Shown one piece after another: positions 1 to 50,304 of a stretch of 50,304 nt of DNA (the first letter of the stretch is position 1; each line of letters starts with the position of its first letter). Origin of the DNA: Thiomicrospira cyclica (GTDB taxonomy: Bacteria > Pseudomonadota > Gammaproteobacteria > Thiomicrospirales > Thiomicrospiraceae); assembly GCA_020726325.1 (NCBI GenBank), contig DYST01000003.1, forward strand, positions 1-50,304. Reading direction: 5' to 3'. The position numbers and the translations under genes were made by a program. The notes under the pieces are model-generated. The model searched no databases and was not told where the DNA came from. It was given only the letters and a program-made list of their open reading frames with translations.

Positions 1-72
1 AAATATAACGATCATGATTCATCTGGATTTGTGTCAACTCGTATAACGTCAAAAAGATTGTCTGCATGCTCA

Positions 73-191
73 GGCGAGACCCGACAATATTTTTGGGTCT
101 TGCGCTTGGTAAAGCTGCGCAAGCGTTGGATATTTTGATACTGAATCAGCAATAGCCCTTTCAAAGTCTTGACGTATCAAAATAGCCATAA
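73..191 (-). pseudogene. Truncated/frameshifted phage structural-like gene fragment (MAILIRQDFERAIADSVSKYPTLAQLYQAQDPKILSGLA*)
   Basis: Minus-strand translation gives a phage-tail-like N-terminus that stops after 39 codons. An overlapping frame stays open (..KTQKYCRVSPEHADNLFDVIRVDTNPDES*) to about position 15, consistent with a frameshift or relic. Confidence 0.4.
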
Positions 192-194
192 TCG

Positions 195-488
195 TTACTG
201 CTCACCTGTAAATGTAAATTGCATACCGTAAACGTCAATCAGAATGTAAACCTTGTCTGGTGGTACATCCACGGTGTAAAGGTTAATGCTACTTCTGGGC
301 AATATCGACAAAATCGGCACGTCTTTAATCAGCTTTTTAACCTGTGCGTTTGCCAACCCTGCCGCATGTGGGGTCTGCAATACTTCCTTGAGATTATTGC
401 CATAGTCTGAGCCTAAATAACCGTCTTGAGGGGTTTGTAGCCAGTGATCAATCATCTTCATGATTTCGGCTGCTGTTATCGTGTTCAT
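195..488 (-). CDS. Small hypothetical protein, probably phage-derived
   Basis: 97 aa ORF (MNTITAAEIMKMIDHWLQTPQDGYLGSDYGNN...); ATGA overlap with an upstream fragment; neighbours look like phage relics. Confidence 0.5.
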   Translation of the reverse strand: MNTITAAEIMKMIDHWLQTPQDGYLGSDYGNNLKEVLQTPHAAGLANAQVKKLIKDVPILSILPRSSINLYTVDVPPDKVYILIDVYGMQFTFTGEQ

Positions 489-586
489 GCTGCTAAAAAC
501 CAGTGTTTTTCTATGCGTTTATCATGCCATGATTTAATTGCTTCAATGGCAGGTTTTCCTAAAGTAGGAACAGACAAAAAGCGTCG
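485..586 (-). pseudogene. C-terminal fragment of a phage-like gene (..RRFLSVPTLGKPAIEAIKSWHDKRIEKHWFLAA*)
   Basis: Open minus-strand frame with no start codon, overlapping the start of the 97 aa ORF by ATGA. Confidence 0.35.
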
Positions 587-663
587 TTAACAACGCAATA
601 AAAAATATTTGTATCTATAACATATTTTTGTTATGATAGAATAATGCTCAGCAAGGAGGCAAG

Positions 664-852
664 GTGAAACAAAGCGAGTTCAAAAGGTGGTTAGCCAGTT
701 TAGGTGCTACTTTCAAAGAGGGCGCAGGTCACACAAAGGTATTTATCAATGACAAGCAAACTACCATACCAAGGCATGGTAGCAGTGAAATAGATAATAA
801 CTTCGTAAAAAGAATCTGCAAACAATTAGGCTTAAACAAGCACCCTTTCTAG
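664..852 (+). CDS. hicA: HicA-like mRNA interferase toxin
   Basis: 62 aa, GTG start after AAGGAGG; MKQSEFKRWLASLGATFKEGAGHTKVFINDKQTTIPRHGSSEID is a typical YcfA/HicA fold with the 'GSHxKV..IPRHGSxEI' type motif. Confidence 0.85.
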   Translation: MKQSEFKRWLASLGATFKEGAGHTKVFINDKQTTIPRHGSSEIDNNFVKRICKQLGLNKHPF

Positions 853-886
853 GGTGAAAAGGTTTACTTTGCCATTAGGAGGCACC

Positions 887-1303
887 ATGTTAATTTACCC
901 AGCTGTTTTTGAGCAAGAAGAACATACAATTGTTGTTCACTTTCCAGATATTCCAGAAGCGATTACTTTTGGTATTGGTATGGATGATGCACGGTTTATG
1001 GCACAAGATGCCGTTACTACCGCACTAGATTTCTACTTCGATGATATGCGTGCAATCCCCATGCCCTCCCCTGTTAAAGAGGGTCAGATAGCGATTAGCT
1101 TAGATGAAACGGCAAGTATGAAGGTAATGCTTCATAATGAGATGGTGAAACAGCATGTGATTAAAGCCGAGCTTGCCCGTCGTATGAATATTGCCCCTCA
1201 GCATATCAAACGCCTACTAAACCCAAAAGTACCGACCAAACTCACCACCTTATCAGAAGCCTTTGCCGCATTAGGTAAACGGTTAGAGATTCGGGTAGTA
1301 TGA
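887..1303 (+). CDS. hicB: HicB-family antitoxin
   Basis: ATG at 887 behind AGGAGG; YPAVFEQEEHTIVVHFPDIPEAITFG...DA degenerate RNase H-like fold plus C-terminal HTH; directly follows hicA. Confidence 0.85.
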   Translation: MLIYPAVFEQEEHTIVVHFPDIPEAITFGIGMDDARFMAQDAVTTALDFYFDDMRAIPMPSPVKEGQIAISLDETASMKVMLHNEMVKQHVIKAELARRMNIAPQHIKRLLNPKVPTKLTTLSEAFAALGKRLEIRVV

Positions 1304-1337
1304 TGTTAGCCATGAAGCGTTATGAAGCAGAACAGAT

Positions 1338-1558
1338 CACCAAAAAGCCAGAGAATTAGTTGAAAAACATGCCAAAGTAGATTGGGATACCTTCGTTAAG
1401 AATAGTGGAAGTTATCAAGCACCACCTGCCATGCTACCAGTAACGATATGAGCAATGCGCCTGTCTGATAAATCTCTACCCATGTTCGGGTCAACATTGC
1501 TGCTGGTACTGAAATGGATGAGCTGGCAACCAGTGATGACGTTGGCATTTAGAACAGG
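1338..1558 (+). pseudogene. Decayed gene fragments between hicB and tRNA-Arg
   Basis: Short open stretches in more than one frame (ARELVEKHAKVDWDTFVKNSGSYQAPPAMLPVTI*; STHVRVNIAAGTEMDELATSDDVGI*) with no intact ORF. Confidence 0.3.
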
Positions 1559-1575
1559 TTTATGTTTTTTATGAT

Positions 1576-1652
1576 TGGTGCGCCTGAGACGATTCGAACG
1601 TCCGACCACCGCCTTCGGAGGGCGATACTCTATCCAGCTGAGCTACAGGCGC
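1576..1652 (-). tRNA. tRNA-Arg(CCG)
   Basis: Reverse complement GCGCCTGTAGCTCAGCTGGATAGAGTATCGCCCTCCGAAGGCGGTGGTCGGACGTTCGAATCGTCTCAGGCGCACCA folds as a cloverleaf; anticodon loop CTCCGAA; CCA encoded. Confidence 0.96.
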
Positions 1653-1748
1653 AACTTTTTCATTATAGCACGTTTAACCAGCAGGACAAATTCTGGATAA
1701 AATATACGCATAGCATAACAGAGGGCGGCTTCCTTAATGTTTTAAAAA

Positions 1749-3278
1749 TCAATGCCAATGCCGCCTTCTCATACCAAACAACAGCAAAGCGATGGCATAA
1801 CTTAACATCCCAACGAGAACCAATAGCAACAATGCCCCACTTCGCTCCCAGCCACTGGCAAGCGTCCAATCCGATAATAACGCCTGTTGCAACCACCACA
1901 AACTAACCGCCATCACTAAAACAGCAAATCCACTTTGCAACAGAAACCGCATCCAACCAACAATCGGTGTATAAAAGCCTTTTCTGCGCAACGCCCACCA
2001 CAATAAACCCGCATTCACCAACGCAGCGGTACTGACTGCCAATGCCAAGCCAATATGCGCCAATGGCTGAATCAGTGCTAACGCTAATACCAAGTTCACA
2101 ACCAAAGCAACCACCGAGACCTGTACAGGGATTTTCATCTGCTCACGAGCATAAAATGCAGGTGCTAATACTTTCACCGCCAAAAAGCCCAGCAATCCAA
2201 CGCCATATGCCGTTAATGCCTGTGCCGAACTAAGGGCATCGGCACTGGTAAAAGCACCGTAACCAAACAAGGTAAGCATTAACGGCTCAGACAACAATGC
2301 CAAAGCAACGGTTGCAGGCAAGCCGACCACCCAAATTAAGCGCAGCGCAAAATCGAGGGTTTGATTGTAACGATCCCAATCGGACTCTGCTCTTGCTTGA
2401 GACAAGCTAGGCAATACTACTGTCGCCAATGCCACACCAAAAACACCAACAGGAAACTCCATTAAACGATCGGCATAATACAACCACGACACGCTACCTG
2501 CGATTAAAAACGAGGCTAAAATCGTTGACACCAGTAAGTTAATCTGCGCCACACTCACACCAAGCAATGCAGGTGCCATATTACGCAACACCCGCCCGAC
2601 ACCTTCATGACTTGCAAGCGTAAAACGTGGATGCCAACCAACAGGCGTTAATGCCCACCACACCCACGCCAACTGAATAAAACCCGCAACCAACACCCCC
2701 CACGCCAAACTCATCGCAGGCACATCGAGCACTGGCGCGAGTAACCAAGCAGCAGCAATCATGGCGACATTGAGCCAAACAGGGTTAAAAGCTGGTTCCC
2801 AATAACGTGAGTAAGAATTCAGCACCGCTGCCAACATCGCCGTGAGTGAAATCAATAGCAGATAAGGAAAGGTAATGCGTAGCATATCAATTGCGATGGG
2901 CAAACGGGCATCGTTACTAAAACCAGGGGCAAAGAGAAGCATAATCGGCTCTGCCAACAGCATCCCAATTAAAGTGAGTGCCAATAAAAATAAGGATAAG
3001 CGTGTCCAAACCGCATCGAGCAATATGTGTGTTGCACCCTCGCCTTCTTTATGGCGCACATCGGTTAAGACAGGGACAAAGGCTTGCGAAAACGCGCCTT
3101 CTGCGGTGAGACGACGAAAGAAATTAGGAATTTTGAATGCCACAAAAAAAGCATCTGCCTCTGCCGAAGCACCAAACAAGCGTGCAATCACCATATCACG
3201 CACAAAACCAAGAATGCGTGAAATTAAGGTCATGCTACCAACCGTAGCAGCACCACGAAACAAGCGTTTAATTGTCAT
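1749..3278 (-). CDS. murJ: Lipid II flippase MurJ (MviN)
   Basis: 509 aa polytopic membrane protein; MTIKRLFRGAATVGSMTLISRILGFVRDMVIARLFGASAEADAFFVAFKIPNFFRRLTAEGAFSQAFVPV. Confidence 0.97.
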   Translation of the reverse strand: MTIKRLFRGAATVGSMTLISRILGFVRDMVIARLFGASAEADAFFVAFKIPNFFRRLTAEGAFSQAFVPVLTDVRHKEGEGATHILLDAVWTRLSLFLLALTLIGMLLAEPIMLLFAPGFSNDARLPIAIDMLRITFPYLLLISLTAMLAAVLNSYSRYWEPAFNPVWLNVAMIAAAWLLAPVLDVPAMSLAWGVLVAGFIQLAWVWWALTPVGWHPRFTLASHEGVGRVLRNMAPALLGVSVAQINLLVSTILASFLIAGSVSWLYYADRLMEFPVGVFGVALATVVLPSLSQARAESDWDRYNQTLDFALRLIWVVGLPATVALALLSEPLMLTLFGYGAFTSADALSSAQALTAYGVGLLGFLAVKVLAPAFYAREQMKIPVQVSVVALVVNLVLALALIQPLAHIGLALAVSTAALVNAGLLWWALRRKGFYTPIVGWMRFLLQSGFAVLVMAVSLWWLQQALLSDWTLASGWERSGALLLLVLVGMLSYAIALLLFGMRRRHWH

Positions 3279-3290
3279 AAAACCTCAAAC

Positions 3291-3317
3291 AAAAAAGGCG
3301 GTCAAACGACCGCCCTT
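3291..3317 (-). terminator. Rho-independent terminator downstream of the DUF2892 gene
   Basis: AAAAAAGGCGGTC-AAAC-GACCGCC; read on the minus strand this is a GC hairpin plus T-tract. Confidence 0.75.
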
Positions 3318-3332
3318 ATCATCGGACTGAGA

Positions 3333-3518
3333 TTACTCAGCCGCTTTGCAGCCTGTATTCATACCAAGCAAGGTGTACAAGGGGCAAAAACCAATTGCGC
3401 CCGTTGCTAATGGTATCAGACCAATCCACCCCCAAGCAAAACCGTAGAGCGCGAGTACAATTAGCCCCATACCTAAAACAACCCGCAGAACACGATCAAT
3501 CCAACCTACATTACACAT
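3333..3518 (-). CDS. DUF2892 / YgaP transmembrane-domain-like small membrane protein
   Basis: MCNVGWIDRVLRVVLGMGLIVLALYG...LATGAIGFCPLYTLLGMNTGCK; the internal Met is a better start than the ORF-track start. Confidence 0.8.
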   Translation of the reverse strand: MCNVGWIDRVLRVVLGMGLIVLALYGFAWGWIGLIPLATGAIGFCPLYTLLGMNTGCKAAE

Positions 3519-3552
3519 AACTAACACGCTCCATTTTATGATTAAAAAAATT

Positions 3553-5820
3553 TTACAACTTAACACAGTCCACAGAATAACGCTTACTACCATCTGGCAT
3601 CTCTTCAACCGTTAGACCATGCACATCCGTGTTAAAACCTGGGAACTTCTCATTAAAGACACGCGCAAACTTGAGATAGTCTACAATGATTTTATTAAAA
3701 CGCTCACCTGGGATCAGTAGCGGAATACCCGGTGGGTAAGGCGTGACCAAGCTTGCAGTAATACGTCCCTCTAATTCATCAATCACGACACGTTCAATTT
3801 TACGATGGGTCATCATTGCAAAAGCATCCGCTGGCTTCATGGCTGCTTCCATTTCCGATAAGTACATATCTGTCGTTAAATGCGCGACATCATACTGTGC
3901 ATAGAAGCTATGGAATTGTTTACACAAATCGCGTAAGCCCACTTTTTCGTAGCGTGGATTTTTGGTAATAAATTCGGGTAAGACACGCCATAAGGGTTGG
4001 TTCTTATCAAAGTCATCTTTAAATTGCTGCAATGCAGCCATTAGGGTATTCCAGCGACCTTTGGTGATGCCGATGGTAAACATGATAAAGAAGCTGTACA
4101 AACCACATTTTTCGACGATAACACCATGCTCTGCTAAGTATTTAGTCACAATTGCAGCAGGAATACCCCACTCATCAAAATCCCCATCGACATCTAAACC
4201 GGGGGTAATAATGGTTGCTTTAATCGGGTCAAGCATATTGAAGCCATCGGCAAGATTGCCGAAACCATGCCAGCGATCGTTGGGCTTGAGTACCCAAGAA
4301 TCACGATCTTCGACGCCTTCTTGATTGCTGACATCGGGTCCCCATACTTTGAACCACCAAGAGTCGCCGTATTCTTCATCGACTTTCGCCATGGCATGAC
4401 GGAAGTTAATCGACTCTGAAATCGATTCTTCAACCAATGCCGTGCCACCTGGGGCTTCCATCATTGCTGCTGCCACATCGCAGCTGGCAATAATGGCATA
4501 CTGTGGACTGGTCGAGCTGTGCATTAAGTAAGCTTCATTGAATACTTGCAAATCAAGCTGGGTGTTTTCGGCGTTTTGTACCAAAATTTGCGAGGCTTGC
4601 GACAAACCAGCAAGTAACTTATGGGTTGATTGTGTGGCAAATACCATCGACTTTTCGGTACGTGTACCATCGCGCGAAATGGCGTGCATGCCTTTATAGA
4701 AGTCATGGAAAGTCGCGTGTGGTAGCCACGCTTCATCGAAATGCAAGGTATCAACCCAGCCATCCAAGCGTTCTTTAATCATGCCTGTATTGTAGAGAAC
4801 GCCATCGTAGGTGCTTTGGGTGATGGTCAAAATGCGCGGATCAGTTCCCAAGGTGCTGGCAATCGGATGTGCCGCAATTTTAGCCTTGATGGTATCGCGT
4901 TCGAACTCGCTGAGTGGAATTGGTCCAATAATGCCATAATGGTTACGGGTTGGTGTTAAAAATACAGGAATCGCACCTGTCATGGTAATGGCGTGCAGAA
5001 TCGACTTATGGCAGTTGCGGTCAACAATGACGATGTCGTTGTCGGCAACGCACGAGTGCCAGACCATTTTATTCGATGTCGATGTGCCATTGGTGACAAA
5101 GAACAGGTGATCGGCACTGAAAATACGCGCAGCGTTACGTTCCGATGCCGCAACAGGACCTGTGTGGTCGAGCAACTGTCCTAGCTCGTCTACCGCATTA
5201 CATACATCGGCACGTAATAGGTTTTCGCCAAAGAATTGGTGAAACATTTGCCCGACAGGTGATTTAAGAAATGCCACCCCGCCCGAATGTCCTGGGCAAT
5301 GCCACGAGTAAGAACCATCGGCAGCATAGTGCGTCAATGCACGAAAGAAAGGCGGTGCAAGACTGTCTAAGTAAGCCTTAGCTTCGCGGATGATGTAACG
5401 CGCTACAAATTCTGGCGTATCCTCAAACATATGAATAAAGCCGTTTAACTCACGCAAAATGTCATTCGGGATATGACGTGCAGTACGGGTTTCACCGTGT
5501 AAGAAAATCGGGATTTCAGCATTGCGCCAGCGGATTTCTTCAACAAAGGCGCGTAAATTCTTAATCGCTTGCGGCTCATTATTGCTACCGTCTGCATTTT
5601 GCGCAGTCGCTGTCATTTCCTCGTCATCAATCGCCAAGATAAAGGCACAAGCTCGACTTTGCTGCTGGGCAAAGGTCGATAAGTCGCCATAGCTGGTGAC
5701 ACCTAGCACTTCGATGTTTTCGGCTTGAATGGCATCGGCTAGAGCACGAATACCCAAACCAGAAGTGTTTTCAGAACGAAAGTCTTCGTCGATAATGACA
5801 ACAGGGAAACGAAAGCGCAT
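3553..5820 (-). CDS. Orn/Lys/Arg decarboxylase family protein (PLP-dependent)
   Basis: N-terminal receiver-like wing domain, PLP motif ..STHKLLAGLSQASQI.., DVHGLTVEEMPDGSKRYSVDC C-terminal region. Confidence 0.9.
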   Translation of the reverse strand: MRFRFPVVIIDEDFRSENTSGLGIRALADAIQAENIEVLGVTSYGDLSTFAQQQSRACAFILAIDDEEMTATAQNADGSNNEPQAIKNLRAFVEEIRWRNAEIPIFLHGETRTARHIPNDILRELNGFIHMFEDTPEFVARYIIREAKAYLDSLAPPFFRALTHYAADGSYSWHCPGHSGGVAFLKSPVGQMFHQFFGENLLRADVCNAVDELGQLLDHTGPVAASERNAARIFSADHLFFVTNGTSTSNKMVWHSCVADNDIVIVDRNCHKSILHAITMTGAIPVFLTPTRNHYGIIGPIPLSEFERDTIKAKIAAHPIASTLGTDPRILTITQSTYDGVLYNTGMIKERLDGWVDTLHFDEAWLPHATFHDFYKGMHAISRDGTRTEKSMVFATQSTHKLLAGLSQASQILVQNAENTQLDLQVFNEAYLMHSSTSPQYAIIASCDVAAAMMEAPGGTALVEESISESINFRHAMAKVDEEYGDSWWFKVWGPDVSNQEGVEDRDSWVLKPNDRWHGFGNLADGFNMLDPIKATIITPGLDVDGDFDEWGIPAAIVTKYLAEHGVIVEKCGLYSFFIMFTIGITKGRWNTLMAALQQFKDDFDKNQPLWRVLPEFITKNPRYEKVGLRDLCKQFHSFYAQYDVAHLTTDMYLSEMEAAMKPADAFAMMTHRKIERVVIDELEGRITASLVTPYPPGIPLLIPGERFNKIIVDYLKFARVFNEKFPGFNTDVHGLTVEEMPDGSKRYSVDCVKL

Positions 5821-5920
5821 GCGAGTGAGTCCTTGGATTCTAAAAGTGGTAAACAATATTGGCGCATTATGACATAGTTATGTGACAGTTAAAGGAATAT
5901 TTAACGTTAAGTTAACAGGT

Positions 5921-5952
5921 GCTGTAACAGTCGAATAAACAACCGTTACAGC
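5921..5952. other. Inverted repeat in the ppnP / decarboxylase intergenic region
   Basis: GCTGTAAC...GTTACAGC perfect 8 bp arms. Confidence 0.4.
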
Positions 5953-5977
5953 CCAGTCATCAATAAGCTAAACAGGA

Positions 5978-6289
5978 TTAGCCAAAATGACAAACATAGT
6001 GCACGGTTTCGCTCACTTCGATCACAAAGCTACCATTTTCAGGAACAGAAAAAGTCATCGCACCATCAATGACTTGCCAATCGCCACCATTGACCTGTAC
6101 ACGTCCTTTACCAGCCAACAATTCCATGACTTCTGGTACGCCAACATTAAATGTTAATGTTGCAGGCAAAATAACGCCAACACTTTTACGCGTACCATCG
6201 GCTAAGGTAAGGGTATGACTCACACAGTTACCATCAAAATAAACATTGGCTGTTTTGCTCACGCTGACGTTATTAAATGCTTCACTCAT
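5978..6289 (-). CDS. ppnP: Pyrimidine/purine nucleoside phosphorylase (DUF1255, YaiE)
   Basis: 103 aa; FNNVSVSKTANVYFDGNCVSHTLTLADGTRKSVGVILPA..F.V..PEVMELLAG. Confidence 0.93.
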   Translation of the reverse strand: MSEAFNNVSVSKTANVYFDGNCVSHTLTLADGTRKSVGVILPATLTFNVGVPEVMELLAGKGRVQVNGGDWQVIDGAMTFSVPENGSFVIEVSETVHYVCHFG

Positions 6290-6420
6290 CGGGGTGCTCT
6301 CCTTGAATCTGGTTTAAGGTATACTAATCACAAAAAAATATTGATGCAGTGTAAAAGGTTAAGATTAATACTGCAAGAAAAGCTTTCTATTCCATTTGAC
6401 GAACCCTAAGGAAATGAACC

Positions 6421-9027
6421 ATGACACGTTGGCTCAGTTTGATTCTGCTTTTGATGTTAGAAGTCATGATTATCAGCTTGTTATTCTTTAATCAAGAGCA
6501 AAAGGAAGAGCAGGAGCTGGGACGCGCGCTCGATTCGGTACGTATTTCATACCAAGCAGCATTACAAGTACAAGATACCGCAATGTACTCTGCTTTACAG
6601 GAAGTTATCTTGCGTCAGGATATTTTAGCGGCCTTTGCTGCTGGTGTCTGGAGTAATGATGCTGAAGAGCAAGATGGGTTCCGTAAAAAGTTGTATAACT
6701 TGCTTTATCCTACTTATCAGCGTCTTCTTGATGGAAATATGACGCAGTTTGCTTTTCATACTTTAGATGGACACAATTATTTACGCTTTCAACAGCCCGA
6801 CAAATACGGTGATATGCTTGGTGCTATTCGTCCGTTGCTCGCACAAGTGATTGATACCAATCAAGCTACTAAAGGATTTGAATTGGGAATTTTTGGTGGT
6901 GCTTTTCGTTTTATTTATCCCTTATCGCTTAACGGCCAACGTTTAGGTGTTGTCGAGGCAGGTTCATCTTTTGCTGCATTAGGAAAAACCATGCTAACGC
7001 TAACGCCGCACTATGAATATACCTTTATTATGCGACGTGATGTCATTAAAAATATGGTTAATCTTTCACAAACGGTGTACGAACCAACGCTCATTCATAA
7101 TTACTTTATTACTGAGTCATCTAGGGCATTGCCAGCAGCACTACAGCGTCCATTGTCTGCTGATTTTATTGCTCTAGAAGAACAATTAAAAAATGATGAC
7201 GATGTGCAAAAGGAAATGTTATCAGGACAAGCGATTTCGCGTTATTTATTAACCAATGGTCGTTGGTATAGCGTGAACTTACTACCAGTAAATGATGTTA
7301 ATCAAAAACATATTGGTTATGTGGTAGCCATAACCATTGCTAATGAGATTGCGCACATTCAAAATGAATTTTGGATAAGTGCCTTCGTTAGCAGCATTTT
7401 TATGTTTGTTTTAGGGTTATTGCTATGGCGTGCGCAACGTGAAGCCAAGCTACGTGGTGAGCAGCAGAAGCGGATGCAAATTATTACAGATACCGTTGGT
7501 GATGGTTTATATGTCGTCAATGAACTTGGCGAAATTATCTTTATCAATCCCGCTGCCTTGCAGTTGCTCGGCTATACATCCGAACAACAGGTTATGGGAC
7601 AAAAAGCTGCGTCTCTATTTTATGTTAATGCTGAGGGCGGACGCGGCATAGATCCGCTAGCCTGTCCAATTTGCCGCGTTTTCAAAACAGGCATCCCTTT
7701 CCGTGGCGATTTTAAGTTTATGCGAGTAGATGATACGCAATTTGACATTGAGATTGTCAGCCAGCCTGTTATTCAAGGTCAAAGCGTTACTGGCTTGGCA
7801 ATGCTTTTTAGAGATGTAACATCACGCAATGCAATACAAACAGAAATTATTGCTGCGCGTGAATTAGCAGAGCAGGCGAGCGCGTCAAAAAGTGCTTTCC
7901 TCGCGAATATGAGTCATGAAATTCGTACCCCCATGAATGGGGTATTGGGAATGACGGCGTTATTACAAGAAACACCACTCAATGAAGAGCAAAAAGACTA
8001 TGTGCAAACCATTCGTAGTAGTGGTGATGCCTTGCTTACCGTTATTGATGATATTTTAGACTATTCTAAAATTGAAGCGGGCATGATGACCATTGAGTCT
8101 GCCCCCTTGGATATTCGAGCCTTATTTAAGGACATACAACGACTGATGCACTGGCGCGTCGAGCAAAAAGGATTGCGTTTGTCTTTACGTATTACCGATG
8201 CCGTGCCGCATATTGTGCTGGGTGATTCGGTGCGTGTACGCCAAGTGTTGCTCAATTTAATTGGTAATGCTATTAAGTTTACCGATCAGGGCGGCATCGA
8301 AGTTGTTGCTTTATTACCCTATCATTCGGGCGACTCTTTCAAAATACGTGTGGAAGTGAAGGATACGGGTATTGGTATCGCTGAAGATAAAATTAACCGC
8401 TTATTCAAATCCTTTAGCCAAGTTGATGATTCGACCACGCGACGTTTTGGTGGTACGGGATTAGGCTTGTCGATTAGTAAGCGTTTGGCAGAGTTGATGC
8501 ATGGTGAAATTGGTGCAACCAGTATTGAAGGTAAAGGGTCGGTATTTTGGTTTAGCTTTATGGTACGTGCCGCAGGCAATGAAACACTTAAAGAAACAGA
8601 AACGCTCAGTAGTAGTATCCAAGAATTGCCACCAGCGCGTTTACTTTTGGTTGAGGATAATCTTGTTAATCAAAAGGTAGCAATGGCAATGCTGAGTAAA
8701 CTGGGGTACAAACCAGATATTGCCAACAATGGCAAAGAAGCACTTGAGTTGCTCAGAGAACATGATTATGACCTTGTATTTATGGATTGCCAAATGCCTG
8801 TTATGGATGGTTTTGATACCACGCGCGCTATTCGAGCTGGTTTTGGTGGACGTAATGCACAAATCACGGTTGTGGCATTAACTGCTAATGCGATGAAAGA
8901 AGATCAGGACGCTTGCTATGCGTCGGGAATGACTGACTATTTATCGAAGCCACTACAAATGCCAGCACTGGTCGCCATACTTAAAAAACATCTGGTGGTA
9001 GAGCCCTTGCCAACGTCAGAATCGTGA
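6421..9027 (+). CDS. Hybrid sensor histidine kinase with periplasmic sensor, PAS, HisKA, HATPase and receiver domains
   Basis: Two TM segments; PAS; SHEIRTPMNGVLGM H-box; NLIGNAIKF N-box; DTGIGIAEDK; GGTGLGLSIS; receiver LLVEDNLVNQKVA...FMDCQMPVMDG. Confidence 0.95.
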   Translation: MTRWLSLILLLMLEVMIISLLFFNQEQKEEQELGRALDSVRISYQAALQVQDTAMYSALQEVILRQDILAAFAAGVWSNDAEEQDGFRKKLYNLLYPTYQRLLDGNMTQFAFHTLDGHNYLRFQQPDKYGDMLGAIRPLLAQVIDTNQATKGFELGIFGGAFRFIYPLSLNGQRLGVVEAGSSFAALGKTMLTLTPHYEYTFIMRRDVIKNMVNLSQTVYEPTLIHNYFITESSRALPAALQRPLSADFIALEEQLKNDDDVQKEMLSGQAISRYLLTNGRWYSVNLLPVNDVNQKHIGYVVAITIANEIAHIQNEFWISAFVSSIFMFVLGLLLWRAQREAKLRGEQQKRMQIITDTVGDGLYVVNELGEIIFINPAALQLLGYTSEQQVMGQKAASLFYVNAEGGRGIDPLACPICRVFKTGIPFRGDFKFMRVDDTQFDIEIVSQPVIQGQSVTGLAMLFRDVTSRNAIQTEIIAARELAEQASASKSAFLANMSHEIRTPMNGVLGMTALLQETPLNEEQKDYVQTIRSSGDALLTVIDDILDYSKIEAGMMTIESAPLDIRALFKDIQRLMHWRVEQKGLRLSLRITDAVPHIVLGDSVRVRQVLLNLIGNAIKFTDQGGIEVVALLPYHSGDSFKIRVEVKDTGIGIAEDKINRLFKSFSQVDDSTTRRFGGTGLGLSISKRLAELMHGEIGATSIEGKGSVFWFSFMVRAAGNETLKETETLSSSIQELPPARLLLVEDNLVNQKVAMAMLSKLGYKPDIANNGKEALELLREHDYDLVFMDCQMPVMDGFDTTRAIRAGFGGRNAQITVVALTANAMKEDQDACYASGMTDYLSKPLQMPALVAILKKHLVVEPLPTSES

Positions 9028-9682
9028 CCTGCTTAACACCTGCTTCTTGTAGTAGGCGAGTACAATGACTGAGCGTCGCGCCTGTTGTATAAACATCGTC
9101 GATGAGCAGAATCCGCTGATGTCCGTGTAGATTTTCAGGCAAAATAGAAAAAGCACCGACAAGGTTTTTCTGCCGTGCATTTTTATCTAGCCCTGCCTGT
9201 GCGGGGGTAAAAAGATTACGAACTAATGCCTTTTCTAATATGGGTAGTTTTAGGGTCGAGCTGACTGCTCGCGCCAAGGCATATGCGGTATTAAAGCCGC
9301 GAGCACGTAGTTTTTTGGGGTGTAAGGGAATGGGAATAATGGCTGTTGCTTCAGTCGTAATTGCTTGTAATGTTAACCAACCGCTCAGGGTTTCGCATAA
9401 GAGACGTGCAGCACTATGCCGACGTTGGTATTTCCAGTTTTGTATCAGTGTTTGTACACTGCCATCATAGACCAAACAGCTATAGGCTTGTTGCCAAGCA
9501 GGCGGTGTGAGACTACAACTCGCGCAGACGCTACTATCATCATTTGGCAAAGCGCAAAGCGGACAGGCAGAGACAACAACGCGCGCTTCACTCGCGCAGG
9601 CAGGACAAAGCTCATCATCGCGTGCAGTAGCACCGCATAATTGACATGAGGGTGGCAGTAAGTATTTTTCGAGCCAGTGCAT
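8981..9682 (-). CDS. comF: ComF family protein / phosphoribosyltransferase
   Basis: N-terminal Cys clusters (LCGA...CPAC..CPLC..CASC) plus PRT motif ILLIDDVYTTGATL. Confidence 0.93.
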   Translation of the reverse strand: MHWLEKYLLPPSCQLCGATARDDELCPACASEARVVVSACPLCALPNDDSSVCASCSLTPPAWQQAYSCLVYDGSVQTLIQNWKYQRRHSAARLLCETLSGWLTLQAITTEATAIIPIPLHPKKLRARGFNTAYALARAVSSTLKLPILEKALVRNLFTPAQAGLDKNARQKNLVGAFSILPENLHGHQRILLIDDVYTTGATLSHCTRLLQEAGVKQVTILTLARALPPDVF

Positions 9683-9767
9683 ATTCGCGTGTAACAGTTT
9701 TTCAAGTGACGTGATAACGGTTAGAATAGCATTAAAATTCGGCTACGCATTATAAAAAGGGAAAAAA

Positions 9768-10733
9768 ATGACATTAAGCACCATCCGTCACGATTGGACA
9801 CATCAGGAAGTGGAAGCATTACTCAATCAGCCGTTCAATGATTTGATTTTTGCTGCACAGACGGTACACCGTCAACACTTTGACCCTAACTCGGTACAAA
9901 CCTCAACGCTATTGAATATCAAAACGGGCGGTTGTGCTGAAGATTGCTCTTACTGTTCGCAAAGCTCGCGTTACGATACGGGCTTAGATAAAGAGCAGAT
10001 GATGCAGCTCGATGAGGTACTGAACAAAGCAGCACAAGCAAAAACAACAGGTGCAACTCGGTTTTGTATGGGCGCGGCTTGGCGTAACCCGAATGCAAAA
10101 GATTTCGAAATGGTACTGAACATGGTGCGAGGTGTGAAAGACTTGGGCATGGAAGCCTGTTGTACACTAGGAATGCTCAATGATGAGCAAGCGGCACGTT
10201 TAAAAGAAGCGGGCTTAGATTATTACAATCATAACTTAGACACCTCAGAATCTTTTTATCCACAAGTGATTACGACACGTAGTTTTCAAGATCGCTTAGA
10301 CACCTTAGAGCGGGTACGTAATCAAGGGATGAAGGTCTGTTCTGGTGGTATTATTGGTATGGGTGAGTCGAATACAGACCGTGCGCAAATGCTGCGCACT
10401 TTTGCTAATTTGCCAGAACACCCTCATTCTGTGCCGATTAATTTGCTTGTGCCAATGGAAGGCACACCGCTTGCCGATATGCGCGGCAAAACCGATCCCT
10501 TTGACTTCATTCGTGTGATTGCCACGGCACGGATTATGATGCCTGCTTCATATGTTCGTTTATCGGCAGGTCGCAGCGAAATGACCGATGAAACACAAGC
10601 ACTCTGCTTTTTAGCAGGTGCTAACTCGATTTTCTATGGTGATAAACTACTAACAGCCGATAATCCTGACTCGCAACACGATTTAATGCTGTTTAAGCGT
10701 TTGGGCTTAACGCAAGCTACGGGTGGGTGTTAA
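9768..10733 (+). CDS. bioB: Biotin synthase
   Basis: Radical SAM CxxxCxx[21 protein letters not shown]; typical BioB throughout. Confidence 0.98.
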
Positions 10734-10762
10734 GGTTAGTTTGAAATAAAGGCTGCTAGTAA

Positions 10763-12169
10763 ATGAAACTCACTTCAATTGAAATTGTTAATTTTCGTAA
10801 ATTTGAGAAATTAACTTGTCCTCTGCATCCTAATTTAACCGTACTGACTGCTGAAAATGGTGGTGGTAAAACAACGTTATTAGATGCTATTCGTATTGCA
10901 TTGTGGCCCTTTGTGAAGGGTTTTGATCTTGGTAGTCAGGCAGGAAAGTCGGCTACTATTACTATCAACGATGTTAGACAACAGTTAAAAGGCACTGGTA
11001 ACATGGAAGTACAACTTCCTAGTGGCGTTATAGTGAAAGAAATGTGGCTAAAGCCTGATGAAGAAATACTTGTTGAACGAGTTAGAGTGAAAAAAAATAC
11101 AGGAAACTTACTTAATAATCATGCTAATGCCTTGACGAAACGGGCTAAAAAGCTGCAACAGCAAGTAAGAGATGGGATTGATAGCGTTGATTTGCCTTTA
11201 ATTAGCTATCTTGGCACGTCTCGTGTATGGTATCAGGGTCGGAATACGATTCAAGAAAAAGAATTGATTTTGAATGCTAACGACTTTTCTAGAACCTCTG
11301 CCTATTTAAATTGTTTAGCTTACAGCGCAAGTTATAAAACATTTGCTATATGGTATACCCATATTTATCAAAGTTATCGTGAATCAATGGACTTAGTGCA
11401 AGAGAAAATAGGGATGGGTTTAGCAGGAACAGTCGTTTTGGATTCATTAGGGCAAACGTTTCAAAATGCGATTCATGTGATTCAATCGAGTGTTGATTAT
11501 GTTATTAAGCCCGTAACTGGGTGGCATAAAATCGAGTATAGCGTCAGACATCAAAAGCAATTAGTCATGTCTCATGATGAACACGGCGTAATGCCAGTTG
11601 ATATGCTCAGCGATGGCTTGCGGAATGCCATTGCGTTGGTGGCAGACATCGCTTTTAGAGCTTATAAACTGAATCCGCACTTTGGTAGAGAGGCTGCTAA
11701 AAAAACATCGGGCATCGTCATGATTGATGAGGTGGATATGTTTTTGCATCCAAAGTGGCAGCAAACCATTCTTCCATCATTGCAAGAAGCTTTTCCAGAA
11801 ATTCAGTTTATTGTCACGACGCATAGCCCTCAGGTGTTAAGTACGGTAAAAAGTGAAAATATTCGTGTTATTCAAGATGGCACAGTTTTTAGTGCGCCAC
11901 AGGGCAGCGAGGGCGCAGAATCTAAACGTCTGTTGGAGCGGGTTTTTGGTACCAAGTCTCGACCTAAAAATAATGCTTGGACAAATAACTTAAAAAATTA
12001 TCGTGATTATGTTTATAACGATAAGTGGGTTAATGGTTGGTCGGATGAAATGCTACGCTTGAAAAGTGAATTACATAAGCATTTTGGCAGTGAAGATCCT
12101 GAGTTAACGGAATTGGATTTGTATCTTGAAAACCGAGAGTGGGAGTTAAGTCTTGAAAAAGATAAATAA
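10763..12169 (+). CDS. AAA/ABC-type ATPase, PtuA-like (Septu-type anti-phage candidate)
   Basis: SMC-like N-terminus IEIVNFRKFEKL, Walker A AENGGGKTTLLDA, Walker B GIVMIDEVDMFLHPKWQQ, H-loop VTTHSPQVLS; 17 bp overlap with a downstream HNH gene. Confidence 0.85.
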   Translation: MKLTSIEIVNFRKFEKLTCPLHPNLTVLTAENGGGKTTLLDAIRIALWPFVKGFDLGSQAGKSATITINDVRQQLKGTGNMEVQLPSGVIVKEMWLKPDEEILVERVRVKKNTGNLLNNHANALTKRAKKLQQQVRDGIDSVDLPLISYLGTSRVWYQGRNTIQEKELILNANDFSRTSAYLNCLAYSASYKTFAIWYTHIYQSYRESMDLVQEKIGMGLAGTVVLDSLGQTFQNAIHVIQSSVDYVIKPVTGWHKIEYSVRHQKQLVMSHDEHGVMPVDMLSDGLRNAIALVADIAFRAYKLNPHFGREAAKKTSGIVMIDEVDMFLHPKWQQTILPSLQEAFPEIQFIVTTHSPQVLSTVKSENIRVIQDGTVFSAPQGSEGAESKRLLERVFGTKSRPKNNAWTNNLKNYRDYVYNDKWVNGWSDEMLRLKSELHKHFGSEDPELTELDLYLENREWELSLEKDK

Positions 12170-12926
12170 AACTCAAGGTCAAGATAAATTAACGCCTTAT
12201 GCCCTCGTTAATCAGATGAATAGCTGGAAAAGTTTTAAAGGCAATAAGCCTGATGATGCGCGTGCTGATAAAAATCTTATGTTGCAAGATCAAGAAGGTT
12301 TGTGTGCTTATTGTGAGGCTAACATCGGCGATTTAGACCCTTATCAGCAATCAGTCGAGCACTTTCATGATAAATCGGACGATTCTAATCTATTGAATCA
12401 TAATTGGGGGCTAGACTGGCAAAATGTGTTTGCTGTTTGCAAAGGGGGAGAGACAGAGGGCGCAACCTACCCCACGCCTGATAATTTAAGTTGTGATAGA
12501 CACAAAGAGTATAGAAAGGATATTCCAGCTGCGTGTGAGGGTTATTTGCTCAATCCGCTCGATATAATCGCAAGTCCTGCTCTGTTTGAGTTTAATAAAG
12601 CAACGCTTCATTTGAAGCCTAATCTAGTAGCTTGTCAATCATTTACACCAATCCATAATCACCATTCAACTGTTGAAGAGCTAGTTCAAAACACAATCGA
12701 TATTTTGAATTTGAATTGTCAACGCTTAATTGATAGTAGACAGCAAGTATTAAACGCTTACAATAAAGAAATCGAAAAAATGCGACTTGTTAATAATCAA
12801 AATGGTCCTGCTCAGCTTGCACAGCACTGGTTTGGTAACAAGTGGCCTAGCTTTTTCACGACAAGACGCAGCTTATTAGGACAGCATGCAGAAGATTATT
12901 TACAAATAATTCAATACAATGGATAA
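12153..12926 (+). CDS. HNH endonuclease, PtuB-like / TIGR02646-like
   Basis: CAYCE..QQSVEHFHDKSD..N.NWGLDWQNVFAVCKGG...CDRHKE zinc-ribbon/HNH pattern; paired with the ATPase. Confidence 0.82.
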   Translation: MKKINKTQGQDKLTPYALVNQMNSWKSFKGNKPDDARADKNLMLQDQEGLCAYCEANIGDLDPYQQSVEHFHDKSDDSNLLNHNWGLDWQNVFAVCKGGETEGATYPTPDNLSCDRHKEYRKDIPAACEGYLLNPLDIIASPALFEFNKATLHLKPNLVACQSFTPIHNHHSTVEELVQNTIDILNLNCQRLIDSRQQVLNAYNKEIEKMRLVNNQNGPAQLAQHWFGNKWPSFFTTRRSLLGQHAEDYLQIIQYNG

Positions 12927-12930
12927 GTTG

Positions 12931-14127
12931 ATGCACAACCACACTTGGCAAACCCGTCTTACCCAACGCTTAAGTAATCAGCGTGAAGCTGGCTTATGGC
13001 GTGATCGCCCCCTAATGACCAGTGCGCCAGCAGCGCGAGTTCAGGTCAATGGGAAATGGTTAATTAGCTTTGCTAGTAACGATTATTTAGGTCTCGCTGC
13101 CGATGCAAGTCTTGCTGCAGAGGCTCTTGCCCTCAATGCCGATGCTGGTCTGGGTGGCAGTAGTGCCTCTCATGTTTTGGCTGGGCATCATTTGCCGCAT
13201 CATTTGCTCGAAGATGAGCTGGCGGATTGGTTAGGGGTCGAGCGCGTCCTCTTATTTTCTAGTGGTTATCTTGCTAATTTAGCGGTACAAACTGCTTTTA
13301 TGCAGCAAGGCGATAGACTCATTCACGATAAGCTCAATCATGCCTCGTTGATTGATGGTGCTTTGTTGTCGGGGGTGAACTTTAAGCGTTATCCGCACAA
13401 TAATATGGCTGCTTTAGCACGACGCTTGCTACAGCCTAATGCTTGCTTAACCATGGTGGTGACAGACGGCGTGTTCAGCATGGACGGCGATGTGGTCAAT
13501 TTACCCGCAATGCTCGATGCCTTGGCGGATAAAGACGTGTTGCTGGTGGTCGATGAAGCGCATAGCTTCGGTGTTTTGGGTGAGCAAGGGCGAGGGTCTT
13601 TTTCTCATTTTAAGCGCAAAGCAAAGCCTAATGTTTTGCGTGTTGGTACTTTGGGCAAAGCCTTCGGTAGTAGCGGTGCATTTGTGGCAGGTTCTGGTTT
13701 ATTGATCGATACCATTGCTCAGTTTGCACGTAGTTATCGTTATACAACGGCGCAACCCCCTTACCAAGCAAGTTTTACCCGTGCGGCTTTACGTCGGGTA
13801 CAACAAGGCGATCATTTGCGTGCGCACCTTAATCGACTGATTACTCATTTTCGGGCGGGTGCAAAGGCTCTAGGGTTGACGCTAATGCCCTCGTTGACAC
13901 CCATTCAGCCTATTTTGCTTAATGACAATGCACGTGCGATGCGTTGGCAGCAGCAGCTTTGGGATGCAGGGTTTTGGCTTCCTGCCATTCGCCCACCGAC
14001 AGTACCAGAGGGCACGGCACGCTTACGCTTGTCGATTTGTGCCAATCATACCATTGAGCAGATAGAGCAATTATTACTTGAGCTTCAGAAATGTCAAATA
14101 AAGGATGGTTATGGCATTAATCACTGA
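12931..14127 (+). CDS. bioF: 8-amino-7-oxononanoate synthase
   Basis: PLP enzyme; SNDYLGLAAD, DGVFSMDGD, VDEAHSFGVLGEQGRG, GTLGKAFGSSGAF; an alternative ATG at 12919 overlaps the HNH gene. Confidence 0.97.
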   Translation: MHNHTWQTRLTQRLSNQREAGLWRDRPLMTSAPAARVQVNGKWLISFASNDYLGLAADASLAAEALALNADAGLGGSSASHVLAGHHLPHHLLEDELADWLGVERVLLFSSGYLANLAVQTAFMQQGDRLIHDKLNHASLIDGALLSGVNFKRYPHNNMAALARRLLQPNACLTMVVTDGVFSMDGDVVNLPAMLDALADKDVLLVVDEAHSFGVLGEQGRGSFSHFKRKAKPNVLRVGTLGKAFGSSGAFVAGSGLLIDTIAQFARSYRYTTAQPPYQASFTRAALRRVQQGDHLRAHLNRLITHFRAGAKALGLTLMPSLTPIQPILLNDNARAMRWQQQLWDAGFWLPAIRPPTVPEGTARLRLSICANHTIEQIEQLLLELQKCQIKDGYGINH

Positions 14128-14893
14128 AAGTTGGGGAGAGGGTCCCGATTTAGTCTTTATTCATGGGTGGCGAGCACATTCAGCATTGTGGCGCATGTGG
14201 ATTCAGCAGCACTTTTTAGGGTATCGCATCACCCTAATCGATTTGCCGGGACATGGTAATAGTGCACCGATTCAAAGAACCGATGCCCCCTTAATGGATG
14301 ATTGGATTGGGGCACTGGTTGAAGTCTTGCCCGAGCATGCAATCATTGCTGGTTGGTCGTTGGGTGGTTTATTGGCGCAGCAGTTAGCGATCAGTCATCC
14401 GCAACGGGTGCGAGCACTGATTTTAATTGCCGCTAGCCCCTGTTTTGTGCAACGGGAGGATTGGAAACCTGCTTTATCTCGTCCCCTGATTCATCAGTAT
14501 ATTCAAGAAGTATCGAATAATGCAGTTACCTTGTTTAAGTCTTTTTTTATGTTGCAGTCATTAGGTAGTCCTAACCCAAAAAGACTATATCAACAGCTGA
14601 TTGCCAGTCTGATGGTATTGGCTACCGATATTCCATCGCTTAAGCAAGGGTTGCAATTATTAGAAGATATTGACTTGCGCCCAACCTTAACACAGATTCA
14701 ACAGCCCTCTTTATGGTTATTTGCAGAAAAAGATGCCATTGTTCCGATTGCTCTTTCACAAGAGATAGCAACTTTCTTGCCAGACTCACACTGTAAACAT
14801 TTACCGAATTGCGGACATTTACCTTTTATGACCTGTCCCGATGGTTTAGCAGTGACTATCCAATCTTTCTTAGATGAACTTGCCAATGATTGA
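14111..14893 (+). CDS. bioH: Pimeloyl-ACP methyl ester carboxylesterase
   Basis: Alpha/beta hydrolase; IHGW, GWSLGGLLAQQLA nucleophile elbow, NCGHLPF; bio operon position. Confidence 0.95.
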   Translation: MALITESWGEGPDLVFIHGWRAHSALWRMWIQQHFLGYRITLIDLPGHGNSAPIQRTDAPLMDDWIGALVEVLPEHAIIAGWSLGGLLAQQLAISHPQRVRALILIAASPCFVQREDWKPALSRPLIHQYIQEVSNNAVTLFKSFFMLQSLGSPNPKRLYQQLIASLMVLATDIPSLKQGLQLLEDIDLRPTLTQIQQPSLWLFAEKDAIVPIALSQEIATFLPDSHCKHLPNCGHLPFMTCPDGLAVTIQSFLDELAND

Positions 14894-15797
14894 TCGTCAT
14901 GCGGTTCGTCGTCATTTTAGTCGTGCCTGCGCTTCTTACGATGCGGCTGCAATTTTGCAAAAAGAAGTCGCGAATCGATTAGCAGAACGCTTACCGCTGC
15001 TTAAAATCAAGCCGAGCCGTATTGTCGATTTAGGTGCGGGAACGGGCTTTTTATCACAACATATTCAAGCACACTATCCACAAGCACAGCTGTTAGCCGT
15101 CGATTTATCCGAGCAGATGCTAACTCAGTACCGTCATAACCTCAAATTACAACTGCGTTGGTGGCAAAAAATCAATCCTTTTGCACGAGCAAAAGATATT
15201 CATACCCTTGCAGCCGATGCCTATCAGTTACCTTTGAGCGACGCGAGTGTTGATATGCTCGTTTCAAGTTTGATGTTGCAATGGTGCGACGACTTACCCG
15301 CTGTCTTAGCAGAATGCCGCCGTGTGCTCAAACCTGATGGTGTCTTTTTTATTGCTAGTCTAGGACCAGATACTCTAAAAGAGATTCGTAATGCGTGGCA
15401 GACAGTAGACGGACATTCAGAGCAACATTTGCTGAACTTTGCTGATATTCATGATTTAGGTGATGCGGTATCACGTTCAGGTTTTGCTGACCCTGTACTC
15501 GATGTCGAACGGATTACCCTCACCTACGCCACACCAGGTGCCGCACTCGATGACTTAAAAAGCATCGGGGCAACCAATGCGAATAAAGGGCGTAGTATAG
15601 GCTTAATGGGCAAAGGCAGATGGACAAGATTTTTGCAGGCTTACCAAGCACAAGCACTGCCTGATGGGCGCATTCCTGCTACTTTTGAGATCGTTTACGC
15701 CCATGCCTTTGCAGGACAATTGCCACAGCCTCAGTCATTAGATGGGGTTGTTAGTGTACCGATTACTCAAATTAAGCGTTGGTTGCCAGTATCGTAA
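14886..15797 (+). CDS. bioC: Malonyl-ACP O-methyltransferase
   Basis: SAM motif VDLGAGTGFLSQHI; FSRACASYDAAAILQKEVANRL typical BioC N-terminus. Confidence 0.96.
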   Translation: MIDRHAVRRHFSRACASYDAAAILQKEVANRLAERLPLLKIKPSRIVDLGAGTGFLSQHIQAHYPQAQLLAVDLSEQMLTQYRHNLKLQLRWWQKINPFARAKDIHTLAADAYQLPLSDASVDMLVSSLMLQWCDDLPAVLAECRRVLKPDGVFFIASLGPDTLKEIRNAWQTVDGHSEQHLLNFADIHDLGDAVSRSGFADPVLDVERITLTYATPGAALDDLKSIGATNANKGRSIGLMGKGRWTRFLQAYQAQALPDGRIPATFEIVYAHAFAGQLPQPQSLDGVVSVPITQIKRWLPVS

Positions 15798-15851
15798 CAA
15801 TCTGAGTTCGACATGAAAATAGCGTTAACATAATGATGAAAAAGCGTAACC

Positions 15852-15962
15852 ATGAGTCTACTACTATCTCGTTCCATCTTAAAAAATACTTTGCCTTACG
15901 AGGCGTTAGAACCTTATAATAAAAATCTTAAACACAAAATACGGAAGGAAACGCACAAGTGA
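15852..15962 (+). CDS. Small ORF 1 of an overlapping three-ORF module, unknown function
   Basis: MSLLLSRSILKNTLPYEALEPYNKNLKHKIRKETHK*; 4 bp GTGA overlap with the next ORF. Confidence 0.4.
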   Translation: MSLLLSRSILKNTLPYEALEPYNKNLKHKIRKETHK

Positions 15963-16135
15963 ATAGCGACGTACTTCGCAATGATGCTGTTTTTATAGCT
16001 ATTTTTGGTGAGAATGGCTTAATAGACATGGATGATAAAGCCTTCGCAGAATATCTCAAACCCAAAAATAATGACTTAAAAATTGAATCATTAGATTGGG
16101 ACTGGGCAAAAAAACAAGTTGGCATCACTGCATAA
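15959..16135 (+). CDS. Small ORF 2 of an overlapping three-ORF module, unknown function
   Basis: VNSDVLRNDAVFIAIFGENGLIDMDDKAFAEYLKPKNNDLKIESLDWDWAKKQVGITA*; GGAAGGAAA upstream; TAATG overlap with the next ORF. Confidence 0.5.
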   Translation: MNSDVLRNDAVFIAIFGENGLIDMDDKAFAEYLKPKNNDLKIESLDWDWAKKQVGITA

Positions 16136-16692
16136 TGCGATTCCCTGACGATCTAATCGAGATTCTTGAGAAAAAATTCCTAGGATTTGATGCTGACTTT
16201 TCTGGTAACTGGAAAGAGATTCTTAAACAAGAATACGCATGGCATAAGATCAAAATTAAGACTGATATGGGTATTATCCATTCTGATGACGATCGCATGG
16301 ATCGGCATAAGGTTGCAGCAGCTATAACGCTATCGATTCTAACAGCGGAGCCGTTAGTAAACTGCACAGAATCTAAAAAACCTGTTGATCGATTGTCTAA
16401 TGAGTTTTTTGCGCTTTATGGCGCAATGATTGTCATGGTTTTATTTATGCGAAAAGATGGGCTTTTACAAACCCATCTTAGTCTTGAACAAGCTATCGCA
16501 AACCTGCTCAAGGTTAGTACAACGAACCATCTAGGTACTTACCCAGAGCAACTGCTGAAAGCATTCCGTGAAACGATCGACTTAAAGCATGCACACACAA
16601 TTTCGTACAAACCATTTGCTCACATTTACTTTCTGCTTGAAGTGCATCATCAATGCCGCTCATCGCTGAAAGCAACGCCAGAGAACGGATAA
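16135..16692 (+). CDS. Hypothetical protein, ORF 3 of the three-ORF module
   Basis: 185 aa from the ATG in the TAATG overlap: MRFPDDLIEILEKKFLGFDADFSGNWKEILKQEYAWHKIKIKTDMG...DRMDRHKVAAAITLSIL. Confidence 0.65.
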   Translation: MRFPDDLIEILEKKFLGFDADFSGNWKEILKQEYAWHKIKIKTDMGIIHSDDDRMDRHKVAAAITLSILTAEPLVNCTESKKPVDRLSNEFFALYGAMIVMVLFMRKDGLLQTHLSLEQAIANLLKVSTTNHLGTYPEQLLKAFRETIDLKHAHTISYKPFAHIYFLLEVHHQCRSSLKATPENG

Positions 16693-16894
16693 GACTCAAC
16701 TGATCAAATTAGCTACAATTTGGATGATAAATCCTGTAGTCAAAAACACCAAACCAATCCATATGTATCTATTACCTTTGTGTAACCATCTTTAGTATTC
16801 CTCCTTCTCTACTGGGAAGCGATAGCATACGTTATTTTCAAGTCGTATTCAATCGTATTATCAGGCTAATGGTTGACCCGCGCCCCAATGCCCA

Positions 16895-17776
16895 TCACGC
16901 ACTCAACACCGATAATTGCGTTTTGAGCTTTTTTAATGCTGCCGTTTCAATCTGGCGAATACGCTCCAAGGAGACACCAAATTGGTGCGCTAAATCAGCT
17001 AGCGTTGCTTTATCATCACGCAGGATACGTGCCTCGATAATTTGTTGTTCGCGCGGCGTTAGTGTTTCAAGCGCGGCTTTAACTAAACTGACCTGATTGC
17101 GATCTTCTTCTTCATCGATCGCTTGTTGTTCGGGCATAGCACGATAATCAACAAGGGTAAGCTGCGGCGCATCATCTTCGTTGTCATCATTAGGCACAGC
17201 AACCGAGACATCGGGTGCTGACAAACGCATATCCATTGCCAAAACTTCTTCGGGTTTTACGCCTAATTCTTGTGCAATACGAATGGCTTGTGTGTGCGTG
17301 AGCGCATCAAGGCTATCTTTGTGGCTGCGCAGCTTAAAAAAGAGTTTACGTTGCGCTTTGGTCGTTGCAATTTTAACCATACGCCAGTTGCGCAATACAT
17401 ACTCATTAATTTCGGCACGAATCCAGTGACTGGCAAAGGTCATTAAGCGTACACCAGCACCGATGTCAAAGCGTTTTACCGCCTTCATCAAGCCAATACT
17501 ACCCTCTTGAATTAAGTCAGCTTCTGGCAAACCATAACCCTTGTAACCACGGGCAATCGGCACAACATGGCGCAAGTTACACAATACAAGCTGCTCGGCA
17601 GCACGTAAATCTTGCTGTTCATGATAGCGACGGGCTAACTCAACTTCCTCTTCAGCAGTCAGCTGAGGGAGGGCACGAATAAGACGCAGATAACCATGAA
17701 GGTCATTACTTGGTTCTGCTAAAACAAGTGCTTGTGCACTGGTAGGTGTCCAGGTTGTCAGATCATTGTGTGACAT
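16895..17776 (-). CDS. rpoH: RNA polymerase sigma-32 factor
   Basis: RpoH box QRKLFFKLRS; region 2 YGLPEADLIQEGSIGLMKAVKRFD; region 4 HTH. Confidence 0.97.
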   Translation of the reverse strand: MSHNDLTTWTPTSAQALVLAEPSNDLHGYLRLIRALPQLTAEEEVELARRYHEQQDLRAAEQLVLCNLRHVVPIARGYKGYGLPEADLIQEGSIGLMKAVKRFDIGAGVRLMTFASHWIRAEINEYVLRNWRMVKIATTKAQRKLFFKLRSHKDSLDALTHTQAIRIAQELGVKPEEVLAMDMRLSAPDVSVAVPNDDNEDDAPQLTLVDYRAMPEQQAIDEEEDRNQVSLVKAALETLTPREQQIIEARILRDDKATLADLAHQFGVSLERIRQIETAALKKLKTQLSVLSA

Positions 17777-17827
17777 AATCTTAATTCCCTTTTGAATATG
17801 AGTAAACGCTAATGCTTAATTCTAAAA

Positions 17828-17864
17828 ACAAAATCAACACCCGTCAAGTGCGTGTTGATTTTGT
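17828..17864. terminator. Probable terminator downstream of tatC
   Basis: ACAAAATCAACAC..cgtcaagtgc..GTGTTGATTTTGT, near-perfect long hairpin with A/T-rich flanks. Confidence 0.65.
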
Positions 17865-17877
17865 CGTCGGGATAACT

Positions 17878-18999
17878 TTATTTCTTACTTGATTCAGTTA
17901 AGGCTTCTGTTTTTACCTGAGTAAGTTCTTCATCTACAGTTAACACAGGATCGACTGTGGCAACAGGCATATTGAGCGCGTTAAGTTCATTATCTATCTG
18001 AGCAAAAGCGCGTTCAAAATCCTCATCACTATCGAGCGCGTTATCAATAATCGCATCTTTAGGTGGCTCATGTGCCAAATTTGACTGCGAAAAATCCATC
18101 GCCGCATCTTGGGCAACGGCTTGATTAATGCTATCTAGCCCCATAACACTCACAACACCAGCCGCAGCGGCGGTTTGCTGTGCTGTACCCTCAGCAGATG
18201 GTGTTGTCGGTGGCTGTGGTTCATTCACTGGTGCCTGTTGTTCTGCCAAGCGTTGATTAACCATGCGCCCACCAAACCACAAACCAATTTCGTACATTAA
18301 CCACATAGGCACAGCAAGCAAAGTTTGTGAAATCACATCAGGCGGTGTAATAAAAGCAGCAATCGAAAACGCACCAACAATCACGTAGGGTCGTGCATGT
18401 CGCATTTGTTCGGGGCTAACGGCATTAATCACCAAGAGCAAAACTGTAATGACAGGCACTTGAAACGCCAAACCAAAAGCAAAGAACATGCCGATAACAA
18501 AATCCAAATACAACTGAATATCGGTACCAATTTGTACCCCATCTGGCGTTGTACCAGCCATAAACTTGAATACAAGCGGAAAGACGATATAAAAAACAAA
18601 TGCACCACCCGCATAAAACAGAAAGGTACTCGCCATTAACATGGGGGCCGCTAATTTTTTCTCATTTTGGTAAAGCGCGGGCGCAATAAAAGCCCACAAC
18701 TGATACAACAAAAACGGCATTGATAAAAAGATAGCAGCAATTAGTGCTAATTTGAGTGGTGTTAAGAAAGGTGAAATAACCCCAATCGCCATCATGCTAC
18801 TGCCTTGTGGCAAATGACTCGTCAAAGGCTCTGCCATAAAGCTATACAGCTCATTAGCAAATGGAAACAGAACTAAAAAGACAAGAATAATGGCGATAAT
18901 GGCGCGTACCAAGCGGTCACGAAACTCTAATAAATGCCCGACAAGGGACATTTCTGTATCACTTGGCGGCTGAGAAGGAGGTGTGCTTGTGGTCGTCAT
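17878..18999 (-). CDS. tatC: Sec-independent translocase subunit TatC with long C-terminal extension
   Basis: MSLVGHLLEFRDRLVRAI.., FAFGLAFQVPVITVLL, FIAAFITPPDVISQ-type motif; tatABC context. Confidence 0.97.
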   Translation of the reverse strand: MTTTSTPPSQPPSDTEMSLVGHLLEFRDRLVRAIIAIILVFLVLFPFANELYSFMAEPLTSHLPQGSSMMAIGVISPFLTPLKLALIAAIFLSMPFLLYQLWAFIAPALYQNEKKLAAPMLMASTFLFYAGGAFVFYIVFPLVFKFMAGTTPDGVQIGTDIQLYLDFVIGMFFAFGLAFQVPVITVLLLVINAVSPEQMRHARPYVIVGAFSIAAFITPPDVISQTLLAVPMWLMYEIGLWFGGRMVNQRLAEQQAPVNEPQPPTTPSAEGTAQQTAAAAGVVSVMGLDSINQAVAQDAAMDFSQSNLAHEPPKDAIIDNALDSDEDFERAFAQIDNELNALNMPVATVDPVLTVDEELTQVKTEALTESSKK

Positions 19000-19580
19000 G
19001 CCTGTTTCGCTGTACTTGCTGTATTTGCTGCCTCTGCAACCACTGGCGCGCTACTATCGCTGGCAAGTGGTGTGGGCGGTGGTTCGGGGATATTTGGTGC
19101 TTTCGATAACATCACACCATCTGATTGTTGATGATAATAAGGAGGAAGTTCTTCATAAGCTTCGCGCCCAAAGGTTGGACGCTGAATTTCTACCAAATCA
19201 GGCTCATCTGGTGTCGGTGTTGCTGTGTTTTGTGCGGCATTATGTGCTTCCGCTTCACGGTGTTGACGACGAATTTCTTCGGTACTCGGACGATCGTAAA
19301 AAGAAGCATCAATCTCTGCTACACTGGATTGAATATCATTTTTAAGGACACTGCCAAGATTTTGCAGTTGCGCAGCTTCTTTCGATAAATCGAGCTGTTG
19401 GCGCAGTGCCGCAATCTCACCATGCAAGTCAGTTTCGCTACGTACATTGTCAATAAAACGCTTTACTTTACCGACCATGCTACCGATACCACGCGCAACT
19501 TCGGGCAAGCGTTCAGGACCAATGACCACCAAGCCAATGATCAAAATTAACAATACTTCTGAAAAACCAAGTTCAAACAC
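18996..19580 (-). CDS. tatB: Sec-independent translocase subunit TatB
   Basis: MFELGFSEVLLILIIGLVVIGPERLPEVARGIG; 4 bp overlap with tatC. Confidence 0.97.
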   Translation of the reverse strand: MFELGFSEVLLILIIGLVVIGPERLPEVARGIGSMVGKVKRFIDNVRSETDLHGEIAALRQQLDLSKEAAQLQNLGSVLKNDIQSSVAEIDASFYDRPSTEEIRRQHREAEAHNAAQNTATPTPDEPDLVEIQRPTFGREAYEELPPYYHQQSDGVMLSKAPNIPEPPPTPLASDSSAPVVAEAANTASTAKQA

Positions 19581-19636
19581 AGTAACTCCTTGCTTGTTTG
19601 AGTCGAGGTAAAACCCAACTCAAACCACTGTACGCA

Positions 19637-19960
19637 TTAACCGTGATGGTGTTGCTGTGGCGCGGTCGTTGGCGCAGCAGTAGGATGTACTGTTGCAGCT
19701 ACAGGTGCTGTTGTTGGTGTTGTTGGTGTTGTTGGTGTCGTTTGCTGTGTCAACGGTTGAGGTTGTGCTGTTGGTGTTACCTGTGCATCGTACACATTAC
19801 CAGCTACTGGTGTTTCACCTTCTTTTTTATCGGTCACAGCATCTTTAAAACCTTTGATTGCTGCACCCAAATCACCACCGACGTTACGTAGGCGTTTTGC
19901 ACCAAATAATACCAAAACAATAGCCAAAACCAATAGCAGATGCCAAATACTCAAACCCAT
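19637..19960 (-). CDS. tatA: Sec-independent translocase subunit TatA
   Basis: [39 protein letters not shown]. Confidence 0.96.
19703..19740 (-). repeat. 9-bp tandem repeat (GTTGTTGGT)n within tatA encoding Pro-Thr-Thr repeats
   Basis: tgttgttggtgttgttggtgttgttggtg visible in the sequence; protein [13 protein letters not shown]. Confidence 0.8.
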
Positions 19961-19989
19961 GACAATTTCCTCAAAAATATGTTAACTTT

Positions 19990-20304
19990 TTAATTACCCA
20001 ATAGATGAATGTGCACATGAAATACTTCTTGTCCACTCTTTTCACCTGTATTAATTTGTGTTCTGAACCCGTCGTTCAGACCGTGCGCTTTTGCCAGTTG
20101 CGGCAAGAGTAGCATCATATGCCCCATCAGATCTTTGTCTTCTGGTGTGAGTTCAAACAGTGTGGCAATTTCCTTTTTTGGAATGACCAACAAGTGAACT
20201 CGTGCACGCGGATTAATATCCTTAAAAACAATCACGCGATCATCTTCATAAACGATATCCGCTGGAATTTCGCGACGGATGATTTTACCAAATATAGTGC
20301 TCAT
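19990..20304 (-). CDS. HIT family protein (HinT-like)
   Basis: MSTIFGKIIRREIPADIVYEDDRVIVFKDINPRARVHLLVIPKKEI...QEVFHVHIHLLG HIT motif. Confidence 0.95.
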   Translation of the reverse strand: MSTIFGKIIRREIPADIVYEDDRVIVFKDINPRARVHLLVIPKKEIATLFELTPEDKDLMGHMMLLLPQLAKAHGLNDGFRTQINTGEKSGQEVFHVHIHLLGN

Positions 20305-20343
20305 TGTGCATTTTTCCACATTAAGGCGAGCAACAAGTGATGA

Positions 20344-20673
20344 CTAATGCTCGCGGTTAGCTTTTTCCATATGCCCTGAAACGCCAAAGCGTCGGGCAAG
20401 TTCTTGTAGAACTTGGTTATGGTCGATGTTATGGTGCGCTAATAATACCATGCTATGAAACCATAAATCCGCCATTTCGTAGACGATTTCGTCTTTATCG
20501 TCAATTTTAGCGGCTAATCCCGTTTCCATACACTCTTCTGCCATTTTGCCACAAATCTTATCTGTGCCCTTATGAAATAGGCTGGCAACATATGAAGATT
20601 TCGCATCTTGATCTTTGCGACTAGCAATAACTTCGGCTAAAAGCGAAAGCATATCACTTTGATTATTTTCCAT
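20344..20673 (-). CDS. hisE: Phosphoribosyl-ATP diphosphatase
   Basis: SYVASLFHKGTDKICGKMAEECMETGLAA; adjacent to hisI. Confidence 0.95.
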   Translation of the reverse strand: MENNQSDMLSLLAEVIASRKDQDAKSSYVASLFHKGTDKICGKMAEECMETGLAAKIDDKDEIVYEMADLWFHSMVLLAHHNIDHNQVLQELARRFGVSGHMEKANREH

Positions 20674-21076
20674 ATAATTCCTTTGGGTCTTTAATCACAG
20701 GATCAGCCGCTTGCCAGTGTCCTGTTTGTTGATTTAAGGCTAAATAAAAACAACTTTTGCGCCCTGTATGGCAGGCGATACCACCCGTCTGACGTACTTT
20801 AAGCAGCAACACATCGCCATCACAATCTAAGCGAATATCCACAATCTGTTGCGTGTTGCCAGATTCTTCACCTTTATGCCACAGACGATTACGCGAGCGC
20901 GACCAATAAATGGCTTCGCCTTTTTCAAGTGTTAACAACAAGGATTCTTTATTCATCCATGCCACCATTAAAACATCGCCTGTATCGGCATCTTGGGCAA
21001 TGGTATTTAATAAACCCTTATCATCCCAAATAATGGCATCTAACCAAGGAAGGTTGGTGTCTACGTCTTTGCTCAT
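20663..21076 (-). CDS. hisI: Phosphoribosyl-AMP cyclohydrolase
   Basis: VLMVAWMNKESLLLTLEKGEAIYWSRSRNRLWHKGEESGN; CHTGRKSCFY. Confidence 0.97.
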   Translation of the reverse strand: MSKDVDTNLPWLDAIIWDDKGLLNTIAQDADTGDVLMVAWMNKESLLLTLEKGEAIYWSRSRNRLWHKGEESGNTQQIVDIRLDCDGDVLLLKVRQTGGIACHTGRKSCFYLALNQQTGHWQAADPVIKDPKELYGK

Positions 21077-21181
21077 ATCTCATTTTCCCAGTCAAGTCAT
21101 TGCCATTTTGTGCAAATGTTGGCAGCGGTCGATTATAGCATGGCTCAATATGTGTTTCGGGGTCTTATTATAGTGAACCCT

Positions 21182-21210
21182 AGGGCAATCGCATTCAGGG
21201 CAATCGCATT
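21182..21210. repeat. Tandem 15-bp repeat (AGGGCAATCGCATT x2), possible IS end
   Basis: AGGGCAATCGCATT at 21182-21195 and 21197-21210, next to a transposase remnant. Confidence 0.6.
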
Positions 21211-21234
21211 AAAAGACCATTGTTTTTATTGATA

Positions 21235-21417
21235 TTATGATTTAAACTTGGTCGTTCCTAGTCTGCCAGTGATGATTTTTAGCCAATAATCTTCGTCCCA
21301 GCCTGCATTGAGGCGTTTAATTTTGATTCCAACTTTGAGTGTTTTGTCAGCTTTTAGCAAGTTTAGAGCAATATGTCGCATCACAGCCATGTTCGCATCA
21401 CTTTTTAATGTTAACAA
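21235..21417 (-). mobile_element. Remnant of an ISAs1-family (H-repeat-like) transposase, C-terminus only
   Basis: NMAVMRHIALNLLKADKTLKVGIKIKRLNAGWDEDYWLKII matches the typical ISAs1/H-rpt transposase C-terminus ('RHIALNLLK..KT.K.GIK.KR..AGWDEDYLL'). Confidence 0.75.
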
Positions 21418-21479
21418 AGTTTTTATCGATTGTCGGTATAATGTACCCCTTCTCGCATATTATTAGTGAAACTTGCCAT

Positions 21480-22790
21480 ATGACACCGCCAGACTTCGTT
21501 CAGGTTTTTCGCCAGTCCTCGCCCTATTTTAATGCTCACCGCGATAGTACCGTCGTGATTTACCTCGATGGCACACCACTACAACATGGTGATGCAGCCC
21601 TTCCGCTCATTCAAGACCTTGCTTTATTACAAAGTCTCGATGTGCGCATTGTATTGGTAGCAGGTGCTCGCCCCTTTATTGATGCAGAGCTTCACGCCCA
21701 AGGGTTGGAGTGGCACTATCACAATGGTCTGCGTATCACTCGCAAAGAACATTTATCTGGTGTGGCACAAGCTGTTGGGCAAATGCGGGTTGAATTAGAA
21801 TCATGGTTTTCGAGTGCAAAAGCCAAACAAAGCTATGCCGTGCGTCCCTTGTTTATTTCCTCGGGCAACTGGGTGATGGCAAAGCCATTGGGCATTATCG
21901 ATGGTATCGACTTTCAACATACAGGTGCAGTGCGTCGTATCGAAATAGAGCCAATCAAAGGCGTACTTGATATGGGACATATTGCTTTACTAACCTCACA
22001 AGCCTACTCAATGACAGGTGATATTTTCAACCTATCCAGCATGGATGTCGCTATCGAAGCTGCCATTGCCTTAGAAGCAGACAAGCTCATCTGGTTGGTC
22101 GATCCTGAACACTTAACTGCCGCTCGCCTTGCATTCCCAACAGAACTATCTGCCAATGATATGCCTGATTTATTGAGCCGATCCAACCTTCCAGAAGGCA
22201 CACAAAAACTCCTGTGCGATAGTTATCGTGCCGCACAAGAGGTAGACCGTGTCCACCTACTCGATCGCACACGAGATGGGGCATTATTACTCGAACTCTT
22301 CACCCTCGATGGTGTTGGCATTATGATTAACCAAAATGATTATGATGTCGTGCGTCAAGCAAGTATTGATGATATTGGTGGTATTTTATCCTTATTAGAA
22401 CCCCTAGAAGCTGGCGGCTCTCTGGTCAAGCGTCCACGCGAACAACTCGAAATGGAAATTGATTACTTTACCTTACTCGAACGTGATGGCACAATTATCG
22501 GCTGTGCTGCCCTTTATCCATATACCGACAGTGCTGCGGCCGAATTGGCTGCTTTTGCCATCGATGCTCAGTATCGCCGTGGTGGACGTGGGAGCAAACT
22601 CCTTGCCGAAATTGAAAAGCGTGCTCGAGCTACTGGCATTAAAAAACTCTTCTTACTGACCACACAAACCATGCACTGGTTTATTCGTCATGGCTTTGCA
22701 CAGGCAGACATTAGTGCCTTACCCAGTCAACGGGCTCAAATGTATAATTTTCAACGCCGTTCTGCGGTATTTACTAAGGAACTGGCATGA
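21480..22790 (+). CDS. argA: Amino-acid N-acetyltransferase (N-acetylglutamate synthase)
   Basis: AAK-like domain plus C-terminal GNAT domain; FVQVFRQSSPYFNAHRDSTVVIYLDG; start chosen at MTPPDFVQ. Confidence 0.93.
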   Translation: MTPPDFVQVFRQSSPYFNAHRDSTVVIYLDGTPLQHGDAALPLIQDLALLQSLDVRIVLVAGARPFIDAELHAQGLEWHYHNGLRITRKEHLSGVAQAVGQMRVELESWFSSAKAKQSYAVRPLFISSGNWVMAKPLGIIDGIDFQHTGAVRRIEIEPIKGVLDMGHIALLTSQAYSMTGDIFNLSSMDVAIEAAIALEADKLIWLVDPEHLTAARLAFPTELSANDMPDLLSRSNLPEGTQKLLCDSYRAAQEVDRVHLLDRTRDGALLLELFTLDGVGIMINQNDYDVVRQASIDDIGGILSLLEPLEAGGSLVKRPREQLEMEIDYFTLLERDGTIIGCAALYPYTDSAAAELAAFAIDAQYRRGGRGSKLLAEIEKRARATGIKKLFLLTTQTMHWFIRHGFAQADISALPSQRAQMYNFQRRSAVFTKELA

Positions 22791-23437
22791 GCAAATCGCC
22801 CAATCGTCCCAAACACCCCCTAGCCCGCCGCGTGCGTGGTTTTTTACCTGTCGTTATCGATGTTGAAACGGGTGGTTTTAACTGCAATACCGATGCCCTA
22901 CTCGAAATTGCCGCCGTTATTTTAGATGTCAACGCTGATGGTTTATTGATTCCTGGTGAAACTGTTCATGCTCATATACAACCCTTTGCAGGTGCCAATA
23001 TCGAAAAAGCAGCAAAAGACTTTTTAGGCTACGATCCTTTTAGTCAACTCCGCCTTGCCATCGATGAAAAAACAGCTTTAGAAGCCATTTTTGCCCCGAT
23101 CAATAAACGGATTAAAGAAACAGGCTGTACCCGTGCCATTTTATGCGGACACAATGCCTTTTTCGACTTAGCATTTGTTAAAGCAGCTGCAGATCGTCAT
23201 AAGCTGAAATCACCCTTTCACCAATTTAGCACCCTCGACAGCGTAACATTAGGGGCTTTGGTTTATGGTCAGACAGTACTGGCAAAAACTGCCATGTTTT
23301 CGGGCATGCCGTGGGATAACGAACAAGCGCACAGCGCCTTGTACGACACACAACAAACAGCCGAACTCTTTTGTAGTATCTTTAATCGCTACCCCTTACC
23401 CGTCATTGATGCGATTAATAGAAGCGAAAAGGATTAA
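22787..23437 (+). CDS. rnt: Ribonuclease T
   Basis: DEDD exonuclease; FLPVVIDVETGGFNCNTDALLEIAAV; HNAFFDLAFV; AHSALYDTQQTAELF. Confidence 0.95.
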   Translation: MSKSPNRPKHPLARRVRGFLPVVIDVETGGFNCNTDALLEIAAVILDVNADGLLIPGETVHAHIQPFAGANIEKAAKDFLGYDPFSQLRLAIDEKTALEAIFAPINKRIKETGCTRAILCGHNAFFDLAFVKAAADRHKLKSPFHQFSTLDSVTLGALVYGQTVLAKTAMFSGMPWDNEQAHSALYDTQQTAELFCSIFNRYPLPVIDAINRSEKD

Positions 23438-23452
23438 GACTTCGTCTTAATC
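23432..23452 (+). terminator. Hairpin overlapping the rnt stop codon
   Basis: GATTAAGAC-TTC-GTCTTAATC perfect 9-bp arms. Confidence 0.5.
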
Positions 23453-23580
23453 TTAATTATTTAATGACTAGGGGAAGGGAAGTGATCATTATTCATAAAA
23501 CTAAGTCAGTTTACCCCTTCCCCCAGAGCCCCCTTCCCTTAATGTAAAGCATCACTATTTTCAGACAAAAGGAAACCAGC

Positions 23581-23997
23581 ATGTCTTTCACACTACATCC
23601 CCAAATTGAAGCGGATAGCTTCTTTATCTGTGACCTACCGCTATGCCAAGTTCGCCTAGAAAACGTACGTAATTTTCCATGGCTTATTTTAGTACCACGT
23701 CTTAGCGATATCAGCGAAGTTCATCAACTCAGCAAGGAGCAACAGACACAACTCATTGCTGAAAGCAGCCTGTGCGCACAAGCACTGTTAGCGCAATTCG
23801 AGCTACATAAAATCAATGTCGGCGCCTTGGGTAATCTCGTGCCACAATTGCATTGGCATGTCGTGGGCAGAAAACAAGATGATGATGCTTGGCCAAAACC
23901 TGTTTGGGGCTTTGCTAACACCGATCCTTGGTGTCATAGCGAAGCTGAAACCCTGTGTTTGCACATAAAAAAAATGATTATTGTCAACAGCCATTAA
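23581..23997 (+). CDS. HIT domain-containing protein
   Basis: PRLSDISEVHQLS...NVGALGNLVPQLHWHVVGR HIT-like motif. Confidence 0.88.
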   Translation: MSFTLHPQIEADSFFICDLPLCQVRLENVRNFPWLILVPRLSDISEVHQLSKEQQTQLIAESSLCAQALLAQFELHKINVGALGNLVPQLHWHVVGRKQDDDAWPKPVWGFANTDPWCHSEAETLCLHIKKMIIVNSH

Positions 23998-24056
23998 AAT
24001 AACTTTTAAAGACCATAAACAGAAATTATGCACTTATAAGGGATCATTCATTTTTC

Positions 24057-24070
24057 TTAATCTGCATCAA
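24057..24070. promoter_or_regulatory. Putative FNR/ANR-like binding site upstream of the Mo oxidoreductase operon
   Basis: TTAAT-CTGC-ATCAA, one mismatch to TTGATnnnnATCAA; about 86 bp upstream of the ATG at 24156. Confidence 0.45.
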
Positions 24071-24091
24071 TAAATAAGTTATTAATAAAAT

Positions 24092-24146
24092 CCTGATATG
24101 CTCCTTTTGATAAAGTAGTAACTGACTTAATTTACTACATATCAGG
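24092..24146 (+). promoter_or_regulatory. 5'UTR hairpin overlapping the Shine-Dalgarno region
   Basis: Outer arms CCTGATAT/ATATCAGG and inner arms GTAGTAA/TTACTAC; the AGGGG SD at 24144-24148 lies in the 3' arm. Confidence 0.4.
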
Positions 24147-24155
24147 GGTAGCACC

Positions 24156-26951
24156 ATGGCTTGGTCCTTTCCAAAACTGACGCGTCGCACATTCTTAAAA
24201 GGTTCTGCGGCGGTTGGTCTTAGCGGCATCGTTGGCAGCCACATCGCCAATGCAGGATTACCATCTTTATCTGATCTCAAATTTGCGTCAAAAAAACGCG
24301 GCGCAATGAAAGAGAAAATCTCTTACACCATCTGTAACTTCTGTTCTGGCTTGTGTAACGTTGAAGTGCGCACGCTGACTGATGGCGTGCAGTCGCGCAT
24401 CGTCAAACTCGAAGGTAACCCTGTTTCTAAAATGAACCGTGGTCGCGTTTGTGCTCGCGGACAGTCGGGTCTTTTTCAAACCTACGATACAGATCGCATT
24501 AAAACACCGCTCATTCGTGTTGAAGGCTCTAAGCGCGGCGAAATGAAATTTCGCAAAGCAACTTGGCAAGAAGCATACGAATATATCGCTAAAAAATCTA
24601 AAAACATCCAACCTTGGGAATGGACAATTGTCGGTGGCTGGAGTACTTGTGTATTCTTCTTGAACCCATTGTTTGCATTTGCACACGCGAACCGCACACC
24701 AAACTTCTTAGCATCACCAATGCAGCATTGCGTGACAACAGGTGAATTGGGAACAGATTCTGTAACAGGAAACTTTAAACCACACGGTGAAATTCTGCCG
24801 AACTACGACAATGCGCGTTATATTCTATTGGTTATTAACAACTCATCAATTGCTGGGGTCAACGTACCTCGCGCTGTGCAGTTTGCTGAAGCTAAGCAAC
24901 GTGGCGCAAAAGTAGTTGCCATTGATCCTCGCGTTTCAGAAACCGTTGCTAAAGCAGATGAGTGGATTCGTATTCGTCCAGGTACCGACTTAGACTTCAT
25001 CCTTGCAATCATTCGCGAAGTGATGAGCAAAGACTATTACGACAAAGCTTTCTGCCAAAAACACACCGACTTATCTTTCTTATTGTTCAAAGACGGCAAC
25101 GAATGGCGTCCGATGACCAATGACAAGCAAGAGCCATTGGTATGGGATGAGCTGAGCAAGTCTGTCAAAGCTGTCTCTGCTTACAATAACAACAACGAGT
25201 TTGATACTGCTGGCAACAAAATCTCTCCTGCATTACGTACGCCTCAAGATTTAACTGTTGACGGCAAAGTGGTGTCAACCGTATTTGATGCGCAGTTAGC
25301 AGAAATTGATCACTGTACACCTGAATGGGCTGAAAAAGCGACGACCGTTTCTGCCGAAACTGTGGTTCGTATCGCTTACGAATTCACCCACATCAAACCA
25401 GCAATCATTGATCCAGGTTGGATGGGTGCGCGTTACAACAACATCCAAATGTTGCGTCGCGCACAAGCAACACTACAAACATTGATTGGTGGCATTGATA
25501 CGATTGGTGGTTGGGTGAATGCTGCAAAAGTACATAAAACAGCCGCCAAAATGCACGAAGCTAAATTGGCTGGCAAAACAATGCCTAACCCTGTAACCAG
25601 CATGACGGGTATGCCAGGTTGGAAGGCACAAAGAGACTTCTTCTCTGATAGCAAAAACTGGGAGCACGGTTACCCAGCTTGGAACTTTGCATATGCCGCA
25701 CAGGAAAAAGCAGCAGGTCGTCCTTACGTCAGCATTCCTTTCATGGCGGATACAGGCTTGTACGAGTCAGTTGATGGCAAAGTCATGCATGAAGGCAAGC
25801 CTTATATGACAAAAGCCTTCTTAAGCGTTGGCGCGAACCCTGTCCACCACTACTTCCCAGAAGGTCGTTGGAAAGAAATGTTGGGTAGCGACAAAGTTGA
25901 TCTCGTGGTTGTAATCGATGTATTACCATCAGATACCACTGCATATGCCGATGTCATTCTGCCAGAGTCAACTTATTTAGAACGTGATGAAATCATTATT
26001 GGCAACAACGGTATCAGCCCAGACTTAAGTGTCACGACGCGTTTCAAAGCAATTGATCCTTTGTATGACACCAAATCAACGACTGATATTTTATTTGAGT
26101 TGACTGAAGCAATATCTGGTGCTGAAGGTGTCGAACGTCTGTACAAGAGCTTCGAAATCATGGTTGGCCCTAAAGCTGACAAGGCAAAAGAAGTGGTCGC
26201 TAAATTCAAAGCCGCTAATGAGCCAGCACCTTACACTGCTGCTTACCGTCAAATGAGCATGAACGGTATGGCAAAAGCAATCGACACCACGCCAGAGAAT
26301 CTAGAAAAAGTACTACGCGAAAAAGGTATTTACGAAATTGATACCATGGAGCATATGCTTGAAAAGTATTCCATGCCGCGTAAAATTCCAGCACTCACGA
26401 AATCAGGTCGTCTTGAAATTTACTCAAGCTTCTACGACAGCTTACGTGTCGATGGAAAAACACGCGCGCCGAACTTTAGCGTGTTAGCAACAGCAATGCC
26501 CTCTGGCGTACATGGTGATAAACGTTCACTAGAAACGCTAAAAGGTGACGAATTTTACTTCACTTACGGTAAGACACCAACGGTTTCGCATGGCTCAACC
26601 AATGCTAACAATCCTGTATTGCATGCCATCAATACGTTTAAAGAAGACATTTACACAGGTATTTGGATTAACGATTCGCGTGCTAAAGCACTCGGCATTA
26701 AATCTGGCGATAAACTCAAAATTACTAATAATGAGTCTCCTAACTTGTCGATTACAGGCAAAGCATATGTAACGAACCAAATTCATCCAGATACAACTTT
26801 CATGTATTCATCTTTTGGTTCTGAAAACAAAGGACTAACACGTGCTGCTGGATTTGGTAGTGCCATTAACAAATTAATTGGCTATAAGGTAGATCCTGTT
26901 GTTGCGGGTTTCCGCTCGCAGGAATTTACCATTAAAGTTGAAAAAGTATAA
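24156..26951 (+). CDS. Tat-exported molybdopterin-dependent oxidoreductase, Psr/Phs (polysulfide/thiosulfate reductase)-like catalytic subunit
   Basis: Tat motif LTRRTFLKGSAAVGLSG; 4Fe-4S motif CNFCSGLCNVEVR...RVCARGQ; bis-MGD oxidoreductase features; followed by PsrB- and PsrC-like genes. Confidence 0.9.
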   Translation: MAWSFPKLTRRTFLKGSAAVGLSGIVGSHIANAGLPSLSDLKFASKKRGAMKEKISYTICNFCSGLCNVEVRTLTDGVQSRIVKLEGNPVSKMNRGRVCARGQSGLFQTYDTDRIKTPLIRVEGSKRGEMKFRKATWQEAYEYIAKKSKNIQPWEWTIVGGWSTCVFFLNPLFAFAHANRTPNFLASPMQHCVTTGELGTDSVTGNFKPHGEILPNYDNARYILLVINNSSIAGVNVPRAVQFAEAKQRGAKVVAIDPRVSETVAKADEWIRIRPGTDLDFILAIIREVMSKDYYDKAFCQKHTDLSFLLFKDGNEWRPMTNDKQEPLVWDELSKSVKAVSAYNNNNEFDTAGNKISPALRTPQDLTVDGKVVSTVFDAQLAEIDHCTPEWAEKATTVSAETVVRIAYEFTHIKPAIIDPGWMGARYNNIQMLRRAQATLQTLIGGIDTIGGWVNAAKVHKTAAKMHEAKLAGKTMPNPVTSMTGMPGWKAQRDFFSDSKNWEHGYPAWNFAYAAQEKAAGRPYVSIPFMADTGLYESVDGKVMHEGKPYMTKAFLSVGANPVHHYFPEGRWKEMLGSDKVDLVVVIDVLPSDTTAYADVILPESTYLERDEIIIGNNGISPDLSVTTRFKAIDPLYDTKSTTDILFELTEAISGAEGVERLYKSFEIMVGPKADKAKEVVAKFKAANEPAPYTAAYRQMSMNGMAKAIDTTPENLEKVLREKGIYEIDTMEHMLEKYSMPRKIPALTKSGRLEIYSSFYDSLRVDGKTRAPNFSVLATAMPSGVHGDKRSLETLKGDEFYFTYGKTPTVSHGSTNANNPVLHAINTFKEDIYTGIWINDSRAKALGIKSGDKLKITNNESPNLSITGKAYVTNQIHPDTTFMYSSFGSENKGLTRAAGFGSAINKLIGYKVDPVVAGFRSQEFTIKVEKV

Positions 26952-26962
26952 GGAGATAGGTC

Positions 26963-27685
26963 ATGGCACGTTATGCAATGGTGGTTGACCTCAATGCTTG
27001 CATCGGCTGTAACGCCTGTATGGCAGCTTGTGCAATCGAAAACCAAACCCCTTTTTGGGCTGGAAAATGGCGTACAACGGTCGAAGATATTGCCAAGGGC
27101 AATAGCGAAGACTCTGCGATGCGTTTATTCTTCCCGCGCTTATGTAATCACTGCGACAACCCACCTTGTGTGACGGTTTGTCCAACAGGTGCGACCTATA
27201 AAACCACATCAGGTATTGTTGATGTTGACGATGAAGTCTGTATGGGCTGTCAGGCGTGTGTCCTTGCTTGCCCATATGATGCACGTTATGGCATTCACTA
27301 CGAAGAAAATACCGAGAAAAAAGCCGTATTCGGCGAAGACATGTTGAAAAAAACACGTCCTTCTGTTGATAAATGCAACTTCTGTCGTGACCGTGTTGAA
27401 ATCGGTCGTTTACCTGCATGCGTCGAAACCTGTGTTGGTAACTCACGCATGTTCGGTGACTTGGATAATCCAAACGATAAAATCACTAAAATTGTGAAGA
27501 GTGGTTTGGCACAACCTTTGTTACCACACCTGGGTACGCGCCCAAATGTGTATTATATTCCCGTTACAAAACAGGCAATACATCATCTTCCAGATGCTGA
27601 TGCACGTCGTTTACACCACGGTCATCATGCGGATGCCAGCGGTGTTGTTGCTCCACAATTCATTGACTTAAGCAAGGAGGCATAA
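26963..27685 (+). CDS. 4Fe-4S ferredoxin-type electron transfer subunit (PsrB/DmsB-like)
   Basis: CIGCNACMAAC, CNHCDNPPCVTVCPTGAT, CMGCQACVLACPYDAR, CNFCRDRVEIG..PACVETC. Confidence 0.95.
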   Translation: MARYAMVVDLNACIGCNACMAACAIENQTPFWAGKWRTTVEDIAKGNSEDSAMRLFFPRLCNHCDNPPCVTVCPTGATYKTTSGIVDVDDEVCMGCQACVLACPYDARYGIHYEENTEKKAVFGEDMLKKTRPSVDKCNFCRDRVEIGRLPACVETCVGNSRMFGDLDNPNDKITKIVKSGLAQPLLPHLGTRPNVYYIPVTKQAIHHLPDADARRLHHGHHADASGVVAPQFIDLSKEA

Positions 27686-27687
27686 TC

Positions 27688-28614
27688 ATGACTTATGCTA
27701 TTCAAGAACAATGGAACTGGCTGGTTGCTGTCTACCTATTTTTAGGTGGTATGGGTGCAATGGTCATGACCGTGTCAATTTTTGCGCACATTTATAAAAT
27801 TGGTGGCAGCGATAACAGTAAACTCGCATGGTGGGGCAACTGGATCGGCTTGATTATGCTTGGTATCGGTTCGGCGATGTTATTTTATCATTTGCTGAAT
27901 CATATCGCTGTATGGCGCGTACTCGTTGGTGTTTTCTACAAACCTGATGCATGGATTGCATGGGGTACGTGGTTCATTATCTTTGCTATGATCGGTGCAT
28001 TTTGGTACAGCTTACCGCTCACTAAAAATATGCCTGTTATCGAAAACTGGGGTATTTATCAGTGGTTTAAAGGCTTGTGCGAAAAGAATCATACTGCGAT
28101 TGGTTGGTTTACAGCAGTTAACGGTATCTTAACAGCCGTTTACACAGGTTTACTGTTGCAGTCTATGCCAGCGATTGCCTTATGGCATAATCCCGGTATC
28201 CCAGTATTGTTTACCGTTTCAGCAACATCGACAGCGATCGCAACGCTATTGATTGTGCAGTACACCATTCTTAAAAATGAACAAGATCATGCCTTACGTC
28301 ATTTCTTCGAAAAGACCGATGCATGGTTGATTGGCTTTGAGTTGGTTATCGTCTTCGCTTTCTTCCATTACTTGTTATCAGGTTCGGAAGGTGGTTATGT
28401 GAGCCATGATTTATTATGGGGCAGTGCTGGCTGGGTCTGGGGCTTTGTTGTTGTCGGCTTAATTATCCCCTTCATCATTGAAGTGGGTACACTGACAAAA
28501 CGTATTCCTAGCGGTGCCACAACAATCATTGCTGCTGCGAGCATGGTATTAATTGGTGGTTACCTACTGCGTCATTATATGCTTGCTTCTGGTATTTACG
28601 AATACCCTTGGTAA
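27688..28614 (+). CDS. NrfD/PsrC-like membrane anchor subunit
   Basis: Polytopic membrane protein; QEQWNWLVAVYLFLGGMGAMVMTVSIFAHIYKIGG; operon position. Confidence 0.9.
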   Translation: MTYAIQEQWNWLVAVYLFLGGMGAMVMTVSIFAHIYKIGGSDNSKLAWWGNWIGLIMLGIGSAMLFYHLLNHIAVWRVLVGVFYKPDAWIAWGTWFIIFAMIGAFWYSLPLTKNMPVIENWGIYQWFKGLCEKNHTAIGWFTAVNGILTAVYTGLLLQSMPAIALWHNPGIPVLFTVSATSTAIATLLIVQYTILKNEQDHALRHFFEKTDAWLIGFELVIVFAFFHYLLSGSEGGYVSHDLLWGSAGWVWGFVVVGLIIPFIIEVGTLTKRIPSGATTIIAAASMVLIGGYLLRHYMLASGIYEYPW

Positions 28615-28652
28615 GTCGCTTGATGTAGAATAGTACATCAGCACTCAGATAC

Positions 28653-28680
28653 ATGCCCAGCAACTGCTGGGCATTGTTTT
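28653..28680 (+). terminator. Terminator-like hairpin between the psrC-like and torD-like genes
   Basis: ATGCCCAGC-AACT-GCTGGGCAT followed by TGTTTT. Confidence 0.65.
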
Positions 28681-28695
28681 ATAAAGGAACACACT

Positions 28696-29208
28696 ATGTC
28701 AGAATCCGTACAAGAGCTTAATTTATTATCTGGTTTATTAGCAGAGCCTTGCGAAGACTCATTAGTAGCCATCGAAGAGCTTGCACCACAACTGCCTTGG
28801 TTATCAGTAGAGGCACTTGAGCAACTACGCCATACCCCATTACCCGATTGGCAGGCAGAACATACAGCCTTATTTGTCAGCGGACATCCTAAAACCCATT
28901 GTATGCCGTTTGAATCGGTTTGGATGGAAGGTCAGATGATGGGTGAAGCGGTCATGCGTATCAATGACTATTATCAAATTGCTGGTTTTTCCATTGAAGC
29001 AGACTTACCTGCCGATTTCCTTGGTACAGAGCTACAATTTTTAGCATACTTAATTGAACATCACCGCGAACAAGAAGAACTCATGCACGAAGTCTTAGAC
29101 GGAATGAATGCATGGATTCCTAAATTTGCCACAGCTGTGCGTATTCATGCTGATTTATTAATCTATAAAGATTGGGCAAAGCGGTTAGAGGCATTGTTTA
29201 GCGCATGA
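28696..29208 (+). CDS. TorD/DmsD-like molybdoenzyme maturation chaperone
   Basis: LLSGLLAEPCEDS...EHTALFVSGHPKTHCMPFESVWMEGQMMGEAV..I...YQIAGF; all-helical TorD-type pattern. Confidence 0.85.
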   Translation: MSESVQELNLLSGLLAEPCEDSLVAIEELAPQLPWLSVEALEQLRHTPLPDWQAEHTALFVSGHPKTHCMPFESVWMEGQMMGEAVMRINDYYQIAGFSIEADLPADFLGTELQFLAYLIEHHREQEELMHEVLDGMNAWIPKFATAVRIHADLLIYKDWAKRLEALFSA

Positions 29209-29765
29209 GTAACTGGCAACTTATTGATTCAGTAATTGCAGATAATTTACCTGAATTACTCGAAAAAACCTTTGCGCAGCTCTATAACGATGACTTCGCT
29301 GATGCCATGATGGGTATCAATCATAAACTTAAGGTAGAAGTTCGTGGTTGGCATGTGAAAGACAATTGGGCAATGGGTGTACTACTCACGCCTTGGATGT
29401 TAACCAAAGTCTATATCCCACTAAGCACGCCAGATGCACCAGAAGTCCCTGCTGACTGGCAAGCCGATGCACGTCACAATAAACCCTACGTGGTGATTGG
29501 TGATTTAATGACCCTCACGATTGAGGGTCAAGCGCACAGGGTACATATTAATTATCACCCGATATTAGGGCATTATTGCGTGCAACCGCTGGTGCAGAAA
29601 ATGAATACCTACCCCGATAACGAAGCTGCTTTCGCTGCTTGGGGTGAAGTGCTCAAATTCCGTAAAGAATATCGCGCTAAATTACAGTCAGAAGCAGAAA
29701 ACGCCGCACAAAAAGCAGCAGAAATCGATAGCAGCAAGCGAAATTTATTAACGCGATGGCTATAA
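29205..29765 (+). CDS. [NiFe]-hydrogenase assembly chaperone HybE-family protein
   Basis: ADAMMGINHKLKVEVRGWHVKDNWAMGVLLTPWMLTKVYIPL.. matches the HybE core (LxVEA.GF..W.G.W.GVLITPW.M..V..P); 4 bp overlap with the torD-like gene. Confidence 0.8.
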   Translation: MSNWQLIDSVIADNLPELLEKTFAQLYNDDFADAMMGINHKLKVEVRGWHVKDNWAMGVLLTPWMLTKVYIPLSTPDAPEVPADWQADARHNKPYVVIGDLMTLTIEGQAHRVHINYHPILGHYCVQPLVQKMNTYPDNEAAFAAWGEVLKFRKEYRAKLQSEAENAAQKAAEIDSSKRNLLTRWL

Positions 29766-29782
29766 AATAAACCTATCCTATA

Positions 29783-29812
29783 TAAAAACCCCGCATAAAC
29801 GCGGGGTTTTTA
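29783..29812. terminator. Probable bidirectional terminator between the HybE and MCP genes
   Basis: AAAAACCCCGC-ataaac-GCGGGGTTTTTA. Confidence 0.85.
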
Positions 29813-29831
29813 TTTTTAGAGGGGATACCCC

Positions 29832-31970
29832 CTAAGACAGTAATTTAGGGTCTTGTTTTCTTAAGGGCAAGGACGACCCCGTCTTAAAGAAAGACATATT
29901 ATCTTGTAAAACATTTGCCTGCTCTCCTAAACTATTAGCAGCCGCAGTGGTTTCCTCAACCAGTGCTGCATTTTCTTGCGTCATCTGATCAATGTCATGA
30001 ATTGCATGATGTACTTGTGTAATACCAAACGCCTGCTCAGCAGAAGCAGCTGCGATCTGCCCGACCGAATCCGTTACCAGACCAATCGCTTGATTAATTT
30101 CTTGCAGCCTTTCACCCGACAGGTCTGCTAAACGCGTACCTGACTCAATGCGCTGTACACTATCATTAATCAAATGTTTAATATCTTTCGCTGCATCTGC
30201 CGACTTACCTGCTAAGGTACGCACCTCACCTGCGACAACCGCAAAACCACGACCATGCTCACCTGCACGCGCCGCCTCAACGGCTGCATTCAACGCCAAC
30301 AAGTTTGTTTGAAAGGCAATACCATCAATTAAAGAAACAATATCACTAATCTTGTGACTCGATTCACGAATAGCTGACATCGCATCAATTGTCTGTTGCA
30401 TTACAGCAGCACCTTGCAAAGCTTTTGCTTTCACATCATCAGCCTGACGAGCAGCCTGCTCTGCATTACGCGTATTACTTTGTACTGCACTCGTCATCTG
30501 ATTCATTGTTGAACTGGTTCGTTCTAATGCAGCAGCTTGCTCTTGTACACGAAAAGATAAATCAGCCGAACCACGTGACACCTGCCCAGCAGCATCATTC
30601 ACAATATATGCCGATTGCACAGCATCACTCACAATCGCCTTAATTTTATCTGCTGTTGCATTGATTGACTGACCCAATAGGCCTAATTGTCCCTGATAAC
30701 GTGCCGAAATGGATTGTGTTAAATCGCCGCCAGATTGAGCAACTAACACACGCACAACATCAGAAATAGCCACCTCTAACGAAGTCATCGAGCTATTGAT
30801 CTTATTTTTCATAATCAGCAAGGCACCCAGTGCTGGAGAATTAACGCGTGCACTAAACTCACCGTCATTCATTTGATTCATCACTTCATTAATATCGTTC
30901 AACACCGCATCAATCGTTGCTAATGCTTGCTCAACCTGATGACGGAAAGCTTGTGGCACACGCTCATCCATTTGAATATCAAATCGACCAGCCTGCAACC
31001 CCGCCATAACCTTAGACAACTCACCCATCATGAAGGCAACACTTTGCGCTGAGGCATTAACGCCCTGCTTAAGCGCGTCCAAATCACCAACATAATGCCC
31101 TGTCATGCGTTGACTAAAGTCCGCTTGCGCAATCGCTGCAATAACCGAATTCGCCTCATCAATAGCTGCTTGTTGCGCCGCCAATAAATCATTTAATACG
31201 CGAGCAGTCTTACCGATTTCATCATTACTCGTTACAATCACGCGTTTGCTAAAATCTGCTGTTAACTCAATATCATGTAACGCTGTTTGCATTGACGACA
31301 ATGAGCGCACAATTTGAGCAGAAATCCAAAAACCAACCACAATCAACAAAACAAGTAATGACAAAAATAAAGATAGCAAAATATATTTGGTTTGCTTTGT
31401 ATCTACCTCACTTTGCTCAAAACTATTTGCAACAGCAGACTCAAATAGCGGTAACAAGTTATTCATTGGCTTAATTGTGCCACCATGAATTTTAGGCCAA
31501 TCCTCTTCTAACAGAGACATAACTTTCTTAATGTTTTCATCATGATAAGCTTCAGAAAGACGATCTAAGAACTTAGGTAGCTTTTCAGACAATGTCTTTT
31601 CTACCTTTTCCATCTGCTTTTTTTGCTCGTCAGCTAAAGACTCTTTTGTAATCAGTGATTGAAACTTAACCCAATCCTGTTCAATAGCAACTCTCGCTTC
31701 TCTTAGATGCACATTAGATGCAACAAATGGAAGTTGCTCTAATGAAACGGCTGCCATACGATAACGTATTTCTTTTAAGTTTTCATTTACACTACGCAAC
31801 AAACCAATGGGAACAACATTATCCTTATAAACAAACGATGCTGAACGCTCAGAACTCTGCACACTGAACCAGCCAGCCGCACCAATGAGTAACAAACTCA
31901 AAAAAGAAAAAACAACTAACAAACCAATTTTGGAACGAATGGATAATTTATTCACGACAACAAACCCCAA
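29832..31970 (-). CDS. Methyl-accepting chemotaxis protein
   Basis: N-terminal TM, periplasmic helical domain, HAMP, signalling hairpin IAFQTNLLALNAAVEAARAGEHGRGFAVVAGEVRTLAGKSADAAKDI. Confidence 0.96.
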   Translation of the reverse strand: MGFVVVNKLSIRSKIGLLVVFSFLSLLLIGAAGWFSVQSSERSASFVYKDNVVPIGLLRSVNENLKEIRYRMAAVSLEQLPFVASNVHLREARVAIEQDWVKFQSLITKESLADEQKKQMEKVEKTLSEKLPKFLDRLSEAYHDENIKKVMSLLEEDWPKIHGGTIKPMNNLLPLFESAVANSFEQSEVDTKQTKYILLSLFLSLLVLLIVVGFWISAQIVRSLSSMQTALHDIELTADFSKRVIVTSNDEIGKTARVLNDLLAAQQAAIDEANSVIAAIAQADFSQRMTGHYVGDLDALKQGVNASAQSVAFMMGELSKVMAGLQAGRFDIQMDERVPQAFRHQVEQALATIDAVLNDINEVMNQMNDGEFSARVNSPALGALLIMKNKINSSMTSLEVAISDVVRVLVAQSGGDLTQSISARYQGQLGLLGQSINATADKIKAIVSDAVQSAYIVNDAAGQVSRGSADLSFRVQEQAAALERTSSTMNQMTSAVQSNTRNAEQAARQADDVKAKALQGAAVMQQTIDAMSAIRESSHKISDIVSLIDGIAFQTNLLALNAAVEAARAGEHGRGFAVVAGEVRTLAGKSADAAKDIKHLINDSVQRIESGTRLADLSGERLQEINQAIGLVTDSVGQIAAASAEQAFGITQVHHAIHDIDQMTQENAALVEETTAAANSLGEQANVLQDNMSFFKTGSSLPLRKQDPKLLS

Positions 31971-32069
31971 TTAAATACGGGCACAATTCTTATCTTTATT
32001 ATCTAAACAAGAGCCAAGAGCATCACCGATACACAGCAACGCCCTTAACTTATCATAAAAAGTAAAAAA

Positions 32070-32510
32070 TTACTCTAAAGCACCACTTGCAGCTTTCCAC
32101 TCTGGCATGCCACCACGGAACCAATAAACTTTTTTATGACCTGCTTTAACGGCACGATCGCTACCTTTATAGCCTTTCCAACACTCAGGACCATTACAGT
32201 ACCCAATCAAAGCTGCATTCTTATCAGCAGGTAACTTAGATAAATCAACCGAATCTAATGCGGCATCATAATCAACGCTTTTCGCACTTTTTTCTTTGTA
32301 AGGAACACTAATCGCACCAATGATATGCCCTTCTTCGTATTCTGCTGCAACACGGAAATCAACAGCAACAACACCCGCAGCAATTAGCGATTTAACCTTA
32401 GCAGCATTCACCATCTCAGCACCTGCCAATGACATTGGCGTGTCAGCTGCAAAAACAACAGTAGAAAATAATAACGACGCGCTCGCAACCAAAGTAGCAA
32501 ATTTCTTCAT
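32070..32510 (-). CDS. Periplasmic rhodanese-like protein
   Basis: Signal peptide MKKFATLVASASLLFSTVVFA; AAGVVAVDFRVAAEYEEGHIIGAISVPY; active-site loop YCNGPECWKGYKGS; WFRGGMPEWKAA. Confidence 0.92.
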   Translation of the reverse strand: MKKFATLVASASLLFSTVVFAADTPMSLAGAEMVNAAKVKSLIAAGVVAVDFRVAAEYEEGHIIGAISVPYKEKSAKSVDYDAALDSVDLSKLPADKNAALIGYCNGPECWKGYKGSDRAVKAGHKKVYWFRGGMPEWKAASGALE

Positions 32511-32650
32511 ATCAATATCTCCAAATTTAATCTTTTTACTTTAATCGACCACAACCAAACAATAACAAGAAATCACTTTTCCATATCATTGATGTTGCAT
32601 CTATTTGCGAATTTACCCCTATATGAATACAAAGTCAACACATCTTCTAA

Positions 32651-32761
32651 ATACGCATAAAAAAACCGTACTTACAAGGTATCAATTTTAAAGAAAAAGG
32701 TAAAATCGAAGAAATAGATTCCGACTTTTATGAAAATAATGGCCTTTTAGCAGCTTTTTAA
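32651..32761 (+). pseudogene. Possible C-terminal relic (..KKPYLQGINFKEKGKIEEIDSDFYENNGLLAAF*)
   Basis: Open frame without a start codon, ending in a 4-nt overlap with the mrp stop region. Confidence 0.2.
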
Positions 32762-33615
32762 ATATTCCACTTAATCTCTTTTACCTGTGGCTGCAACTGT
32801 TCTACACTCTGCGGCACAATAGGAGTTGCATCTGCTTCATTTTGCGCAATAATTTCAACAATTTTAGATGCCATTTCGCGGAAAATAGCACTAACCTTAT
32901 CGTCAGGATGCGCTAAGACAAAAGGCACACCCGATTCATCGCCTTGTTGGATACGTTTATCTAACGGCAAAGAACCCAAAAAGTTAACCAAATACTGTAA
33001 AGACATCAACTGCGCTGCATCATGACCAAACAAATGTTCTTCATGTCCACATTGCGGACAGATAAACATATTCATATTCTCGACCACGCCCAACACAGGA
33101 ATATTAAGCTGATGCAACATCTTCAAGCCTTTTTTTGCATCCAATAATGCCAATTCCTGAGGGGTTGATACCACCAATGCACCAGCAACAACGACTTGCT
33201 GACTCAAACTCAACTGAATATCACCCGTACCAGGTGGTAAATCAACAATCAAATAGTCCAATTCTGGCCAAATCGTATCAAAAAGCAATTTCTCCAATGC
33301 TGAATTTAACTGCGCACCACGCCAAATTAACGCCGAATCTTCCCGTTGCAAATGAAAACCAATCGACATCACCGCCAAACCATGCGCCATAATCGGTGAC
33401 ATCTTACCGTCTGCATTAATATCAGGACGCTGTTCACTAACACCGAAAATTAACGGTTGCGATGGGCCGTACAAATCAGCATCTAAGACACCGACTTTAT
33501 AGCCTTCTAACTGCAACGCCATCGCTAAATTAGCTGCAACAGTGGATTTGCCCACGCCGCCTTTTGCTGAAGAAACAGCAACAACATGCTTAATATTCGG
33601 TAATAATTTACTCAC
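32758..33615 (-). CDS. Mrp/ApbC/NBP35-family Fe-S carrier P-loop ATPase
   Basis: SSAKGGVGKSTVAANLAMAL deviant Walker A; VDLPPGTGDIQLSLSQ; FICPQCGHEEHLFG CxxC. Confidence 0.93.
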   Translation of the reverse strand: MSKLLPNIKHVVAVSSAKGGVGKSTVAANLAMALQLEGYKVGVLDADLYGPSQPLIFGVSEQRPDINADGKMSPIMAHGLAVMSIGFHLQREDSALIWRGAQLNSALEKLLFDTIWPELDYLIVDLPPGTGDIQLSLSQQVVVAGALVVSTPQELALLDAKKGLKMLHQLNIPVLGVVENMNMFICPQCGHEEHLFGHDAAQLMSLQYLVNFLGSLPLDKRIQQGDESGVPFVLAHPDDKVSAIFREMASKIVEIIAQNEADATPIVPQSVEQLQPQVKEIKWNI

Positions 33616-33625
33616 GACACCTTCC

Positions 33626-34210
33626 TTAATTCGGTTTATTTCTATTCATTAAAATAGCAGGATCATACTGCCAGCGATAGCGTGATAATTGCAATTCCGA
33701 TAAATAACGCCCAACACGCTGCTCACCCGATTCTAATAATCGTTCAATCGCATCAATACAATCAACATGTAATAAAAAACACAGACTATGACGACCTAAA
33801 GCATCACACAACACAGCACCCTTAGTTTGCTCTACAGTCGCTAATTGATAAAGACGCAGCCCAATATCTAAGGGTAACCAAGGCATATCACAAGCAGTAA
33901 CCAATACCCATGAAATACCCTCAGCTCGTGCCATTAATAACGACGACCAAGCCCCCTTCATTGGACCTGCAGGAAAATGAGATACGGGCTCAACAATTAA
34001 GGGTAAAGATAAATCCATTGCCCAATGCACTTGATCTTCGCGTACACATAAACCCATAAAATCATGCTGCCACGACAAACGACGCGCCATCACCTGTGCC
34101 AACGGCAAACCAAAATGATCGCCCAAAGCCTTAGGATAGCCAGCCCAACGACGAGAGTCGCCACCTGCCAAAACGGCAAAGGATACATTTAAAGAAAGAT
34201 GTTTTTTCAT
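33626..34210 (-). CDS. mobA: Molybdenum cofactor guanylyltransferase (MobA-like)
   Basis: FAVLAGGDSRRWAGYPKALG...VTACDMPWLP; the signature loop is somewhat divergent. Confidence 0.82.
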   Translation of the reverse strand: MKKHLSLNVSFAVLAGGDSRRWAGYPKALGDHFGLPLAQVMARRLSWQHDFMGLCVREDQVHWAMDLSLPLIVEPVSHFPAGPMKGAWSSLLMARAEGISWVLVTACDMPWLPLDIGLRLYQLATVEQTKGAVLCDALGRHSLCFLLHVDCIDAIERLLESGEQRVGRYLSELQLSRYRWQYDPAILMNRNKPN

Positions 34211-34243
34211 GACGACAGTATAACAAAATTGAGGCAAGACTCT

Positions 34244-34594
34244 TTATAAATCAGACCCCAACCCGCCAAGTTTGTTTGGCAATTGCACGATGACATAACA
34301 CGCTTCAATTTCATTCCTAAACGCTTGTGGAATCCTGCTCCAATCGACAATCTGAACAATAATGGGCAAATTGCTGTCCGAAAAGGCTTCGCGCACTGCC
34401 GATAGTCTGAACAGGTCTCGTGCGGCATTATCGGGAAAATGTGCGACTAAATCCAAATCACTGGCATCGTAATGGTCACCGTTAACACGCGAACCATATG
34501 CCCACACGGCAGCTTCAGGGATATGCTGTGCCAATATGGCTTTGACCTGTTCGAGATAGTTTGACGGCAGAAAAAGCATCGATTGTTCAGCCAT
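34244..34594 (-). CDS. Minimal nucleotidyltransferase (MNT) domain protein
   Basis: VWAYGSRVNGDHYDASDLDLVA = GSx10DxD nucleotidyltransferase motif; an alternative start at 34606 would overlap the HEPN ORF. Confidence 0.88.
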   Translation of the reverse strand: MAEQSMLFLPSNYLEQVKAILAQHIPEAAVWAYGSRVNGDHYDASDLDLVAHFPDNAARDLFRLSAVREAFSDSNLPIIVQIVDWSRIPQAFRNEIEACYVIVQLPNKLGGLGSDL

Positions 34595-35030
34595 TCGTCG
34601 TTTCATCCTGACCTAATTTTTCACTTAAACACACGATGAGGGTTCGCACATCTTCGAGAAATAGAGGGATGAGCACCAGCGTTTCTTCAGCAAAAGCTTC
34701 GCCATAATCATGGGCAGTATTGTTGCGATTATCTCGATAACGAAACCAACGCTCGACCTCATCTAAGCTCATTAAATCATGCACAGCCGCCAACCGTAGC
34801 ATATCTTTAACAGGCGTACTTTCGAGCTTTTTACCACCATGTCCATATACTTTCAATGCTTTTTTGAGCAACTTAAAAGCAGTTTCTTGCGTCAATTCGT
34901 AACCTTTGACAATAGCATTACGAAACACTTCTTGATCGATACTGTTTTCTTCGGCTTGCTGATACAAACGCAGCGATGACTCTAGCGTTTTAAGACAGCG
35001 TTGTAATTGGTCAGTATTGAGGTAGATCAT
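34587..35030 (-). CDS. HEPN-like nucleotidyltransferase substrate-binding protein (HI0074 family)
   Basis: YLNTDQLQRCLKTLESSLRLYQQA...FRNAIVKGYELTQETAFKLLKKAL...WFRYRDNRNNTAHDYGEAFAEE; HEPN RN..AH motif; paired with MNT. Confidence 0.88.
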   Translation of the reverse strand: MIYLNTDQLQRCLKTLESSLRLYQQAEENSIDQEVFRNAIVKGYELTQETAFKLLKKALKVYGHGGKKLESTPVKDMLRLAAVHDLMSLDEVERWFRYRDNRNNTAHDYGEAFAEETLVLIPLFLEDVRTLIVCLSEKLGQDETTNG

Positions 35031-35133
35031 GAGAATAGCCCCATAAAAAAAATTGGCAGATAACACGCCTAATAAAGATGCTTTACTTATCTTTACAGTA
35101 TCACAAAATTGAAAAAAACTACATAAGGTGCAT

Positions 35134-35853
35134 TTAATTTTTAACCAACTCTCGCAACACCTCGCCTGCCAACATCAGACCAAATAAAGCAGGCATATAG
35201 CTAATTGTACCATTCACCACACGCGTACCACCTGTCATAACAGCCTCAGGCTCACCAGTCGGACGTGGTAACTCTCTCGATGCCACACAAACAATCCCAC
35301 GTCCAATACCCGCTTTACGCAATTTACCGCGCACCTGACGTGCCAAGCCACAACCTTCTGTATCCATGACATCCATCACACCGACCTTACGCACATCTAA
35401 GCGGCGACCAGCACCCATACTGCTATAAACAGGCACTCCAGCTTTAACTGCAGCAATCAATAATGCAACCTTACAACTGACACTATCAATAGCATCTATC
35501 ACAATATCTGGTTGAATTTGTGTTAAACGCTCAGGCGCATCCTCACAAATCATCTGCTCGATACAAACGACGTCACAAGCTGGATTAATCTGTAGAATAC
35601 GATCTCGCATCACATCCACCTTCGATAAGCCAACAGTTGATGTTAACGCCACTAACTGTCGATTACGATTCGAATCACTGACCACATCCATATCAATCAG
35701 CGTCAATTTTCCAATCCCTGCACGTGCTAAAGCCTCAGCAACATGACCACCGACACCACCGACACCTGCTAACAGCAGATGCGTTTTACGTAATTTATCG
35801 ATACCTGTATCACCAACTAATAACCGTGTACGTGCCTGCCAATCATTACTCAT
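35134..35853 (-). CDS. tcdA: tRNA threonylcarbamoyladenosine dehydratase (CsdL/TcdA)
   Basis: E1-like: HLLLAGVGGVGGHVAEALARAGIGKLTLIDMDVVSDSNRNRQLVA. Confidence 0.93.
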   Translation of the reverse strand: MSNDWQARTRLLVGDTGIDKLRKTHLLLAGVGGVGGHVAEALARAGIGKLTLIDMDVVSDSNRNRQLVALTSTVGLSKVDVMRDRILQINPACDVVCIEQMICEDAPERLTQIQPDIVIDAIDSVSCKVALLIAAVKAGVPVYSSMGAGRRLDVRKVGVMDVMDTEGCGLARQVRGKLRKAGIGRGIVCVASRELPRPTGEPEAVMTGGTRVVNGTISYMPALFGLMLAGEVLRELVKN

Positions 35854-36579
35854 TTAGTTTTTACTCCATAAAGAAGCCCAATTTTGAGCAGATTGCTGCT
35901 CAATTTCAGCAACAGAAACATCCCAAATCAACGCAAGACTTAAGCCTAAATCAGCAATATCATCAGGTACAGTATTGTTAGCCTTACGAATACCATAAGG
36001 TGCATCTGTTTCGAGCAAAATAAGCGACTTATCCAAACCTTGCAGCAACTGCCGACGCTTATCCGTAATTTGATACAATAATCTAGCCCCTACACCAATA
36101 TAAAAACCCAATGCTTGCCAACGCTGCGCTTGTTGTAACGACCCTGTAAACCCATGAACAACGCCCTGACAGTCTATACACTTACGAATAACACCATAAC
36201 CACGTTCCTCATCATTGACTAAATGCAAACTCATCACACGATTAGCATCACCTGCCAACCCTACTTGACGTACAAAGACATCCCACTGGATAGCCTGATT
36301 CAATCGCCTGCGTGGCGAAGCATCCAATCCAATTTCACCAATCGCTAAAGAAGCATCCGCCAGCAACACATCTTCTAATGACTGCCAAGGCAAATCCTCC
36401 CGTGCAACCCAAGGATGAAAACCAACTGCCTGCCGCCAATCACCCGATAAAGACTTTAATTTATCGTGTGTCAGCTGCCAATCCAACGCATCAACGCCCA
36501 CAGCCAAACCACCCGCAACCCGTTGAGGTTGCCAAGAATCCGCTAATGCATTTAAATGAAAATGGCTATCGAACCACAT
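35854..36579 (-). CDS. TatD-family hydrolase
   Basis: DSHFHLNAL, AVGFHPW, AIGEIGLD, VVHGFTGS, LLETDAPY. Confidence 0.93.
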   Translation of the reverse strand: MWFDSHFHLNALADSWQPQRVAGGLAVGVDALDWQLTHDKLKSLSGDWRQAVGFHPWVAREDLPWQSLEDVLLADASLAIGEIGLDASPRRRLNQAIQWDVFVRQVGLAGDANRVMSLHLVNDEERGYGVIRKCIDCQGVVHGFTGSLQQAQRWQALGFYIGVGARLLYQITDKRRQLLQGLDKSLILLETDAPYGIRKANNTVPDDIADLGLSLALIWDVSVAEIEQQSAQNWASLWSKN

Positions 36580-36593
36580 TGTTTACTTCCAAT

Positions 36594-36625
36594 ACAAAAA
36601 AAGCCGAGCAATGCTCGGCTTTTTT
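36594..36625 (-). terminator. Terminator after rplQ
   Basis: AAAAAAGCCGAGCAATGCTCGGCTTTTTT. Confidence 0.88.
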
Positions 36626-36642
36626 ACGCTTCTCATCGCTAC

Positions 36643-37014
36643 TTATTCAGCAGCAGATGCGCTTTCAACTAACTGTATCACTGCCATCGGCGCAGCGTCA
36701 CCAGCACGTTGACCAATTTTCAATACGCGCGTGTAACCACCAGCGCGTTCTTTGAAACGTGGACCAATGTCGGTAAACAACTTGCCAACGATATGAGCAT
36801 CACGCGTACGCGCGAATGCCAAACGACGATTGTGAACAGAATCAACTTTAGCCAAAGTGATTAAAGGCTCTGCGTACATACGCAATTCCTTAGCCTTAGG
36901 CAAAGTTGTCTGGATTTGCTCATGTTCAAACAGTGCATTGCACATATTTTGAAACATTGCCTTACGGTGCGAGCTTGTGCGGTTGAATTTACGACCGCTA
37001 TTCATATGACGCAT
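36643..37014 (-). CDS. rplQ: 50S ribosomal protein L17
   Basis: [24 protein letters not shown]. Confidence 0.99.
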
Positions 37015-37030
37015 GGTAAATGCCCCTTAA

Positions 37031-38014
37031 TTATTGCGTGGCCTTAGCAGCCAAAGACGCTGGTGGCCAGTTTTCTAGCTTCATACCCAAACTTAACCCA
37101 CGTTGCGCCAAAACATCTTTGATTTCTTGCAAAGACTTCTTACCCAAATTAGGTGTTTTAAGTAACGCACTTTCTGTACGCTGCACCAGATCACCAATAT
37201 AAAAAATATTTTCCGCTTTCAAGCAGTTAGCCGAACGAACTGTTAACTCTAAATCATCAACAGGCTGTAAATACACAGGTTCAAACTCAATTTCCTTAAC
37301 ACCAGCTGCCTTAACATCGGTGTAAGTCATATCAACAAAAGCTGATAATTGAACATGCATAATTGTCGCTGCTTGACGAATGACTTCTTCAGGATCCAGC
37401 GTACCATCTGTTTCGATATTGATAATTAACTTATCTAAATCAGTACGATTTTCAACACGCGTGTTTTCAACCGCATAACTCACAGACAGAACAGGAGAAA
37501 AAGAAGCATCCAAACGTAGTACACCAACAGGCGAGGTTTCACCCTCACGGTAACGCTGATTCGCTGGAGAATAACCACGACCACGCTGAACTTTTAACTG
37601 CATTGACAAGGTCGCACCTGTTTCTAGATGTGCAATGACATGCTCAGGATTTACGATATCAATATCATGGGTCGCTTCAATATCCGCAGCAGTCACAATA
37701 CCTGGACCCTGCTTCTTCAAAGTTAACATGACCTCTTCACGAGATCCCATGTTCAACGCAACACCCTTTAAGTTCAACAAAATCTCAAGTACGTCTTCAC
37801 GCACACCGTCAATTGTTGAAAACTCATGGAGCACACCATCAATCTGCGCCTCTACGACAGCACAACCCGCCATAGAAGACAACAAAATACGGCGTAATGC
37901 ATTGCCCAGCGTATGACCGAAACCGCGTTCAAGCGGTTCCAGTGTTACTTGGCTATGTGTGTTAGACAAACGCACAACATCGACTAAACGTGGCGTCAGC
38001 AACTCATTCATCAT
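37031..38014 (-). CDS. rpoA: RNA polymerase alpha subunit
   Basis: [24 protein letters not shown]; alpha-[24 protein letters not shown]. Confidence 0.99.
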
Positions 38015-38050
38015 TTACGGCTATCCTTAGGTCTCAACCCTGTTTACGGA

Positions 38051-38671
38051 TTACTTAGAGTACAATTCGACGATTAAATGTTCTTTAATGTCAGCAGACA
38101 AATCACTACGATCTGGCAATGCCTTAAACACACCCTCAAACTTACTCGTATCGACTTCAACCCAAGTTGGCAAGCCTTTACGACCTGCTAATTCGATTGC
38201 TGTAGCAATACGCTGCTGCGTACGAGCACGTTCACGAATCGTAACCACGTCACCCGCTTTCACTTGCATCGAAGCAATGTTAGCAGTACGACCATTAACC
38301 ATCAATAAACGGTGAGAAACGACTTGACGCGCTTCAGCACGTGTCGAAGCGAAGCCCATACGATAAACAACGTTATCCAAACGACCTTCTAATAACTTCA
38401 ACAAGTTTTCACCCGTAGAGCCTTTTTGACGAGCTGCTTCTTTAAAATAACCTGCAAATTGCTTTTCTAGCACACCATAAATACGACGCACTTTCTGTTT
38501 TTCACGCAACTGAATACGATATTCAGTTGGTTTTGACATAGCTGCACCATGTTGACCTGGTGGCTGTTGCAAATTGCATTTACTTTCCAACGGACGCAAA
38601 GAACTTTTCAATTCTAGATCAGTACCTTCGCGACGTGAAAGTTTACATTTTGGACCAATATATCTTGCCAT
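38051..38671 (-). CDS. rpsD: 30S ribosomal protein S4
   Basis: [23 protein letters not shown]. Confidence 0.99.
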
Positions 38672-38686
38672 GAAAACGAACCTCGG

Positions 38687-39082
38687 TTACACGCGACGCT
38701 TTTTCGGAGGACGGCAACCATTATGTGGAATTGGCGTTACATCCGAAATGTTCAAAATTTTAAAGCCGAGCGCATTAAGCGCACGAACTGCCGACTCACG
38801 ACCAGGACCTGGCCCTTTGATACGGACATCCATGTTCTTAACACCGTACTCCAACGCAACGGTACCAGCACGTTCTGCGGCAACCTGCGCTGCAAACGGT
38901 GTACTCTTACGCGAACCACGGAAACCGCTGCCACCAGCAGTAGCCCAACTCAAGACATTACCTTGACGATCAGAAATACTCACAATCGTGTTGTTAAAGC
39001 TCGCGTGGACATGGGCAATCGCGTCGTTCACTGTAATTTTTACTTTCTTACGAACGCGCGAATCTTTGGAAGGTCTAGCCAT
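38687..39082 (-). CDS. rpsK: 30S ribosomal protein S11
   Basis: [48 protein letters not shown]. Confidence 0.99.
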
Positions 39083-39100
39083 ACTAATTCTCTCTTCCTA

Positions 39101-39457
39101 TTATTTCTTAATTGCCTTGCGCGGACCCTTGCGAGTACGAGCATTTGTCTTGGTACGTTGACCACGTGCAGGCAAGCCGCGACGGTGACGAATACCACGA
39201 TAACAACCCATGTCCATCAATCGCTTGATGCTCATGGAAACTTCACGACGCAAATCACCTTCCACCGCAAAGGTGCCGATTTGGGCACGAATGGCTTCCA
39301 GTTGATCTTCTGTCAATTCACGCACTTTTGTTGTAGGAGCAATTCCTACAGCTGCGCAAATACTTTTAGCACGCGTGGGTCCAACGCCATAAATGGCACG
39401 AAGACCGATCACGATATGCTTATTGACTGGGATGTTTACACCAGCAATACGGGCCAT
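39101..39457 (-). CDS. rpsM: 30S ribosomal protein S13
   Basis: [26 protein letters not shown]. Confidence 0.99.
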
Positions 39458-39536
39458 ACCCATCTACTCCTAATTTTGTACGCCAAGAAGCGGTAACCCA
39501 CTATTATAGCGAGTTACTCCGCTCCATTCAAGCTTA

Positions 39537-40847
39537 TTAACGCATTTGCATTTTTTTCATCATGCCTGGGTATTGTCCCGACATAATGAAAGACTGCATT
39601 TGAGTCATGAAATCCATCACAACTACCACGATGATCAATAATGAAGTGCCACCAAAATAGAAAGGGACATTCCAATAAAGGATCAAAAACTCAGGCAACA
39701 AACAGACCGCCGTAATATACAAAGCGCCTGCTAAAGTCAACCGACTCATAATGGTATCCAGATAGCGTGCCGTTTGATCACCAGGACGAATACCTGGGAC
39801 AAAGGCTCCCGAACGACGTAAGTTGTCGGCCGTATCTTTTGGGTTGAATACAACTGCGGTATAAAAGAATGTAAAAAACAAAATCGCAATTGCATACAGT
39901 CCAACATATAGCGGTTGACCTGGCGACAAGGTTGTCGCTAAATCTTTCAGCCATCCCATGCCTTCGCCAGCACCAAACCAGCCTCCCAGCGATGCTGGAA
40001 AGAGAATAATACTTGAGGCGAAAATAGGAGGAATAACACCCGCCATGTTTAGTTTGAACGGAATATGCGTCACTTGTTGTTGAAACATCGAACGCGCATT
40101 CGTTCTTTGAGAAAAATGCACCGTGATCCGTCGCTGACCGCTTTCAACGAAAACGACAAAGCCAGTTACCAGCAAAATGACTGCTAATAACATGAAAACA
40201 ACGAATACACCCAATTCACCTGTGCTCACTAATTCTAGTGTGCCAGCGAAAGCAGCAGGCAAGCCAGCGACAATCCCTGCAAAGATAATGATTGAAATAC
40301 CATTACCCATACCACGCTCAGTGATTTGCTCACCAAGCCACATTAAGAACATCGTTCCTGACACTAAGGTCGAAACTGCAATAATCTTAAAGCCAATACC
40401 AGGATTAATCACCACAGACAAGCCATTAATCTGCTGCGCTTCCAAGGCAATTGCAACACCTAACGCCTGAAAGGTAGCCAAAGCCACCGTACCATAGCGC
40501 GTATACTGTGTTATCTTGCGACGACCAGCCTCACCTTCTTTTTTCAATTGCTCTAATGTTGGCGATACAATCGTCAACAACTGAACAATAATTGAAGCAG
40601 AAATATAAGGCATAATCCCTAAAGCGAGTACAGAAAGACGCTCTAACGCACCACCTGAGAACATGTTAAACATGTCCAAAATGGTACCTTTTTGCTGTGC
40701 AAACATCGCTGCCAGAGCAACAGGATCAATTGAAGGTACAGGAATATGTGTACCCAGTCGATAAACAATCAACGCACCCACAACAAAGAGGATGCGTTGA
40801 ACAAGTTCTTGTGACCAAGTACTTTGAGCTGGTGTCACTGCTGACAT
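39537..40847 (-). CDS. secY: Preprotein translocase subunit SecY
   Basis: [21 protein letters not shown]..; [31 protein letters not shown]. Confidence 0.99.
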
Positions 40848-40848
40848 A

Positions 40849-41343
40849 TTAAGCTACTTTTGCCTTTCTTGCCGCACGCTTAACAGATTCTTTAATCTTC
40901 GTGCTTTTTGCGTCAAGAAGTTTGCCACCAGCAGCTTCAATCGCAGCAGTAGCAGCGGCAGTCGCCTTGATACCGACTAAAGTAACCGCTTTTGTGATCG
41001 AACCACTTGCAACAACTTTAACGAAATCAAACTTACCAGCAACAACACCTGCCGCTTTCAAAGTCGCAACATCAATTGTTTCACCTTCGATACTGTTTAG
41101 GGCATCAAGACGAATATCTGTTGCTTTTAAGCCTTTCAATGAAGTGAAACCAACCTTAGGCATACGACGTTGCAAAGGCATCTGACCACCTTCGAAACCA
41201 ACCTTATGGTAACCGCCAGAGCGTGATTTCTGACCTTTATGACCCTTACCAGAGGTTTTGCCGAGCTTAGAGCCCATACCACGACCGAGACGCTTAGGAG
41301 CCTTTTTTGCACCAATTTCAGGTGCAAGATCATTAAGACGCAT
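40849..41343 (-). CDS. rplO: 50S ribosomal protein L15
   Basis: [44 protein letters not shown]. Confidence 0.98.
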
Positions 41344-41345
41344 CA

Positions 41346-41528
41346 TCAAGCCACCTCTTCCACTTTGAGCATATAGCCAATGCTACGAATCATGCCACGC
41401 ACTTCTGGTGTATCCACCAATACGCGAGATGAATTCATTTTACGCAAACCCAAACCTTTAACCGTTTCACGGTGGTTAGGCTTGCGACCAATTGGGCTTT
41501 TTACCAATGTTACTTTTACTTGTGCCAT
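41346..41528 (-). CDS. rpmD: 50S ribosomal protein L30
   Basis: [31 protein letters not shown]. Confidence 0.98.
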
Positions 41529-41530
41529 GA

Positions 41531-42049
41531 TTAGTTCCCCAAAATCTCAGCGACTGTTTTACCACGCTTTGCAGCAATGCTATCAACAGTATGCATTTCG
41601 GTTAAGCCTTTCACAGCCGCACGCACTACGTTACCGTCGTTGCGCGAACCTGTGATTTTAGACATCAGGTTATGCACACCAGCAGCTTCCATTACCGCAC
41701 GCATCGCACCACCAGCGATAACACCAGTACCTTCAGATGCAGGAATTAATGTAATCTTAGTAGCACCAAATTCAGCGATGGTTGGGTGAACAATCGTACC
41801 ATTGCTCAATGGAATTTCGCGCATTGTTTGCTTAGCACGATCCATTGCTTTCTTGATTGCGACTGGCACTTCACGTGCTTTACCTGTACCAAAACCAACG
41901 CGACCATTGCCGTCACCAACAACTGTTAGTGCAGAGAAAGTCATAACACGACCACCCTTAACAACTTTGGTTACGCGGCGAATAGATACCAGCTTTTCGA
42001 TCAGCGCATCACGCTGCTGATCATTTTTGTCTTCAATTTCGACGCTCAT
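41531..42049 (-). CDS. rpsE: 30S ribosomal protein S5
   Basis: [37 protein letters not shown]. Confidence 0.99.
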
Positions 42050-42060
42050 CTTGTCTATCC

Positions 42061-42414
42061 TTAGAACTTGAGACCGGCTTCACGAGCAGCATCAGCTAAC
42101 GCCTTGACACGACCGTGATACAGGAAACCGGAGCGATCAAATGCGACTGCTTCGATACCAGCAGCTTTAGCACGCTCAGCAATTGTTTTACCAACAGCGA
42201 CAGCCGCATCCACATTACCCGTGTACTTCAATTCAGACGCCATAGCTTTCTCGACAGTCGAGCAAGCAGCAATCACTGTTGCACCATCAGCTGCAATCAG
42301 CTGAGCGTACATATGACGTGGCGTACGCATGATGCACAAACGTGGCATACGCAGTTCGCGGATTTTCATGCGTGTGCGTAGAGCACGACGCAGACGACTG
42401 GTTTTCTTATCCAT
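42061..42414 (-). CDS. rplR: 50S ribosomal protein L18
   Basis: [39 protein letters not shown]. Confidence 0.98.
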
Positions 42415-42424
42415 GTCTTAATCC

Positions 42425-42958
42425 TTACTTCTTCTTCACTTCTTTGCGAACGATGACTTCGTCAGAATACTTAACACCCTTACCTTTATAAGGCTCTGGT
42501 GGACGGTAACCGCGAATTTCAGCCGCAACTTGACCCAACACTTCCTTGTTAATTCCTTTTAACAGAATTTCAGTCTGTGTTGGTGTTTCTGCTGTAATAC
42601 CAGCAGGCAACTGATGCACAACTGGATGAGAGAAGCCCAATGTTAGGTTAACAGCATTACCCTGCACAGCAGCACGGTAACCAACACCAACCAACAATAA
42701 CTTACGCTCAAATCCAGCGTTCACACCCTGAACCATGTTGGCAATGTTAGCACGCATCGTACCAGCTTGAGTCCAAGCAACAGCCGATTCACTCGCCACA
42801 TTAACAACTACTTCAGAAGCGGTTACTGATACAGCAACTAACGGGTGAATGCTGCGCGACAAAGTACCTTTAGTACCTTTAACGCTCACCATACCATCCG
42901 CAACACTTACCTCTACACCCTTAGGAAGGGCAACAGGCTTTTTAGCAATACGAGACAT
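42425..42958 (-). CDS. rplF: 50S ribosomal protein L6
   Basis: [38 protein letters not shown]. Confidence 0.99.
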
Positions 42959-42969
42959 CGCACAACTCC

Positions 42970-43365
42970 TTAGGCAACAGTACAGATGACTTCGCCACCC
43001 ATGCCCGCATTGCGTGCTTGGCTGTCGGTCATGATACCGCGAGATGTGGATACAACAGCAATACCTAAACCGCCCATCACCTTAGGCAATTCATCCTTGC
43101 CCTTGTACACACGCAAACCTGGACGGCTTACACGTTTGACAGCTTCGATTACAGGCTTGCCTTGAAAATACTTCAACTCAATCTTGAGGGTAGATAAAGC
43201 ACCTTCGCTGGTTTCAGCAAAGTCAGCAATATAACCTTCATTTTTGAGCACTGTAGCAATTGCCTTCTTCATTTTGGAAGATGGCATTTGTACCATACGG
43301 TGTGTAGCACGTTGCGCATTCGAGATGCGAACTAACATATCACCAATAGGGTCAGACATACTCAT
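42970..43365 (-). CDS. rpsH: 30S ribosomal protein S8
   Basis: [46 protein letters not shown]. Confidence 0.99.
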
Positions 43366-43389
43366 GGTCAATGATCCTTCTAGAAATAC

Positions 43390-43695
43390 TTACCAGCTTG
43401 CCTTGCGCAAACCAGGAATTTCCCCGCGCATGGTTAGCTCACGCAATTTGATACGACTCAAACCGAACTTACGATAAACACCGTGAGGACGACCCGTCAA
43501 ACGACAACGACGCTGTTGACGAATCGGTGCTGAGTCACGAGGCATTTTATTTAATGCATCAACAGCAGCCATACGCTCATCAAAGCTTAATGACTCGTTA
43601 CGACTTTTCGCACGCAAATCGTCACGCTTAGCCTTGTAACGATTTACAAGCTCAGTGCGCTTTTTATCGCGCTCAATCATGGAGGTTTTAGCCAT
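43390..43695 (-). CDS. rpsN: 30S ribosomal protein S14 (long form)
   Basis: [51 protein letters not shown]. Confidence 0.99.
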
Positions 43696-43703
43696 AACTC
43701 ACC

Positions 43704-44243
43704 TTACTTCTTGAACGGGAAATTAAAAGCCGTCAATAAAGCACGACCTTCTTCATCAGTTTTTGCAGTCGTAGCGATAGTAATGTTCATACCACGCATT
43801 GCATCCACTTTCTCAAATTCAATTTCTGGGAAAATGATTTGCTCACGAACACCAAAGTTGTAATTACCCATGCCATCGAAACCCTTGGCATCTAAGCCAC
43901 GGAAGTCACGAACACGTGGCAATGCAACGTTAACTAAGCGATCTAAAAACTCATACATATGAGCACCGCGTAACGTTACTTTACAACCAATTGGCCAACC
44001 TTCACGCACTTTAAAGCCAGCAACTGACTTACGCGCTAAAGTCTGCACAGGCTTTTGACCTGCAATCTTTTCCATATCAGCCATGGCGCTAACCAAGACT
44101 TTCTTATCCGCCAATGCTTCACCAACACCCATATTCAGGGAAATTTTAGTGAGGCGCGGTACCTGCATGACTGACTTATAGCCGAACTGCGTTTGCAATG
44201 CTGCTACAACGTCTTTGCGGTAAAACTCTTTTAAACGTGACAT
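43704..44243 (-). CDS. rplE: 50S ribosomal protein L5
   Basis: [31 protein letters not shown]. Confidence 0.99.
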
Positions 44244-44257
44244 CTATCCACCCGCAA

Positions 44258-44569
44258 TCAGTCAACGACCTTGCCGGTCGACTTGAAAAAACGCACTTTT
44301 TTATCATCCACAAATTTGTAACCAATACGGTCAGCTTTTTGTGTTTCTGTATTATAGAGCGCAACGTTAGAAGCATGAATGGTCGCTTCTTTTGCAATAA
44401 TGCCACCTTCAACACCTGCAGCTGGATTTGCTTTTACGTGTTTCTTGCGGACATTGACACCTTCAACCACCAAGCGATCGTTTTTAAGAATAGCTACGAC
44501 ATTGCCGCGCTTGCCCTTATCACCGCCTGTGATTACGATAACTTCATCGCCTTTGCGAATACGGTTCAT
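44258..44569 (-). CDS. rplX: 50S ribosomal protein L24
   Basis: [28 protein letters not shown]. Confidence 0.99.
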
Positions 44570-44583
44570 AACTTAAATGCTCC

Positions 44584-44952
44584 TTACAGCACTTCTGGCG
44601 CCAAAGACACGATCTTCATAAACTTATCGCCACGAAGTTCGCGTGTCACTGGTCCAAAGATACGGGTGCCGATTGGCTCCTGTTTGTTATTCAGGATAAC
44701 AGCGGCGTTGTCGTCGAAACGAATCGCGCTACCATCTGGACGGCGTAATGCTTGTGCTGTACGAACAACAACCGCAGTATACACGTCACCTTTCTTTACC
44801 TTACCACGTGGCGCAGCGTCTTTAACGCTGACCTTAATGAGATCACCCACGCCAGCATAGCGACGCTTAGAACCACCAAGGACTTTGATACACATGACTC
44901 GTTTGGCGCCAGAATTGTCCGCCACTTCGAGAATCGTCTGCATCTGAATCAT
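44584..44952 (-). CDS. rplN: 50S ribosomal protein L14
   Basis: [37 protein letters not shown]; start trimmed from the ORF track. Confidence 0.99.
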
Positions 44953-45068
44953 TGCAGCACCCCAATAGAAAAAAATCAATAATAACACAACAACCGTCTT
45001 TCTAGCCAGTTTCGCAAAGCGACTTAGCCTAAAAGACGGTGTAATTCAACCAAATTTTGACAAGTATA

Positions 45069-45329
45069 TCAGTCTTCAGCGCGCTCGTCAACACTAACAA
45101 GTTGCCAAGCCTTACGCTTAGAAATTGGTTTTGTTTCTGAAATCGTTACTGTGTCTCCGATACGACAAGTATTTTCCGCATCATGAGCCATATATTTGTC
45201 GGTTTTTTTCATAACCTTGTTGTACAAGGGGTGACGAACAGAACGCACAACGGTTACCACAATGGTTTGTGGCGTTTTTTGTGCACTGACGACAACGCCC
45301 TGCAGGGTACGCTTAGTGCCTACGCTCAT
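45069..45329 (-). CDS. rpsQ: 30S ribosomal protein S17
   Basis: TLQGVVVSAQKTPQTIVVTVVRSVRHPLYNKVMKKTDKYMAHD. Confidence 0.98.
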   Translation of the reverse strand: MSVGTKRTLQGVVVSAQKTPQTIVVTVVRSVRHPLYNKVMKKTDKYMAHDAENTCRIGDTVTISETKPISKRKAWQLVSVDERAED

Positions 45330-45514
45330 ACTGCTACCCCTTTTTGAGTCATAACAGTCTTAACGCGAGCGATATTACGACGCACTTTGCGTTGTAATGA
45401 GGTGTCGCGTACCTGACCCATTTTAGATTGCATGCGTAGGTTAAATTGTTCCTTACGCAGCGCCAACAACTCTTCTTTTAGCTGTTCCATAGTTTTATCT
45501 TGCATTGCGTCCAT
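45326..45514 (-). CDS. rpmC: 50S ribosomal protein L29
   Basis: EQLKEELLALRKEQFNLRMQSKMGQV. Confidence 0.98.
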   Translation of the reverse strand: MDAMQDKTMEQLKEELLALRKEQFNLRMQSKMGQVRDTSLQRKVRRNIARVKTVMTQKGVAV

Positions 45515-45515
45515 G

Positions 45516-45929
45516 TTACATCACCGAACGTTTAACAAACACGGTCTTAACAGGCAGCTTGGCAGAAGCCAATGCGAAAGCTTCACGGGCAGCTTCTTCG
45601 CTAACACCTTGAATTTCGTAAAGGATTTTACCTGGCTGAATCTGAGCGACCCAATACTCAACGCTACCCTTACCTTTACCCATACGCACTTCTAGTGGTT
45701 TTTGAGTAATCGGCTTGTCAGGGAACACGCGAATCCAAATTTTACCACCACGCTTCACTGAACGCGTTAATGCACGACGTGCCGCTTCAATTTGACGTGA
45801 GGTGAGATTGCCACGATCTACAGACTTAAGACCAAACTCGCCAAAGCTGACTGAGCTGCCTGTCTGCGCTAGGCCGCGGTTGCGACCTTTTTGTACCTTA
45901 CGAAACTTTGTACGCTTAGGTAATAACAT
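45516..45929 (-). CDS. rplP: 50S ribosomal protein L16
   Basis: [36 protein letters not shown]. Confidence 0.99.
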
Positions 45930-45941
45930 AACAGCTACTCC

Positions 45942-46640
45942 TTACTTTGCCGCGTTCGCACGTGGGCGACGTTGCTTAGGTGCTTCTGCTTGACGTTCAA
46001 CTAAAGGCAATTTACCTAAAATTTCGCCTTTGAAGATCCAAACCTTAACACCGATAATACCGTAAGTGGTTAGGGCTTCTGCGAAACCATAATCCACATC
46101 CGCACGGAATGTATGTAAGGGTACACGACCTTCACGATACCATTCTGTACGCGCAATTTCAGCACCATTCAAACGGCCAGAGACCATAATCTTGATGCCT
46201 TTCGCGCCAGCACGCATCGCATTGGTAACCGCACGCTTCATCGCACGACGGAATTGAACACGCTTCTCTAATTGTTGTGTGATTGACTCACCCACTAATT
46301 GAGCATCGAGTTCAGGCTTACGCACTTCTTCCAACGTGATCGATACAGGAACGCCAGCCAAAGCGGTTACTTCTTTGCGTAACGCTTCAATATCTTCGCC
46401 CTTACGACCAATGATATTACCTGGACGCGCTGCATGTAGCGTAATACGCATACCATTAGCGACGCGGTCGATATGAATTTTACTAACACCATTCGCCATT
46501 AACTTCTTTTTAAGGAAGGTGCGAACTTCAAAGTCACCGACAACAAAATCGGCAAAATTTTTGCTACTAGCATACCAACGTGAGTTCCACTCTTTGGTGA
46601 TCCCCAGTCGAATGCCATTAGGATGGACTTTCTGACCCAT
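45942..46640 (-). CDS. rpsC: 30S ribosomal protein S3
   Basis: [32 protein letters not shown]. Confidence 0.99.
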
Positions 46641-46652
46641 TGCTAAACTCCC

Positions 46653-46988
46653 TTAACGCTTGTCGCCGACGACGACAGTGATGTGGCTTAAACGCTTAAC
46701 AATGCGATTACCACGACCCTTAGCACGAGCACTCATGCGCTTCATACGGGGACCTTCGTCAACATAGACAGCAACGACTTTTAATGTATCGATGTCTGCG
46801 CCTTCGTTGTTTTCAGCGTTAGCCATGGCAGAATCCAGAACCTTTTTCATGAGGTCTGCTGCTTTCTTGTCAGAAAACGCCAGCATATTTACAGCAGTTT
46901 CAGCTGTTTTGCCGCGAATCAAATCCGCAACCAAACGCGCCTTTTGCGGAGAGATGCGGGCATAACGATGCGTTGCACTTACTTGCAT
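46653..46988 (-). CDS. rplV: 50S ribosomal protein L22
   Basis: [37 protein letters not shown]. Confidence 0.98.
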
Positions 46989-46998
46989 GGTTTGCTCC

Positions 46999-47274
46999 TT
47001 ACTTCTTCGCTTTCTTGTCGGCCGCGTGTCCGCGGAACGTACGCGTTAGTGAAAATTCACCAAACTTGTGACCGACCATGTTTTCAGATACATATACAGG
47101 AATGTGCTCTTTACCGTTATGCACAGCAATCGTCATCCCCACCATTTCTGGCAGAATCATGGAACGGCGCGACCAAGTTTTGATCGGCTTTTTCGAACCA
47201 GACTCCTTAACTTCGAGCACCTTTTTCCAAAGGTGATGGTCAACAAACGGACCTTTTTTAATCGAACGTGGCAT
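46999..47274 (-). CDS. rpsS: 30S ribosomal protein S19
   Basis: [35 protein letters not shown]. Confidence 0.99.
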
Positions 47275-47284
47275 GTCTCAATCC

Positions 47285-48118
47285 TTATTTCTTAGCTTGG
47301 TGACGACTGCGTACAATGAACGCATCGTTAAGCTTGCTCTTACGTGTCTTCTTACCTTTAGTTTGAACGCCCCATGGAGTCACAGGATGCTTACCAAATG
47401 TACGACCTTCACCACCACCATGTGGGTGATCAACTGGGTTCATAGCAGTACCACGAACGGTCGGACGAATACCGCGCCAACGAGCAGCACCAGCTTTACC
47501 TAGCTTACGCAAGTTATGTTCTGTATTGCCAACTTCGCCGATTGTTGCTTTGCATTCTGGGTTAACACGACGCAACTCACCTGAGCGCAAACGCACTAAC
47601 ACAAACGCGCCATCACGACCCGCAATTTGAATAGAAGTACCAGCAGAACGAGCAATTTGCGCACCCTTGCCAGCTTTCATTTCCATCGCATGCACAATTG
47701 TACCAACTGGAATGCTGCGTAGTGGCAATGTGTTACCCACTTTGATATCAGCAATATTAGCCGATACAACAGTTGCACCCATCTCGATATTGCGTGGTGC
47801 TAAAATATAACGACGTTCTCCGTCAGCATACTTTAACAACGCCAAATGCGCACTACGGTTTGGATCATATTCTAAACGCTCAACTGTCGCTGGAATGTCA
47901 AGCTTATCGCGCTTGAAGTCAACGATACGGTAATTACGTTTGTGACCACCACCTTGGTGACGTGTCGTGATATGACCATTGTTATTACGACCACCTTTAC
48001 GCTTTAGGCTTTCGACTAAAGACGCAACAGGATCACCCTTGTACAAGTTAGGTTCAACAATTTGAACCACAAAGCGTTGACCAGGTGAGGTCGGTTTTTT
48101 CTTGACGATTTTTGCCAT
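47285..48118 (-). CDS. rplB: 50S ribosomal protein L2
   Basis: [11 protein letters not shown]..; [37 protein letters not shown]. Confidence 0.99.
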
Positions 48119-48132
48119 GATTGTTTCCGCCC

Positions 48133-48426
48133 TTATTCTGCCGACATCAACTCGATCTGCTGACCGGGTTGTAGACTAACAATGGCTTTACGCAACGCAT
48201 TACGACGACCTGGACGGCCTTTAAATACTTTACGCTTACCAGCAATATTAATCACGTTAACAGCATTGACTGTGACGTTGAACAGGGCTTCAACCGCTGT
48301 CTTAATCTCAGTCTTGGTTGCAGTTGTGTCTACATCAAAGACATACTTGCTGTTCTCTGCCATACGCGCACTCTTTTCAGAGATGCGTGGCGCACGCAGA
48401 ATGGTATAAATTTTTTCTTGGTTCAT
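48133..48426 (-). CDS. rplW: 50S ribosomal protein L23
   Basis: [28 protein letters not shown]. Confidence 0.98.
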
Positions 48427-49043
48427 GCTAGGCGCTCCTCAATTGCTTTGAGTGCATCACGTGTTACGATGATTTTGCCGTAACCAATCAAACTGACTGG
48501 ATCGATACTATCAACATCACACACACCACCAGCGTAAACGTTACGAGAAGCTAAGTATAGATTCTCATCTAACATTTCGGTAACGATTAACGCATCGCTA
48601 ACACCTAAAGACTTCATCTTAGCAACAAATTCTTTTGTCTTAGGCGTTTCTAGTGTGAAGTTATCCACAACCATTAAACGATCTTGACGATTTAATTCTG
48701 CCAAAATGCTGCACATTGCTGCGCGGTACATCTTTTTGTTAACTTTTTGATCAAAGTTACGTGGAGAAGCTGCAAATGCGCGACCACCGCCAACCCATAA
48801 AGGACCGACTGATGAACCCGTACGAGCACGACCTGTACCCTTTTGGTTAAATGGCTTTGTTTTACCACCGACCACTTGGGCACGTGTTTTTTGAGCCTTA
48901 GTGCCTGAACGAGCGCGTGCCATGAAGGCAACGACCACTTGATGCACCAACGCTTCATTGAAATCGGCACCAAATAAGGTGTCGTCGGCAGTTACAGTGC
49001 CTACATCGGCGCCTGTCTTGCCATCAAAGAGTTTGATATCCAT
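48423..49043 (-). CDS. rplD: 50S ribosomal protein L4
   Basis: [47 protein letters not shown]. Confidence 0.99.
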
Positions 49044-49055
49044 GTACTACCTTCC

Positions 49056-49694
49056 TTAGCCTTTAACCGCTGGCGATACAATGATGTCAGTACCGTTAGC
49101 ACCTGGCACAGCGCCACTTACTAAAATCAGACTTGCATCACTATCAACACGCACGACTTTCAGATTGAGCGTAGTTTGTTGCTCGCTACCCATATGACCT
49201 GGCATTTTTTTACCCTTGAATACACGGCCTGGTGTCTGGTTTTGACCAGTCGAACCAATAGCACGGTGTGAACGCGAGTTACCGTGAGTCATATCTTGAG
49301 TACGGAAGTTGTGACGTTTAACACCACCTTGGAAACCTTTACCTTTGGTAGTTCCCGTGACATCAACCATCTGACCTTCGCTAAAGAGAGTCACATCGAA
49401 TGCTTGAGCTTCTTGATGCGCAGCTGCTTCTTCTGCCGTTAGACGGAATTCCCACAAACCACGACCAGCTTCAACATTATGCTTAACAAAATGACCTGCT
49501 TCTGGCTTGTTAACACGGTTCGCCTTAACAGAACCTGTTGTTACTTGCACAGAGACATAACCATCTGTTTCTTCTGACATAAAACGCACGATACGGTTCG
49601 CTTCAACTTCAATCACCGTTACTGGTGTTGAGTTGCCAGTCGCATCAAAAACGCGCGTCATGCCAAGTTTTTTACCTACTAGACCAAGGCACAT
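49056..49694 (-). CDS. rplC: 50S ribosomal protein L3
   Basis: [81 protein letters not shown]. Confidence 0.99.
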
Positions 49695-49754
49695 TGTTTT
49701 AACCTCGTATTATTACAGTTGTCATTACAATTGATGACAGCCCATTAAAATGGA

Positions 49755-50066
49755 TTAGCGCAGTTCGATCTGCACGTCCACACCAGCAGCAAGATCGAGC
49801 TTCATTAATGAATCTACAGTCTTTTCTGTTGGCTCTACGATTTCCAACATACGTTTATGCGTGCGCAATTCGTATTGATCGCGTGCATCTTTGTTAACGT
49901 GTGGGGAAACGAGCACAGTAAAACGCTCTTTTTTGCTTGGCATCGGGATTGGACCACGAACCTGAGCACCAGAACGCTTGGCAGTATCACTGATTTCGCG
50001 TGCAGCTTGATCGATCAACCGGTGATCGAAGGCTTTCAGGCGAATGCGAATGCTTTGAGTTGCCAT
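49755..50066 (-). CDS. rpsJ: 30S ribosomal protein S10
   Basis: [52 protein letters not shown]; start trimmed from the ORF track. Confidence 0.99.
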
Positions 50067-50180
50067 TAAAATTCTCCAAAGAACAAATAAAACGACACCA
50101 TAAGGCATCGTGGAATTCGGCATTATAGAGCAGTGCCTAAATAAAAGCAAACACTTTAACAAACAGATTATTAAAGCATA

Positions 50181-50214
50181 AAAAAAGCCTGTCATTTCTG
50201 ACAGGCTTTTTTTT
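50181..50214 (-). terminator. Terminator between tuf and rpsJ
   Basis: AAAAAAGCCTGTCATTTCTGACAGGCTTTTTTTT. Confidence 0.88.
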
Positions 50215-50251
50215 AGGGTTCTTAAGGCTCGTGCCCTAAGAAAACGGTGTA

Positions 50252-50304
50252 TTACGCTAAGATTTTAGCAACAACACCCGCACCTACCGTACGACCACCT
50301 TCGC
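50252..50304 (-). CDS. tuf: Elongation factor Tu, C-terminal end (truncated by the window)
   Basis: Minus-strand translation ..[16 protein letters not shown]. Confidence 0.95.

Follow-up and report, generated by a model that had tools for sequence, protein, structure and literature searches.

A predicted stand-alone Septu pair inserted between bioB and bioF in the biotin operon of Thiomicrospira cyclica

The biotin operon of Thiomicrospira cyclica carries a gene for an ABC/SMC-type ATPase (ptuA) and a gene for an HNH endonuclease (ptuB), and in the window (the whole 50,304-nucleotide stretch of DNA that was analyzed) this insertion falls nearly precisely at the boundary of the bioB and bioF coding regions. 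From the sequence, we consider it likely that the pair is a stand-alone Septu system that was acquired horizontally, inserted between bioB and bioF, and is most likely co-transcribed from the bioB promoter. Most descriptions of defense genes place them in islands or on mobile elements. In this case, the complete system of two genes is fitted flush into a compact operon for vitamin synthesis, and no mobile element was recognized next to it. The family itself is already known, and the placement is the interesting part: the Septu system itself is ordinary, but its location is unusual and informative. The features of the locus are collected in Table 1.

Table 1 Features of the window locus and of the inserts in the biotin operon of a related genome (G006)
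Feature	Position	Strand	Basis
comF	window, upstream of bioB	−	
Candidate bioB promoter, TTTTCA-17-TAGAAT	9699-9727	+	consensus match only
bioB, biotin synthase; first operon gene, upstream neighbor of the insert	9768-10733	+	TIGR00433, 411 bits, above cut-off
bioB/ptuA spacer, 29 bp, with AAAGG before the ptuA ATG	10734-10762	+	sequence
ptuA, ABC/SMC-type ATPase, 468 aa	10763-12169	+	PADLOC PDLC00310, PDB 8ee4, alignment motifs
ptuB, HNH endonuclease, 257 aa, TTG start	12153-12926	+	PADLOC PDLC00338, TIGR02646, PDB 9e8z, alignment
bioF	12919 or (more likely) 12931 to 14127	+	TIGR00858, 415.5 bits, just below cut-off 426.45
bioH, overlaps bioF	14105-14893	+	TIGR01738, 197.5 bits, just below cut-off 206.95
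bioC, overlaps bioH	14874-15797	+	TIGR02072, 225 bits, above cut-off
G006 inserts	L104, 4117-4655 and 6691-7213		

In the profile searches, PtuA matched the PADLOC model PDLC00310 end to end (1e-143; residues 1-465 to profile positions 1-441 of 443), and PtuB matched PDLC00338 in the same manner (7.4e-88; residues 1-257 to profile positions 1-261 of 261). PtuB also scored 68.9 bits against TIGR02646, above the cut-off of 52.15. These results supported the initial annotation, which had described the pair as Septu/PtuAB-like (PtuA/PtuB, TIGR02646) and had proposed an HMM search as the check. Both proteins fell below the NCBIfam equivalog cut-offs of NF041760 and NF041761 (270 of 500 bits and 129.9 of 150 bits), the retron-type PtuA and PtuB equivalogs built for retron Ec78. 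The solved structure closest to PtuA was the PtuA of PDB 8ee4 (1.7e-96, compared with 7.5e-49 for Ec83). The closest PDB match to PtuB was the HNH protein of retron Ec83 (9e8z, 9.7e-29), and no 8ee4-series chain was found among the PDB matches of PtuB at E values up to 10. In the alignments, the motifs of PtuA were intact (Walker A K36, signature SDG 283-285, Walker B D322-E323, and H-loop H354), and H70, N91, and H117 of PtuB were conserved; PtuB also has the cysteines C51, C54, C96, and C114. Compared with 9e8z, chain 9o4a has His changed to Ala at the position aligned with PtuB H70. The AlphaFold model of PtuB (mean pLDDT 49) was too poor for a fold search. Matches to both profiles, the adjacency of ptuA and then ptuB, and intact catalytic motifs, as expected of a stand-alone Septu system, were all found. 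Because no reverse transcriptase (RVT_1) was found in the source genome, which is 81% complete, the pair is classified on its sequence as an intact stand-alone Septu and not as a retron.

The synteny of bioB and bioF in relatives, which the initial annotation had suggested comparing, defined an empty site. In all three congeners, in which BioB is 86-89% identical (n = 3), bioB and bioF are separated by 6-9 bp and ptuAB is missing; the pair is thus inserted inside the biotin operon, as had been proposed, and the case in which all relatives share the same arrangement does not hold. A close match to PtuB was present in one of the 57 genomes searched, namely the source genome, and absent from the other 56. 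With the best PtuB model, weaker matches were obtained in five other genomes of the family, and at 1e-25, the source genome was the only one matched among 369 genomes of the class. The insert has a GC content of 38.7%, compared with 44.3% (sd 1.9) for equal-sized segments of the window, and is lower in GC than 99.4% of these segments. We infer that ptuAB was gained horizontally. The surrounding contig is core chromosome, with murJ, tatB/tatC, a sigma-70-family factor, a molybdopterin oxidoreductase set, ribosomal proteins, and secY. Among the proteins examined, none was recognized as an integrase or transposase, and no direct repeats above chance flank the pair. The search for mobile carriers gave no match in phages or IMG/VR and three distant matches on Acinetobacter plasmids (27% identity).

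Two other assignments were rejected. Native membership of ptuAB in the biotin operon does not agree with its absence from the three congeners and the rest of the bio operons surveyed. The 29.8-50 kb part of the window was likewise not accepted as an integron array or prophage, the genes there being ribosomal protein, secY, ThiF-like, and chemotaxis genes. After bioC, at 16096-16692, the window contains a 198-aa ORF with no match in Pfam, NCBIfam, or PADLOC.

Several readings of the pair other than a stand-alone Septu system were weighed. The pair resembles the type I-A retron-Septu systems (Ec83 and Ec78/Eco7) in its PtuB and in its TIGR02646 family, the nearest PDB entry of PtuB is a retron protein, and the PADLOC retron I-A models also matched at lower rank. 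It could thus be a retron effector module that has lost its reverse transcriptase or is served by one encoded elsewhere, but we regard this as very unlikely, given that the RVT_1 search of the 81% complete genome was negative, the upstream neighbor is bioB, and PtuA is far nearer to the 8ee4 PtuA than to that of Ec83. Furthermore, no Rfam match was obtained near the locus, where the neighbors are bioB and bioF, no msr/msd was found, and the window PtuA has 468 aa, whereas most retron-like entries have 542-552 aa. Type I-A membership was rejected on the negative RVT_1 search of the 81% complete genome, the negative Rfam search near the locus, and the missed equivalog cut-offs. A housekeeping or repair role in DNA metabolism, rather than in defense, would fit an ATPase domain that is common to RecF, SMC, and OLD proteins. 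However, the matches to RecF, SMC, and OLD were weak and partial, and the pair is sporadic and missing in the congeners, a pattern expected of defense genes; we therefore give this role little credence. It is extremely improbable that the arrangement is an assembly or binning artifact. The 110 contigs and the incomplete genome fit a fragmented metagenome-derived bin, and the composition of the pair deviates, but bioB and bioF stand in native order and orientation on either side, the insert meets its neighbors flush at start and stop codons, contamination amounts to 0.38%, and bioB is single copy. Chance was excluded because the HMM matches run end to end and the empty site is found in all three congeners.

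At the junctions, the 3′ end of ptuA and the 5′ end of ptuB overlap by 17 bp on the same strand. An ATG of bioF at 12919 overlaps the ptuB stop, and an alternative ATG at 12931 lies 4 bp past it; whichever start is chosen, the ptuB/bioF junction is flush to within ~10 bp. The 29-bp gap, the 17-bp overlap, and the ATG over the ptuB stop reported in the initial annotation were all reproduced, but its choice of 12919 as the bioF start is less well placed, since the N-termini of BioF in congeners (MTHAWTQRL, MSLRWQQRL) favor 12931. The relative of the pair in Aeromonas simiae (L007; ptuA 4704-6017, ptuB from 6001) shares both the TTG start and the 17-bp overlap. Because they recur there, these features were taken as a trait of the PtuAB lineage and not as a mis-call. 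Judged by eye, the A. simiae ptuAB stands directly after hsdS/hsdR-like type I restriction genes (L007, 44-6738). The relative in Providencia alcalifaciens (L008, 4618-6795) looks broken, with ptuA split over two frames and a stop inside the stretch of ptuB that was read; a sequencing error is possible.

The expression of the pair was assessed from the anatomy of the locus. The promoter scan found no + strand consensus site from 10230 up to the start of ptuA, and a full promoter would not fit into the 29-bp spacer. In congeners, the region ahead of bioB that includes the candidate −10 element (TAGAAT) is conserved. Before the insertion, bioB, bioF, bioH, and bioC would have formed a tight operon, and read-through across the insert would still be required. 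Translation of ptuB would be coupled to that of ptuA through their overlap, and bioF translation would probably start at or just past the ptuB stop. The likeliest arrangement is one message from the bioB promoter that covers bioB-ptuA-ptuB-bioF-bioH-bioC, and co-transcription is the most economical reading because of the 29-bp spacer, the lack of a + strand consensus promoter from 10230, and the overlapping bioF, bioH, and bioC, which need read-through. Thus, the proposal of co-transcription, with possible translational coupling, agrees with the anatomy (the promoter scan, the flush junctions, and the downstream read-through), which is the evidence that bears on it. Alternatively, the pair may use its own promoter inside bioB or inside the insert, perhaps one of a non-consensus kind, and its place in the biotin operon would then have no regulatory meaning. 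The consensus scan gave a weak site at 10200-10229 and further sites inside ptuA and ptuB, and some toxin-antitoxin inserts of the family keep promoter-like sequence, such as the bioB/mazE spacer of ~140 bp in L103 and the bioH/brnT spacer in L104, which has an inverted repeat with TATAAT. However, the 13 promoter-like sites were not clearly above the 9.0 (sd 3.1) of shuffled sequences, the spacer is just 29 bp, and read-through would still be required for bioF, bioH, and bioC; we consider a promoter of its own unlikely. If co-transcription holds, ptuAB expression probably always accompanies that of the biotin genes. Control of ptuAB by biotin is speculation.

By analogy with characterized relatives, PtuA is expected to assemble into an ATP-dependent oligomer in which PtuB is held and gated, and PtuB would cleave nucleic acid on phage infection. 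The gating and the target are taken from these relatives, and the target may be either DNA or tRNA. In one E. coli Septu system, a 6:2 PtuA-PtuB complex degrades phage DNA (review, PMC12948488), whereas Septu EcB88 of E. coli (PMC13096335) and retron-Eco7 (PMC11555353) cleave tRNA-Tyr. According to the citation in PMC12948488, the complex of PDB 8ee4 was published in Nat Struct Mol Biol 2024. The window pair resembles the E. coli Septu systems (8ee4 and EcB88) in the order of ATPase and then HNH, in having no reverse transcriptase, and in the conserved ATPase and HNH motifs, but it differs from them in an HNH protein nearest to retron Ec83 and not to the 8ee4 series, and in being embedded in a biosynthetic operon.

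A second PtuAB-like pair is present in the same genome, in another housekeeping operon. On contig C76 (G000; L046 703-4631, L259 5286-6290), an MTase_II-like gene, a PtuA-like ATPase gene, and a PtuB-like HNH gene lie between amgK and murU, which overlap by 4 bp in two congeners (G001 and G002). A perfect 27-bp direct repeat brackets the ATPase-HNH pair; one copy forms the 3′ end of the MTase gene, and the other lies 2 bp before the murU start. When the flanks were joined in silico, the MTase ended in LKS, with its TGA overlapping the murU GTG by 4 bp. Similar C-terminal ends, LGFLK or LGFLR, were seen in the MTase relatives examined. Two plasmid copies of the MTase have no annotated ATPase-HNH pair after them, and one relative from a genome ends in LGFLRES, with a flank too short to judge what follows. 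Drawn from this one genome, the simplest history has the MTase gene entering amgK/murU first and the two genes inserting afterward, with a duplication of 27 bp. Judging from the perfect repeat on its flanks, a PtuAB-like pair is apparently able to move with its two genes as one unit.

Restriction-modification genes can insert with long target duplication. The term "long target duplication" occurs in PMC3874152 and PMC3031569. The second pair is similar to such inserts in its 27-bp repeat, whereas the window pair has no recognizable repeat. More broadly, PtuAB-like pairs could be minimal mobile units that duplicate a few tens of bases on insertion, land exactly at coupled gene junctions in housekeeping operons, and take over the host promoter and translation. 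They would be protected from loss, since clean removal must restore an essential operon; bioB/bioF would be a favored slot in the family, and defense output would follow biotin demand. We regard this general scheme as distinctly doubtful. The second pair keeps the apparent direct-repeat scar of a two-gene insertion. Together, the two pairs make it possible to test by what means Septu-like pairs move when no recombinase is evident, and whether housekeeping-operon lock-in alters defense expression and retention.

Defensive or toxic cassettes were found at bioB/bioF in 3 of the 53 pairs read in the family (the source genome, G078, and G006), the latter two carriers belonging to other genera of the family and carrying toxin-antitoxin modules. 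G078 has MazE-MazF between bioB and bioF (L103, C23; 2318-2923). In G006 (L104, C39), an addiction-module antitoxin (PF09720) and a ParE-like toxin just below its cut-off lie at bioB/bioF, and a BrnT-CopG antitoxin pair lies at bioH/bioC. No recognized defense or toxin-antitoxin insert was found at bioB/bioF in 75 further pairs, nearly all from other families, and the family's trp and leu loci that could be read, a few of them mis-oriented, likewise showed none. The hotspot contrasts were not significant (Fisher p 0.07 and 0.15; the 108 control junctions of the second test are a rounded count). For this reason, a hotspot at bioB/bioF is not claimed, and the data are only suggestive of one. Among the papers searched, nothing relevant was found on defense or toxin-antitoxin genes inside a biotin operon.

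Other insertions were observed at biotin operon junctions. Repeat-like, apparently non-genic inserts of 260-880 bp occur in L090 (4526-4787) and downstream of bioB in L229, L240, and L248. In many genomes of genus g2, bioF and bioH are ~3-3.6 kb apart, and in the two of these gaps that were read (L056 and L079), the interval holds one gene of ~940-1000 codons.
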